Source: a virus. From it: a stretch of DNA of 39,262 bases. The translations under genes and the position numbers were made by a program. Within the stretch, counting starts at the first letter, position 1, and each line of letters starts with the position of its first letter. Shown in pieces: positions 1 to 39,262 of this stretch. The stretch is from IMG/VR virus record IMGVR_UViG_3300023210_000088, positions 1 to 39,262 of that record; one strand, 5' to 3'. The notes under the pieces are model-generated. The model was not told where the DNA came from. It searched no databases and saw only the letters and a program-made list of their open reading frames with translations.

Positions 1-160
1 TATATAAATAATTTATACTTTTTAAAATTCCATTTTTGCCCATAAATAAGATTCTAAGCTCCGCACGATATATTGAACCTGCTCCATATTCAGCACAAAA
101 TGCCCTAATATGTGTAATTTCTTTTAAAAATTTACTTTGATATGATAATACTTTTTTCAC
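1..160 (-). CDS. Partial hypothetical protein, GTG start, runs off the left edge
   Basis: An open frame on the minus strand starts at GTG (158-160), with an AAAGG Shine-Dalgarno just upstream, and stays open to the window edge. The visible 53 residues begin VKKVLSYQSKFLKEITHIRA and contain no motif I recognise. It lies directly after the 40-aa ORF at 172-294, separated by about 11 nt, so it looks like the third gene of a small minus-strand operon headed by the 235-aa gene. Function is unknown and the C-terminal end is outside the window. Confidence 0.55.
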   Translation of the reverse strand, partial: MKKVLSYQSKFLKEITHIRAFCAEYGAGSIYRAELRILFMGKNGILKSINYLY

Positions 161-171
161 GATAAAACCTT

Positions 172-294
172 TTAAATAGTAGCTAAATAGCTACACTCAC
201 AAACTGTTACACCTTTAATCTCTTTATCACTTAACTCTCCATTAACTGAAGTCTTCCAGCTTGTATTTTTTGTATATACTTTTGCAGTTTTCAT
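172..294 (-). CDS. Small hypothetical protein, 40 aa
   Basis: This ORF begins MKTAKVYTKNTSWKTSVNGE and ends in TAA at 172-174. Its ATG overlaps the TGA of the preceding 235-aa gene as ATGA, a typical sign of translational coupling, and AAGGA lies nine bases upstream. It has two close cysteines (CEC) near the C-terminus but no recognisable domain. Small size, tight coupling and a following GTG gene support a real phage accessory gene. Confidence 0.5.
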   Translation of the reverse strand: MKTAKVYTKNTSWKTSVNGELSDKEIKGVTVCECSYLATI

Positions 295-998
295 TTTATT
301 AAATCCTTTTTTGGTGTTTGCAATACTTCTTCCAATTCATTTATTATTTCCGTTACTTCTCCAAAATCATCAGGGTTCATTTGAATAAAGCCTTTTCCAT
401 TTTCCCCATCTAGATTTATTATTCCCGTGCTACTGCCGTATCTTATATTAGAAAAATCTCTCGTTATAAATATTTGATAACAATTTTTTTCCAGTTTAAT
501 TCTATCCTTTGTTAATTCCTCCGTCTCTTCTATTTCTTCAAAACCATTATTTTTAAAATATAATTCTATATCTTTAGCCTTTGAATCCTTTTTAGATACC
601 GTATTGTTTTCATAATTGATAGTTAAATTTTCAACAACTTTTAAGTCTAAAAAAGAACAGTTAAAAGTTTTATTTATAAAATTTATTATGTTCTCCTTAG
701 TTGCTATTTGTATAAATCCACGCTCAAGACGTGCATATAGTGGATCAACATTAGAACTTATATATTCTTTTCTAAAGATATGATCTAATCTAAAAGCCTT
801 ATCACCTATACTAAAGTTATCATGATGCGCTGGCATATATTGATTAATGTCAGAAATACCAATCTCTATAAAAAAGTTTTCACCATCATTATTTGTAAAT
901 GATGTTCTAAACCTATGACTTAATTCTATATCATTAATAGTTAATTTCCAACCCATTCTTAAAAACTCAATCGTATCATTTTTTTTACTTTCATTCAT
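291..998 (-). CDS. Hypothetical protein, 235 aa
   Basis: The frame opens MNESKKNDTIEFLRMGWKLT after an AAAGGG Shine-Dalgarno. The composition is typical of a soluble cytoplasmic protein: no signal peptide or membrane segment, mixed alpha/beta pattern, acidic C-terminal third (EEIEETEELTKDRIKLE, INELEEVL). I recognise no catalytic motif. It heads a minus-strand set with the 40-aa and partial GTG genes downstream. The upstream gap (999-1086) contains an ACTGT-AA-ACAGT palindrome at 1030-1041 that could be an operator, but no FNR-type box. Confidence 0.65.
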   Translation of the reverse strand: MNESKKNDTIEFLRMGWKLTINDIELSHRFRTSFTNNDGENFFIEIGISDINQYMPAHHDNFSIGDKAFRLDHIFRKEYISSNVDPLYARLERGFIQIATKENIINFINKTFNCSFLDLKVVENLTINYENNTVSKKDSKAKDIELYFKNNGFEEIEETEELTKDRIKLEKNCYQIFITRDFSNIRYGSSTGIINLDGENGKGFIQMNPDDFGEVTEIINELEEVLQTPKKDLIK

Positions 999-1086
999 AA
1001 TAAACCCTTTTTAAATAGTGTTCTAATTTACTGTAAACAGTTAACACTTAATGGAACCACATAAGTAATATGTAGCTCTATAAATG

Positions 1087-1266
1087 TTACTTAACTTCTA
1101 TATAGCCAACACTAACAGCCACTCTATACACCACAACACACTCAAGACCTAAACCATCTAAGACAAGAGCCTCAAATAAATCATCTAATCCGAAATCACT
1201 CTCTTTTAATTGCTCAATAGCTTGCTTGCGTTGCCCGTTTGCTATGCTCTCTAATATCTCATTCAT
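1087..1266 (-). CDS. Small hypothetical protein, 59 aa
   Basis: The ORF MNEILESIANGQRKQAIEQL... ends with a hydrophobic stretch (ALVLDGLGLECVVVYRVAVSVGYIEVK). AAAGGAATAAG precedes the ATG (1264-1266). The gene lies just downstream of a clear promoter with an FNR-type box (1298-1340), which strongly supports expression. The N-terminal half looks helical and the C-terminal half beta-rich. It resembles the small phage proteins that start MNEILESIANGQR and control DNA use in other phages, but I cannot assign a function. Confidence 0.6.
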   Translation of the reverse strand: MNEILESIANGQRKQAIEQLKESDFGLDDLFEALVLDGLGLECVVVYRVAVSVGYIEVK

Positions 1267-1280
1267 AATCTTATTCCTTT

Positions 1281-1365
1281 TTGTCTTTGTTAACCGTAGT
1301 ATATCATTAACCCCAAAGAGTTATCTTGACTTATGTCAAGAATATGATAATACTTTGAAATTCTT
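1281..1365 (-). repeat. 85-bp promoter repeat, copy 1
   Basis: This segment matches 1785-1869 over 85 bp without gaps, at about 75 of 85 positions. It contains the -10 box, the conserved stretch ACGGTTA downstream of it, the 21-nt spacer and the FNR-type palindrome. The repeat is confined to regulatory DNA and stops before the coding regions, so it looks like a duplicated promoter cassette. Confidence 0.8.
1298..1340 (-). promoter_or_regulatory. FNR-box promoter for the 59-aa gene
   Basis: The palindrome CTTGAC-TTAT-GTCAAG (1325-1340) is followed on the minus strand by a 21-nt spacer and the -10 hexamer TATACT (1298-1303). A start site about 7 nt after the hexamer puts the palindrome centre near -41.5, the class II position for CRP/FNR activators. 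The half sites deviate from TTGAT by one base each (GAC/GTC). Confidence 0.7.
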
Positions 1366-1768
1366 ACTTGATATTAGTTAGAGTTTCTAAACAATTAATA
1401 TCGATATACTCATATTCATTAGAATCTATATTCATAACTATGAGATTAACACATGATATACTTTGATTATCAAGTCCTTTAATTGTAAAACATCCTATAT
1501 CAGTATCTAAACTGTTAAGCGTTGCGTGTCCTTCAAAATTTGAAACATTATTAAAAAACTCTATTATCTCAGCATTATTAGTATTTTTATAATTAACGAT
1601 AATATCACACCCTTTATATAGCTCGTAATTAAACATAGTTTCAACCTTTTTAATTTTGTTATATTTCTTCAAACAGTCATTTAGATAAGCACTCATTGTT
1701 AATAAGTTTCCATCCCTGAACGCTTCAACCTCTTTAATCTCTAATGATACATTAAATTTCTTTCTCAT
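1364..1768 (-). CDS. Hypothetical protein, 134 aa
   Basis: The product begins MRKKFNVSLEIKEVEAFRDG after AAAAGGACTTT. It is soluble, alternates beta-like hydrophobic stretches with asparagine-rich loops, and has three cysteines spread through the second half without a metal-binding spacing. I recognise no family. It has its own promoter of the shared FNR-box type (1802-1844), part of an 85-bp repeat also found before the next gene downstream, so the two genes are probably coregulated. Confidence 0.6.
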   Translation of the reverse strand: MRKKFNVSLEIKEVEAFRDGNLLTMSAYLNDCLKKYNKIKKVETMFNYELYKGCDIIVNYKNTNNAEIIEFFNNVSNFEGHATLNSLDTDIGCFTIKGLDNQSISCVNLIVMNIDSNEYEYIDINCLETLTNIK

Positions 1769-1784
1769 AATAAAGTCCTTTTTT

Positions 1785-1869
1785 TTGTCTTTGTTAACCG
1801 TAGTATAACACTAACCCCAAAGAGTTATCTTGATTTATATCAAGAAAGATAAAATACTTTTAAATTCTT
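1785..1869 (-). repeat. 85-bp promoter repeat, copy 2
   Basis: Second copy of the regulatory repeat at 1281-1365, same length, no gaps. Differences cluster in the sequence upstream of the palindrome and in the palindrome half sites, where paired changes keep the symmetry (GAC/GTC in copy 1, GAT/ATC here). The compensating changes argue that the palindrome is under selection. Confidence 0.8.
1802..1844 (-). promoter_or_regulatory. FNR-box promoter for the 134-aa gene
   Basis: A perfect FNR-type site CTTGAT-TTAT-ATCAAG (1829-1844), 21 nt, then -10 hexamer TATACT (1802-1807) on the minus strand. Same 43-bp geometry as the other promoters of this set. Confidence 0.75.
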
Positions 1870-2266
1870 TTTTATAATATGAGTATAAATGAAACGCACA
1901 CGCGAATAGCATAATGCAAATATAAAAGTATTGATATATATCAATAAGTATTTATTATGTATTATGTAATTGTTTTATCGTCACTTATTTATAGTAAACC
2001 CTTATAAATAGGGGGCTAAGGTACTCCACGGACTTGTATATCTACAAGGGGTGTTCGGAGCGGTGCAACATTCCTAAATCCAATTTTTTTTCTCAACCTC
2101 GAACTAACTAAATGGTATTAATTGCGGTATAATTCAAATTATTGTATAGTTCATAATATGTTTTTTGTGTAAACTATATAATACATTTGAAATATAGTGC
2201 AAATAGTGAGTGATATATCAATAAAAAGTCAGTTCAGAAAATGGCTATTTTTACATAGGCAGTTCA
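1870..2266. other. Gene-free regulatory and structured region before the packaging genes; possible cos region
   Basis: No convincing gene lies here. A lone perfect palindrome ATTGAT-ATAT-ATCAAT sits at 1930-1945 without a good -10 at 21 nt. An island richer in G and C follows (about 1999-2075), with an imperfect palindrome at 1999-2014, a 6-bp hairpin CTTGTA-TATC-TACAAG at 2033-2048 bracketed by CTCC (2024-2027) and GGAG (2057-2060), then a T-run near 2083. Two TATAAT boxes occur at 2128-2133 and 2177-2182, and the octamer CAGTTCAG occurs twice, 30 bp apart (2230 and 2260). In lambda-like genomes the cos site lies just before the small terminase gene, which is the position here. A structured RNA is the alternative. 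Confidence 0.35.
2177..2182 (+). promoter_or_regulatory. -10 box of a probable promoter for the packaging genes
   Basis: TATAAT in the context AACTATATAATAC, about 85 bp before the 84-aa gene. A second TATAAT at 2128-2133 could act too. Neither has the FNR-box geometry. Confidence 0.4.
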
Positions 2267-2521
2267 GTGAAAGAAGATAAAACAGAATTTGAAGATTTAG
2301 AAAAAAAACTAGAAGTAGATATAGAAGATATGGCTAATTCAGTAGGTCTGACATCAAGATCAATATATGGATATAGAGCTAAAAGAAAAATAAACTTTTT
2401 CACAGTAATAATATATGGTACATATCTACTTAAGAGTGGGCTAGATATAGATGAAATAGTAAAGATAATAGAGTTAGCAAAATATTTAAAAAATAAAAAA
2501 GAAACTACTGTAGATGTATAA
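2267..2521 (+). CDS. Small helix-turn-helix protein, 84 aa
   Basis: A GTG start (2267) opens MKEDKTEFEDLEKKLEVDIE. Residues about 18-42 (VDIEDMANSVGLTSRSIYGYRAKRK) read as a helix-turn-helix with a basic recognition end. The rest is predicted helical, with a hydrophobic segment near TVIIYGTYLLKSG. It overlaps the following Nu1-like gene by 8 nt and so belongs to the packaging operon. It could be a DNA-binding accessory to terminase or a small regulator. Shine-Dalgarno support for this GTG is weak, and the CAGTTCAG repeat overlaps the start. Confidence 0.55.
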   Translation: MKEDKTEFEDLEKKLEVDIEDMANSVGLTSRSIYGYRAKRKINFFTVIIYGTYLLKSGLDIDEIVKIIELAKYLKNKKETTVDV

Positions 2522-3224
2522 AATAAAAATAGAAAACGGAAACATATATTTAGATGCTAAAGGTCTATGCGAGTTATGGGATGTAAAACCACCAACAATA
2601 ACAGCATATAAGCAAAAAGGATTAGAGGTAAAGCTTTTTGATGGAGATAAGACACAATACTTTGAGGTAAAGCAAGCAGAAAGCATAAAGATTTTAAAAG
2701 TAAAAGATAAGCATAGCAAAAAAGATAACACGATTGGTTCAGAAAACACAGAAGATGGTACAGTGTTTCCAGATGGTAGAAGATTCTATGAGATGGATAT
2801 ACATAATCCTATAGACATGGAGATGATAGCTCTTCATCCACTAGGCGAGATGTATTTAGACAGAGTAGAAACAGCAGAGGGTATCAAGAAAAAGCAGCAC
2901 GATTTAAAAGTAAAAAAAGGTGAATATATTCTCATGGGAGAACTAAATCAAACACTAGCAGAAACATTTGCTTTGGTTTTGTCTTACTTAGTTATGCTTA
3001 GAGAGCAACTGCCAATATCTCAAACAGAAAAACTTATACAAAATAAACTTATAAAAATAAAAGACAAACAACTTTCAGTGGAACTAATAAGTAAAGATGC
3101 AGATAAATATGCAGAAGAGATAACAAAAGATATAGATGATGCAATGCTAAAAAGAACATCAAAAACTACAAATGTAGCAATCCTTTTTTTAGAAAAGCTG
3201 ATAGAAAAAGTGAAGATTGCATAA
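2514..3224 (+). CDS. Terminase small subunit, Nu1-like (probable)
   Basis: The N-terminus (about residues 10-40, IYLDAKGLCELWDVKPPTIT...) fits the winged HTH of lambda Nu1/gpNu1-type small terminases, which bind the packaging site and recruit the large subunit. A linker rich in Lys/Asp follows, and the C-terminal half is helical. Its length (236 aa) is somewhat larger than lambda gpNu1 (181 aa). Position at the head of a lambda-ordered packaging operon supports the call. The start ATG is inside the end of the previous gene. The alternative is a generic HTH regulator, since the similarity is in fold pattern and context rather than a diagnostic motif. Confidence 0.6.
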   Translation: MYKIKIENGNIYLDAKGLCELWDVKPPTITAYKQKGLEVKLFDGDKTQYFEVKQAESIKILKVKDKHSKKDNTIGSENTEDGTVFPDGRRFYEMDIHNPIDMEMIALHPLGEMYLDRVETAEGIKKKQHDLKVKKGEYILMGELNQTLAETFALVLSYLVMLREQLPISQTEKLIQNKLIKIKDKQLSVELISKDADKYAEEITKDIDDAMLKRTSKTTNVAILFLEKLIEKVKIA

Positions 3225-3249
3225 CTAGCAAAACGATAAAGGGTGCGGA

Positions 3250-3594
3250 GTGACAAGTAAATATGGTGCAAAAAAAACTTTCAGAATATTAGGTGGGGAG
3301 AAGATAGAGTTTGATTCTTTAAAGGAAGCGAAAAGATTTGATGTACTATATTTGCTCTTAAAAGCAAAACAGATAACAAAACTTACTCTGCAACCAAGCT
3401 ATACACTTCAAGATGGTTTTAGAGATAAGATAGGCAAAAAGCATAGACCTATCACTTATGTAGCAGATTTTAAATATACTAAAGATGGTGTTGAGGTAGT
3501 TGAAGATACGAAAGGGTTTAAAACAGAAGTGTATCGTATAAAGAAAAAACTACTTCTACATAAGTTTCCAAGCATAAACTTTATAGAAACTTGA
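3250..3594 (+). CDS. DUF1064 family protein, putative nuclease fold
   Basis: The 114-aa sequence has the family's hallmarks: KYGAKKT at the start, FDSLKEAKRF, LQPSYTLQ, RPITYVADFKY, and VVEDTKGFKTEVYRIKKKL. The E(A)xRF, (V/A)DF and E-D-x-K-G pattern matches a PD-(D/E)xK-like core, so a Holliday-junction resolvase or packaging-associated nuclease role is often proposed for this phage family. GTG start (3250) follows AAGGGTGCGGA. It is the last gene before a terminator-bounded insertion at 3590-3900 that separates the two terminase subunits. Confidence 0.8.
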   Translation: MTSKYGAKKTFRILGGEKIEFDSLKEAKRFDVLYLLLKAKQITKLTLQPSYTLQDGFRDKIGKKHRPITYVADFKYTKDGVEVVEDTKGFKTEVYRIKKKLLLHKFPSINFIET

Positions 3595-3632
3595 TATAAA
3601 TCAATGCAAATACTTTTTAGTTTGTCTATAAT
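3590..3632 (+). promoter_or_regulatory. FNR-box promoter in front of a short transcript
   Basis: CTTGAT-ATAA-ATCAAT (3590-3605), 21-nt spacer, TATAAT (3627-3632). The spacer (GCAAATACTTTTTAGTTTGTC) closely resembles those of the promoters at 7853-7895 and 16928-16970, so the three are probably related by descent. Confidence 0.75.
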
Positions 3633-3679
3633 ACACTTTTAAACATAAGAGTTTTACATTTTAAAAAAAAGGAGATACA

Positions 3680-3727
3680 ATGAAATTTAAACCTATTGTT
3701 TGTGCTACAGCAACAAAACAAAAATAA
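3680..3727 (+). CDS. Micro-ORF, 15 aa
   Basis: MKFKPIVCATATKQK with a near-perfect Shine-Dalgarno (AAGGAGATACA) and an FNR-box promoter about 50 bp upstream. Too short to classify. The next 22 in-frame codons after the TAA contain no stop, so this may be the head of a truncated gene. Confidence 0.3.
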   Translation: MKFKPIVCATATKQK

Positions 3728-3860
3728 GAAACTCGTCCTGGTCGTGTAAAAAAAATAAAGTCCAACTTGTGTTGGTTAGAGATGGATTGTGCTTAGGGCA
3801 TATATAGACAAAATTAATATAAAACAGGGCTTATCTTTTGGCTCTGTGGCTCATCATTTT

Positions 3861-3900
3861 AAAAAACTATATCGTATCCACACTATCGGTATAGTTTTTT
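3861..3900 (+). terminator. Strong intrinsic terminator
   Basis: Inverted arms 3861-3874 and 3887-3900 pair over 14 bp with one G-U, around a 12-nt loop. The arms end in six A and six T, so it can act on both strands. It would insulate the short FNR-driven unit from the structural genes downstream. Confidence 0.8.
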
Positions 3901-4013
3901 AAGAAGATGAAAAGAAACATTACTTTATGTAGTTTATTTAATTATCCATAGGTTAAAATCTTTCCTAGTCTTCTTTGCTTCACTAAAATATATTCATTTA
4001 AAAACTTTTAAGA

Positions 4014-4019
4014 TATAAT
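4014..4019 (+). promoter_or_regulatory. -10 box of a late-operon promoter
   Basis: TATAAT in the context TTAAGATATAATG, 31 bp before the 78-aa gene. The same AAGATATAAT context recurs before the tape measure gene and at 34006. It restarts transcription after the terminator at 3900. Confidence 0.6.
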
Positions 4020-4050
4020 GCACCATATAAAAACCTTATAAGGATTAAGT

Positions 4051-4287
4051 ATGGCTGATACACAACAGAAGATACAAGGACAAACAAAGATTCCTATTTT
4101 ACTAGGATCAGACACATCGTTTTCGGTGGAAAACTTAAGCGGTGAAAAAGTAGCTGTTAGCAGAAAAGATGCCGGAGTTCATACTGGATTTATTAATGTT
4201 GGAGATGTTAGAAGATATGACTATGATGTGGAAGTATGGTGTTTGGAAGATACCCATGTAACTGACATCGGAATAGTGAGGTATTAA
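4051..4287 (+). CDS. Small structural-type protein, 78 aa, unknown
   Basis: MADTQQKIQGQTKIPILLGS... is soluble and looks beta-rich (SFSVENLSGEKVAVSRKD..., FINVGDVRRYDYDVEVWCLE). It starts after a clear AAGGA site, and the next gene follows 1 nt after its stop. I do not recognise the family. The pairing with the 286-aa structural protein suggests the two work together, for example as a small capsid or neck protein or a chaperone for it. Confidence 0.6.
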   Translation: MADTQQKIQGQTKIPILLGSDTSFSVENLSGEKVAVSRKDAGVHTGFINVGDVRRYDYDVEVWCLEDTHVTDIGIVRY

Positions 4288-4288
4288 A

Positions 4289-5149
4289 ATGAGCTTTTAT
4301 GATATGAGGTCAGATACATCAGGCTTAGGCTCATCTACTCCCACATCTACAGCAGGGCAGGGGGTTGGATATTTCTTGGGAAATGATATTGTAAGTGGAG
4401 ACAATTATAGTCTTGACAAGTTTCCAGCTGGTGGAGCAGAGCAAGAGATACAAGCTTTAGCAGATAGTGGTTTAGATGCAGTGTTTATAGAAAGGTATGT
4501 GTCTGAGCCTCTTGGTGGTACAAAAATAGAGGGTGGTATATGGACTTTTAACACTTATGCTGGAGTGAGTGCAGACCAAGGCACCAGTGCAATTGAAGCT
4601 AGAATTAACAGAAGCGTTCTGAAAACAGGAACGGTAACATCTACAGGAACAGGAACAACAAGAACTTTTACTGCCACAGAAGCAGGAACATTTGTTGCAG
4701 AAGACGCAGATTCTAGCATATTAAACGCAACACTAATTCAAACTCCTACTGAGACATTTTGGATAGATAGCTATGTAAGTGATACTGAAGTTACAGCAAC
4801 TTGCGACGATGCAGGGTATGTTAATGAAACTGCTGTGATTTTCAGTATGTTTTATAAATTGTTTCAGGTAAGCACAGGCGAGATAAATGGTCAGGAGCAT
4901 GTAAGATATGGGGAACCCATTGTACAACCAGAATTTGATATAAACCCAGAAGACAGAATTCTAATAGCTTATTTCGCAACTTGTACTTCTGGAACTAAAA
5001 CACTATCTTTGTATAAAAATGGCACAGAACATTACTCTAATTTTACAACACCGTTGATATATAGGCATAATGATCTAGCAGGTTTAAATGAAGGTGACTT
5101 TAAACACCTAACTCAGATAGAATATGATGCAGTTATAGCTCTTACATAA
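4289..5149 (+). CDS. Beta-rich structural protein with a fibre-type C-terminal motif, 286 aa
   Basis: The protein is rich in Thr, Ser and Gly and lacks charged clusters, as expected for a virion beta-structure protein. Residues about 85-125 include the repeat-like TGTVTSTGTGTTRTFTATEA. The C-terminus reads YRHNDLAGLNEGDFKHLTQIEY; the HNDLxGLxxGDxxHLT pattern is common in phage fibre and neck proteins. It is unusual that such a gene lies between the small and large terminase genes. Possible roles are a capsid-attached fibre, a decoration or a neck whisker. Two cysteines (about residues 173 and 234) are present but no signal peptide. Confidence 0.6.
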   Translation: MSFYDMRSDTSGLGSSTPTSTAGQGVGYFLGNDIVSGDNYSLDKFPAGGAEQEIQALADSGLDAVFIERYVSEPLGGTKIEGGIWTFNTYAGVSADQGTSAIEARINRSVLKTGTVTSTGTGTTRTFTATEAGTFVAEDADSSILNATLIQTPTETFWIDSYVSDTEVTATCDDAGYVNETAVIFSMFYKLFQVSTGEINGQEHVRYGEPIVQPEFDINPEDRILIAYFATCTSGTKTLSLYKNGTEHYSNFTTPLIYRHNDLAGLNEGDFKHLTQIEYDAVIALT

Positions 5150-5157
5150 GATAAAAA

Positions 5158-7209
5158 TTGACAGACGATAGAAGAGAGGAAATAGCATCATCTTTGCACA
5201 CAGTTCATAGGATGCTAAAGTGGGAAAAGCAGATGACACACAAGAAGTTTGCAGAGACTTATGTATGTTTGCCTAAATCTAATGCAGTTGGTGGTGGGAA
5301 ACCAGTTGACTTTTGCAGAAGCCCACACCTTATAAAACCTATGGAATCTCTTGGAAGCACAAAAGTTCAGGAGATTTATCTTATGTTTGCATCTCAAATG
5401 GCAAAAACTTTACTTCTTTACATAGCTTGGTCACACAATGCTAAGATGAATCCTAAGACAGTTGTTTGGATGATTCCAAAAGACAAAATGATAGGGAGAT
5501 ACCAAAAAGAAAAGATAACTGACCTCGTAAAAGCATCACCAGCGATTGATACAATAGTAGAAGAAACAAGAGTAGAAGAAAAAAGAGCTCAAAATAAAGG
5601 TGGAGTAATAGCCCATCAAGGAACAACTACTTATATTATAGGTTCTTGGACTGATGATGATAAAAAAGCGGTAACAGCAAGAATAATAATAGCAGATGAA
5701 ATAGATGAGTTTAAAGAGGGTTTAGCATCAGTATTCCCACTTTTTGAGCGTTCAAAAACTTTTATAGAGTATGGAAGAAAACTTGTTTGTGCATCAACAA
5801 AAAAATCAAAAAATTCTGCAATTACAGAGGGCTTCAACAGATGTGAGCAAAAAAACTACTTAGCAATAGAATGTCCACACTGTAGAACACTAATAGAACC
5901 AATTCACTCACAGTTTCAGGTAATGGGAGAGATAGAATATAAAGATATATTTGGATACACAGATGATGAGTTTACAGATGAAATAATTTATGAAAAATAT
6001 GTACCTTATGCAACAGATGGAGCATATTATGAGTGTAATGCAAATGGTTGTAAGATAACTTCAGAAGAAAAGAATCATCAAATAGAAAATTACAAAATAG
6101 ATTGGGTAGTAAAAGGTAATGCAATAGACCCAGTAACAGTAGGGTATAGTGCAAATACTTTCCTTTCACACTTCGTACCATTCAGAGAGATAGCAAGAGA
6201 GATGCTAAAGGCAAACCTAGAAAAAGACCCAAGCAAAAGAGATAGACTAAAACAGTTGCTGTTTGAGGGATATTTTAATGATGACTACGAGCAAGAAGTA
6301 AAAGATGTAGTGAAGAAGAATGACATATTGCTTTTATCAAATGGTTTAGAAGAAAGAGTGATTCCAGAGGATACATTTAAAGTTTACTTAACAATAGATA
6401 CTCAGCTTACTCACTTCTGGTGGACGATATACGCTTTTCAGTATGGATCTATAATGAACCTAGTTGACTATGGAAGAGCAGAAACATTTGAGGAGTTAGA
6501 TGTAATACGAAAACAAGTACTAGTTACAAAACATGGTGAGATAAAAAAAATAAACAAAGTAGTAATAGATAGACTAGGTGACAAAAACAGAACCATAGCA
6601 GTTGATGAATGGATAAGAGATGTAGTAGTTAAAGAGGGAAAAGAAGATTATATCTATGCAATAGAGGGTGTAAGTGGAAAAAACATGACCACTATGTATA
6701 CACCATCAAAACATAAAACCATTAAAGAGATAAAAATTATAAAGATGAATAACTTAATGGCAAAAGATTATCTATTTGAAACTCTCATATCAAGAAGTAT
6801 AGAAAAAACAAAAGCACAGCACGGTGATGAAACAAACGAAGATGCACTAAGATACGAAGAGAACCTATTTTTAATAAACAATAAACCAGTAAGACTAGCA
6901 GACGAAAGAGAGCATAAAGGTGTAAAATCAATAATGACTGATTTTGAAAGAATGATGACATCGGAGATAAAAACTTATGCAGTAAATATAAAAACAGGAA
7001 AAGTAGATGAGGTGCTGTCGTGGATAAAAAGAAATGAATCAATAAGAAATGACTTCACAGATACATCAGGCATGGCAGTAACTTGTTGGGATATGGATTC
7101 AGGGTATTTAGCCCAAAAACCAAAAGACTTAACTAAAAGGCAAATCAGAGATATGAAAGATATGATTTCTATGCAGGAAAGTGTTGAGGTAGTTAGGGAT
7201 CACTTTTGA
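5158..7209 (+). CDS. Terminase large subunit, lambda GpA family
   Basis: Its 683 aa match lambda gpA (641 aa) in size and layout. The N-terminal ATPase has a divergent Walker A (ASQMAKT, about 78-84, cf. the family's SSQVGKT) and a Walker B RIIIADEIDEF (about 175-185) with the DE pair. A Zn-type CPHC at 239-242 and CNANGC near 300 are typical GpA cysteines. The C-terminal nuclease carries acidic positions YLTIDTQ and VVIDRLGDK. It cuts concatemers at the packaging site and drives DNA into proheads through the portal. TTG start (5158) is the earliest; Shine-Dalgarno is weak, and Met26 could be an alternative. The gene is followed by a minus-strand insertion that separates it from gpW. Confidence 0.92.
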   Translation: MTDDRREEIASSLHTVHRMLKWEKQMTHKKFAETYVCLPKSNAVGGGKPVDFCRSPHLIKPMESLGSTKVQEIYLMFASQMAKTLLLYIAWSHNAKMNPKTVVWMIPKDKMIGRYQKEKITDLVKASPAIDTIVEETRVEEKRAQNKGGVIAHQGTTTYIIGSWTDDDKKAVTARIIIADEIDEFKEGLASVFPLFERSKTFIEYGRKLVCASTKKSKNSAITEGFNRCEQKNYLAIECPHCRTLIEPIHSQFQVMGEIEYKDIFGYTDDEFTDEIIYEKYVPYATDGAYYECNANGCKITSEEKNHQIENYKIDWVVKGNAIDPVTVGYSANTFLSHFVPFREIAREMLKANLEKDPSKRDRLKQLLFEGYFNDDYEQEVKDVVKKNDILLLSNGLEERVIPEDTFKVYLTIDTQLTHFWWTIYAFQYGSIMNLVDYGRAETFEELDVIRKQVLVTKHGEIKKINKVVIDRLGDKNRTIAVDEWIRDVVVKEGKEDYIYAIEGVSGKNMTTMYTPSKHKTIKEIKIIKMNNLMAKDYLFETLISRSIEKTKAQHGDETNEDALRYEENLFLINNKPVRLADEREHKGVKSIMTDFERMMTSEIKTYAVNIKTGKVDEVLSWIKRNESIRNDFTDTSGMAVTCWDMDSGYLAQKPKDLTKRQIRDMKDMISMQESVEVVRDHF

Positions 7210-7223
7210 TTCAACTTCATTGC

Positions 7224-7829
7224 TTATTTACTTTTATTTTCAATTCTTTTGCCACAACCAAAACAGTAGTTCATTGCTTCAATGCTTTCATTAGGTTTCA
7301 GAAAATAACTACTGCTACAGCCTGTTTCATAAGCATTAAAATTTTCTATATATTTCCACTCACAAAAAAGAATGTCATTTTTTATTAGCTTATGTTTTTC
7401 AGCATCTTCATCACAATCTTTAAACTTTTTAAGTTCATCATAAAGAGACTCAGGTATCTCCGTCCAGTCATAGCCTTAAACATCTTTAATGCTCCAAAAA
7501 TATTTACCATTTTTAGAAGCAATCGTGACATTATCATAGGAACCACCACACTAATCCATTGTAAATAATATATCCATACGAGAGATATCTTGACCACAAG
7601 AAGGGCAAAAGCTAAAATCAAATTCTTCACTGTCTGCACTATTTTTATATGTTAAACCAACACTGTAGTCCATACTCTTCTTTACATTCCTAACATCAAG
7701 GCTCATAATTCCTGTACCATATCTATCGTATGGAACAATCACTTTAGATATACCTTTACAACATTTATACGCTTTTCCGTCAAAACAACATTTATTCATT
7801 AGAATCTTGTCTTCAAAATTTTCAATCAT
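7224..7829 (-). pseudogene. Degenerate zinc-binding accessory gene with two in-frame stops
   Basis: One minus-strand frame of 202 codons runs from ATG 7827-7829 to TAA 7224-7226 but is broken by TAG (7551-7553) and TAA (7476-7478). The first part (92 aa, MIENFEDKILMNKCCFDGKA...) has CC, CC and FCPSCG motifs. Beyond the stops the frame still looks coding: YFWSIKDV, GYDWTEIPESLYDELKKF, then C-rich ...MNYCFGCGKRIENK. Codon use is normal throughout. It resembles phage Cys-rich small proteins with C-x2-C zinc knuckles. The simplest reading is a decayed moron whose first 92 aa may still be made. Readthrough cannot be excluded. Confidence 0.6.
7551..7829 (-). CDS. Cys-rich zinc-knuckle-like protein, 92 aa (N-terminal part of the broken frame)
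   Basis: This is the only piece of the frame with a start, a GGATGTATTATG start region and a promoter (7853-7895). Cysteines at CC (about 14-15), CC (23-24) and CPSC (about 79-82) could hold zinc. It lies on the opposite strand inside the packaging operon, between terminase and gpW, the hallmark of a moron. Function is unknown. Confidence 0.6.
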   Translation of the reverse strand: MIENFEDKILMNKCCFDGKAYKCCKGISKVIVPYDRYGTGIMSLDVRNVKKSMDYSVGLTYKNSADSEEFDFSFCPSCGQDISRMDILFTMD

Positions 7830-7852
7830 AATACATCCTTTACTTTAAAAAC

Positions 7853-7895
7853 ATTATACATAAAACAAAAAGTATTTCTATTGATACATATCAAG
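7853..7895 (-). promoter_or_regulatory. FNR-box promoter of the minus-strand insertion
   Basis: Palindrome ATTGAT-ACAT-ATCAAG (7880-7895), 21-nt spacer, then TATAAT (7853-7858) on the minus strand. The same palindrome lies only 16 nt before the plus-strand TATAAT at 7912-7917, a spacing that would favour repression or interference on that side. Confidence 0.75.
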
Positions 7896-7911
7896 ATTAT
7901 TTATTTTATGC

Positions 7912-7917
7912 TATAAT
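7912..7917 (+). promoter_or_regulatory. -10 box for the head genes
   Basis: TATAAT in TATGCTATAATTAT, 31 bp before the gpW-like gene. It would re-establish head gene transcription after the opposite-strand insertion. Confidence 0.55.
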
Positions 7918-7947
7918 TATTTCATTAAAACAAGATGAGGTATTTAT

Positions 7948-8145
7948 ATGGCTTACACTTCTGCTGAGATTACAGAAAAAGAATTGGAACTATCAGCAGT
8001 AAAAACAGCATATAATGAATCACTTGCGAGTGGAAGTGTTACAAACTTTCGCCAAGGTACTACAGAGTTCACAAAAGCATCTAGTGCTGATTTGAAGAAG
8101 CTAGTAGATTCTACAACAAACGAGTTATATAGGATGAAACATTGA
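7948..8145 (+). CDS. Head-tail joining protein, gpW-like
   Basis: At 65 aa it matches lambda gpW (68 aa) in size, in its position between terminase and portal, and in pattern: an N-terminal helix (AEITEKELELSAVKTAYNESL), a beta hairpin (SGSVTNFRQGTTEFTKA), then SSADLKKLVDSTTNELYRM, matching gpW's TSVSDLKKYIAEL. gpW plugs the portal after packaging and makes the platform for the tail. ATG follows GATGAGG. The stop overlaps the TTG start of the portal gene. Confidence 0.8.
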   Translation: MAYTSAEITEKELELSAVKTAYNESLASGSVTNFRQGTTEFTKASSADLKKLVDSTTNELYRMKH

Positions 8146-9686
8146 TTCAAATGTCATCGGTAGCATCTAGCTATCTTACAAACTCTGCATTAGGCTTACA
8201 AGCTCAGTCTGCAGATGCAGAAGATAAAAACATCAATGATATTATTGATGAGAAAACATCACTTACAGATAAATCCCGTTTCATGGATGCCAATACAAGT
8301 ATATTTCAGTCTATAAAGTTAAACTTTGAGGCTGGCGTAGTAGGTGCTAAGGTAGGTGTTCAGTTTAAGTTTAAAGATAAAGATGGAAACCTAGACAAAG
8401 AGCTTAATGATATTGCAGAGTATGATTGGAATCTTTTTTCAAAATCAGAGTTTTTTGAGACAGGTGGAAAGTTTTCTTGTTCTGGTTTTTTAAGACAAGT
8501 CGTAAAAGCTGAGAAAGGCACAGAGGGTGAGATTCTTGTTCTTCACCATTTAGACCAATCATTGAAGTTTGGTTATGTAACCCAGATACTTGAAACAAGT
8601 ATGATTGATGTTAGTAAAGATGAGGGTATCCTTTACGATGACAACCTGAATATAAAAGAATATGCAACAGTTAGTGGACTAAAGCTAGGAAAGTTTGGTA
8701 GAGTGCATGGTGTTTGGATATATGATGATGGAGCAACAAAGGCAACATCAACTTTATACACCGAAAATCAATTCACTTTATACTTCAACCCACATCTTAG
8801 AATAAGCCAGTATCGTGGAATATCTCAAATAGCAGGTGTTGTAGGAACTATACAAGACACTATCACTTATAAAAACAATGAGCTAGCGTCTTCATCTGAA
8901 GCAGCAAAGACTAAAAATGTTCATAAGACATCAGTTATACAGCCCTTAGAAGATATCCAAAAACAGAAGTGGGAACAGTTTTATGCAAAACAAAATGGAA
9001 TGCCAACTGTTAAAGATTTTGGACTAGTGGATCAGTCGAATAGCCCTACTGTATATATAGGGCAAGATGAAGAATTTAAAGCATTAGAGAAGCCAAGTCA
9101 GCAGTCTGTTTTTGATACTTTTGGAAAAAATTTAAGTCAAGCTATAGCACAAAACTATAACATATCTGTAGGTTCTATCATGCAAGGTGAAGAGAATGCA
9201 GTTCTTGCAGTTATAAAAACAAAAAAACAAGAAAATGAAATCCGCTACGGAATAGAGCAAGAGAATCTAAAAGATGGTTTGTTTGAGACAATCCTTAACA
9301 ATTTTATTTTAGCAAATAAAACTAGATGGGGAAAGAGAAAAGAATTTTACGAAGATAAATATAAATTCTACTATAGATACACCATAACACTAGGCACAAA
9401 AACAGAACTTGATGAAGTGAAGTCTGCAAATGCTAGAAGAATAAACAAAGAGCAAAATGTAATAGATGAGTATCAAGCAACAGCACAATTAGGAAATGAC
9501 CTAGATACTGTTCTAGAAAACAACACTAGAGCAAAAAAGAAAAAGATAGAAGAACTAATGAAGCTGCTTGAAGAAGTGGTTGAGTTAAATAAAACAGCAG
9601 AGCCACTAGGTATGAAATATAAACTAGATGAAAACCAAAATATAGTTCTAGTAGAAGAAGTAACTTCAATACAAGGAGACAAGTAG
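8142..9686 (+). CDS. Portal protein, lambda family
   Basis: The 514-aa product has the length (lambda gpB 533 aa) and pattern of the lambda-type portal: an early DKSRFMDANTSIFQ segment, SEFFETGGKFSCSGFLRQVVKA, a segment naming the next site (ETSMIDV), and the wing/stem region NPHLRISQYRGISQIAGVVGTIQD. It forms the dodecameric ring through which DNA enters and leaves the head. TTG 8142 has AGGA seven bases upstream, better placed than for ATG 8151. The C-terminal 60 residues are helical and charged, as in other portals. Confidence 0.88.
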   Translation: MIQMSSVASSYLTNSALGLQAQSADAEDKNINDIIDEKTSLTDKSRFMDANTSIFQSIKLNFEAGVVGAKVGVQFKFKDKDGNLDKELNDIAEYDWNLFSKSEFFETGGKFSCSGFLRQVVKAEKGTEGEILVLHHLDQSLKFGYVTQILETSMIDVSKDEGILYDDNLNIKEYATVSGLKLGKFGRVHGVWIYDDGATKATSTLYTENQFTLYFNPHLRISQYRGISQIAGVVGTIQDTITYKNNELASSSEAAKTKNVHKTSVIQPLEDIQKQKWEQFYAKQNGMPTVKDFGLVDQSNSPTVYIGQDEEFKALEKPSQQSVFDTFGKNLSQAIAQNYNISVGSIMQGEENAVLAVIKTKKQENEIRYGIEQENLKDGLFETILNNFILANKTRWGKRKEFYEDKYKFYYRYTITLGTKTELDEVKSANARRINKEQNVIDEYQATAQLGNDLDTVLENNTRAKKKKIEELMKLLEEVVELNKTAEPLGMKYKLDENQNIVLVEEVTSIQGDK

Positions 9687-10646
9687 ATGGCAGGGAAATG
9701 TGGAATAAAAACACAATGTTATATAGATTCTAATGGAATAGATTCTGATAAAAAAACTGTAGCGGTTGTTCTATCTGATGAGACACCAATGGAGCGTTAT
9801 GATTATGAAACAGGAGAAATTTATACTTTGGTTCTTCAGCACACAGAAGAATCTATAGACCTTTCAAGAAAAGATGTTATGTCAGTATTTTGGGCACATA
9901 ATGATTATTCTTTACCTATAGGAATACATGAAAACGTAAGACTAGAAGATGGGAAACTAAAATCAGTTGCACATCTTGATGAAGATGATAAGTTTGCAAT
10001 GCAAGTATTCGGAAAAGTAGAAAAAGGAATCTTAAAAACATTATCTGTGGGTGTTGATATTCTTGAAAAGAAAATCACTAGAGATGAAAATAATAAGATG
10101 ACAGTTTTAGTTACAAAGTGGCGACCTTTTGAAGGGAGCTTTACTGGAAACCCTGCTAATGAAAACGCAAAAGTAGGGTTATCTAAACAAAATCAACACA
10201 AGGAAGAGTCAATGGAAGTACAAATGAATGATGTTAAGATTTTCTTAGCAGCAAAAGCAACAGATGATGACAAGGCTGTATTGTTAAGAGCATTAGGTGG
10301 TGTCCCATCTGACAATATGATTCAGCTGAAAGCATCTCATGCAACAGCTATAGCAGATAAAGATACAGAACATCAAGTTTTATTATCTGGTTTTGGAAGC
10401 GCAGTATTAGATGCTGTAGGGATGATGACAGATAAAACATTTGAAAATGTATCTGATGATGATAAAAAAGTAGCTTTAAGTAAAGTTACATTGTCTAAAG
10501 ATGGAAAGTTTGATGGAGAAAAACTAGAATTAGAATTTCTAAGATTAGCAAAAACAAACTCAGAACCTAGTGGTGAACAGCCAAGCAATAGCGATGATGT
10601 TGATAAATACGCTAAGTATGAAAACAACGACATGAAAAACTTATAG
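9687..10646 (+). CDS. Prohead protease fused to scaffold, gpC/U35-S78 type
   Basis: Residues 1-170 show the serine protease pattern of the HK97-type prohead protease: an H within FWAHNDYSLPIG (His71) and a catalytic-type Ser in ILKTLSVGVDI (Ser120), followed by SFTGNPANENAKV, the family's 'NPAN' end. The remaining 150 residues are polar and helical with little hydrophobic core, as in scaffolds. The layout equals lambda C, whose C-terminus is separately made as the Nu3 scaffold. The protease clears the scaffold during prohead maturation. It is directly adjacent to the portal gene, with AAGGAGA before the ATG. Confidence 0.82.
   Translation: MAGKCGIKTQCYIDSNGIDSDKKTVAVVLSDETPMERYDYETGEIYTLVLQHTEESIDLSRKDVMSVFWAHNDYSLPIGIHENVRLEDGKLKSVAHLDEDDKFAMQVFGKVEKGILKTLSVGVDILEKKITRDENNKMTVLVTKWRPFEGSFTGNPANENAKVGLSKQNQHKEESMEVQMNDVKIFLAAKATDDDKAVLLRALGGVPSDNMIQLKASHATAIADKDTEHQVLLSGFGSAVLDAVGMMTDKTFENVSDDDKKVALSKVTLSKDGKFDGEKLELEFLRLAKTNSEPSGEQPSNSDDVDKYAKYENNDMKNL
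10212..10646 (+). CDS. Probable nested scaffold protein, Nu3-like
   Basis: An in-frame ATG at 10212 lies inside the protease gene, directly after the protease domain, and is preceded by a strong AGGAAGAG site (10201-10208). Starting here gives a 144-aa protein (MEVQMNDVKIFLAAKATDDD...) that is acidic and helical, just as lambda Nu3 is made from an internal start in C. This is inference from position, Shine-Dalgarno and the lambda precedent. Confidence 0.6.
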   Translation: MEVQMNDVKIFLAAKATDDDKAVLLRALGGVPSDNMIQLKASHATAIADKDTEHQVLLSGFGSAVLDAVGMMTDKTFENVSDDDKKVALSKVTLSKDGKFDGEKLELEFLRLAKTNSEPSGEQPSNSDDVDKYAKYENNDMKNL

Positions 10647-10654
10647 GAGTCACT

Positions 10655-11218
10655 ATGGTAGTACCAAGAATGACAGTAGATACAGGTAGAGAGGGTTTCC
10701 CAGCAAAGATGTGGGCTGGACAGTTGGTTAGTGATAAAACATTAGTAGCAGCAAACACGCCTTTTGGTCGTGGAGTTATAAATATTGGCTCAGGAGAGAT
10801 GCAAGTTCCAGATAGAGGTGACTTACTTGGAAATGGTGCTACATCAGATGAAGTAAACAAATTCTTAGGAATTTTACTGGGTCATATCAATCCTAAAGAT
10901 GCTTGTTATGACAAAGTTGGGATTGATTTACCAACAGTAGAAACTCCAGTAGGTAGAGGGGATGAAGATTTCTTTGAGCCAAACACAGTTCAAGCATATG
11001 CGGAAGTTGGTTTTATCCATGCTATCGCTGAAGAAGCAGTAGTTGAGGGCGACCAAGTTACACTAAGAGTTGCTGGAGTTGATGAGCCGACAGGTTTAGT
11101 TTTAGGTGGTTTCGGAACAACAGCAGTAGCGGACGAGGCATTAGTGTTGCCTGGACTATTTTGGGGAGCAGATGCAGACGCATTAGGCTTGTCTCATATT
11201 AAAATAAATATCAAGTAA
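10655..11218 (+). CDS. Head cement / decoration protein
   Basis: The product (187 aa, MVVPRMTVDTGREGFPAKMW...) has the features of Gp24-type structural cement proteins: a start with parallel strands (GFPAKMWAGQLVSDKTLVAANTPF), 'PFGRGVINIGSG' and a beta-barrel with acidic loops. It sits between protease/scaffold and capsid, the site of lambda D. It should bind the outer capsid surface and stabilise it against DNA pressure. Strong TAGGAGTCACT start. Confidence 0.7.
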   Translation: MVVPRMTVDTGREGFPAKMWAGQLVSDKTLVAANTPFGRGVINIGSGEMQVPDRGDLLGNGATSDEVNKFLGILLGHINPKDACYDKVGIDLPTVETPVGRGDEDFFEPNTVQAYAEVGFIHAIAEEAVVEGDQVTLRVAGVDEPTGLVLGGFGTTAVADEALVLPGLFWGADADALGLSHIKINIK

Positions 11219-11229
11219 GGAGGTATTAG

Positions 11230-12231
11230 ATGGCAATAGATTTTAAAAAGATAGTTCTATCAAATGAAGTATCAATTAAAAACAAAGTAAGTTCAGCAGA
11301 TGATATTTACACCAAGTCAATGCTTAGTGGAATTATTAACGAGTCTGGTGATTGGATGCAAAAGCTCAAGAACACAACTGATACACAGTCAATGCACGGT
11401 GCAGTTGAGTTAGCCAGCTTAAATATGAACAACAACATACCAGTGATTGGAGCTACAAAAAGTGCTACACTTGATGTGAAGTCTGGTGGTATTACACAGG
11501 GTCAAATCTATTTCTCTTTGGTAGATAGCTTAACAACAGATAGCAAGATTGCAACAGAACAAATCACTGATGATTTAGAAGCTGTATTTAGATCACACTA
11601 TTATGCTTTAGATGATATGGTTTATGGAAGTTTATCTGCTTATCAAAACCTAGGTATTTATGGTTTAGTAACGAATCCAAAGATTGACCATGGTGCAACA
11701 TCATTAGGTGCTATTTATTCTGCATCAACTGCTGAAGAGATTATTGCTGACCTTAAAGCATATATCACTGGGTACTACGACGATATTAATGCTGATTTAA
11801 CTATTCGCCCTATCAATCCAAATGCAGTTGCTTCTGAGATGAAGATTCCTACTTCTATCATGAAAGTTCTTAGAATGAAAGATGCTCCTCTAAACACAAC
11901 TGTGTCTGCTCCTTGGTCTGTGTTGGAATACATGCAGGCTTGGACTACAAGAATGATGTATAACGTTACCTTTACTGAAGATGCTGGTATGGAGCTTGTG
12001 CCAACTCAAGGTGGAAAAGGTGCAACATATAAAGTTCTTATGCTTGGTGTGTTCACTAAGTCTTATATTTCTTTAGAGATTCCAAACTCTCCTCAAAGAG
12101 CTGGTGTTCAAGGTAAGTCTTCTGACTGGGGATTTGACATAAAAAGTGAAAGTGGAGCAGCTGCATATACGATGCAAGTTCTCGGTACTCAGGTGATGAG
12201 ATCAAACATGTTCCTAACTAGAGATGTTTAA
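11230..12231 (+). CDS. Major capsid protein, DUF2184-like / HK97 fold
   Basis: At 333 aa with the best ribosome site of the window (AAGGAGGTATTAG), consistent with high expression. An N-terminal helical arm (IVLSNEVSIKNKVSSADDIY), a long E-loop region (NNNIPVIGATKSATLDVKSGGITQ), then the P-domain helix and A-domain: DALE... YALDDMVYGS, 'IYGLVTNP', and the loop IPTSIMKVLRMKDAPLNTTVSAPWSVLEYM typical of DUF2184 capsids. The C-terminus (VMRSNMFLTRDV) is a beta strand. The position equals lambda E. Confidence 0.82.
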   Translation: MAIDFKKIVLSNEVSIKNKVSSADDIYTKSMLSGIINESGDWMQKLKNTTDTQSMHGAVELASLNMNNNIPVIGATKSATLDVKSGGITQGQIYFSLVDSLTTDSKIATEQITDDLEAVFRSHYYALDDMVYGSLSAYQNLGIYGLVTNPKIDHGATSLGAIYSASTAEEIIADLKAYITGYYDDINADLTIRPINPNAVASEMKIPTSIMKVLRMKDAPLNTTVSAPWSVLEYMQAWTTRMMYNVTFTEDAGMELVPTQGGKGATYKVLMLGVFTKSYISLEIPNSPQRAGVQGKSSDWGFDIKSESGAAAYTMQVLGTQVMRSNMFLTRDV

Positions 12232-12271
12232 AAGCATCTTTAGTTAAGTAAAAAAAACAAAAAGGGATAAT

Positions 12272-12790
12272 ATGTATGTATCAAAAAGAAATCTAAAGTT
12301 TGAGGGTAGTCCAAACAACTTTAGAATGCAACTCATGAAAATGTATAGAGAAAAAGATGTTCCTGAGTGGGTAAAGAAATCTAAAAACTTTAAAGAGTGT
12401 TTGGCTTCTGGGCTTATTGATGGTGGCGAGAGTGTAGTTAGTAAACTTGATAAATCTCTAGTGGCAGAAGCTACATCTCTTGGTATAGACTTTGATGATA
12501 GTATTTCACAGTCTGTTCTTGAAGATACAGTTACAAGAGTTAAGCAGTCAAAGCAGCAAATGCTAGATGAACAAGCTTCTAGTAGCACTACAGTAATCGC
12601 AGATGTGAACTCAGAAAACAGTTCTAAAGAAAAAGATTCTGATAGTGAAAATTCAGATGCAGTAGATAATAAAGAAGAAAAAAGAAAACTCATTGAGATT
12701 CTAACTTCAAATGACATCAAAGCAAATATGACAAATAGCTTAGATACTTTAAAGCAAAAAGTGATAGATGCTGGATTAGAAGCTAACTAG
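12272..12790 (+). CDS. Head-completion protein at the lambda FI position, with HeH-like C-terminus
   Basis: 172 aa. Residues 1-85 are mixed and Lys-rich. Residues 95-130 are a low-complexity acidic Ser/Asp/Glu stretch (NSSKEKDSDSENSDAVDNKE). The last 35 (RKLIEILTSNDIKANMTNSLDTLKQKVID) fit a small helix-extended-helix (HeH/LEM/SAP-like) DNA-binding module, as seen in many phage FI or 'head' proteins. The role may be to help DNA packaging or terminase release. Good AAAGGGATAAT start. Confidence 0.5.
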   Translation: MYVSKRNLKFEGSPNNFRMQLMKMYREKDVPEWVKKSKNFKECLASGLIDGGESVVSKLDKSLVAEATSLGIDFDDSISQSVLEDTVTRVKQSKQQMLDEQASSSTTVIADVNSENSSKEKDSDSENSDAVDNKEEKRKLIEILTSNDIKANMTNSLDTLKQKVIDAGLEAN

Positions 12791-12792
12791 AT

Positions 12793-13152
12793 ATGCAAAA
12801 TATAATAGATAGTGCAGCAAAGGTAGTTTCAATAATGTCTTCTGCTATATCTATGCCTATTGTGTATAACCATAGAAAAAACGGAGGAATCACTTCCTCT
12901 TCAACTCCAAATGCAGTTGTGGAATCACTTGAAAACTTCAAAATAGATGGAGATTTTATATCTAGTGGAAAAAGATTTATACTTTCCAAAAATGAAAATA
13001 GTAAGTTTCTTGAGTTTGAATGTAAGAGAAATGATACAGTAGAATGTGATGGGAAAGTATGGTATGTTCTTACATCTAAAGATTCGGATGTTGATTTAGA
13101 GATTATAACTTCAATAGATGCTTTTTCAAAAACAACTAAAAAGATAAGATAA
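12793..13152 (+). CDS. Head-tail stopper, lambda FII position
   Basis: 119 aa with a small beta-barrel pattern: SLENFKIDGDFISSGKRFILSKNENS, then WYVLTSKDSDVDLEIITS. The sequence 'GDF...GKRFILS' is typical of head-closure proteins that follow the FI protein in lambda-like genomes. The protein would close the head and offer the tail attachment surface. The gene begins 2 nt after the previous stop and its own stop overlaps the next ATG (TAATG). Confidence 0.5.
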   Translation: MQNIIDSAAKVVSIMSSAISMPIVYNHRKNGGITSSSTPNAVVESLENFKIDGDFISSGKRFILSKNENSKFLEFECKRNDTVECDGKVWYVLTSKDSDVDLEIITSIDAFSKTTKKIR

Positions 13153-13898
13153 TGATTAAAACATCAATGAGAATCAATGAGAATCTTACGATGTATATAG
13201 ACGAGATGCTTTTAGCTGGCTCAGATTTACTAAACCAAGCACTAAGTAAAGGTGGAGCAAAGTTCAATGAAATTGCAAGACGAAATCTTAGACAACAAGC
13301 AAATACTGGCTGGAGTGTTCAGAAAAACAGCATAAGAAAAACAATCATAACTGGTCATGGGATAGAGAAAAATTTTGGCGACAGACTTAAAAAAACTGGT
13401 GCAAAAGATGATCCTAAAAATATGGAAAGTATGATTAAAAATTATCTTGATGAAAAAAACCATCTTATTGTTGTTATGGGTCGTCACGGCTCTTTCCAAC
13501 CTATAAAATTTAGAAATGGTAAAAGAGTAGGCACTTATGGAAAAAGGATAGGAGGTACTGCAAAAGGTGGTGCTGATAATCCAGAAGATATAATAAATAT
13601 TCTTCAAAAACTAAATGATGGTGGAGTTAAAACTCTTACTATGAAACAACAGTGGTTACTTAGTAGTGTCAAGATGCTTAGAAAAAATAAAAAAGGTGAG
13701 ATAGAAGAATATCAACCTTTTATCAAATCAGATTATGGTGGGAAACTTATTCCTATGATAAAAAAAGTTACTTATAGAAGAACAAACTTCGCAACAAACG
13801 CAAGGTTTCAAGGAACTTCTGTGGCTATTGGTATTATAAAATCAGAGTACGACAAATACTTTGATTCAGTAATGAAAGAGATAGGAAAGGTAGCATGA
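13152..13898 (+). CDS. Tail completion/minor tail protein at the lambda Z position
   Basis: 248 aa, basic. It begins with a helical region (LTMYIDEMLLAGSDLLNQALSKGGAKFNEIARRNLRQQ) typical of gp10/Z-type neck proteins, and the middle is Gly/Arg-rich (GRHGSFQPIKFRNGKRVGTYGKRIGGTAKGG). It ends with a helix (ATNARFQGTSVAIGIIKSEYDKYFDSVMKEIG). Order (FII, Z, U, V) supports this role. The stop overlaps the start of the next gene by 4 nt. Confidence 0.55.
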   Translation: MIKTSMRINENLTMYIDEMLLAGSDLLNQALSKGGAKFNEIARRNLRQQANTGWSVQKNSIRKTIITGHGIEKNFGDRLKKTGAKDDPKNMESMIKNYLDEKNHLIVVMGRHGSFQPIKFRNGKRVGTYGKRIGGTAKGGADNPEDIINILQKLNDGGVKTLTMKQQWLLSSVKMLRKNKKGEIEEYQPFIKSDYGGKLIPMIKKVTYRRTNFATNARFQGTSVAIGIIKSEYDKYFDSVMKEIGKVA

Positions 13899-14371
13899 TT
13901 TTTTATACAGCTTATGAACTTGAAGATAATATTTGCGAAAATTTATCAACAAATACAACTTTCCTACAGTTTTGTATTAGCCTTATTGGTGAAGAGTGTA
14001 AGGTTATAGGTGGAGAAGATCCACAAAATCCAGAACCAGAAGAAGATTATCCATGTGTAGTTGTTAATATTGACAGACAAACTGGAGATCAAGCAAAGGA
14101 TAAAAGTACTGATAGAAGTATAGAAATATCTATACTCTTAGAAGCTTCTTCTGAGAGAGTGCAGGTAGGAAACTATTATAAGTATGCAGATACACCAAAA
14201 GCAGAGAAAATAGCTATAGAGATTTACAATCTAATTGTAAAAAAATATTGTGGAGATGTTCCACCGTATTACTTTGAAAGAGATGTAAGTCTCATAAATC
14301 AAGGAATTTTAAGAGGTTCATTAGAGTTAATAGCTTCACAAGAAACTACACTAGGAGGAAGAGTATGGTAA
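13895..14371 (+). CDS. Tail terminator protein, lambda U position
   Basis: 158 aa with the alternating pattern of tail terminators: N-terminal helix (YELEDNICENLST), a central VVVNIDRQTGDQ strand, SIEISILLEAS strand, a long helix (PKAEKIAIEIYNLIVKKY) and a final set of strands (GSLELIASQET). It caps the growing tail tube and joins the tail to the head. The gene lies between the Z-like and tail-tube genes, overlapping both neighbours by a few bases. Confidence 0.6.
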   Translation: MIFYTAYELEDNICENLSTNTTFLQFCISLIGEECKVIGGEDPQNPEPEEDYPCVVVNIDRQTGDQAKDKSTDRSIEISILLEASSERVQVGNYYKYADTPKAEKIAIEIYNLIVKKYCGDVPPYYFERDVSLINQGILRGSLELIASQETTLGGRVW

Positions 14372-14523
14372 AAACCATAGTAATGGTAGCAGACTATAAA
14401 AAGTATGGCTACGAAAAAGGTCAAGAACTAAAGGTGTACAACTCTCTTTATGAAGAGTTAGTAGAAGTACAAAAAGTAGCTAAATTAAAGAAAGTTACTA
14501 AAATTAAAAATGGAGATAAATAA
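14365..14523 (+). CDS. Small protein between terminator and tail tube, 52 aa
   Basis: Starts at ATG 14365 within the end of the terminator gene (7-nt overlap) after CTAGGAGGAAG, a strong ribosome site, and ends in TAATG fused to the tail-tube start. The sequence MVKTIVMVADYKKYGYEKGQ is basic, with a beta start and a lysine-rich tail. Tight overlaps on both sides and the good ribosome site make it real; homologous 'small' genes exist at this place in other phages. Function unknown. Confidence 0.7.
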   Translation: MVKTIVMVADYKKYGYEKGQELKVYNSLYEELVEVQKVAKLKKVTKIKNGDK

Positions 14524-15689
14524 TGCCAGCAACATTCAGAGCAAACTCAGCAAGAATAATCATAACAGGTGGGGATAACGCAATCCCAGCAACACCTACA
14601 GTACTAAGACTTCCTGCAACACAAGTTACACTAGATTTAAGTGAAGATGGAGAAACAGCAAACCGTTTAGGAAATGGTGTTGAGCCGTCAAGAGAGATTC
14701 TTTCTGGAGTCAAAAACATCTCTTCAAATATTGAACTACAGTTAAACTACCATACAGCAGCATTTGCACTTGGAATCTCAGTTGGTAGAGAAGACTCAGT
14801 AGAGTCTAATGAGGGGGATTGGTCAGATGGTGCAACAGTTACAGCAGGACAGATTCTAAAAGGAACAACACCCGCAACAGATGATTTATACTGTGTCTCT
14901 GGTGGAACAACCGGAGCAATAGCACCAGATACATCATCGCTTTTAGACGGTGAAACTATAGATGATAATGGTGTCGTTTGGGCTGTAAGCAAGTCAAGAC
15001 TTAAAGAAGTAGTTAGTGGAATTAACCCTTGTTTATCAGCTATTGCTATTGAGTATGAGTTTCAAGATTGTGATGGAAATCTTATGTATATGAGAACTCT
15101 TGGAAATTCAGCTGCATCTTTTGCAACAAACTTTGAAAAGAAAACTGTTCCTAAAGTGACTGTAGCTACAAATGGTTCTGTTTACGAAGATGATTTAGAC
15201 CCTCTAATTGCTTATGAAAAAATGATGGATATTGCAGGTGCAACTGAAATCGTGATAGATGAAGGTTATAATGTAAGAAATAGCAATCTTGGTATGTCTA
15301 TAGGGGCATCAGCAACTTATGCTATCGTAACTATGAGTCTGAACAGTGATAACGCACAAGGAACCATAGATCCATTAAATCAAGATAGATTTTTTACTAC
15401 TGGCGTGAGAAATGTAAGTGGGTCACTCACTGGATGGTTTGATGAAGATATGTATAACACTATGGTTAAGAATCTAGATTCAAATCTACTTATTAGTTAT
15501 GATGATGGATTAGGTAATTACTTATCTTTCACATTACCAACCGTTACCTTCCCATTAAAATCTCCAACATTTGAAGCAGGTATGCAGTCTAAACTAGATG
15601 CAGACTACAAAGCTTATGGAGAGACAGGAAGTATTGCAGCAAGTGCATTCCAATATAAAGTAAGAAGTACACAAGTTCTAAACTCTTAG
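14523..15689 (+). CDS. Major tail tube protein, lambda V position
   Basis: 388 aa beta-rich protein with a short N-terminal strand (MPATFRANSARIIITGG), then NVEPSREILSGVKNISSNIELQLNYHTAAFALG, a tail-tube pattern. A central insertion (about 85-155) has an Ig-like or decorated domain (GQILKGTTPATDDLYCVSGG...). The C-terminal half includes SNLLISYDDGLGNYLSFTLPTVTFPLKSPTFEAG. It should polymerise around the tape measure to make the tail tube. It is followed by a stable hairpin, which fits an abundant product needing less downstream transcription. Confidence 0.75.
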   Translation: MPATFRANSARIIITGGDNAIPATPTVLRLPATQVTLDLSEDGETANRLGNGVEPSREILSGVKNISSNIELQLNYHTAAFALGISVGREDSVESNEGDWSDGATVTAGQILKGTTPATDDLYCVSGGTTGAIAPDTSSLLDGETIDDNGVVWAVSKSRLKEVVSGINPCLSAIAIEYEFQDCDGNLMYMRTLGNSAASFATNFEKKTVPKVTVATNGSVYEDDLDPLIAYEKMMDIAGATEIVIDEGYNVRNSNLGMSIGASATYAIVTMSLNSDNAQGTIDPLNQDRFFTTGVRNVSGSLTGWFDEDMYNTMVKNLDSNLLISYDDGLGNYLSFTLPTVTFPLKSPTFEAGMQSKLDADYKAYGETGSIAASAFQYKVRSTQVLNS

Positions 15690-15695
15690 TGTGCT

Positions 15696-15733
15696 ATGGT
15701 GGCTTTTTGGTTTATCCCCTTTTGTGCCACCAT
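15696..15733 (+). terminator. Hairpin after the tail-tube gene, partial terminator
   Basis: ATGGTGGC (15696-15703) pairs perfectly with GCCACCAT (15726-15733) around a 22-nt loop that is U-rich. No U-run follows, so it may attenuate or protect the 3' end rather than stop transcription fully. Confidence 0.45.
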
Positions 15734-15786
15734 CTAAATAAAACAAAACTTTAAAAGATAAAAAAACAAACAAACAGGATAAAAAA

Positions 15787-16344
15787 ATGTCAAAAGAATT
15801 AAAAGATTTAAAACAAGCATTACCAGCACAGTTAAAAACAGCACTTTCAAAGTTTCCATTAAATAAACCAGATGGTACTATCCCTGATTTTATATCAGAA
15901 AGAGCAAATGGAAAAAATGATGAAGATTTATCATTTGAACTAAGCGAAAACCAAACAATTGAAGTTGCAGAATGGGCTTTTGAAAAGTCAGGCAAAGAAC
16001 TTCCAGATGATATTCCAGAGAGTAAAGATTATATTTCAGATGTAAAAACATTTGCATCATTAGTTATGGGTAAGATATACGGTATGAGATACGATAGTGG
16101 TGAACTAAAACCATGTGAGTTTTACCAAAAAAATGATAAAGTTGAAGTAGTAGGTATTAAAGATAGAAAAAAATTAAATAAAAAATGTAGCAAAGTAGAT
16201 TCTGAATCTGAAAAAGGTTTAGTATATGCAGACCATTATGGAATTAGAGATGAGCTTGAAGCTGAAACACCTTTTGAGCAAAAACTATTTTACTGGTACT
16301 GTTTTGATAATAACTCAAAAAACACTAAAGCGGGAAAGGCTTAG
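15787..16344 (+). CDS. Tail assembly chaperone, unshifted form (gpG-like)
   Basis: 185 aa, mixed and acidic, located between tail tube and tape measure as lambda G is. The frame ends ...NTKAGKA-TAG. The slippery heptamer GGGAAAG is at 16332-16338, in phase as G-GGA-AAG. The unshifted chaperone and its shifted fusion bind the tape measure during tail assembly in lambda. No membrane or catalytic motif. The ATG follows AACAGGATAAAAAA. Confidence 0.82.
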   Translation: MSKELKDLKQALPAQLKTALSKFPLNKPDGTIPDFISERANGKNDEDLSFELSENQTIEVAEWAFEKSGKELPDDIPESKDYISDVKTFASLVMGKIYGMRYDSGELKPCEFYQKNDKVEVVGIKDRKKLNKKCSKVDSESEKGLVYADHYGIRDELEAETPFEQKLFYWYCFDNNSKNTKAGKA

Positions 16345-16676
16345 AACTCTACTTAGAGTGGAGTTCAAACAAAGCCGAAGACTGGGATGCTATAAAAGAT
16401 AATACTAGAATCTCAGACACTCTAAAAGAACAACTAAAGCCACCTGAAATAACGCATAGAATAAATGAGATAATGTCTTGTATTCGCTCAGTATCAAAAT
16501 ACTGGGAGCGTTCAGGAATGGGTGACTTAATGTACTTTAACACAGGAAAAGCAAGAAAAGAATCTAAGTACGAGTTATCTTTTATACACATAAGGTTCAA
16601 AGATATAGAATGGGCTTTTAAAATATACGAAGCAATAACCTTAGAAAATGCAAGAAAACCAAAACCTGAAAAATGA
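15787..16676 (+). CDS. Tail assembly chaperone, frameshifted fusion (gpGT-like)
   Basis: A -1 slip on GGGAAAG (16332-16338) moves ribosomes into an open frame that reads GLELYLEWSSNKAEDWDAIK and ends at TGA 16674-16676. The product would be 184 + 112 = 296 aa. The downstream part has no good own start until Met at 16473 and would lack its first 45 residues there, so fusion is the natural reading. Its end (FKDIEWAFKIYEAITLENARKPKPEK) is helical. In lambda the same arrangement gives a low level of gpGT needed for tail formation. Confidence 0.82.
16332..16366 (+). other. Programmed -1 frameshift site with stimulatory hairpin
   Basis: Slippery GGGAAAG (16332-16338), identical to the lambda G-T heptamer, in the correct phase. 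After a 5-nt spacer follows a 9-bp hairpin: GAACTCTAC (16344-16352), loop TTAGA, GTGGAGTTC (16358-16366), with one G-U. The 0-frame stop TAG (16342-16344) lies just at the hairpin base. Confidence 0.85.
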
Positions 16677-16677
16677 G

Positions 16678-16704
16678 TATGCTTTAGATAGATTCTAAAG
16701 CATA
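16678..16704. terminator. Bidirectional hairpin between chaperone and inserted gene
   Basis: TATGCTTTAGA (16678-16688) and TCTAAAGCATA (16694-16704) form a perfect 11-bp stem with a 5-nt loop. It starts 2 nt after the chaperone stop and lies 5 nt beyond the stop of the opposite-strand gene. The minus-strand read has a T-run a few bases after it, so it likely terminates the minus-strand gene best. Confidence 0.7.
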
Positions 16705-16708
16705 TAAC

Positions 16709-16900
16709 CTACCAAACAAAAAGACCCATGATAGAGCCAAGTGGTGCAACAAAAATGCCTATAACTGCTAGAACTATTTTTCCAGACAAGACAAACTCCT
16801 CAATATTTAAAATAGCTATTATGTTTAATACCCATCCATATGTACCACCTACAATCACCACTAAATATGCAAACAAAAAACCTAATCTTACAAATACCAT
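16709..16900 (-). CDS. Small membrane protein (moron), 63 aa
   Basis: MVFVRLGFLFAYLVVIVGGT... contains two hydrophobic segments (about residues 4-30 and 40-62) joined by a short polar loop (NIEEFVLSGK), so it should be an inner membrane protein with two spans. It lies on the opposite strand between the chaperone and tape-measure genes, has an AAGGATTT ribosome site, its own FNR-box promoter and a terminator. This is the complete layout of a moron: an independent gene expressed by a lysogen. Superinfection exclusion or host fitness roles are typical for such proteins, but function cannot be read here. Confidence 0.7.
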   Translation of the reverse strand: MVFVRLGFLFAYLVVIVGGTYGWVLNIIAILNIEEFVLSGKIVLAVIGIFVAPLGSIMGLFVW

Positions 16901-16927
16901 TTTAAATCCTTATTTTAAAGTAACCGT

Positions 16928-16970
16928 ATTGTACAAAAACTAAAAAGCATTTACATTGTTTTATATCAAG
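16928..16970 (-). promoter_or_regulatory. FNR-box promoter of the membrane moron
   Basis: ATTGTT-TTAT-ATCAAG (16955-16970), 21-nt spacer, TACAAT (16928-16933) on the minus strand. One half site is imperfect. The spacer sequence (GTAAATGCTTTTTAGTTTTTG) is clearly related to that of 3590-3632. Confidence 0.7.
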
Positions 16971-16988
16971 ATTTATAAAAATATAAGA

Positions 16989-16994
16989 TATAAT
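16989..16994 (+). promoter_or_regulatory. -10 box for the tape-measure gene
   Basis: TATAAT in AAGATATAATTAC, 24 bp before the tape-measure ATG. It restarts the late operon after the opposite-strand insertion. Confidence 0.55.
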
Positions 16995-17018
16995 TACAAA
17001 AACATATAAGGTTTCACT

Positions 17019-20000
17019 ATGAGCAATAAGATAACGATATTACTAAAAGCAGAAACGGTAGAAGCAACAAAGAATATAAATAAGTTTAAAACAGATGTAA
17101 AGTTAGCTACAGGAACGATAGAAAACCTACATAACGAATCTACAAAACTATACAATAGACAAAAAGACGAACTTGCAACATATACAACTGCTGTAAAAAC
17201 TCATGAAACTGAACTTAAAAGAATAAGAGAGCAAAAAGCAACAGACATAGAAGACCATACTAAAAAGTTAGCAGAGTTAGAGGGTCAGGGTGTATATAGT
17301 GGAAGCAAGAAAGCAATGCTTAAAGATAGAGATATCCTTGATGCAAAAATACAAACAAAACAGGAGGAAATAGCAAACTTAGAATCATTCAACAAAAAAG
17401 AAGATGAATTAATAAAAGATGGAACTACTGAAAGGTCAAAGCAATATAAGAAGAATCAAGATAACTTAAAAGACCATAATGAAAAAGTTAAAGAAATAAC
17501 TCTTCAAAGAGATACTGTTCAAAGAAGTATAGAACACGCAAAATCATCAGCAGACCTAAAAAGAATAGAACAAGTTGCAAAAGCTGATATAGCAGAAGAA
17601 ACAAGAAAGCTAAAATCTACAGAGAATCTATACAAAAAATCTCAAACACAACTAGCTAGAGATAAAAAAACAAACTATGACTCAATTACAGAAGCAAAAA
17701 ATACACTACAGCAAAGAAAAGACCTACTTCAAGAAAATGTAAATATAGTAGAAACAAATAACAAAAAGATAATAGAAAATATCATTGAATCCGATGAAAA
17801 AATAAGAAAACAGAAGATAGATAGTGCCTACAGTTCTGTTGCAGACCAAGTAAATGCAGAAATAAAAGGCAATAAAAAACTAGAGCAGATTAAAAAAACA
17901 ACACAAGATGAAAAAAATCTTTTAGAAAATGCAAATAAAGAAAACAAAGAAGCATGGAATAAACACAGTGCGGACTTACATACTGATAGAAAAGCTCACA
18001 GCACAAAAGTAGCAAAGTTTAATGCTCTGATGGCAAATCAAAGAATTGCAGAAGAGAATGACAAAAACAATAAACTAGAGAAGATAAAAAAAGATAACAT
18101 TAAAAGTCTTGAAAAAATAGAACAAGATTCGCATGGTGCATCCGATGATAAAATAAATAAAGATAGAGAGAATAAAAGACTAGCATATCAAGAAGCTTCA
18201 CTTGCAAATAGAAAAGCTCACAGTAAAAAAATAACTGACTTTAATATGCAGATGGCATCACAAAGAACAAAAGAATTTGAAGACTCTTTTAGTGAAGCAA
18301 CTAGACATAATGATGGGTTGATAAAAGCAGAGAATAAGCTAAATAAAGATTATGAGTTAAAAGCAACAGATAGAGCAAGCTTTATAAAAAGTAATGGTCA
18401 AAAAATAAACTCAGTTCTTGACGGTCTTAATAACCAAAAAACAACAATCCACGCATCTGAGATAACTAGGTCAAAAGAAAGCCTAGATAACTTAAAAGCT
18501 TATTCAAAGCTAGAAAAAGAATCTAACGAGAAAAGATTTAACGATAGACAAGATTTTGATAATGCTTGGATAAAGTCACAAGCTAAAATACAAAAGATAA
18601 GAGAAGAAGAATCTAAAATAATAGATACTGGTACATCAAAAGCTGATGAAAATAGACTAAAATCACTTGAAAATGAAATTATAAAAAAGAAAGAATTAAG
18701 TAAAGCGAATACAGTTGCGAATGAGAAAAGAAAAAAACTAGATGATACAATAAGAGAAAGTCTTAATACTCAAAAAAAAGAAGCAATAGAGGGTGAGAAG
18801 TGGCATAGACAAACATATGTAAACACTAAAGCAACAAACGCTTATGAAGATGCAAAAGATAAGCTAGACGACCAGCTAAAAAGAAATATAATATCTCAAA
18901 GCCAATATAACATAGCACTATCAAAAGAAAAATCAAACCTAAACAAAGCAACACTAGCATCAGACAACCACGCTAAAAGCACAGAAAGTCTAGCAAACCA
19001 AACAATACGCTATATGAGATGGATGGGTACACTAGCTGGAGCTTACTATGCAGTAAGTGCATCTATGAGAGTAACAGTAGGTCTAGGTATAGAAGTAAAT
19101 AAAATGATGGAAGATAACACATTCGGTATAGCAGCTTTAACTTCTGCAAATACTAGAATGATAGATTCCATGGGAACGCTTCTTACTCCAGTAGATAAGT
19201 TCATAATTGGTCAAAAAATGGCTAAAGAGACTATGGCTCAACTGAGAGTAGAATCACTTAAAACTCCAGCAACTTTCGGACAACTTACTGAGATATACCA
19301 GCAGGCTACAGGTCAAACTCTTGCGATGGGAGATGCTTTTGGTACAGCTGTAAAATCAATAAATAAAAATACAGTTGAATTATCACAAAGATTTTCAAAT
19401 ATAGCAGGCGCTATTGGTCAGCCAATGGATCGTGTAAAAGAAGAGATTCGTTCTGCATTAACAGGTAATGTAAGTACAGATTCTATTATTTCAACAATGA
19501 TATTCGGTTCTCCAACAGAAGCAAATAAAGCGATAAAAGAAGCTAAAAAAAGAACAAATGGGCTTAAGGAGCTTTTTGATTTAAAGTTCAAGCCATTTGA
19601 TATACTTGGAGAAACAAGGTCTTACCAAAAGGGTTTCTTGGCTATGCAAAATGCTTGGGAAATGTCTATGGCAGATATGGTTGAAAAATCAGGAATGTTT
19701 GCAGATATAACAGATGCTTTTTATGAAATAAGCCAAAGCCTTGCAGAAAATTCAGATGAAATGGTTAGTGATTTTAATAGCATCTATGATTCTGCAAAAG
19801 ATGTAGTAGGAGTTTTAGATAATATACTAGTTCCAGCAATAGCTGCAAGAACAGTATATGGTTTAGCTACAGCTTTTGGTGTTCTTACAGCAGCAACCCA
19901 CGCAAATACACTAGCAGCACTTAAAAACCCTTATGTTTTAGCAGCAGTTGCAACAGCAGGAGCAGGATATACAATATACGAGTACTTTTCTGATGAAGCA

Positions 20001-23000
20001 GATAGACTTGATGAGGTTGCAAAACTAATAGAATCTAAAACAGAATCTATAAACAGTATGCAAACTTCAAAGATAGTTGAAAGTAGAGAAGCAATATCTA
20101 AGCAGTTAAGAGAAGAAAACAAAAAGATAAACCAACTAAGAATAGATATGGGAGAATATACTCTATTTGAGAAGCTATCTTTTGAGCCAGAAAATGAAGA
20201 CACGGTAGCTTATGAGAAGCAACTAAAAGTAATAAAAGAACTTACTGAAGCATATAATAAATATAAAGATATAGAAAATAAACAAACAGATACTAAAAAA
20301 CAACTTGAAGAGCAGTCAACACTTCTAACTAAAATAGCACTAAATAAAAAAGTAATAGATGATGTAAATAAGTTCACTGCTAAAGATGAAGATGAATTAG
20401 TTACTCTTGCAGAAAGTAGAGTAGAATGGAGTGAAGCATTGCTCGTAGTTCAGAAAAAACTAGGATTAAAAATAAATGAAGATGCAAAATCTCAGAAGAT
20501 ACTAAAAGATGCAGAAAAAACAATCCAAGAGGGAATAGAATCTTCAAAAAACAAAACAGCATCTATAACAGCAGATAGACAAGCTAAAGAGTTGAAAGCA
20601 AGTCAAGAGTACCAAACAGCATTAGCAAATATATCTGGTGTTGAGGTAAAGCTATCTGACCAAAAGCTAAATCAAATAGCATCAGCAGAAAAGATAAGAG
20701 AAAATGCAGAAAAGAATTTTAAAGAAGCAGTAGGTGCAAAAAATATATCTGAAGCACAAGTAAAACTAGATGAAGCAAAAAAGAAAGAACTTGTATTACA
20801 GTTTGAGTATCAAGGGGCTATAACTAAAGAGCAAGAGAAGCAACTAAAAAACGATAAAGATAGAATTAAAAATGTAAATGATTTATTTGCAACAATAAAC
20901 AAACAAACTAAACAGCAGCAAGATATGTATGATATGTTTTATGACATAACTATACCAGATTCTGTAAAGATGCTTGATGAAGCAAATGAGAAGATGATAA
21001 GTCTTTACAATAGTGGATTGTTTACAGCAAAACAACTAGAAGAAGTAGCAGATATTCTCTATAAGGATGATGAGGTTTCTCTTTTTGATAGCTGGGGAGA
21101 GATGGCATCATCTCAGATAACAAGTGGAATCCATGAGGGGATACAAGACGGACTAAGTGGAGACTTTGACTTATCTAAACTAGTAGGTAGTATAACAGGT
21201 GGAATAGGGGATGCGTTTACAACTGCTTCACTTTCAGCTATAGCATCACAAGCAGGAACAGCGCAAGGAATCCAAAGCGGAAGTATGTGGGGTCTTGCTG
21301 GTGGAGTTGCTCTTATGGGTGTATCTTCTTTGATGGGAAGAGATGAGGATGAGTATAAGAAACAAATAGAAGCAATAGATAACCAAACAGACAAGATAGT
21401 AGGGTCATTAGATGCTCAAACATCTCTGCTTGAAAAATTAGGAAACACATCTGCTGCAACTCAAAGTGACTTCCAATCTACGGTTGCCAGTTTTGAGGGA
21501 GAGATAGCAAAGTTTGCGGTTTTAACTAAAAAAACAACTGAAAAATGGCACGGTATCGAAATTTCTTCTGCTGAATACAATAGAACATTTGACACTTCTA
21601 CGATACAAGCATTTACAGAGCAGTTTGATGAAGTTATGAGATATGTAGATGCTGGGTATAAAGCTGACTTTACAGAGTTTAACATACAGCTTGACAATGT
21701 ATCAGTTGGGATACTAGATACCGTAGATACTTTTAAGACTTTATCAAAAACTTTAACTGATGTGTACGATGGTCTAAATGACAACATTTTAGCAGAAAAA
21801 AAACTTGCAGATGCTAGAGAAACTTTAGAAAACCTAACGGTGACAAGATACAGAATGAGCAGAACGGGTGCAATCGCATATGAGGACAAGGTTTTAGGGG
21901 AAGATTTTACTGAAGAGCAATTTTCTAGATTCATCTCTACAGCTATTACAAATATTGACAACCTATCGACATCAGTTGGTGCTTTAGCAGATGACTTAGA
22001 ATCTCCTGACACAAAGACACATCTGCAAGCAGTAGCAGATCTGGAAAAAGCAACAGGATTGATGTTTGAGGGTAATGTAAAGGCTGCACAAGACACAATA
22101 GAGTATATAGAGCTGTATGGAGGAGCTTTGGCTGAGTCTAAAGCAAACATAGCAGAGTGGGAACAAAGAAATGAAACAGCATCCGAGAAGGTAGCAAGAC
22201 TCACGGAAGAGATGAAAGATAACGGCTATGTGATGAACAGCTATAGCGATGCACTTGAAGAAGCTAGTGATGGTGGTAAAAGACTCACAGACAGGGAGCT
22301 TGAACTACTACAAGCTAGAGAAGAAGCAGCAGAGATAACAAAAGCTGAAACAAAAGCCAAAGGTGACAAAATACTAGCAGATAGAGAGGCTTTTGAGCTT
22401 CTTCAAGATAGCTTAAGCACAACAATCTACGATACTTTTGCAACAGATACGGAAAAGCTAAATGATGCAATGAGCGTTCTAAGTCTAACAACTGAAACAA
22501 TGCCAAAAAACATAGAGAAACTTAGTGACCACATAGTAGGGCTAGATAAATCTTATATAGATACAGCAGATGAAAGCTCTGAGTTTGTAAGTGCTATAAA
22601 CACCGTGAAAGATACTTTTAAAGAAGTGGCTGTTGAAATAGATGGATTATCAGTAAAAGGGTTATCACTTGTAGACTTCTTTGATAGTGTAGGGAAAATT
22701 TATGGTAAAGAGTTTAAGCTAGAAACGGCAATGTTTCAGCTTAAGGAAATTACAGAAGATTTCGGAGCCTACAGTTCGAAACAAACAATAGTCGATATAA
22801 ACGCTGGTGCAGAAATAACAGCAGATAAACTAGAGATGTTGTATTTTGCTTTTGAAGCTACAAACGGAAGCATAAACGACTTAGAGCAAACAGTATTAAG
22901 TGCAGGCTTGGCATCATTACAGACAGCAGAAGATTTAAAGAAAGCATCATTACAAGCATCAAAAGACTTAAAGGATGCAAATGAAGAAAAAAGAAAATCT

Positions 23001-24134
23001 CTACAACAAGAGCTAGATATGCTTACTGAAGTTACAACACAAAGAGATATAGACTTAGCACTACTAAGCGAAGAAAATAAGTCAATCTTAGAAGAAATAC
23101 ATCTACAACAAGATGCAAATAAATTAGCAGAAACAAACAAAACTCTGCAAGATGAATTAAACGGTTTAACTTTAACAACTGCACAGCTTAGAAAAAAAGA
23201 GATATCAGATATGGATGCTTCAACAACCTCTATTAAAGAATCTATATGGGCTTTTCAAGATTTAACAGAAGCACAAGGAATCATAGCTGATGATATAGTG
23301 AACACATGGAAAGATGCTTCTGATGAAATTTTATCTCTATCTAATACTTTCTCATCTCTAAGCAATAGCATAGGCGATACTATATCTGAACTCCTTGGTG
23401 GAAGCGATGCACTAGATTCACAAGATACTCTAATAAAAGACTTCTGGAATAAGCAAGGTGAACTAGATAAACTTTTAAGTAAAGATAGCTTCACATCTAT
23501 TGATGAGACAAGGATTAAAAGTTTAGTTGATAGTATAACTGGTCTATCTCCGCTAATCCAAGGAGCAGCACTAGGAGACAACACTCAGATAACTTCAGAA
23601 ATGGTGAGCGTACTAGATAAAATAAACAAAGACGTCTTAACAGCACAATCAGGCTTAAGCATACAAGATACTATAGGTGAACTAAACCAAACAACAATAG
23701 ATTATTTAGGAGCAGACAGTGAGATAGTGTCTTGGCTAAAAACTCTAAATGGTACGGTAGGAGAATTAAGTTTTTCAGACTACACGCTACAACAAACAAC
23801 AGTAGGTGCATACGACATAATAGACGGTTCACACGCAATGGGATTAGCAAATGTACCTTATGATGGATACATAGCAGAACTACATAAAGACGAGAGAGTT
23901 TTAACAAGAGAAGAAAATAAGATATACACTCCACAAAACAACATATATCCATCAATCGATATGCTAAAACAATACGGAAATAACACTAGCGACCCAGAGA
24001 TTAAAAAACTTCTTAAGAACATTTCAGAAAAGCTTGATAAATTAGATATAATATCAAAAGCAACAAAACACACAGATGCTACACTTACAGCAGTGTCGAA
24101 AAGTGGAAATAAACTTAGAGTGGAGATAGCTTAA
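17019..24134 (+). CDS. Tape measure protein
   Basis: 2371 aa, by far the largest gene, in the lambda H position after G/GT. Residues 1-640 are charged, helical coiled coil (repeated K/E-rich heptads). Hydrophobic segments occur near 655-690 (RWMGTLAGAYYAVSASM), 930-985 (VLAAVATAGAGYTIYEYF) and 1380-1430 (GLAGGVALMGVSSLMG), as in proteins that form a channel at DNA ejection. Near the C-terminus SHAMGLANVPYDGYIAELHK and ERVLTREE match the conserved tape-measure end 'G...VPYDGY.A.LHKGERVLT.EE'. Using about 0.15 nm per residue, known for siphophages, the tail would be near 350 nm. ATAAGG precedes the ATG; the stop overlaps the next start (TAATG). Confidence 0.93.
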   Translation: MSNKITILLKAETVEATKNINKFKTDVKLATGTIENLHNESTKLYNRQKDELATYTTAVKTHETELKRIREQKATDIEDHTKKLAELEGQGVYSGSKKAMLKDRDILDAKIQTKQEEIANLESFNKKEDELIKDGTTERSKQYKKNQDNLKDHNEKVKEITLQRDTVQRSIEHAKSSADLKRIEQVAKADIAEETRKLKSTENLYKKSQTQLARDKKTNYDSITEAKNTLQQRKDLLQENVNIVETNNKKIIENIIESDEKIRKQKIDSAYSSVADQVNAEIKGNKKLEQIKKTTQDEKNLLENANKENKEAWNKHSADLHTDRKAHSTKVAKFNALMANQRIAEENDKNNKLEKIKKDNIKSLEKIEQDSHGASDDKINKDRENKRLAYQEASLANRKAHSKKITDFNMQMASQRTKEFEDSFSEATRHNDGLIKAENKLNKDYELKATDRASFIKSNGQKINSVLDGLNNQKTTIHASEITRSKESLDNLKAYSKLEKESNEKRFNDRQDFDNAWIKSQAKIQKIREEESKIIDTGTSKADENRLKSLENEIIKKKELSKANTVANEKRKKLDDTIRESLNTQKKEAIEGEKWHRQTYVNTKATNAYEDAKDKLDDQLKRNIISQSQYNIALSKEKSNLNKATLASDNHAKSTESLANQTIRYMRWMGTLAGAYYAVSASMRVTVGLGIEVNKMMEDNTFGIAALTSANTRMIDSMGTLLTPVDKFIIGQKMAKETMAQLRVESLKTPATFGQLTEIYQQATGQTLAMGDAFGTAVKSINKNTVELSQRFSNIAGAIGQPMDRVKEEIRSALTGNVSTDSIISTMIFGSPTEANKAIKEAKKRTNGLKELFDLKFKPFDILGETRSYQKGFLAMQNAWEMSMADMVEKSGMFADITDAFYEISQSLAENSDEMVSDFNSIYDSAKDVVGVLDNILVPAIAARTVYGLATAFGVLTAATHANTLAALKNPYVLAAVATAGAGYTIYEYFSDEADRLDEVAKLIESKTESINSMQTSKIVESREAISKQLREENKKINQLRIDMGEYTLFEKLSFEPENEDTVAYEKQLKVIKELTEAYNKYKDIENKQTDTKKQLEEQSTLLTKIALNKKVIDDVNKFTAKDEDELVTLAESRVEWSEALLVVQKKLGLKINEDAKSQKILKDAEKTIQEGIESSKNKTASITADRQAKELKASQEYQTALANISGVEVKLSDQKLNQIASAEKIRENAEKNFKEAVGAKNISEAQVKLDEAKKKELVLQFEYQGAITKEQEKQLKNDKDRIKNVNDLFATINKQTKQQQDMYDMFYDITIPDSVKMLDEANEKMISLYNSGLFTAKQLEEVADILYKDDEVSLFDSWGEMASSQITSGIHEGIQDGLSGDFDLSKLVGSITGGIGDAFTTASLSAIASQAGTAQGIQSGSMWGLAGGVALMGVSSLMGRDEDEYKKQIEAIDNQTDKIVGSLDAQTSLLEKLGNTSAATQSDFQSTVASFEGEIAKFAVLTKKTTEKWHGIEISSAEYNRTFDTSTIQAFTEQFDEVMRYVDAGYKADFTEFNIQLDNVSVGILDTVDTFKTLSKTLTDVYDGLNDNILAEKKLADARETLENLTVTRYRMSRTGAIAYEDKVLGEDFTEEQFSRFISTAITNIDNLSTSVGALADDLESPDTKTHLQAVADLEKATGLMFEGNVKAAQDTIEYIELYGGALAESKANIAEWEQRNETASEKVARLTEEMKDNGYVMNSYSDALEEASDGGKRLTDRELELLQAREEAAEITKAETKAKGDKILADREAFELLQDSLSTTIYDTFATDTEKLNDAMSVLSLTTETMPKNIEKLSDHIVGLDKSYIDTADESSEFVSAINTVKDTFKEVAVEIDGLSVKGLSLVDFFDSVGKIYGKEFKLETAMFQLKEITEDFGAYSSKQTIVDINAGAEITADKLEMLYFAFEATNGSINDLEQTVLSAGLASLQTAEDLKKASLQASKDLKDANEEKRKSLQQELDMLTEVTTQRDIDLALLSEENKSILEEIHLQQDANKLAETNKTLQDELNGLTLTTAQLRKKEISDMDASTTSIKESIWAFQDLTEAQGIIADDIVNTWKDASDEILSLSNTFSSLSNSIGDTISELLGGSDALDSQDTLIKDFWNKQGELDKLLSKDSFTSIDETRIKSLVDSITGLSPLIQGAALGDNTQITSEMVSVLDKINKDVLTAQSGLSIQDTIGELNQTTIDYLGADSEIVSWLKTLNGTVGELSFSDYTLQQTTVGAYDIIDGSHAMGLANVPYDGYIAELHKDERVLTREENKIYTPQNNIYPSIDMLKQYGNNTSDPEIKKLLKNISEKLDKLDIISKATKHTDATLTAVSKSGNKLRVEIA

Positions 24135-25324
24135 TGCAGTTTTTTTTACCAGTAGCAGAAAACATACAAACTACTGGTACGAATATACTTCAGAATGAAG
24201 ATGAAGATGGAAATGAATATAGCATTTTTGACGTCACTATGGGGTATAATAAAGATTTCATAATAATATACGGAACAAATATATACAGGTCTTCAAAAAC
24301 TCAGTATCCGTTGGCTCACTACACTTGGAAGAATTTGGTGGTAGGCTCAGAGTATGCAACAAATCTGCATACTCAGACAGATATATATCCTGATGTAAGC
24401 GAAGAGCTTTGGATAGATATAGTAGATAATGTAACAGTAGTATATGTAGAATCTAACAGCACATACTATATTGCAAATAAAGATGCAACGGTAGATTTTA
24501 TGGCAGAAAGCATAGGTAGTCCTGCAAACTTTAACGAAATAACAGCACCACCACCATACAGAAAAGAATATAACTATCCAGAGGGTTTTGGAAGCACACT
24601 ATACTGGGAATATGTATCAGTTTCGAACAGGCAGAAAGCCTTTGATAAAGCTGTAGGTAGCCAAACAGAAAAAGAAGATGAGATAACATACAGATTCTTA
24701 CAAAACTCCATCTCATCTATAATCTTCCTAAATGTAGAGGCAAGTGAAATAGAAGTGCAAGTAACAGACTTGATAACATCAACAGTATATCCACTTCAAA
24801 CAAGAGATATGATAGATACATCACACTTAGACACTTACGAAAAAGTATGTACACAGCTACCAGTACAACTTCAGACAGCAACTTTTAAATTTGGATCAGC
24901 TTATAGTATGCAAATAGATGTAGCAATAAAAAATCCAAGTTCAGTAGCAAAAGTAGGTGTAATAAAATTTGGTTTACTAGAAGATATAGGTATGACACTG
25001 GATGATGTAGAAGTAGGCAACAGATCGTATAACGAATCAGGCATAAGAGAAAATGGTGAGTATGTCTGGAATCCGACTGATAAAGAATCTAATAAAACAT
25101 CTATAATAAACTACGACATAATGTATGATACACTACTCTTTGATGCAGTAGACAGAAAGATAAAGCAAATAACTGATAAAGATATCGTGTTGCTTGGAGA
25201 TGAAAGAGATGAAGATGCTTTTACAACCCTTCAATCATACTGTGTTGTGACAAGTTCAGGTGCAACCCTATCTAGTAAATCGCAAAAATCTCACGCTTCA
25301 TTAGCAGTAGAAACATTCGCATAA
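24134..25324 (+). CDS. Distal tail / baseplate protein, 396 aa
   Basis: Starts in the stop of the tape measure gene, where siphophages encode distal tail or hub proteins. The sequence is beta-rich and acidic with many Tyr residues (FIIIYGTNIYRSS..., YPEGFGSTLYWEYVSVS). It has no recognised enzyme motif. The absence of clear M, L, K, I and J homologues means this gene likely covers the role of the tail tip adaptor that carries the fibres encoded next. Confidence in a structural role is high but the exact identity is unknown. Confidence 0.55.
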   Translation: MQFFLPVAENIQTTGTNILQNEDEDGNEYSIFDVTMGYNKDFIIIYGTNIYRSSKTQYPLAHYTWKNLVVGSEYATNLHTQTDIYPDVSEELWIDIVDNVTVVYVESNSTYYIANKDATVDFMAESIGSPANFNEITAPPPYRKEYNYPEGFGSTLYWEYVSVSNRQKAFDKAVGSQTEKEDEITYRFLQNSISSIIFLNVEASEIEVQVTDLITSTVYPLQTRDMIDTSHLDTYEKVCTQLPVQLQTATFKFGSAYSMQIDVAIKNPSSVAKVGVIKFGLLEDIGMTLDDVEVGNRSYNESGIRENGEYVWNPTDKESNKTSIINYDIMYDTLLFDAVDRKIKQITDKDIVLLGDERDEDAFTTLQSYCVVTSSGATLSSKSQKSHASLAVETFA

Positions 25325-25336
25325 AAGGAGATATGA

Positions 25337-25762
25337 ATGGATATAAGCGATATAACAATAGTAATAACAGGTCTTGATGTTGTAACACCATCAAGCAATC
25401 CTCAATACTATATAGATATAGCGGATAGAAACAATGAGCTGGTAACAACTACTTTCGTTCAAGTGAATAGTTTAGTAGTTCAAATAAATCAAGTTACCGC
25501 TCAAATAAATGAAGTAACAGACCAGATAGTTTTAGACAAGCAATCAATAAGCCAGCAAGTAGTAGTGATGTCAAGCTATGTGTCTACAGCTAAAGACCAC
25601 AAAGAAGATGCAGAAGCGGCTAAAAACGGTGCAGAAACAGCACTAGCAGAAACACAGCAAGCTATAGCGAATGCAGATATAACAGGAACTAGTGGTTATA
25701 CTATGGATGCGATAGATGATATGTTTAGCACACAAAGAAATATGAATTTTGTAGGATTTTAA
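25337..25762 (+). CDS. Tail fibre or tip protein with coiled coil, 141 aa
   Basis: A short N-terminal beta part (ITIVITGLDVVTPSSNPQYYIDIAD) is followed by a long Q/V/I-rich coiled coil (about residues 45-110: QINQVTAQINEVTDQIVLDK..., KDHKEDAEAAKNGAETALAETQQ). It ends TGTSGYTMDAIDDMFSTQRN, a type of end shared by trimeric fibre shafts. Strong AAAAGGAGATAT start. It lies two genes before the DGR target, so it may make the shaft that carries the variable tip. Confidence 0.55.
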   Translation: MDISDITIVITGLDVVTPSSNPQYYIDIADRNNELVTTTFVQVNSLVVQINQVTAQINEVTDQIVLDKQSISQQVVVMSSYVSTAKDHKEDAEAAKNGAETALAETQQAIANADITGTSGYTMDAIDDMFSTQRNMNFVGF

Positions 25763-25763
25763 T

Positions 25764-26153
25764 ATGGTATATAAATTTAATGATGGGTACACAGGTGTTA
25801 CAGTGGCTAACGGAAGTATAGTTTCAATAGTAGATGGTGATTTTAGGTCAGGGGGAGAGATTTTTAATAGATACAGCACTTCTCAAAAAAAGCATATTGA
25901 CTTGAAATTAATTTTGGACAAATATGAAAAACAAATAAATGACGAATTGCAAGATATATTTTTAAGTGAAATTAAATTATATAAGGAGCATTATGATAAA
26001 AACAAAGAAATGGTTGATTTACATAGTCAAATAAATGCTTTTTTAACGCACGTTAATTACTATAATAAATGTACAACACCATCTTTTAAAGAAAATGTCG
26101 CAGAAAAAGCAAAATTTGAACTATCAGAGTTTACAAAAAATAATTTAAAATAA
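25764..26153 (+). CDS. Hypothetical protein before the DGR target, 129 aa
   Basis: The first 35 residues are beta-like (YTGVTVANGSIVSIVDGDF); the rest is helical and rich in K and E (LILDKYEKQINDELQDIFLSEIKLYKEHYDKN). It begins 1 nt after the fibre gene and ends 13 nt before the DGR target, so it is in the same operon. Its size (129 aa) and helical C-terminal part resemble DGR accessory (Avd) proteins only in a general way; I do not see the Avd pattern. A tail-fibre chaperone or tail component is equally possible. Confidence 0.5.
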   Translation: MVYKFNDGYTGVTVANGSIVSIVDGDFRSGGEIFNRYSTSQKKHIDLKLILDKYEKQINDELQDIFLSEIKLYKEHYDKNKEMVDLHSQINAFLTHVNYYNKCTTPSFKENVAEKAKFELSEFTKNNLK

Positions 26154-26166
26154 AAGGATATAAGAA

Positions 26167-27552
26167 ATGGCAAAAACATCAGCACAAATCTATCAAGAGT
26201 TTTTGGATACTTTTAGTGACAATATGGCAGACCCAGCAAAAATGGATAAATTAGGAGTTGGATTCAAAGCTTTTATGGATGCACAAAAGCTAATAGTAGC
26301 AGATGATGGATTAGCAGTTTATGACCCAACAAAACCATACGGCTTAATGTGGAATCAAATCGAAGATACTTACTATAGATACGGTCACACGATACCAACA
26401 ATCCAACAACAGATGCGAAGAGTTGTATGTAATGGAAACCCTATGTTTGGTGGCACAGTCTTTAGATACCTAGATAAAGATGATTCAGCACTCTTTGAAG
26501 ATGGAACAGATGCAACAAGTTATGTAACTGGGGCAGAGGGCGGAAACTATCAGGTTTTTGTAGAGATACCAAAACACTATGTAAGAGACTATGCAAACGG
26601 AAGTCTTCAATATAACATAGTATCTCTAACTAAGTTCGATGGTGGGGTAACAGATAAATCTTTTAGAAAATCAGGTTGGACAGATTCTGGAGATGGAACC
26701 GATGCAGACAATGAGAGCAGCTATGCTTATATATCAGCTTTCGAGGGAGTAAGATACGATGACGGCACAGGCTTACTAGTAGACGGTACAGGTTCAACTC
26801 CAACTTTAGACCTAGTAAACGATAAAATCTTATCGGTATCGGGATATAAACCAGAAACAAACATCACAAGAGACCAATCAAGACAGATGATAGCAAACGG
26901 TTCATCGAAGCAGTTCGACTGGCACAGATACAGTTTGATGAGAAGATTGTTTATAATAGAGTACGGAACAAACGACTCTCAAAGTGCGATACCTGGCTAC
27001 ACAGAAAACGCATCAGGAGCATCATACGCAAATGATGTAATGAGAACAGGCTTAACTCTAAGCTTAGGTAACAACTCAGGTTCAATAAGCGGACTAGATC
27101 AATTTGAAGCAGGTGGTGGAGACGCTGGAGGATTTAGCGGAGTAGTAGCAAACTCATACAGAGGTATAGAAAACTTTTATGGTCACTTATGGCAGTGGGT
27201 AGATGCAGTAAACATCACAAACGGTCAACCATTCGTAAATGACATATTCGGTGTTTTTGCAGATGATGTATATACAGGTGAATATATTAGAGCAAAAGAC
27301 AGCGATGGAAAAGATATAACAAATCCATTGTCAAGTGGCTATCAGTCAACTCTAAATTCTGGAAGTTTTTTCCCTAAAACTATTGGTTCTAATTCTAATT
27401 CTAAAATAACAGATAATCATTATTATGCTTCTGGGAATCGTGTTCTGAGCTCGGGGGGCAGTTTGGCTGGTTCCTCGGGTGCTGGTGTCTCGTGTTTGTA
27501 TGGGTATAATTCTTCCTCGATTGTCAGTTGGAATGTCTGTTGCCGTGCTTAA
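26167..27552 (+). CDS. DGR target: tail tip protein with C-type-lectin/FGE-like variable domain
   Basis: 461 aa. The N-terminal about 130 residues form a separate mount. The C-terminal about 300 have the pattern of the formylglycine-generating-enzyme/C-type lectin fold used by DGR targets, e.g. RGIENFYGHLWQWVDAVNI (cf. 'GNVWEWV') and a conserved terminal WN-V-CCRA. Residues 426-461 are the variable region. Compared with the template repeat 11 residues have changed, eight of them at template AAT (Asn) codons. The protein likely sits at the tail end and binds the host receptor. Clear AAAAGGATAT start. Confidence 0.9.
   Translation: MAKTSAQIYQEFLDTFSDNMADPAKMDKLGVGFKAFMDAQKLIVADDGLAVYDPTKPYGLMWNQIEDTYYRYGHTIPTIQQQMRRVVCNGNPMFGGTVFRYLDKDDSALFEDGTDATSYVTGAEGGNYQVFVEIPKHYVRDYANGSLQYNIVSLTKFDGGVTDKSFRKSGWTDSGDGTDADNESSYAYISAFEGVRYDDGTGLLVDGTGSTPTLDLVNDKILSVSGYKPETNITRDQSRQMIANGSSKQFDWHRYSLMRRLFIIEYGTNDSQSAIPGYTENASGASYANDVMRTGLTLSLGNNSGSISGLDQFEAGGGDAGGFSGVVANSYRGIENFYGHLWQWVDAVNITNGQPFVNDIFGVFADDVYTGEYIRAKDSDGKDITNPLSSGYQSTLNSGSFFPKTIGSNSNSKITDNHYYASGNRVLSSGGSLAGSSGAGVSCLYGYNSSSIVSWNVCCRA
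27442..27550 (+). repeat. DGR variable region (VR)
   Basis: 109 bp at the 3' end of the target gene, aligning without gaps to 27630-27738. There are 17 mismatches, and every one lies at an adenine of the template (10 A>G, 5 A>T, 2 A>C). All non-A template positions are identical. Positions include 27449-27450, 27461, 27466-27467, 27469-27470 and 27478-27479. The last two (27546, 27549) are silent and may belong to the homing-start element. Confidence 0.95.
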
Positions 27553-27580
27553 AAATTTTCTAAAGCACCAACCTTAAAAT

Positions 27581-27608
27581 AAACTTAAAGCAATTTAGCT
27601 TTAAGTTT
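27581..27608 (+). other. DGR hairpin downstream of VR
   Basis: AAACTTAAAGC (27581-27591) pairs perfectly with GCTTTAAGTTT (27598-27608) over 11 bp around loop AATTTA. It starts 30 bp after the VR end. In studied DGRs a hairpin or cruciform at this position enhances homing at the target. It could also act as a terminator for the target mRNA. Confidence 0.75.
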
Positions 27609-27629
27609 TAGGATATAAAATGCAAACAG

Positions 27630-27738
27630 GTTCTGAAATCGGGGGGCAATTTGAATAATTCCTCGAATGCTGGTGTCTCGTATTTGAATGGGAATAATTC
27701 TTCCTCGAATGTCAATTGGAATATCTGTTGCCGAGCAT
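27630..27738 (+). repeat. DGR template repeat (TR)
   Basis: 109-bp template, 188 bp downstream of the VR and 114 bp before the reverse transcriptase. In the VR frame it reads VLKSGGNLNNSSNAGVSYLN..., with ten AAT codons and one AAA placed at sites to be varied. It is transcribed into RNA and copied with errors at adenines. Confidence 0.95.
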
Positions 27739-27852
27739 TTGTGAAAGGTAAACAACGCATTTTATGTCCTTACCTCTTGGTAAAATACATATATAATCTC
27801 ACTATGTGCTAGTAGGGAAGCCGAAAACTCAGAGATACAAAAGCAGAGATAA
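27739..27852 (+). ncRNA. TR-RT spacer of the DGR template RNA
   Basis: No gene in these 114 nt. A small hairpin TTACC-TCTT-GGTAA (27770-27783) is visible. In Bordetella phage DGR the RNA between TR and RT is needed for priming and cDNA synthesis; this stretch is in the corresponding place. Role here is inferred. Confidence 0.5.
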
Positions 27853-28950
27853 ATGAAAAGAAAAAATAATTTATATAACAAAATACTAAATACAAATAAT
27901 CTTATATTTGCACACAGTAGAGCAAGCAAAGGAAAACTCGAATACACAGAAGTAAAAAAGATAAATGAAAATCTAAACAAGTATATATTTGAACTAAATA
28001 AAAGCTTAATAAATAAATCACATAAAACATCAAACTATAAAATAGATACCAGAATTGAAAGAGGAAAAGAAAGAGTTATCTACAAACTTCCATACTTTTC
28101 AGACAGAGTTCTGCATCACGCACTATTGCAAGTTGTTCAGCCAATATTAGAAACAGCATACATAAAAGACACATATCAGTCCATAAAAGGTCGTGGGATA
28201 CACAAAGCTAAAAAAAGAGTAGAGAGTTTTTTAGAAGATAGAGAAAATACAGTCTATTGTTTAAAAATAGATATTAAAAAATACTATCCAAATGTAAATA
28301 ATGAAATACTTAAATCTCTAATAAGAAAAAAGATAAAATGTAAAGATACTCTTTTTCTAATAGATGAGATAATTGACAGCACAGAAGGACTTCCGATAGG
28401 AAACTACACATCTCAAACTTTTGGTAATTTTTATCTTTCATATTTCGACCATTGGATAAAAGAAGATAGAAAAATAAAATATTATGTTAGATATGCAGAT
28501 GATATGATATTTCTACATAGAGATAAAGATTTCTTGCATAAATTAAATGAAGAAATGCAGCAATATTTATTAGAAAATCTAAAACTAACTCTAAAAGAAA
28601 ACCATCAAGTGTTTGAGATTAAATCAAGAGGAATAGATTTTCTAGGGTTCAAATTTTACCACACATATACATTAATAAGAGGTTCAATAAAAAAAGCATA
28701 TCTAAAAAAGATAAGAGAAATAACAAAAAATAGAATAAAAAAGGAGCATATAAATTCAATAATGTCTTATTATGGATGGCTGAAAGCAGGAAATGGGTAT
28801 AATCTACTCAGAAGCACAATTAGCGATAAAATATCTTGCAGGGTAGAATACTTTTGCAAAAAATCTGGACTAAAGAATCCATTCAGGAAGATATTTATAT
28901 CAGTAAAAAAAGTAAACAGGTTTGGAAGATTTCAACCAACTCTATTTTAG
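27853..28950 (+). CDS. DGR reverse transcriptase
   Basis: 365 aa. Motifs in order: ...RVIYKLPYFSDRVLHHALL (about 74-92), KIDIKKYYPNV with catalytic Asp140, GLPIGNYTSQTFGNFYLSYFD (179-199), which is the DGR form of motif 4 (LPIGNxTSQ rather than the QGxxxSP of group II introns), VRYADDMIF with Asp216/Asp217, and GIDFLGFKFY (260-269) for the primer grip. The C-terminal thumb is basic. No maturase or endonuclease domain follows. It copies the TR RNA with adenine-specific errors. Starts after AGAGATAA, a weak ribosome site. Confidence 0.95.
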   Translation: MKRKNNLYNKILNTNNLIFAHSRASKGKLEYTEVKKINENLNKYIFELNKSLINKSHKTSNYKIDTRIERGKERVIYKLPYFSDRVLHHALLQVVQPILETAYIKDTYQSIKGRGIHKAKKRVESFLEDRENTVYCLKIDIKKYYPNVNNEILKSLIRKKIKCKDTLFLIDEIIDSTEGLPIGNYTSQTFGNFYLSYFDHWIKEDRKIKYYVRYADDMIFLHRDKDFLHKLNEEMQQYLLENLKLTLKENHQVFEIKSRGIDFLGFKFYHTYTLIRGSIKKAYLKKIREITKNRIKKEHINSIMSYYGWLKAGNGYNLLRSTISDKISCRVEYFCKKSGLKNPFRKIFISVKKVNRFGRFQPTLF

Positions 28951-28969
28951 ATAAAAAGGAAATAAAAAA

Positions 28970-29371
28970 ATGCAACTATTAAGCAGTGATTCACCAATAA
29001 CATACAAAACAATAAAAAGTCCTAGGGGTCTGTTCGCCTTAGCAAACCCAAGAGAGAGACAAGCAGGCGAAGGGATAGTGTATGAAGCGGACAAGATTCC
29101 TATCTCAGATATAACAGATGCAGATGAAGCTATCAAGCAGTACAAACTAGAACATATAGAAGTAGCTTTATCTACAGGCAAAGTTTTGTATGCAGATAAA
29201 GATAGTAGAAATGACATCTCACATGCCATACAGCTTATGGAGAGCGAAGGTGTAGATTCGCAAGGCTGGAAAACAGTTAATGGAATCAAATCAGTAACTC
29301 TTGCAGAGTTCAAAGAGGCTCTTAAGCTCGGTCTTATCGAAAAAGGAAAAATCGTAGGAGTAGTAAAATGA
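28970..29371 (+). CDS. DUF4376-like tail-associated protein, 133 aa
   Basis: The C-terminal half (RNDISHAIQLMESEGVDSQGWKTVNGIKSVTLAEFKEALKLGL) matches the pattern of DUF4376, common next to phage tail fibres and often in fibre-assembly proteins: 'R..I..AI..a...G...W....g...VTl.Ef..a'. It follows the DGR reverse transcriptase with AAAGGAAAT before its ATG. A role in assembly or trimming of the tail tip is plausible. Confidence 0.6.
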   Translation: MQLLSSDSPITYKTIKSPRGLFALANPRERQAGEGIVYEADKIPISDITDADEAIKQYKLEHIEVALSTGKVLYADKDSRNDISHAIQLMESEGVDSQGWKTVNGIKSVTLAEFKEALKLGLIEKGKIVGVVK

Positions 29372-29889
29372 GTTGGTTTAAGAAATACTTTTGTAAAAAA
29401 GAGATAGGAGAGATAGAAGCACTCAAGATTAAACTAGAAGCCTCTAAAGTTGCAATAAAAAGTGCTATGGACTGGAGAGAGTCAAAGATAATGTACGAAG
29501 AGCCTAGAAAACTAGATTTGAGATATAATGTGTCAAAGTTGCTTGCAGGAGCAAAGATACTGTTTATCGCCGATTACAACATGTACGGCATAGACAAAAA
29601 AGATGTTGAAAAGGTTATGAGTATACACCCAGAAATTGCCGACAGTAAGTATATCAAAGAAGCTTATGACTGTGATGATTTCGCATCAGCGATGTTCGGA
29701 GTCTTTAACCAAAGAGGATTAGGTAGATTTGCATTTGGGTATGCTCTAAGTAAATCTCATGCGTTCAATATCTTTGTAGATAGAGAGTGTAAGCTGTGGG
29801 TAGTAGAACCTCAAACCAACAGAATAATGAGTTACGACTATGCCCTAACTGTATCAGATATCTATAAGATAAACAGATACTTTTTCTAA
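29368..29889 (+). CDS. Putative transglutaminase/NlpC-like cysteine peptidase, 173 aa
   Basis: A Cys-His-Glu set is visible in the right order: DCDDFASAMFG (Cys102), SHAFNIFVD (His131) and WVVEPQTN (Glu147). This spacing is typical of the transglutaminase-like cysteine protease fold. The gene overlaps the previous stop (ATGA) and precedes the lysis genes. It may help cut peptidoglycan at entry or lysis, or act as a structural lectin-like fold that has kept the triad. No signal peptide. Confidence 0.5.
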   Translation: MSWFKKYFCKKEIGEIEALKIKLEASKVAIKSAMDWRESKIMYEEPRKLDLRYNVSKLLAGAKILFIADYNMYGIDKKDVEKVMSIHPEIADSKYIKEAYDCDDFASAMFGVFNQRGLGRFAFGYALSKSHAFNIFVDRECKLWVVEPQTNRIMSYDYALTVSDIYKINRYFF

Positions 29890-29898
29890 GAGAATAGT

Positions 29899-30117
29899 AT
29901 GAAAAAACTAAACAAAGATGTGCTTCGATATATAATTTTAGCTGGATTAAGTTGGTTCGCAATAGAATCTACATATGAAATAATAGAGTTCGCATTAAAA
30001 AAACCAGATATGTCCACACAAATAGCATCACTTCTTGGTGCCATAAGTACAGCCATACTTGGAACATGGTCATACTATATAAAAAAATTCTCTGAAACGA
30101 GTGCTACAGATGCCTAG
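29899..30117 (+). CDS. Candidate holin, 72 aa, two membrane spans
   Basis: MKKLNKDVLRYIILAGLSWF... has two hydrophobic segments (about 9-28 and 42-60) with a charged start and a polar C-terminus, the class II holin layout. It lies immediately before the spanins and two genes before the endolysin. Good AGAATAGT start. Holins make lesions in the inner membrane at a set time. Confidence 0.6.
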   Translation: MKKLNKDVLRYIILAGLSWFAIESTYEIIEFALKKPDMSTQIASLLGAISTAILGTWSYYIKKFSETSATDA

Positions 30118-30475
30118 CTTGAATCCAACTCACTATATCCTGATACTTCTGGTGGCAATGCTTGTAGTTCAGTATAAGTACAACGACTCTCTAAAAGAAG
30201 ATTTAAAGACATCAAAGATAAACACTGCTATGGTAGCAAAAGAATTTTATGATCTTCACGATGGTCACGAAGTACTAAAGGTTCAGTACGACGACCAGGA
30301 GCAATACTATAAAGAATCCATAGAGCTTCTAAATATAAACCATAAAGAAGAGATAGTAAGAGCAACAAAAATCACAAGTATAAAAACAAGGATAGAAGAT
30401 GTTAAAGATGAAGACGATGGGAACATATCTAATATACTCAGCAATACTCTTGATGCTCTCAGGTTGTACGAGTAA
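30101..30475 (+). CDS. Inner-membrane spanin (Rz-like)
   Basis: GTG 30101 or ATG 30110 starts a protein with one N-terminal membrane span (YILILLVAMLVVQY) and a long periplasmic coiled coil of about 95 aa rich in E and K. This is the i-spanin topology. The o-spanin lipoprotein gene begins inside its 3' end in another frame. The two together fuse inner and outer membranes as the last step of lysis. Confidence 0.78.
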   Translation: MLQMPSLNPTHYILILLVAMLVVQYKYNDSLKEDLKTSKINTAMVAKEFYDLHDGHEVLKVQYDDQEQYYKESIELLNINHKEEIVRATKITSIKTRIEDVKDEDDGNISNILSNTLDALRLYE

Positions 30476-30725
30476 AGAGTTTCACCTAGGATGGTACGAC
30501 AAATGCCTACCAAAAACAATAACTGAAAAAGAAAAAGTATACCCAGAGATAACACAAGAAAAGCTAGAGTGTATAGAGATTCCAAAACCACCACAAGATA
30601 TAAAGCTACAGAGCCAAGTAGCAACGTACGCAGTAGATCTAATGGTTGCTGGAAAAGACTGTGAATCTAATCTAAAATATGTTAAAATATCTTTAGATAA
30701 TTTTAAGAATGGAGATTTGGAATGA
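30399..30725 (+). CDS. Outer-membrane spanin lipoprotein (Rz1-like)
   Basis: Signal peptide with lipobox LMLSGC (Cys23) after a charged start (MLKMKTMGTYLIYSAILLM). The mature part is short and Pro/Glu/Lys-rich (KEKVYPEITQEKLECIEIPKPPQDIK), as in Rz1-type o-spanins. It starts within the Rz-like gene in the +1 frame, overlapping it by 77 nt, the classical embedded arrangement. Met4 or Met7 may be the real start. Confidence 0.8.
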   Translation: MLKMKTMGTYLIYSAILLMLSGCTSKEFHLGWYDKCLPKTITEKEKVYPEITQEKLECIEIPKPPQDIKLQSQVATYAVDLMVAGKDCESNLKYVKISLDNFKNGDLE

Positions 30726-31207
30726 CAGGAGATTGCTCAGAATGTAAGCATTACAACTCTATACCAAAGATGCAACAACAGATAGAATATTTATCAAAAG
30801 AAGATAAAAACCAAAAAATGATACTAAAAGAAATAGGTGATAGTGTTGGAGAGATAAAGTTAACTTTAAATGGTCACATGAAGTGGGAAGAGTTTTTTCA
30901 AAAAGTAATGGTTGGAGGGATGTTGTTGATTGCTCCAGTTGCGATTGCGTATATGGGATGGCAATTTTTGGAGCATACATCAAAAAAAGAAGTTGCAGCA
31001 AAGCACGATGAGAGGATATTAAGCAATAAAGAATCTGTTGAAAAATTATATGTTAGAATTGACGATATGAAAAAATCATTCAAGGATGATCTATCAAGAA
31101 CTGTTTCTGATATAAACAGACATAATACTGACGCAAGCAAAAAGAACTATGCTGGGTTGGCTAGAGTCATAAGAGATGAGATAAAGAAAAGAAATAGGAT
31201 TAAATAA
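30722..31207 (+). CDS. Membrane protein with coiled coil, possible second holin/antiholin, 161 aa
   Basis: A CSEC motif near the N-terminus (about 5-8), then a coiled coil, one strong membrane segment (VMVGGMLLIAPVAIAYMGWQF, about 61-81), then a second coiled coil (EVAAKHDERILSNKESVEKLYVRI) and a basic end. It overlaps the o-spanin stop (ATGA) and ends at the start of the endolysin gene (TAATG). Position and topology suggest a lysis regulator or holin. Confidence 0.5.
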   Translation: MTGDCSECKHYNSIPKMQQQIEYLSKEDKNQKMILKEIGDSVGEIKLTLNGHMKWEEFFQKVMVGGMLLIAPVAIAYMGWQFLEHTSKKEVAAKHDERILSNKESVEKLYVRIDDMKKSFKDDLSRTVSDINRHNTDASKKNYAGLARVIRDEIKKRNRIK

Positions 31208-31635
31208 TGGGTAATTTAACAAAAAATTTATCAAGACACGAATTTGAGTGTAAATGTGGATGTGGTTTTGATACAGTGGACTATGGTGTAGTAGTTATGA
31301 TACAAGATGGAGCTGATTATTTTGCAAAAAAATATGAATCTAAAATCATAGTTTCTATCACTGGAGGAAACAGATGCAAAGAGCATAATGAAGTTGTGCA
31401 AAAAGAAGCAAATAAAAATTATGTTCCATACTCATCAAAAAGTACACACATGGATGCAAAAGGTGCAGACCATAAGTTCTATTTTTACGACAATGGAACT
31501 AAAGCACAAATACCTCCGCTAGTGGTATATGACTACTATGATAAAAAATATCCCAATAGTCACGGCATAGGTTTATACAGCAATAGAGTACACGGAGATT
31601 CCAGAACAAAAAAAGCAAGATGGGGAAAGCACTAG
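31207..31635 (+). CDS. Endolysin, peptidase M15 family
   Basis: 142 aa. The zinc site of M15 (D-Ala-D-Ala carboxypeptidase/L-Ala-D-Glu peptidase type) is visible: SSKSTHMDAKGAD with His81 and Asp88, and RVHGD with His129. GNRCKEHNEV and GIGLYSNRVHGDSR are typical. It lacks a signal peptide, so it should depend on a holin for access to the cell wall. CECGCG-like cysteines near the start (CKCGCG) are common in phage M15 proteins. Its TAG stop overlaps the stop of the convergent gene in CTAG. Confidence 0.85.
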   Translation: MGNLTKNLSRHEFECKCGCGFDTVDYGVVVMIQDGADYFAKKYESKIIVSITGGNRCKEHNEVVQKEANKNYVPYSSKSTHMDAKGADHKFYFYDNGTKAQIPPLVVYDYYDKKYPNSHGIGLYSNRVHGDSRTKKARWGKH

Positions 31636-32795
31636 CACCTAGTAACTTTACCACCATTCTTAAAAAACTCAGCCATCATATCAGCTTCTTGCTCTGGAGT
31701 TGACTTTGGTATCTCTTTTTCTTTTCTCTTCTTTACAGGAGCTTCCATCGTATCTAAATCAACTACTTGAAGCTTTTGCTTCGCAAATGAAACTGTAACC
31801 TTATTTTCAATTGCACCATCAGTTCCAACTTGCTCATAAGTTTTAGGCTTTTTATCTTTTTTAACATAGGTAGATTTTCTTTTACTTCCAATTGGATATT
31901 TTCTAGGCTTAGATACTTTATGTTTTCTACATTTTTTATATCCAGAATCTTGCTTGTTTACAACTTCTCTTGTAGCAACTTCTGATTCACAATCAGTACA
32001 TATAGCAAAATATCTCACTTTTATAATCCTCATCTCTTCAAAACAAAATTCATAATCATCTCTGTTTTTATCTTCTTTTTTCTTGCTGCAATCAATACAC
32101 ATAGAGGTTTTTCTATTAGAAACTCTACTTGCTCTAACGCTTGGACAATATGGACAAAAATAATAATACTTAAGTTTTGCATTTAGATTCTTGCACTTAT
32201 GACAAAGTGAACCTGGTGTTCTGTTTTTATTTTTTAAATATCTAATATCGCCACACAATCCACAAGAAACTTTAAAAGTGGCAATTTTAACAGGAATTAT
32301 ATCTACTGCACTTATATCAAACTCATCAGAAAGATAATCCAATATATCGGTTTCATCAAAACTACCAATGAATTTACATATAGAAACCAGTTTTTCACTA
32401 GCCAATAAATATTGCTTTGTTCTATCTTTAATATAGCAACTAAGCAGAGAGACTTCCCTGAAATCAAATATCTGATCATTGGCAAAATCTCTAGCACTAT
32501 TGATAGTAAAGAATCCATTACTAATAATAGAAATAAATTTTGCTAAGATACTAGGTTTAAGATGCTTACGAAGTAAAATAAAGTTACGCTTGATAATAGT
32601 TCTGATAGTATCCAAGACAATATTATTTTTTATAAAATAAGATTCCATAAGATATAAAGTCCTACTTCCATTTTCAAGCTCATACTCATACTTATAAACA
32701 AACTCAGGAATAGTACCACGATTAACAAACCCACGAACATTGTTAGTAGTCATACCATACTTAGTAGAAAACTCTACGACGCCCAACCACTTCAT
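31632..32795 (-). CDS. HTH plus three zinc-ribbon protein, 387 aa, unknown
   Basis: Residues 1-40 look like a MerR/excisionase-type winged HTH (MKWLGVVEFSTKYGMTTNNV). The middle is helical. Then come three cysteine clusters: C178-C181...C198-C201, C214-C217...C233-C236 and C266-C269...C289-H292, each a C-x2-C pair set, as in zinc ribbons. The C-terminal 90 residues are basic and disordered. I know no family with this order. A DNA- or RNA-binding regulator of late genes is a fair guess. GGAGTATAGAT in front of the ATG; it directly follows the dUTPase and ends convergently on the endolysin with overlapping stops. Confidence 0.6.
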   Translation of the reverse strand: MKWLGVVEFSTKYGMTTNNVRGFVNRGTIPEFVYKYEYELENGSRTLYLMESYFIKNNIVLDTIRTIIKRNFILLRKHLKPSILAKFISIISNGFFTINSARDFANDQIFDFREVSLLSCYIKDRTKQYLLASEKLVSICKFIGSFDETDILDYLSDEFDISAVDIIPVKIATFKVSCGLCGDIRYLKNKNRTPGSLCHKCKNLNAKLKYYYFCPYCPSVRASRVSNRKTSMCIDCSKKKEDKNRDDYEFCFEEMRIIKVRYFAICTDCESEVATREVVNKQDSGYKKCRKHKVSKPRKYPIGSKRKSTYVKKDKKPKTYEQVGTDGAIENKVTVSFAKQKLQVVDLDTMEAPVKKRKEKEIPKSTPEQEADMMAEFFKNGGKVTRC

Positions 32796-32797
32796 AT

Positions 32798-33331
32798 CTA
32801 TACTCCAGTGCTACCAAATCCACCATCACGTTCAACGTCAGACTCGATACCGAATAAGTAAGACTTATGCTCACATAGCATGATTTGACCTATTTTATCG
32901 CCTTTATTTATCTTAAAACTATTTTTAAAATCAATAGCTTTTTCTGTCACTTGATTTCCTACTCCAATATTTTTATCAAATACTTTTATGGGATTATGAA
33001 TAATCATCTTAATCTCATCTTTATAATCTAAATCAATAACACCAACACCATTAGCAAGCATAAGACCTTTTGCACCTAGTGAACTTCTTAGCATTAGTTG
33101 GAGGTAGTGAGAGTTTAAAAATTCATCCATATCCATAACAAATGGGATGTTTTTTAAAATACTAGATTCTGTATCAATTGGGAGCAAATCTAAATCAATA
33201 CAAACACCAAGCCCAACAAGCTTAGTCTCACCAGCACCTATCACAACATCTTCTGAACTATACAAATCAACACAAGCACTATACTTTGAACCTAAAGTTG
33301 GTTCACATCCTTTTGCTAAAACTTTAAACAT
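32798..33331 (-). CDS. dut: dUTP diphosphatase (dUTPase)
   Basis: 177 aa from ATG 33331, chosen for its TTTAGGAGATATT ribosome site over longer frames. All five trimeric dUTPase motifs are present: ACVDLYS (19-25), RSSLGAKG (82-89), GVGVIDLDYKDEI (95-107), KGDKIGQIML (143-152) and RDGGFGSTG (168-176). It hydrolyses dUTP to dUMP and PPi, keeping uracil out of phage DNA. It contains an insertion (about 50-75) with acidic residues. Expressed from an FNR-box promoter (33354-33396). Confidence 0.93.
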   Translation of the reverse strand: MFKVLAKGCEPTLGSKYSACVDLYSSEDVVIGAGETKLVGLGVCIDLDLLPIDTESSILKNIPFVMDMDEFLNSHYLQLMLRSSLGAKGLMLANGVGVIDLDYKDEIKMIIHNPIKVFDKNIGVGNQVTEKAIDFKNSFKINKGDKIGQIMLCEHKSYLFGIESDVERDGGFGSTGV

Positions 33332-33353
33332 AATATCTCCTAAATTTTTCAAT

Positions 33354-33396
33354 ACAATAACATAACCATAAAAACAAATCAATGATATACATCAAC
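33354..33396 (-). promoter_or_regulatory. FNR-box promoter of dut
   Basis: Plus-strand palindrome AATGAT-ATAC-ATCAAC (33381-33396), 21 nt, then TATTGT (33354-33359) on the minus strand. One end base of each half departs from consensus, so this is a weaker site. Confidence 0.6.
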
Positions 33397-33468
33397 AACA
33401 AACCTACATCTCTTCCCATTTTATAGAATCAAGATAAGCTACATAATAAAGACAAGCAAAAAACACAC

Positions 33469-33915
33469 CTAAACAAACCTCAAAGATTCCAAACTCATCC
33501 ATTTTAGAAGTCCTAGTTTGTTCTCTTGAATGGTATCTATTACTTTAAAATCTTTCATTGCATATTGGTCATAGTCAAAAGTGTTAAACATTGCACCTTT
33601 TATCTCAGTAGGTCGCTTTAATATAATAATCTCATATCTTACTGAGTCTGTATTATATGTAAAATAACCAATATACTCTTCAACCCATTTGAACTTAACT
33701 ATACTACTATCAGCATATATCTTCTTATCGTTTATATCTTTTAGTCCTAAAGGTAGAAAGGTTTCACACCCAAAGTAATGCTCCAAGAAACTAGAAACCT
33801 TCTCATTGATAGGGCTATCTTCATCAAGAAAGCCATCATCAGCACAATACTCCTCTAGTTCAACAAACTTATTTTCATCTTCATCAAAAACAATAATATC
33901 TTTCATATCTAACAT
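33469..33915 (-). CDS. Acidic hypothetical protein, 148 aa
   Basis: MLDMKDIIVFDEDENKFVEL... is strongly acidic, soluble and without known motifs. A pattern of strands and loops (GLKDINDKKIYADSSIVKFKW, YEIIILKRPTEI) suggests a small beta-rich domain. Phage acidic proteins of this size sometimes mimic DNA or are YopX-like: the stretch ...DINDKKIYADSSIVKFKWVEEYIGYF resembles 'D.NGK.IYEGDIV' of the YopX family, which I consider likely for the middle part. Transcribed from the left arm of a bidirectional promoter. Confidence 0.65.
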   Translation of the reverse strand: MLDMKDIIVFDEDENKFVELEEYCADDGFLDEDSPINEKVSSFLEHYFGCETFLPLGLKDINDKKIYADSSIVKFKWVEEYIGYFTYNTDSVRYEIIILKRPTEIKGAMFNTFDYDQYAMKDFKVIDTIQENKLGLLKWMSLESLRFV

Positions 33916-33941
33916 AATGAATCCTTAACTTAATTTCCAAA

Positions 33942-34011
33942 AGTATAACACTATATAAAAAGAAACAACATGATGTATGTCAAGACAACGCTACAAGCTA
34001 TAAGATATAAT
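33942..34011. promoter_or_regulatory. Bidirectional FNR-box promoter
   Basis: One palindrome CATGAT-GTAT-GTCAAG (33969-33984) has a -10 box exactly 21 nt from each side: TATACT on the minus strand (33942-33947) and TATAAT on the plus strand (34006-34011). The equal distances allow one dimer to activate both divergent genes. Confidence 0.75.
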
Positions 34012-34032
34012 GTTAAAAATAAAAGGATAGTT

Positions 34033-34278
34033 ATGAAAAGAGTTAAAAAAAGAACTTATATGGATTTGTTTAAATTCAGTGAAGATAGATTAAATTTGCA
34101 ACTCAACTCTGAAGCATCAATAAAAATAGCACTAGCAACAGAGTACAAAGTTAAGAATAAATTTGATTGTAGCTATAGGCTCTCAGATGAAAGACTGATA
34201 GTATGTTGTAGATGGAAAGATGCAAATAGAATCTTAAAAATATTTAGAACATATAAAAAATATAATATAAAAGGATAA
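34033..34278 (+). CDS. Small basic hypothetical protein, 81 aa
   Basis: ATG 34033 follows AAAAGGATAGTT and is placed 21 bp after the -10 box; the longer frame from 33970 overlaps the promoter. The product MKRVKKRTYMDLFKFSEDRL is basic, with a helix-strand pattern and a CC pair near the end (LIVCCRWKDANRILKIFRTY). Family unknown. It is followed by the 193-aa gene 4 nt later, so the two make an operon. Confidence 0.6.
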   Translation: MKRVKKRTYMDLFKFSEDRLNLQLNSEASIKIALATEYKVKNKFDCSYRLSDERLIVCCRWKDANRILKIFRTYKKYNIKG

Positions 34279-34282
34279 GATC

Positions 34283-34864
34283 ATGGCATGGTTAGCAGTA
34301 GATAAAGATAAAGAAGAAGTAATATGCGAAAATGAGTTGCATAGAGCATACACTTTTCATGAAGGTATAGTTAAGTCTGAATATGAGTTTTGGCAAGCAG
34401 AAGATAATGACGACTTTAGAACAATATCACTTCCAAAAGGTTCAATAGAAAAACTAATAGGAAAAAAACTAACTTGGGAAGATGAACCAGTAGAGTTGAA
34501 AGAAAAAGTTTTAACTGAACATGAAAAACAAGAGATGAGAATAGATCCAGAAAAAACATATGTACTAGATAGTAAAATATACACAGAGCTAGTGGATAGT
34601 GTCTTTGATGGAGAGGAATGTTTTAAGGAATACAAAGAATCGGTAATAAGAGCTTTTAAAGGTCATCTAAAAATAATAAATATTTGTGAAAGCAATGTTT
34701 GGAGTGAATTTAATAAAGTTGGTGCAAACTGGTGTAACGTTACTGTAAAAAACGAATACAATGAAAGAATAAGTGTTCCAATGGAAGCATTAGTAGAAGT
34801 AGAGATAAAAAAAATAATGATGAAAAATACTTTCTTTGCGAAAGATGCAATAAAGAAACCATAA
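34283..34864 (+). CDS. Hypothetical protein, 193 aa, with a frame interrupted near the C-terminus
   Basis: Starts MAWLAVDKDKEEVICENELH after AAAAGGATAAGATC. The first 60 residues have the pattern of a small phage domain (AVDKDKEEVICENELHRAY...). The rest is acidic with helices and a strand set. The 0-frame ends IMMKNTFFAKDAIKKP, which looks like noncoding sequence, whereas the -1 frame at the same place encodes a clean zinc ribbon. It therefore seems that the natural product is longer and ends in the zinc ribbon (see the next entry). Confidence 0.6.
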   Translation: MAWLAVDKDKEEVICENELHRAYTFHEGIVKSEYEFWQAEDNDDFRTISLPKGSIEKLIGKKLTWEDEPVELKEKVLTEHEKQEMRIDPEKTYVLDSKIYTELVDSVFDGEECFKEYKESVIRAFKGHLKIINICESNVWSEFNKVGANWCNVTVKNEYNERISVPMEALVEVEIKKIMMKNTFFAKDAIKKP

Positions 34865-34920
34865 ATAAGCATCAGTGTGATAGTTGTGGATCAGAAGATA
34901 TTATAGAGCAGAAAAGATAA
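34807..34920 (+). other. -1 frame zinc-ribbon extension after an A8 run
   Basis: A-AAA-AAA (34807-34813) is in -1 slippery phase inside an 8-A run. A -1 slip gives 35 more residues, NNDEKYFLCERCNKETINKH and a second C-x2-C (CDSC), ending at TAA 34918-34920: a zinc ribbon. The extension has no start codon of its own. Either programmed slippage, transcriptional slippage, or a one-base indel in the run (9 As would fuse the frames) explains it. Confidence 0.6.
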
Positions 34921-34940
34921 CCACTCTAAGTCAAGAGTGG
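34921..34940. terminator. Hairpin between convergent genes
   Basis: CCACTCT (34921-34927), loop AAGTCA, AGAGTGG (34934-34940). It starts directly after the zinc-ribbon stop and lies just downstream of ssb on the other strand, where TTATCTTTTCT follows. Likely a bidirectional terminator, mainly for ssb. Confidence 0.6.
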
Positions 34941-34949
34941 TTGAGGTAG

Positions 34950-35534
34950 CTAAAATGGAATTTCATCTTCATCAATATCTATCTCTGGTATCTGATTAGG
35001 ATTTGGCATCTCAGAAGCTTCTCTGTGAGCAGGTTGTTGATAGCTTTGCTGTTGTTGCTGAGCAGGTTGTTGATAGCTTTGCTGTTGTTGCTGAGCAGGT
35101 TGTTGATAGCTTTGCTGTTGTTGGTCAGAGCCTTGATAGGAAGCAGGTGGAGTATCTTGTCCCGGTTGTCTATCAATAGTAGGTGAGTAAGCATTGTTTG
35201 GCATATTATCACCTTTAGAATCTAACATCTGCATAGTCTCAACTATTACTGAGTGCTTAGAACGTTTCTGACCGTTTTGATCTACCCACTGGTCAAACTT
35301 CAAACGACCCTCTACAAGAATCTTAGACCCTTTGCGAAGATACTGATTAGCAACTTCTGCACTACGACCAAAAAAAGTAATGTCAACAAAACACACTTCC
35401 TCTTTTTTTTCTCCATTTTGAGTAAACTTTCTTGAAGTAGCAATAGCAGTATTTGCTATCCCACTTCCACTTTGTGTGTATCTAAGCTCTATGTCACGAG
35501 TTAGATTTCCAACTAAAATTACTTTATTAAACAC
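34950..35534 (-). CDS. ssb: Single-stranded DNA-binding protein
   Basis: 194 aa with the SSB OB fold: MFNKVILVGNLTRDIELRYT, the typical VDITFFGRSAEVANQYLRKG and the KILVEGRLKFDQWVD...G segments. The tail is a Gln/Ser/Tyr/Pro linker with an 11-aa repeat, and ends in the acidic tip DIDEDEIPF, which docks SSB partners. GTG start (35532-35534) after AAAGGAAAGATA, overlapping the previous TAG by one base. It coats ssDNA during phage replication, recombination and repair. Confidence 0.95.
   Translation of the reverse strand: MFNKVILVGNLTRDIELRYTQSGSGIANTAIATSRKFTQNGEKKEEVCFVDITFFGRSAEVANQYLRKGSKILVEGRLKFDQWVDQNGQKRSKHSVIVETMQMLDSKGDNMPNNAYSPTIDRQPGQDTPPASYQGSDQQQQSYQQPAQQQQQSYQQPAQQQQQSYQQPAHREASEMPNPNQIPEIDIDEDEIPF
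35028..35123 (-). repeat. 33-bp tandem repeat in the ssb linker
   Basis: Three near-perfect copies: 35028-35060, 35061-35093 and 35094-35123 (30 nt). They encode QQQQQSYQQPA-type units. The DNA copies are identical, which suggests recent expansion and a variable linker length. Confidence 0.9.
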
Positions 35535-35725
35535 TATCTTTCCTTTATAGTTATCTGAATTTCATCATCTTCTAAGCACAAAACAGATTCTATGACATCA
35601 TACATTACATTTTCAATTTGTAAAGATTTAGCACTTAGTATCATCGCTGATACATGAATATTTTTATTATGCTCTTGTAATAGTTCGTTATCGTCTCCAT
35701 CCTGAACAAAGTATTTTATTAACAT
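35534..35725 (-). CDS. Small acidic hypothetical protein, 63 aa
   Basis: MLIKYFVQDGDDNELLQEHN is soluble, acidic and has no known motif. Its stop overlaps the ssb GTG (TAGTG), so translation of the two genes is coupled. AAAGGAAAAAG precedes the ATG. A role in replication is suggested only by the neighbours. Confidence 0.55.
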   Translation of the reverse strand: MLIKYFVQDGDDNELLQEHNKNIHVSAMILSAKSLQIENVMYDVIESVLCLEDDEIQITIKER

Positions 35726-35789
35726 CTTTTTCCTTTATATTTTACTATAGGGCATAAGCCCATTTGTTAGCCTATTTTAGGCACTACGT
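35726..35789 (-). other. Intergenic region with two short hairpins
   Basis: GGGC-ATAA-GCCC (35750-35761) and GCCTA-TTT-TAGGC (35770-35782) lie between the 89-aa gene and the 63-aa gene of the ssb operon. They may control the distribution of the mRNA or be part of a weak terminator. Confidence 0.4.
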
Positions 35790-36059
35790 TTATTTAGTTG
35801 GAGCTTGTTCGCAAGCACCAACATCATCATCAAGCTTTAATTCTAAAACTTTTTTATCAGTAAGCTCCAGTCTATTGTCGTCAAACCATTTAGAATCAAC
35901 AAATGAACCATCTTTTAGTGGTGGTTGAATACAATATTGGTCACATCCAGTAATATAAGAAGCTACACCAGTGGCAATGCCTTCAAATCCAGTAACTTTA
36001 TCTTTAACAGTAGAGCCAAGCTCAAATTTGTAATTCTTTTTTAATTTGCTTTCAAACAT
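35790..36059 (-). CDS. Hypothetical protein, 89 aa
   Basis: MFESKLKKNYKFELGSTVKD... contains KFELGSTVKDKVTGFEGIAT and YCIQPPLKDGS, a small beta-barrel pattern: this resembles phage proteins of the type 'ky.lG..VkD..tGf.GiaTa...yl.Gc.qy.l.P...dG' that occur in many phage genomes with no known function. The fit is good along the whole length. It overlaps the previous gene by a few bases. AAAGGAATAAAA ribosome site. Confidence 0.65.
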   Translation of the reverse strand: MFESKLKKNYKFELGSTVKDKVTGFEGIATGVASYITGCDQYCIQPPLKDGSFVDSKWFDDNRLELTDKKVLELKLDDDVGACEQAPTK

Positions 36060-36249
36060 TTTTATTCCTTTTTATTTTATGTTTTATTCTCATCTGATGA
36101 AACTTAATCTTATTTCTTAAAAACATATTATTTCTCTCAATAACAGATAAATCTATTTCATCTAAATCTTCTATAGTGTCGGAAACAGCTTCCATCTCTC
36201 TCAAAAGTTTTTCTACGAGTTTGGTAACCAAAAACTCAACAATACTCAT
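36052..36249 (-). CDS. Small helical hypothetical protein, 65 aa
   Basis: Start chosen at ATG 36249 (MSIVEFLVTKLVEKLLREME) because a GGAG lies 8 nt upstream and the sequence before it reads in a different, Cys-rich frame that stops just before. The longer frame from 36321 (MYPLQKDGYC...) is possible. The protein is helical with a basic C-terminus (KFHQMRIKHKIKRNKN). Function unknown; in the ssb operon. Confidence 0.5.
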   Translation of the reverse strand: MSIVEFLVTKLVEKLLREMEAVSDTIEDLDEIDLSVIERNNMFLRNKIKFHQMRIKHKIKRNKNV

Positions 36250-36334
36250 AGCTATAGCTCCGCACTGTATTCTATACACGGCTCTGCATGAACAGTAACC
36301 ATCTTTTTGCAGTGGATACATTCATAATCTCTCC

Positions 36335-36550
36335 TTAATCTTTTTTAACTACATCAACACCAGTAGAGCTCTCAACCCACTCTAGCCCCCAATGCTCCAA
36401 GTTTATCTCATCTGCACTTCCTAATAACATCAGTAGCCTACTAAACTGATACTCATTTAGTTCATACTTATAACAATAAACAGCATCATCAGTCCTAGCG
36501 ATAACTCTACCACCACTAACATATGATGACTTTAGTTTAGTTACACTCAT
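36335..36550 (-). CDS. Hypothetical protein, 71 aa
   Basis: MSVTKLKSSYVSGGRVIART... is a soluble alpha/beta mix with no known domain. AGGGGATGCT precedes the ATG. Followed after 13 nt by an AUG-rich region that starts the next gene. Part of the early minus-strand operon. Confidence 0.5.
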   Translation of the reverse strand: MSVTKLKSSYVSGGRVIARTDDAVYCYKYELNEYQFSRLLMLLGSADEINLEHWGLEWVESSTGVDVVKKD

Positions 36551-36568
36551 AGCATCCCCTACGCATTA

Positions 36569-36739
36569 TTAGTAACATCTACCAGTAGTAGGAGCGTTGA
36601 TAGGCTTTTTGCTAAACACTTGTGATATCAACTTTTTTACATAAAAGTTAAAACTTTCATCCATTATGATGAATTTATATTTGTTTATGGAACATATCAT
36701 ATTTTGTATTCTAGCAATTATTTTAATAATATATTTCAT
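36569..36739 (-). CDS. Small basic hypothetical protein, 56 aa
   Basis: ATG 36737-36739 follows AAGGAGCTTACG, one of the best ribosome sites of this operon. The product MKYIIKIIARIQNMICSINK is basic with an amphipathic N-terminal helix and a Pro/Thr-rich tail ending RCY. It is below the usual length cut-off but the ribosome site and intact frame between two genes support it. Confidence 0.55.
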   Translation of the reverse strand: MKYIIKIIARIQNMICSINKYKFIIMDESFNFYVKKLISQVFSKKPINAPTTGRCY

Positions 36740-36749
36740 CGTAAGCTCC

Positions 36750-37052
36750 TTAAAATCTTTTCTTTTTATTTAAACTAACTATAGCATTATGCTGTTTTTG
36801 AGTTCTGCCTTTAGGTGGTATTCCTTTATTTTCTTCAAGTAAATACATATCAAATTCATAATCTATTAGAAAATTTTTATAGGCACTTTCATGCAAAAGC
36901 GATAGAGGTATACTGATATCTTCCATGCTTCCAACCGACCCACCTTCACTATTAATGTTCACACAAACAACACTCTCGACGAAAGCTCGGCAGGCAATAT
37001 TATGCAAAATTGAGTGTGATAAACGATTCTCATCTAAAATTAATACTTTCAT
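36750..37052 (-). CDS. Hypothetical protein, 100 aa
   Basis: MKVLILDENRLSHSILHNIA begins with a strand-loop-helix (VLILDENR) reminiscent of a receiver or Toprim-like start, but the rest lacks those families' motifs. The C-terminal 20 residues are basic (GIPPKGRTQKQHNAIVSLNKKKR). Preceded by GGAGATTTTAA and, at 37077-37119, by a possible FNR-box promoter. Function unknown. Confidence 0.5.
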   Translation of the reverse strand: MKVLILDENRLSHSILHNIACRAFVESVVCVNINSEGGSVGSMEDISIPLSLLHESAYKNFLIDYEFDMYLLEENKGIPPKGRTQKQHNAIVSLNKKKRF

Positions 37053-37076
37053 TTAAAATCTCCATCTAAAAACAAA

Positions 37077-37119
37077 ACTATACATAAAAAGAACATAAAC
37101 ATCGTTGACTTAAATCAAT
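37077..37119 (-). promoter_or_regulatory. Possible FNR-box promoter, weak -10
   Basis: GTTGAC-TTAA-ATCAAT (37104-37119) fits the box with one changed half. The hexamer 21 nt away (37077-37082, TAAGTT on the minus strand) is a poor -10, so this is the least certain member of the set. Confidence 0.4.
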
Positions 37120-37124
37120 AAAGC

Positions 37125-37322
37125 TTAATCCTTTGTAATATAAGTAGTAGGAACATCAAGAACATCAGCAATCAAGCCAATAAGCTTTAAAGTACCTTCC
37201 GATTCACCAACTCTAATCAATCTAATACAAGTAGTAGAAACCTCACACTCTCTAGCTAGCTCACTATCATTAAAACCAGCTTCATCCATCCACAGAGAAA
37301 GCTTTACTATGTCTATCTTCAT
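37125..37322 (-). CDS. HTH XRE-family (Cro-like) regulator, 65 aa
   Basis: The HTH is clear: LSLWMDEAGFNDSELARECEVSTTCIRLIRVGES, with ..SELARECEVSTTCIRLIR as helices 2-3, and a final helix (LKLIGLIADVLDVPTTYI). This is the single-domain lambda Cro/434 type. It lies in the early minus-strand operon with GGAGTAATT before the ATG. It may control the early/late switch. It could be the phage protein acting on the other promoters, but the FNR-type box is not the classical target of this family. Confidence 0.75.
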   Translation of the reverse strand: MKIDIVKLSLWMDEAGFNDSELARECEVSTTCIRLIRVGESEGTLKLIGLIADVLDVPTTYITKD

Positions 37323-37332
37323 AATTACTCCT

Positions 37333-37569
37333 TTAGTATTCCATAGTTAGCTGACAAAGCTTTAAATATGCTTTGTTTTTTACATCTCTTTGTTTTCTTA
37401 CTTCATCTATTCTTTTCTTAAAACTTTTAATTTCAAGTAGACTTATCTTGTTAGATTTTTCTCTTAAATCGTCACACAACTCGCCATGTTTTATAGATAA
37501 ATCACTCATCTCTTTTAGTAAATCTTTTTTTTCTTGCTCTGGTGTGGCATAAATTGATTTTTTACTCAT
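37333..37569 (-). CDS. Coiled-coil hypothetical protein, 78 aa
   Basis: MSKKSIYATPEQEKKDLLKE is almost entirely helical with heptad-like Leu/Ile spacing and high charge. No known family. It is transcribed from its own FNR-box promoter (37587-37629). AAAGGGCTAGTT is in front of the ATG. Confidence 0.55.
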   Translation of the reverse strand: MSKKSIYATPEQEKKDLLKEMSDLSIKHGELCDDLREKSNKISLLEIKSFKKRIDEVRKQRDVKNKAYLKLCQLTMEY

Positions 37570-37586
37570 AACTAGCCCTTTAAAAC

Positions 37587-37629
37587 ATTATATATAAACA
37601 AACACCTAATCTTATTGACTAGAATCAAG
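37587..37629 (-). promoter_or_regulatory. FNR-box promoter of the coiled-coil gene
   Basis: Plus-strand ATTGAC-TAGA-ATCAAG (37614-37629), 21 nt, then a perfect TATAAT on the minus strand (37587-37592). The palindrome overlaps the last codons of the upstream gene, so the site is maintained inside coding sequence. Confidence 0.7.
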
Positions 37630-37941
37630 ACTTTTTAGTTTTAGTGCATACTCTGTTCCATCTTTAAAACCTTTCACATAGTCTTCACTATCTTTAGTTT
37701 TATTAGACTTCAGTTCTTCTATCTTGCTATGTATTTCTAGCAAAGCATCTTTTGCTAACTCTGCTGTTTTAAAACATAAAACTTGTGTACCAATCATGTT
37801 TTGATTTATATGTATATTGTATATCTCTTCAGCTTTGTTTTCTATATTTCCATTTTGCCACTGAAACTCTCCCATAATTGTCATTGACTGTATCTGAGTT
37901 TCATCTATGTAATTTTTTCCATAATAACCATCTATTAACAT
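37612..37941 (-). CDS. Hypothetical protein, 109 aa
   Basis: MLIDGYYGKNYIDETQIQSM... has a beta-rich N-terminal part and a helical C-terminal part (ELAKDALLEIHSKIEELKSN). No known family. Its ATG lies within the end of the KilA-N gene, with GGAG in that gene, so the two are coupled. Its 3' end carries the FNR-box of the next gene. Confidence 0.55.
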   Translation of the reverse strand: MLIDGYYGKNYIDETQIQSMTIMGEFQWQNGNIENKAEEIYNIHINQNMIGTQVLCFKTAELAKDALLEIHSKIEELKSNKTKDSEDYVKGFKDGTEYALKLKSLDSSQ

Positions 37942-38660
37942 AACTTCTCCTTCAATTTTTCATAATCAGTAATCCCACCAAACTCTATAAACCCACTAAG
38001 CTTTCTCTCTACTTCAGTAATCTCATCAAGAAGCTCTTTACTAAGATAATCACGAACACTTTTACCATCTTCAACTTCTATACCATTATCTTTGGCATAC
38101 TTAGAACCAGTAGAGCCAAGAACTTTAATATTCACAAGCCCACTAAGATTATTGTACGCAAACTTCTTAGCATTATCACTCTCTTGTGCAGGAATATACA
38201 CATCACGAATAACCTTAGTTAAATCCTTGAAGAGAATCTTTGTGTTGTCTCTTTCTATCTTTAGTTCGTTAGTATGAATAATAAGGTTCTCTAAGAATCT
38301 ATGAAATTCATACTCTAGTTCTGTATCTATCCACAAGATAAACTTTAACATAAGCTTTGAATGAAACCATGTTCCACCATGCTTACCTCTTGTTGTTTTT
38401 GACATTTCAATTCCGTGATAATCACGGTTTAACAACTGTAGGTATTTTACATATCCCTCAGTCCTCTTGAAGTTAGAGATATCTTTTTTGTAGAGCTTTG
38501 CGATAGTTGTAGCATTAAAATATGCACGATTAGAGTTTAACGGTTCTTGCATCATCTTTTTTATATCTATCTCAACATCTCCATTAGGAATATTAAGAGT
38601 TAAGAATCTACTACTCATGTTTATCTGGTTGAGGTCACACACTACTATATTACTTTGCAT
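37935..38660 (-). CDS. KilA-N domain protein
   Basis: 241 aa from ATG 38660 (AAAAGGATTGAAG upstream), preferred over TTG 38666. The KilA-N DNA-binding domain spans about residues 40-125: RAYFNATTIAKLYKKDISNF, YVKYLQLLNR, TTRGKHGGTWFHSKLMLKF and LWIDTELEYEFHRFLENL, all typical. The C-terminal part (YIPAQESDNAKKFAYNNLSG, DYLSKELLDEI) is an associated phage domain of antirepressor-type proteins. KilA-N proteins act in phage early regulation. The end overlaps the next gene by 7 nt. Confidence 0.85.
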   Translation of the reverse strand: MQSNIVVCDLNQINMSSRFLTLNIPNGDVEIDIKKMMQEPLNSNRAYFNATTIAKLYKKDISNFKRTEGYVKYLQLLNRDYHGIEMSKTTRGKHGGTWFHSKLMLKFILWIDTELEYEFHRFLENLIIHTNELKIERDNTKILFKDLTKVIRDVYIPAQESDNAKKFAYNNLSGLVNIKVLGSTGSKYAKDNGIEVEDGKSVRDYLSKELLDEITEVERKLSGFIEFGGITDYEKLKEKLC

Positions 38661-39262
38661 CTTCAATCCTTTTTGTTGCTATGTCGAAGTAATTATCATC
38701 AAGTTCTATGCCGATGAAGTTACGGTTTAGATTCCTGCAAGCTACTCCTGTTGTTCCACTTCCCATTGTGAAGTCTAAAACTAACTCATTTTCATTTGTG
38801 TAGGTTTTGATTAGGTATTCCATTAGTGCTACTGGTTTTTGTGTTGGGTGCATACCTTTTTTCCACTCAGACTTAATGCACAAAACACTTGATGGTTCTC
38901 TAAAGCCATCATCAATTTTTCTTATCGTGTCTCTGTTCAGTATTTTGTGTTCGCTAGTTGTGGACTTTTTTCTGGTTCTTTGTTTTCTCTTATCAATATA
39001 TCTATCATCAACTTTGTATCTAATACCATTAAATATCGGTGGCTTCTTATAGAACACTGATATAATTTCGTGATGCTTTAATGGTGCTTTTCCACTTTGA
39101 GCAAAATTTCCAGCTCTTGTTTTCTCCCAAACCCAATCATACTTATAATTCTTAATATTACTCATTCTTAAAGCACTACTAAAAGGCTCTGAACCAAACA
39201 AAACTATTGCACCATTAGGTTTAATTAATTTATTTAATCGTGTCCACATATCAGGAAAAGGT
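38650..39262 (-). CDS. DNA methyltransferase (N6-adenine/N4-cytosine type), partial
   Basis: The frame is open to the right edge and lacks its true start. Visible: GAIVLFGSEPFSSAL, YDWVWEKTRAGNFAQSGKAP, HHEIISVFYKK, MHPTQKPVALMEYLI, VLDFTMGSGTTGVACRNLNR (motif I with the S-adenosylmethionine GxGxxG-like turn) and NFIGIELDDNYFDIATKRI. The catalytic (D/S/N)PP(Y/F) motif would lie upstream of the window, i.e. a beta-class order. It probably protects phage DNA from host restriction, as no restriction gene is in sight. Its 3' end overlaps the KilA-N start. Confidence 0.88.
   Translation of the reverse strand, partial: PFPDMWTRLNKLIKPNGAIVLFGSEPFSSALRMSNIKNYKYDWVWEKTRAGNFAQSGKAPLKHHEIISVFYKKPPIFNGIRYKVDDRYIDKRKQRTRKKSTTSEHKILNRDTIRKIDDGFREPSSVLCIKSEWKKGMHPTQKPVALMEYLIKTYTNENELVLDFTMGSGTTGVACRNLNRNFIGIELDDNYFDIATKRIEDAK

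Follow-up and report, generated by a model that had tools for sequence, protein, structure and literature searches.

An Avd-less diversity-generating retroelement at a tail-fibre-like gene of a lambda-like phage, with variation confined to the variable repeat in a sister phage

The window analysed here is the whole 39,262-nucleotide stretch of IMG/VR record IMGVR_UViG_3300023210_000088. The locus under study, with all of its features on the plus strand, comprises a target gene ending in a variable repeat (VR), a template repeat (TR) and a reverse transcriptase (RT) gene. In a diversity-generating retroelement (DGR), the end of a target gene is rewritten from a template that is copied with random errors at its adenines, so that many host-binding variants are put on trial. 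For comparison we relied mainly on a sister phage (IMGVR_UViG_3300023240_000212, locus L002), the RT of which is 76% identical to the window RT, and on another contig of that same phage (IMGVR_UViG_3300023294_000154, locus L155).

The target gene (26167-27552) encodes a 461-residue tail-fibre/collar-like DGR variable protein that falls in the PHROG tail family phrog_5302 (E 2.8e-49), and most of its viral matches carry the name tail collar fibre protein. A structural model built on 4 sequences was too poor to use (pLDDT 32); we relied instead on an AlphaFold model from 73 sequences, with a pLDDT of 88.4 and a pTM of 0.86. The closest solved fold is that of Thermus aquaticus TaqVP (PDB 5vf4; Foldseek E 8.8e-9); the structural alignment extends over 264 residues up to the C-terminus, with a Z of 25.4 and 19% identity. 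Next come Mtd, the Bordetella tropism determinant, and formylglycine-generating enzymes at Z ~11; the PDB fold matches listed include no DGR variable protein other than TaqVP and Mtd. The model confidently gives the target a C-type lectin fold, the C-terminal end of which is formed by VR. We surmise that this tail-fibre/collar-like protein may sit at the tail tip of the virion, as the earlier note had placed it. Its gene follows a long 2371-residue ORF (17019-24134), a location consistent with a tail gene; this ORF, a putative tape measure by its place, had no Pfam or PHROG match.

VR (27442-27550) and TR (27630-27738) align without a gap over 109 bp with 17 mismatches. In every one of them the TR base is an adenine, replaced in VR by G ten times, by T five times and by C twice. 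Our realignment returned the same coordinates, length, mismatch count and adenine-only split that the earlier note had given. TR carries 27 adenines, 17 of which differ in VR while 10 are unchanged; the probability that all 17 differences would fall on adenines is 2.6e-13 by the hypergeometric test. At the non-A template positions, VR and TR are identical at 79/79 over a 104-bp block, and the window holds a single VR, the best other site matching at no more than 40 of these 79 positions. Eleven target residues are altered vs. the template version, eight of them at AAT codons, which reproduces an earlier claim as well.

The homing block extends from 27442 to about 27543, with homology declining beyond. 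The two terminal A>T differences, at 27546 and 27549, are synonymous and fall beyond the final shared block. The stretch of the sister phage that corresponds to this region, just past the end of VR, differs between TR and VR at non-A template bases (T and G), on account of which the differences at 27546 and 27549 in the window are probably end-of-repeat differences (IMH vs. IMH*) rather than mutagenic ones. Since these two terminal differences fall outside the homing block, the changes attributable to mutagenic homing probably number about 15, and not 17. By analogy with BPP-1, we presume that the 3' end of VR (27529-27543) acts as the IMH; beyond it the homology declines and the end-of-repeat differences appear.

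Downstream of VR lies an inverted repeat with 11-bp arms and a 6-nt loop (27581-27608), which is a candidate target-site hairpin or cruciform. Its fold has a z of -4.6, with 0/200 shuffles as good, and it is kept with compensating changes in the sister phage (AAACTTAACTA/TAGTTAAGTTT); elsewhere, a 10-bp hairpin is present in locus L003 and a weak one of ~5 bp in locus L004. BPP-1 requires a post-VR structure with a GC-rich stem and a 4-nt GRNA loop (PMC3240598), a rule from which the AT-rich window hairpin with its 6-nt loop departs. Because the BPP-1 hairpin is of a different type, the window hairpin can at most be surmised to function in homing. We also considered this hairpin as a terminator and rejected the idea, there being no T-run after it and no entry at this site in the terminator scan.

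The RT gene (27853-28950) specifies a 365-residue protein with a 58-bit RVT_1 match and with the motifs LPIGNYTSQ and YADD, in agreement with the LPIGNxTSQ and YADD motifs reported earlier; both the ORF and the catalytic YADD are intact. The top PHROG family of this protein, phrog_1423 (E 1.8e-104), is also that of the BPP-1 Brt, and among solved chains it is closest in sequence to 8ub7_A (E 5e-34), with group II intron RTs ranking lower; we take the 8ub7 entry series to be the BPP-1 bRT ribonucleoprotein. The annotated phage RTs nearest to it include those of the crAss-like phages cr55_1 and cr6_1, at 47-48%. In the RT tree, the window RT groups with that of the sister phage (100/99), and the pair is joined by the RTs of L003 and L004 (100/100), each RT lying beside its own TR. 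With few outgroups and long branches, this tree supports the DGR placement and is not a full classification; one of its rows, L153, which we had labelled group II, carries no annotation beyond RNA-directed DNA polymerase. The profile search, which had been proposed as a check, and the tree agree on a DGR-class RT.

Where both TRs carry an A, the VRs of the window and the sister phage differ at 17/22 positions, vs. 0/72 where the TRs share another base; at the non-A positions inside the block where the two TRs themselves differ, VR matches its own TR at 7/7. As VR bases track their own TR at non-A sites and differ at A sites, VR has been re-copied from TR in each lineage. The earlier note had counted VR and TR evolving together against the element, which was misphrased, since under retrohoming the non-A sites of each VR should match the TR of the same element, exactly as seen at these seven positions. 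Its suggestion of looking in related genomes for A-position variation over VR with a constant TR did bear fruit. Between the two contigs of the sister phage there are 17 substitutions in 5459 shared bp, all within VR, 16 of them at TR adenines and the other at a T, and the portion of TR compared (35 bases in L155) is identical to that of L002. With substitutions confined to VR and 16/17 of them at TR adenines, the DGR carried by the sister phage is active under natural conditions. A pattern search, from which near-identical records may have been missing, returned no second genome or contig of the window phage; for this reason we infer activity in the window phage itself from its own VR/TR pattern together with the sister phage, and the window DGR is probably functional. 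A TR directly upstream of an RT, with the same A-biased pattern, was found at 123 loci, the window included.

TR is bracketed by a 14-nt inverted repeat, the 5' arm of which (27610-27623) is 93% complementary to the 3' arm (27757-27770), and we predict that the two covarying arms form a long-range helix, P1, enclosing TR. The 5' arm was misplaced in a MAFFT alignment of the spliced TR flanks, and we therefore tested P1 by exchanging arms between loci: over 84 non-redundant loci, the flank pairing score was 11.86 for true partners vs. 9.25 for swapped arms (sd 0.175). In eight diverse loci with an unbulged P1, 77/80 cells pair and 8/10 columns vary on both sides, a covariation reached by 0/1000 arm shuffles, with the proviso that these arms were picked by best pairing, which inflates the counts and makes the 84-locus test the fairer one. 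The comparison of relatives thereby predicts a specific and testable RNA helix around TR.

The spacer following TR (27766-27850), with a small hairpin at ~27770-27783, appears to be a structured RNA. It matches Rfam RT-17 (RF03020) over the full length of the model at 39.7 bits (E 5e-6), which is 0.7 below the gathering cut-off of 40.4, and hence we call it RT-17-like only. Eight related loci (L003, L007, L008, L011, L013, L026, L051 and L055) have an RT-17 match above the cut-off immediately ahead of the RT, and in 6 of these 8 a TR was detected directly upstream of that match. Given that RT-17 always lies just before the RT, and after TR where TR is detected, it is probably the 3' part of the template RNA of Avd-less DGRs, and the wider relatives thus link an orphan Rfam RNA to the DGR template RNA. 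Unlike the Rfam model, which covers the 3' side only, the first bases of the match in the window appear to run into the helix with the arm that precedes TR. RT-17 was named in no paper that we found; a 2017 paper, which lay outside that literature search, reportedly describes the RT-n Rfam motifs.

We found neither PF05635 nor bAvd (PF22296) in the window, a single 39-kb record, and bAvd was absent from nine relatives, with the BPP-1 positive control detected by the same search. The cassette order of target, TR and RT without an accessory gene is that of the "lineage 3" DGRs, exemplified by crAssphage LMMB, and roughly one DGR in four has no accessory gene (PMC7290462). The lineage 3-type label used here goes by gene order and missing avd, and it should be read in that sense. 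The window resembles crAssphage LMMB in its target-VR-TR-RT order, missing avd and tail-collar-fibre target (PMC7290462), but differs in that the window phage has lambda-like head genes, is AT-rich and is not crAss-like. With the BPP-1 DGR (Brt, Avd and Mtd) the window shares the RT family, adenine mutagenesis, a hypervariable lectin-fold C-terminus and location in the tail module; in contrast to the window, BPP-1 possesses Avd and shows no clear TR-enclosing helix by the same scan (z 0.05).

Repeat pattern, RT family, target fold and VR-confined variation in the sister phage agree in identifying the element as a complete, Avd-less (lineage 3-type) DGR in a lambda-like tailed phage, a reading to which we assign a probability of about 0.97 and which bears out the complete DGR claimed in the earlier note. 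We propose that the TR-bearing RNA would present TR in a loop closed by helix P1, followed by the RT-17-like structured spacer, and that the adjacent RT would reverse-transcribe this TR RNA, presumably by RNA priming, with errors at adenines. The resulting cDNA would then take the place of VR in the tail-fibre-like gene, with the 3' block common to both repeats, and probably also the hairpin 3' of VR, directing the exchange. The outcome would be randomization of about a dozen surface residues of the C-type lectin domain, presumably altering receptor binding. Speaking against this reading are the lack of a second isolate of the window phage, the missing Avd (usual for the type), the atypical hairpin, the sub-threshold RT-17 match and the one non-A change in L155.

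Since the window phage is represented by a single genome, one might argue that a formerly mutagenic cassette has become frozen in this phage as an inactive relic. We consider this quite improbable, for the RT ORF and its catalytic YADD are intact, the complete agreement at non-A positions betrays no drift since the last homing event, and the sister-phage element varies between contigs. Two direct repeats 188 bp apart might also be thought to stem from a simple tandem duplication whose copies diverged, independently of the RT, through biased mutation or recombination of the contingency type. This explanation, to which we give next to no credence, is refuted by a pattern that is strictly adenine-only and one-directional, by the recurrence of the same arrangement beside related RTs in the 123 loci, and by VR tracking its own TR at non-A sites.

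It is equally hard to believe that the repeats adjoin, by chance, an RT of some other class, be it a group II intron, retron or defence RT. PADLOC and NCBIfam do return weak matches to many RT classes, but the curated NCBIfam matches are all far below their cut-offs, and the PHROG family held in common with Brt, the rank of 8ub7_A before the group II RTs and the 100/100 clade with three other DGR RTs all argue for the DGR class.

The DGR of the window is a good new example and not a new type of element. DGR surveys of IMG/VR contigs have already been published (PMC8144416), and so this specimen may already be catalogued. Its value lies in being a clean and complete DGR of the Avd-less type, carried by a lambda-like phage and belonging to a lineage for which the natural evidence of activity is unusually direct.

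Loci L003 and L004 stand apart in the length of their identical VR/TR runs, 64 and 73 nt, respectively, the next longest among the 123 loci being 33 and the median 15. Among the TR adenines shared by the window and the sister phage, those on the 5' side were lost at 11/16 in L003 and 8/16 in L004, vs. 0/6 and 1/6 on the 3' side. The 5' parts of these TRs (L003:1927-2036 and L004:5780-5882) seem, judging from these sequences, to have been replaced by a copy of a diversified VR, suggesting that the variable gene may serve to renew its own template. It is possible that the adenines were instead lost through ordinary selection on the template, or that an assembly error is involved. Templates updated from the variable gene were not seen in the papers found. 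A broader and rather doubtful proposal would be that in sister phages such as L003 and L004 backflow from VR to TR fixes good variants as the template, leaving only the 3' adenines mutable, and that an Avd-less scaffold of P1 and RT-17 replaces the role that Avd has in Bordetella.

Elsewhere in the window, a GpA terminase and a lambda-family portal fit the lambda-like gene order that had been described. A Campylobacterota host, which would suit the Campylobacterota features mentioned alongside it, was not established: TerL is nearest to that of a Thiohalocapsa phage (33%), followed by Nitratiruptor phages (27%), and TerL and portal gave distant phage matches only. The minus strand encodes a DNA methylase (PF01555; 38650-39249) and a KilA-N domain protein (37935-38666). 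The gene block after the RT includes a 173-residue protein (29368-29889) that comes close to the threshold for Agglutinin C-terminal (PF18021; 26 vs. 26.8 bits).
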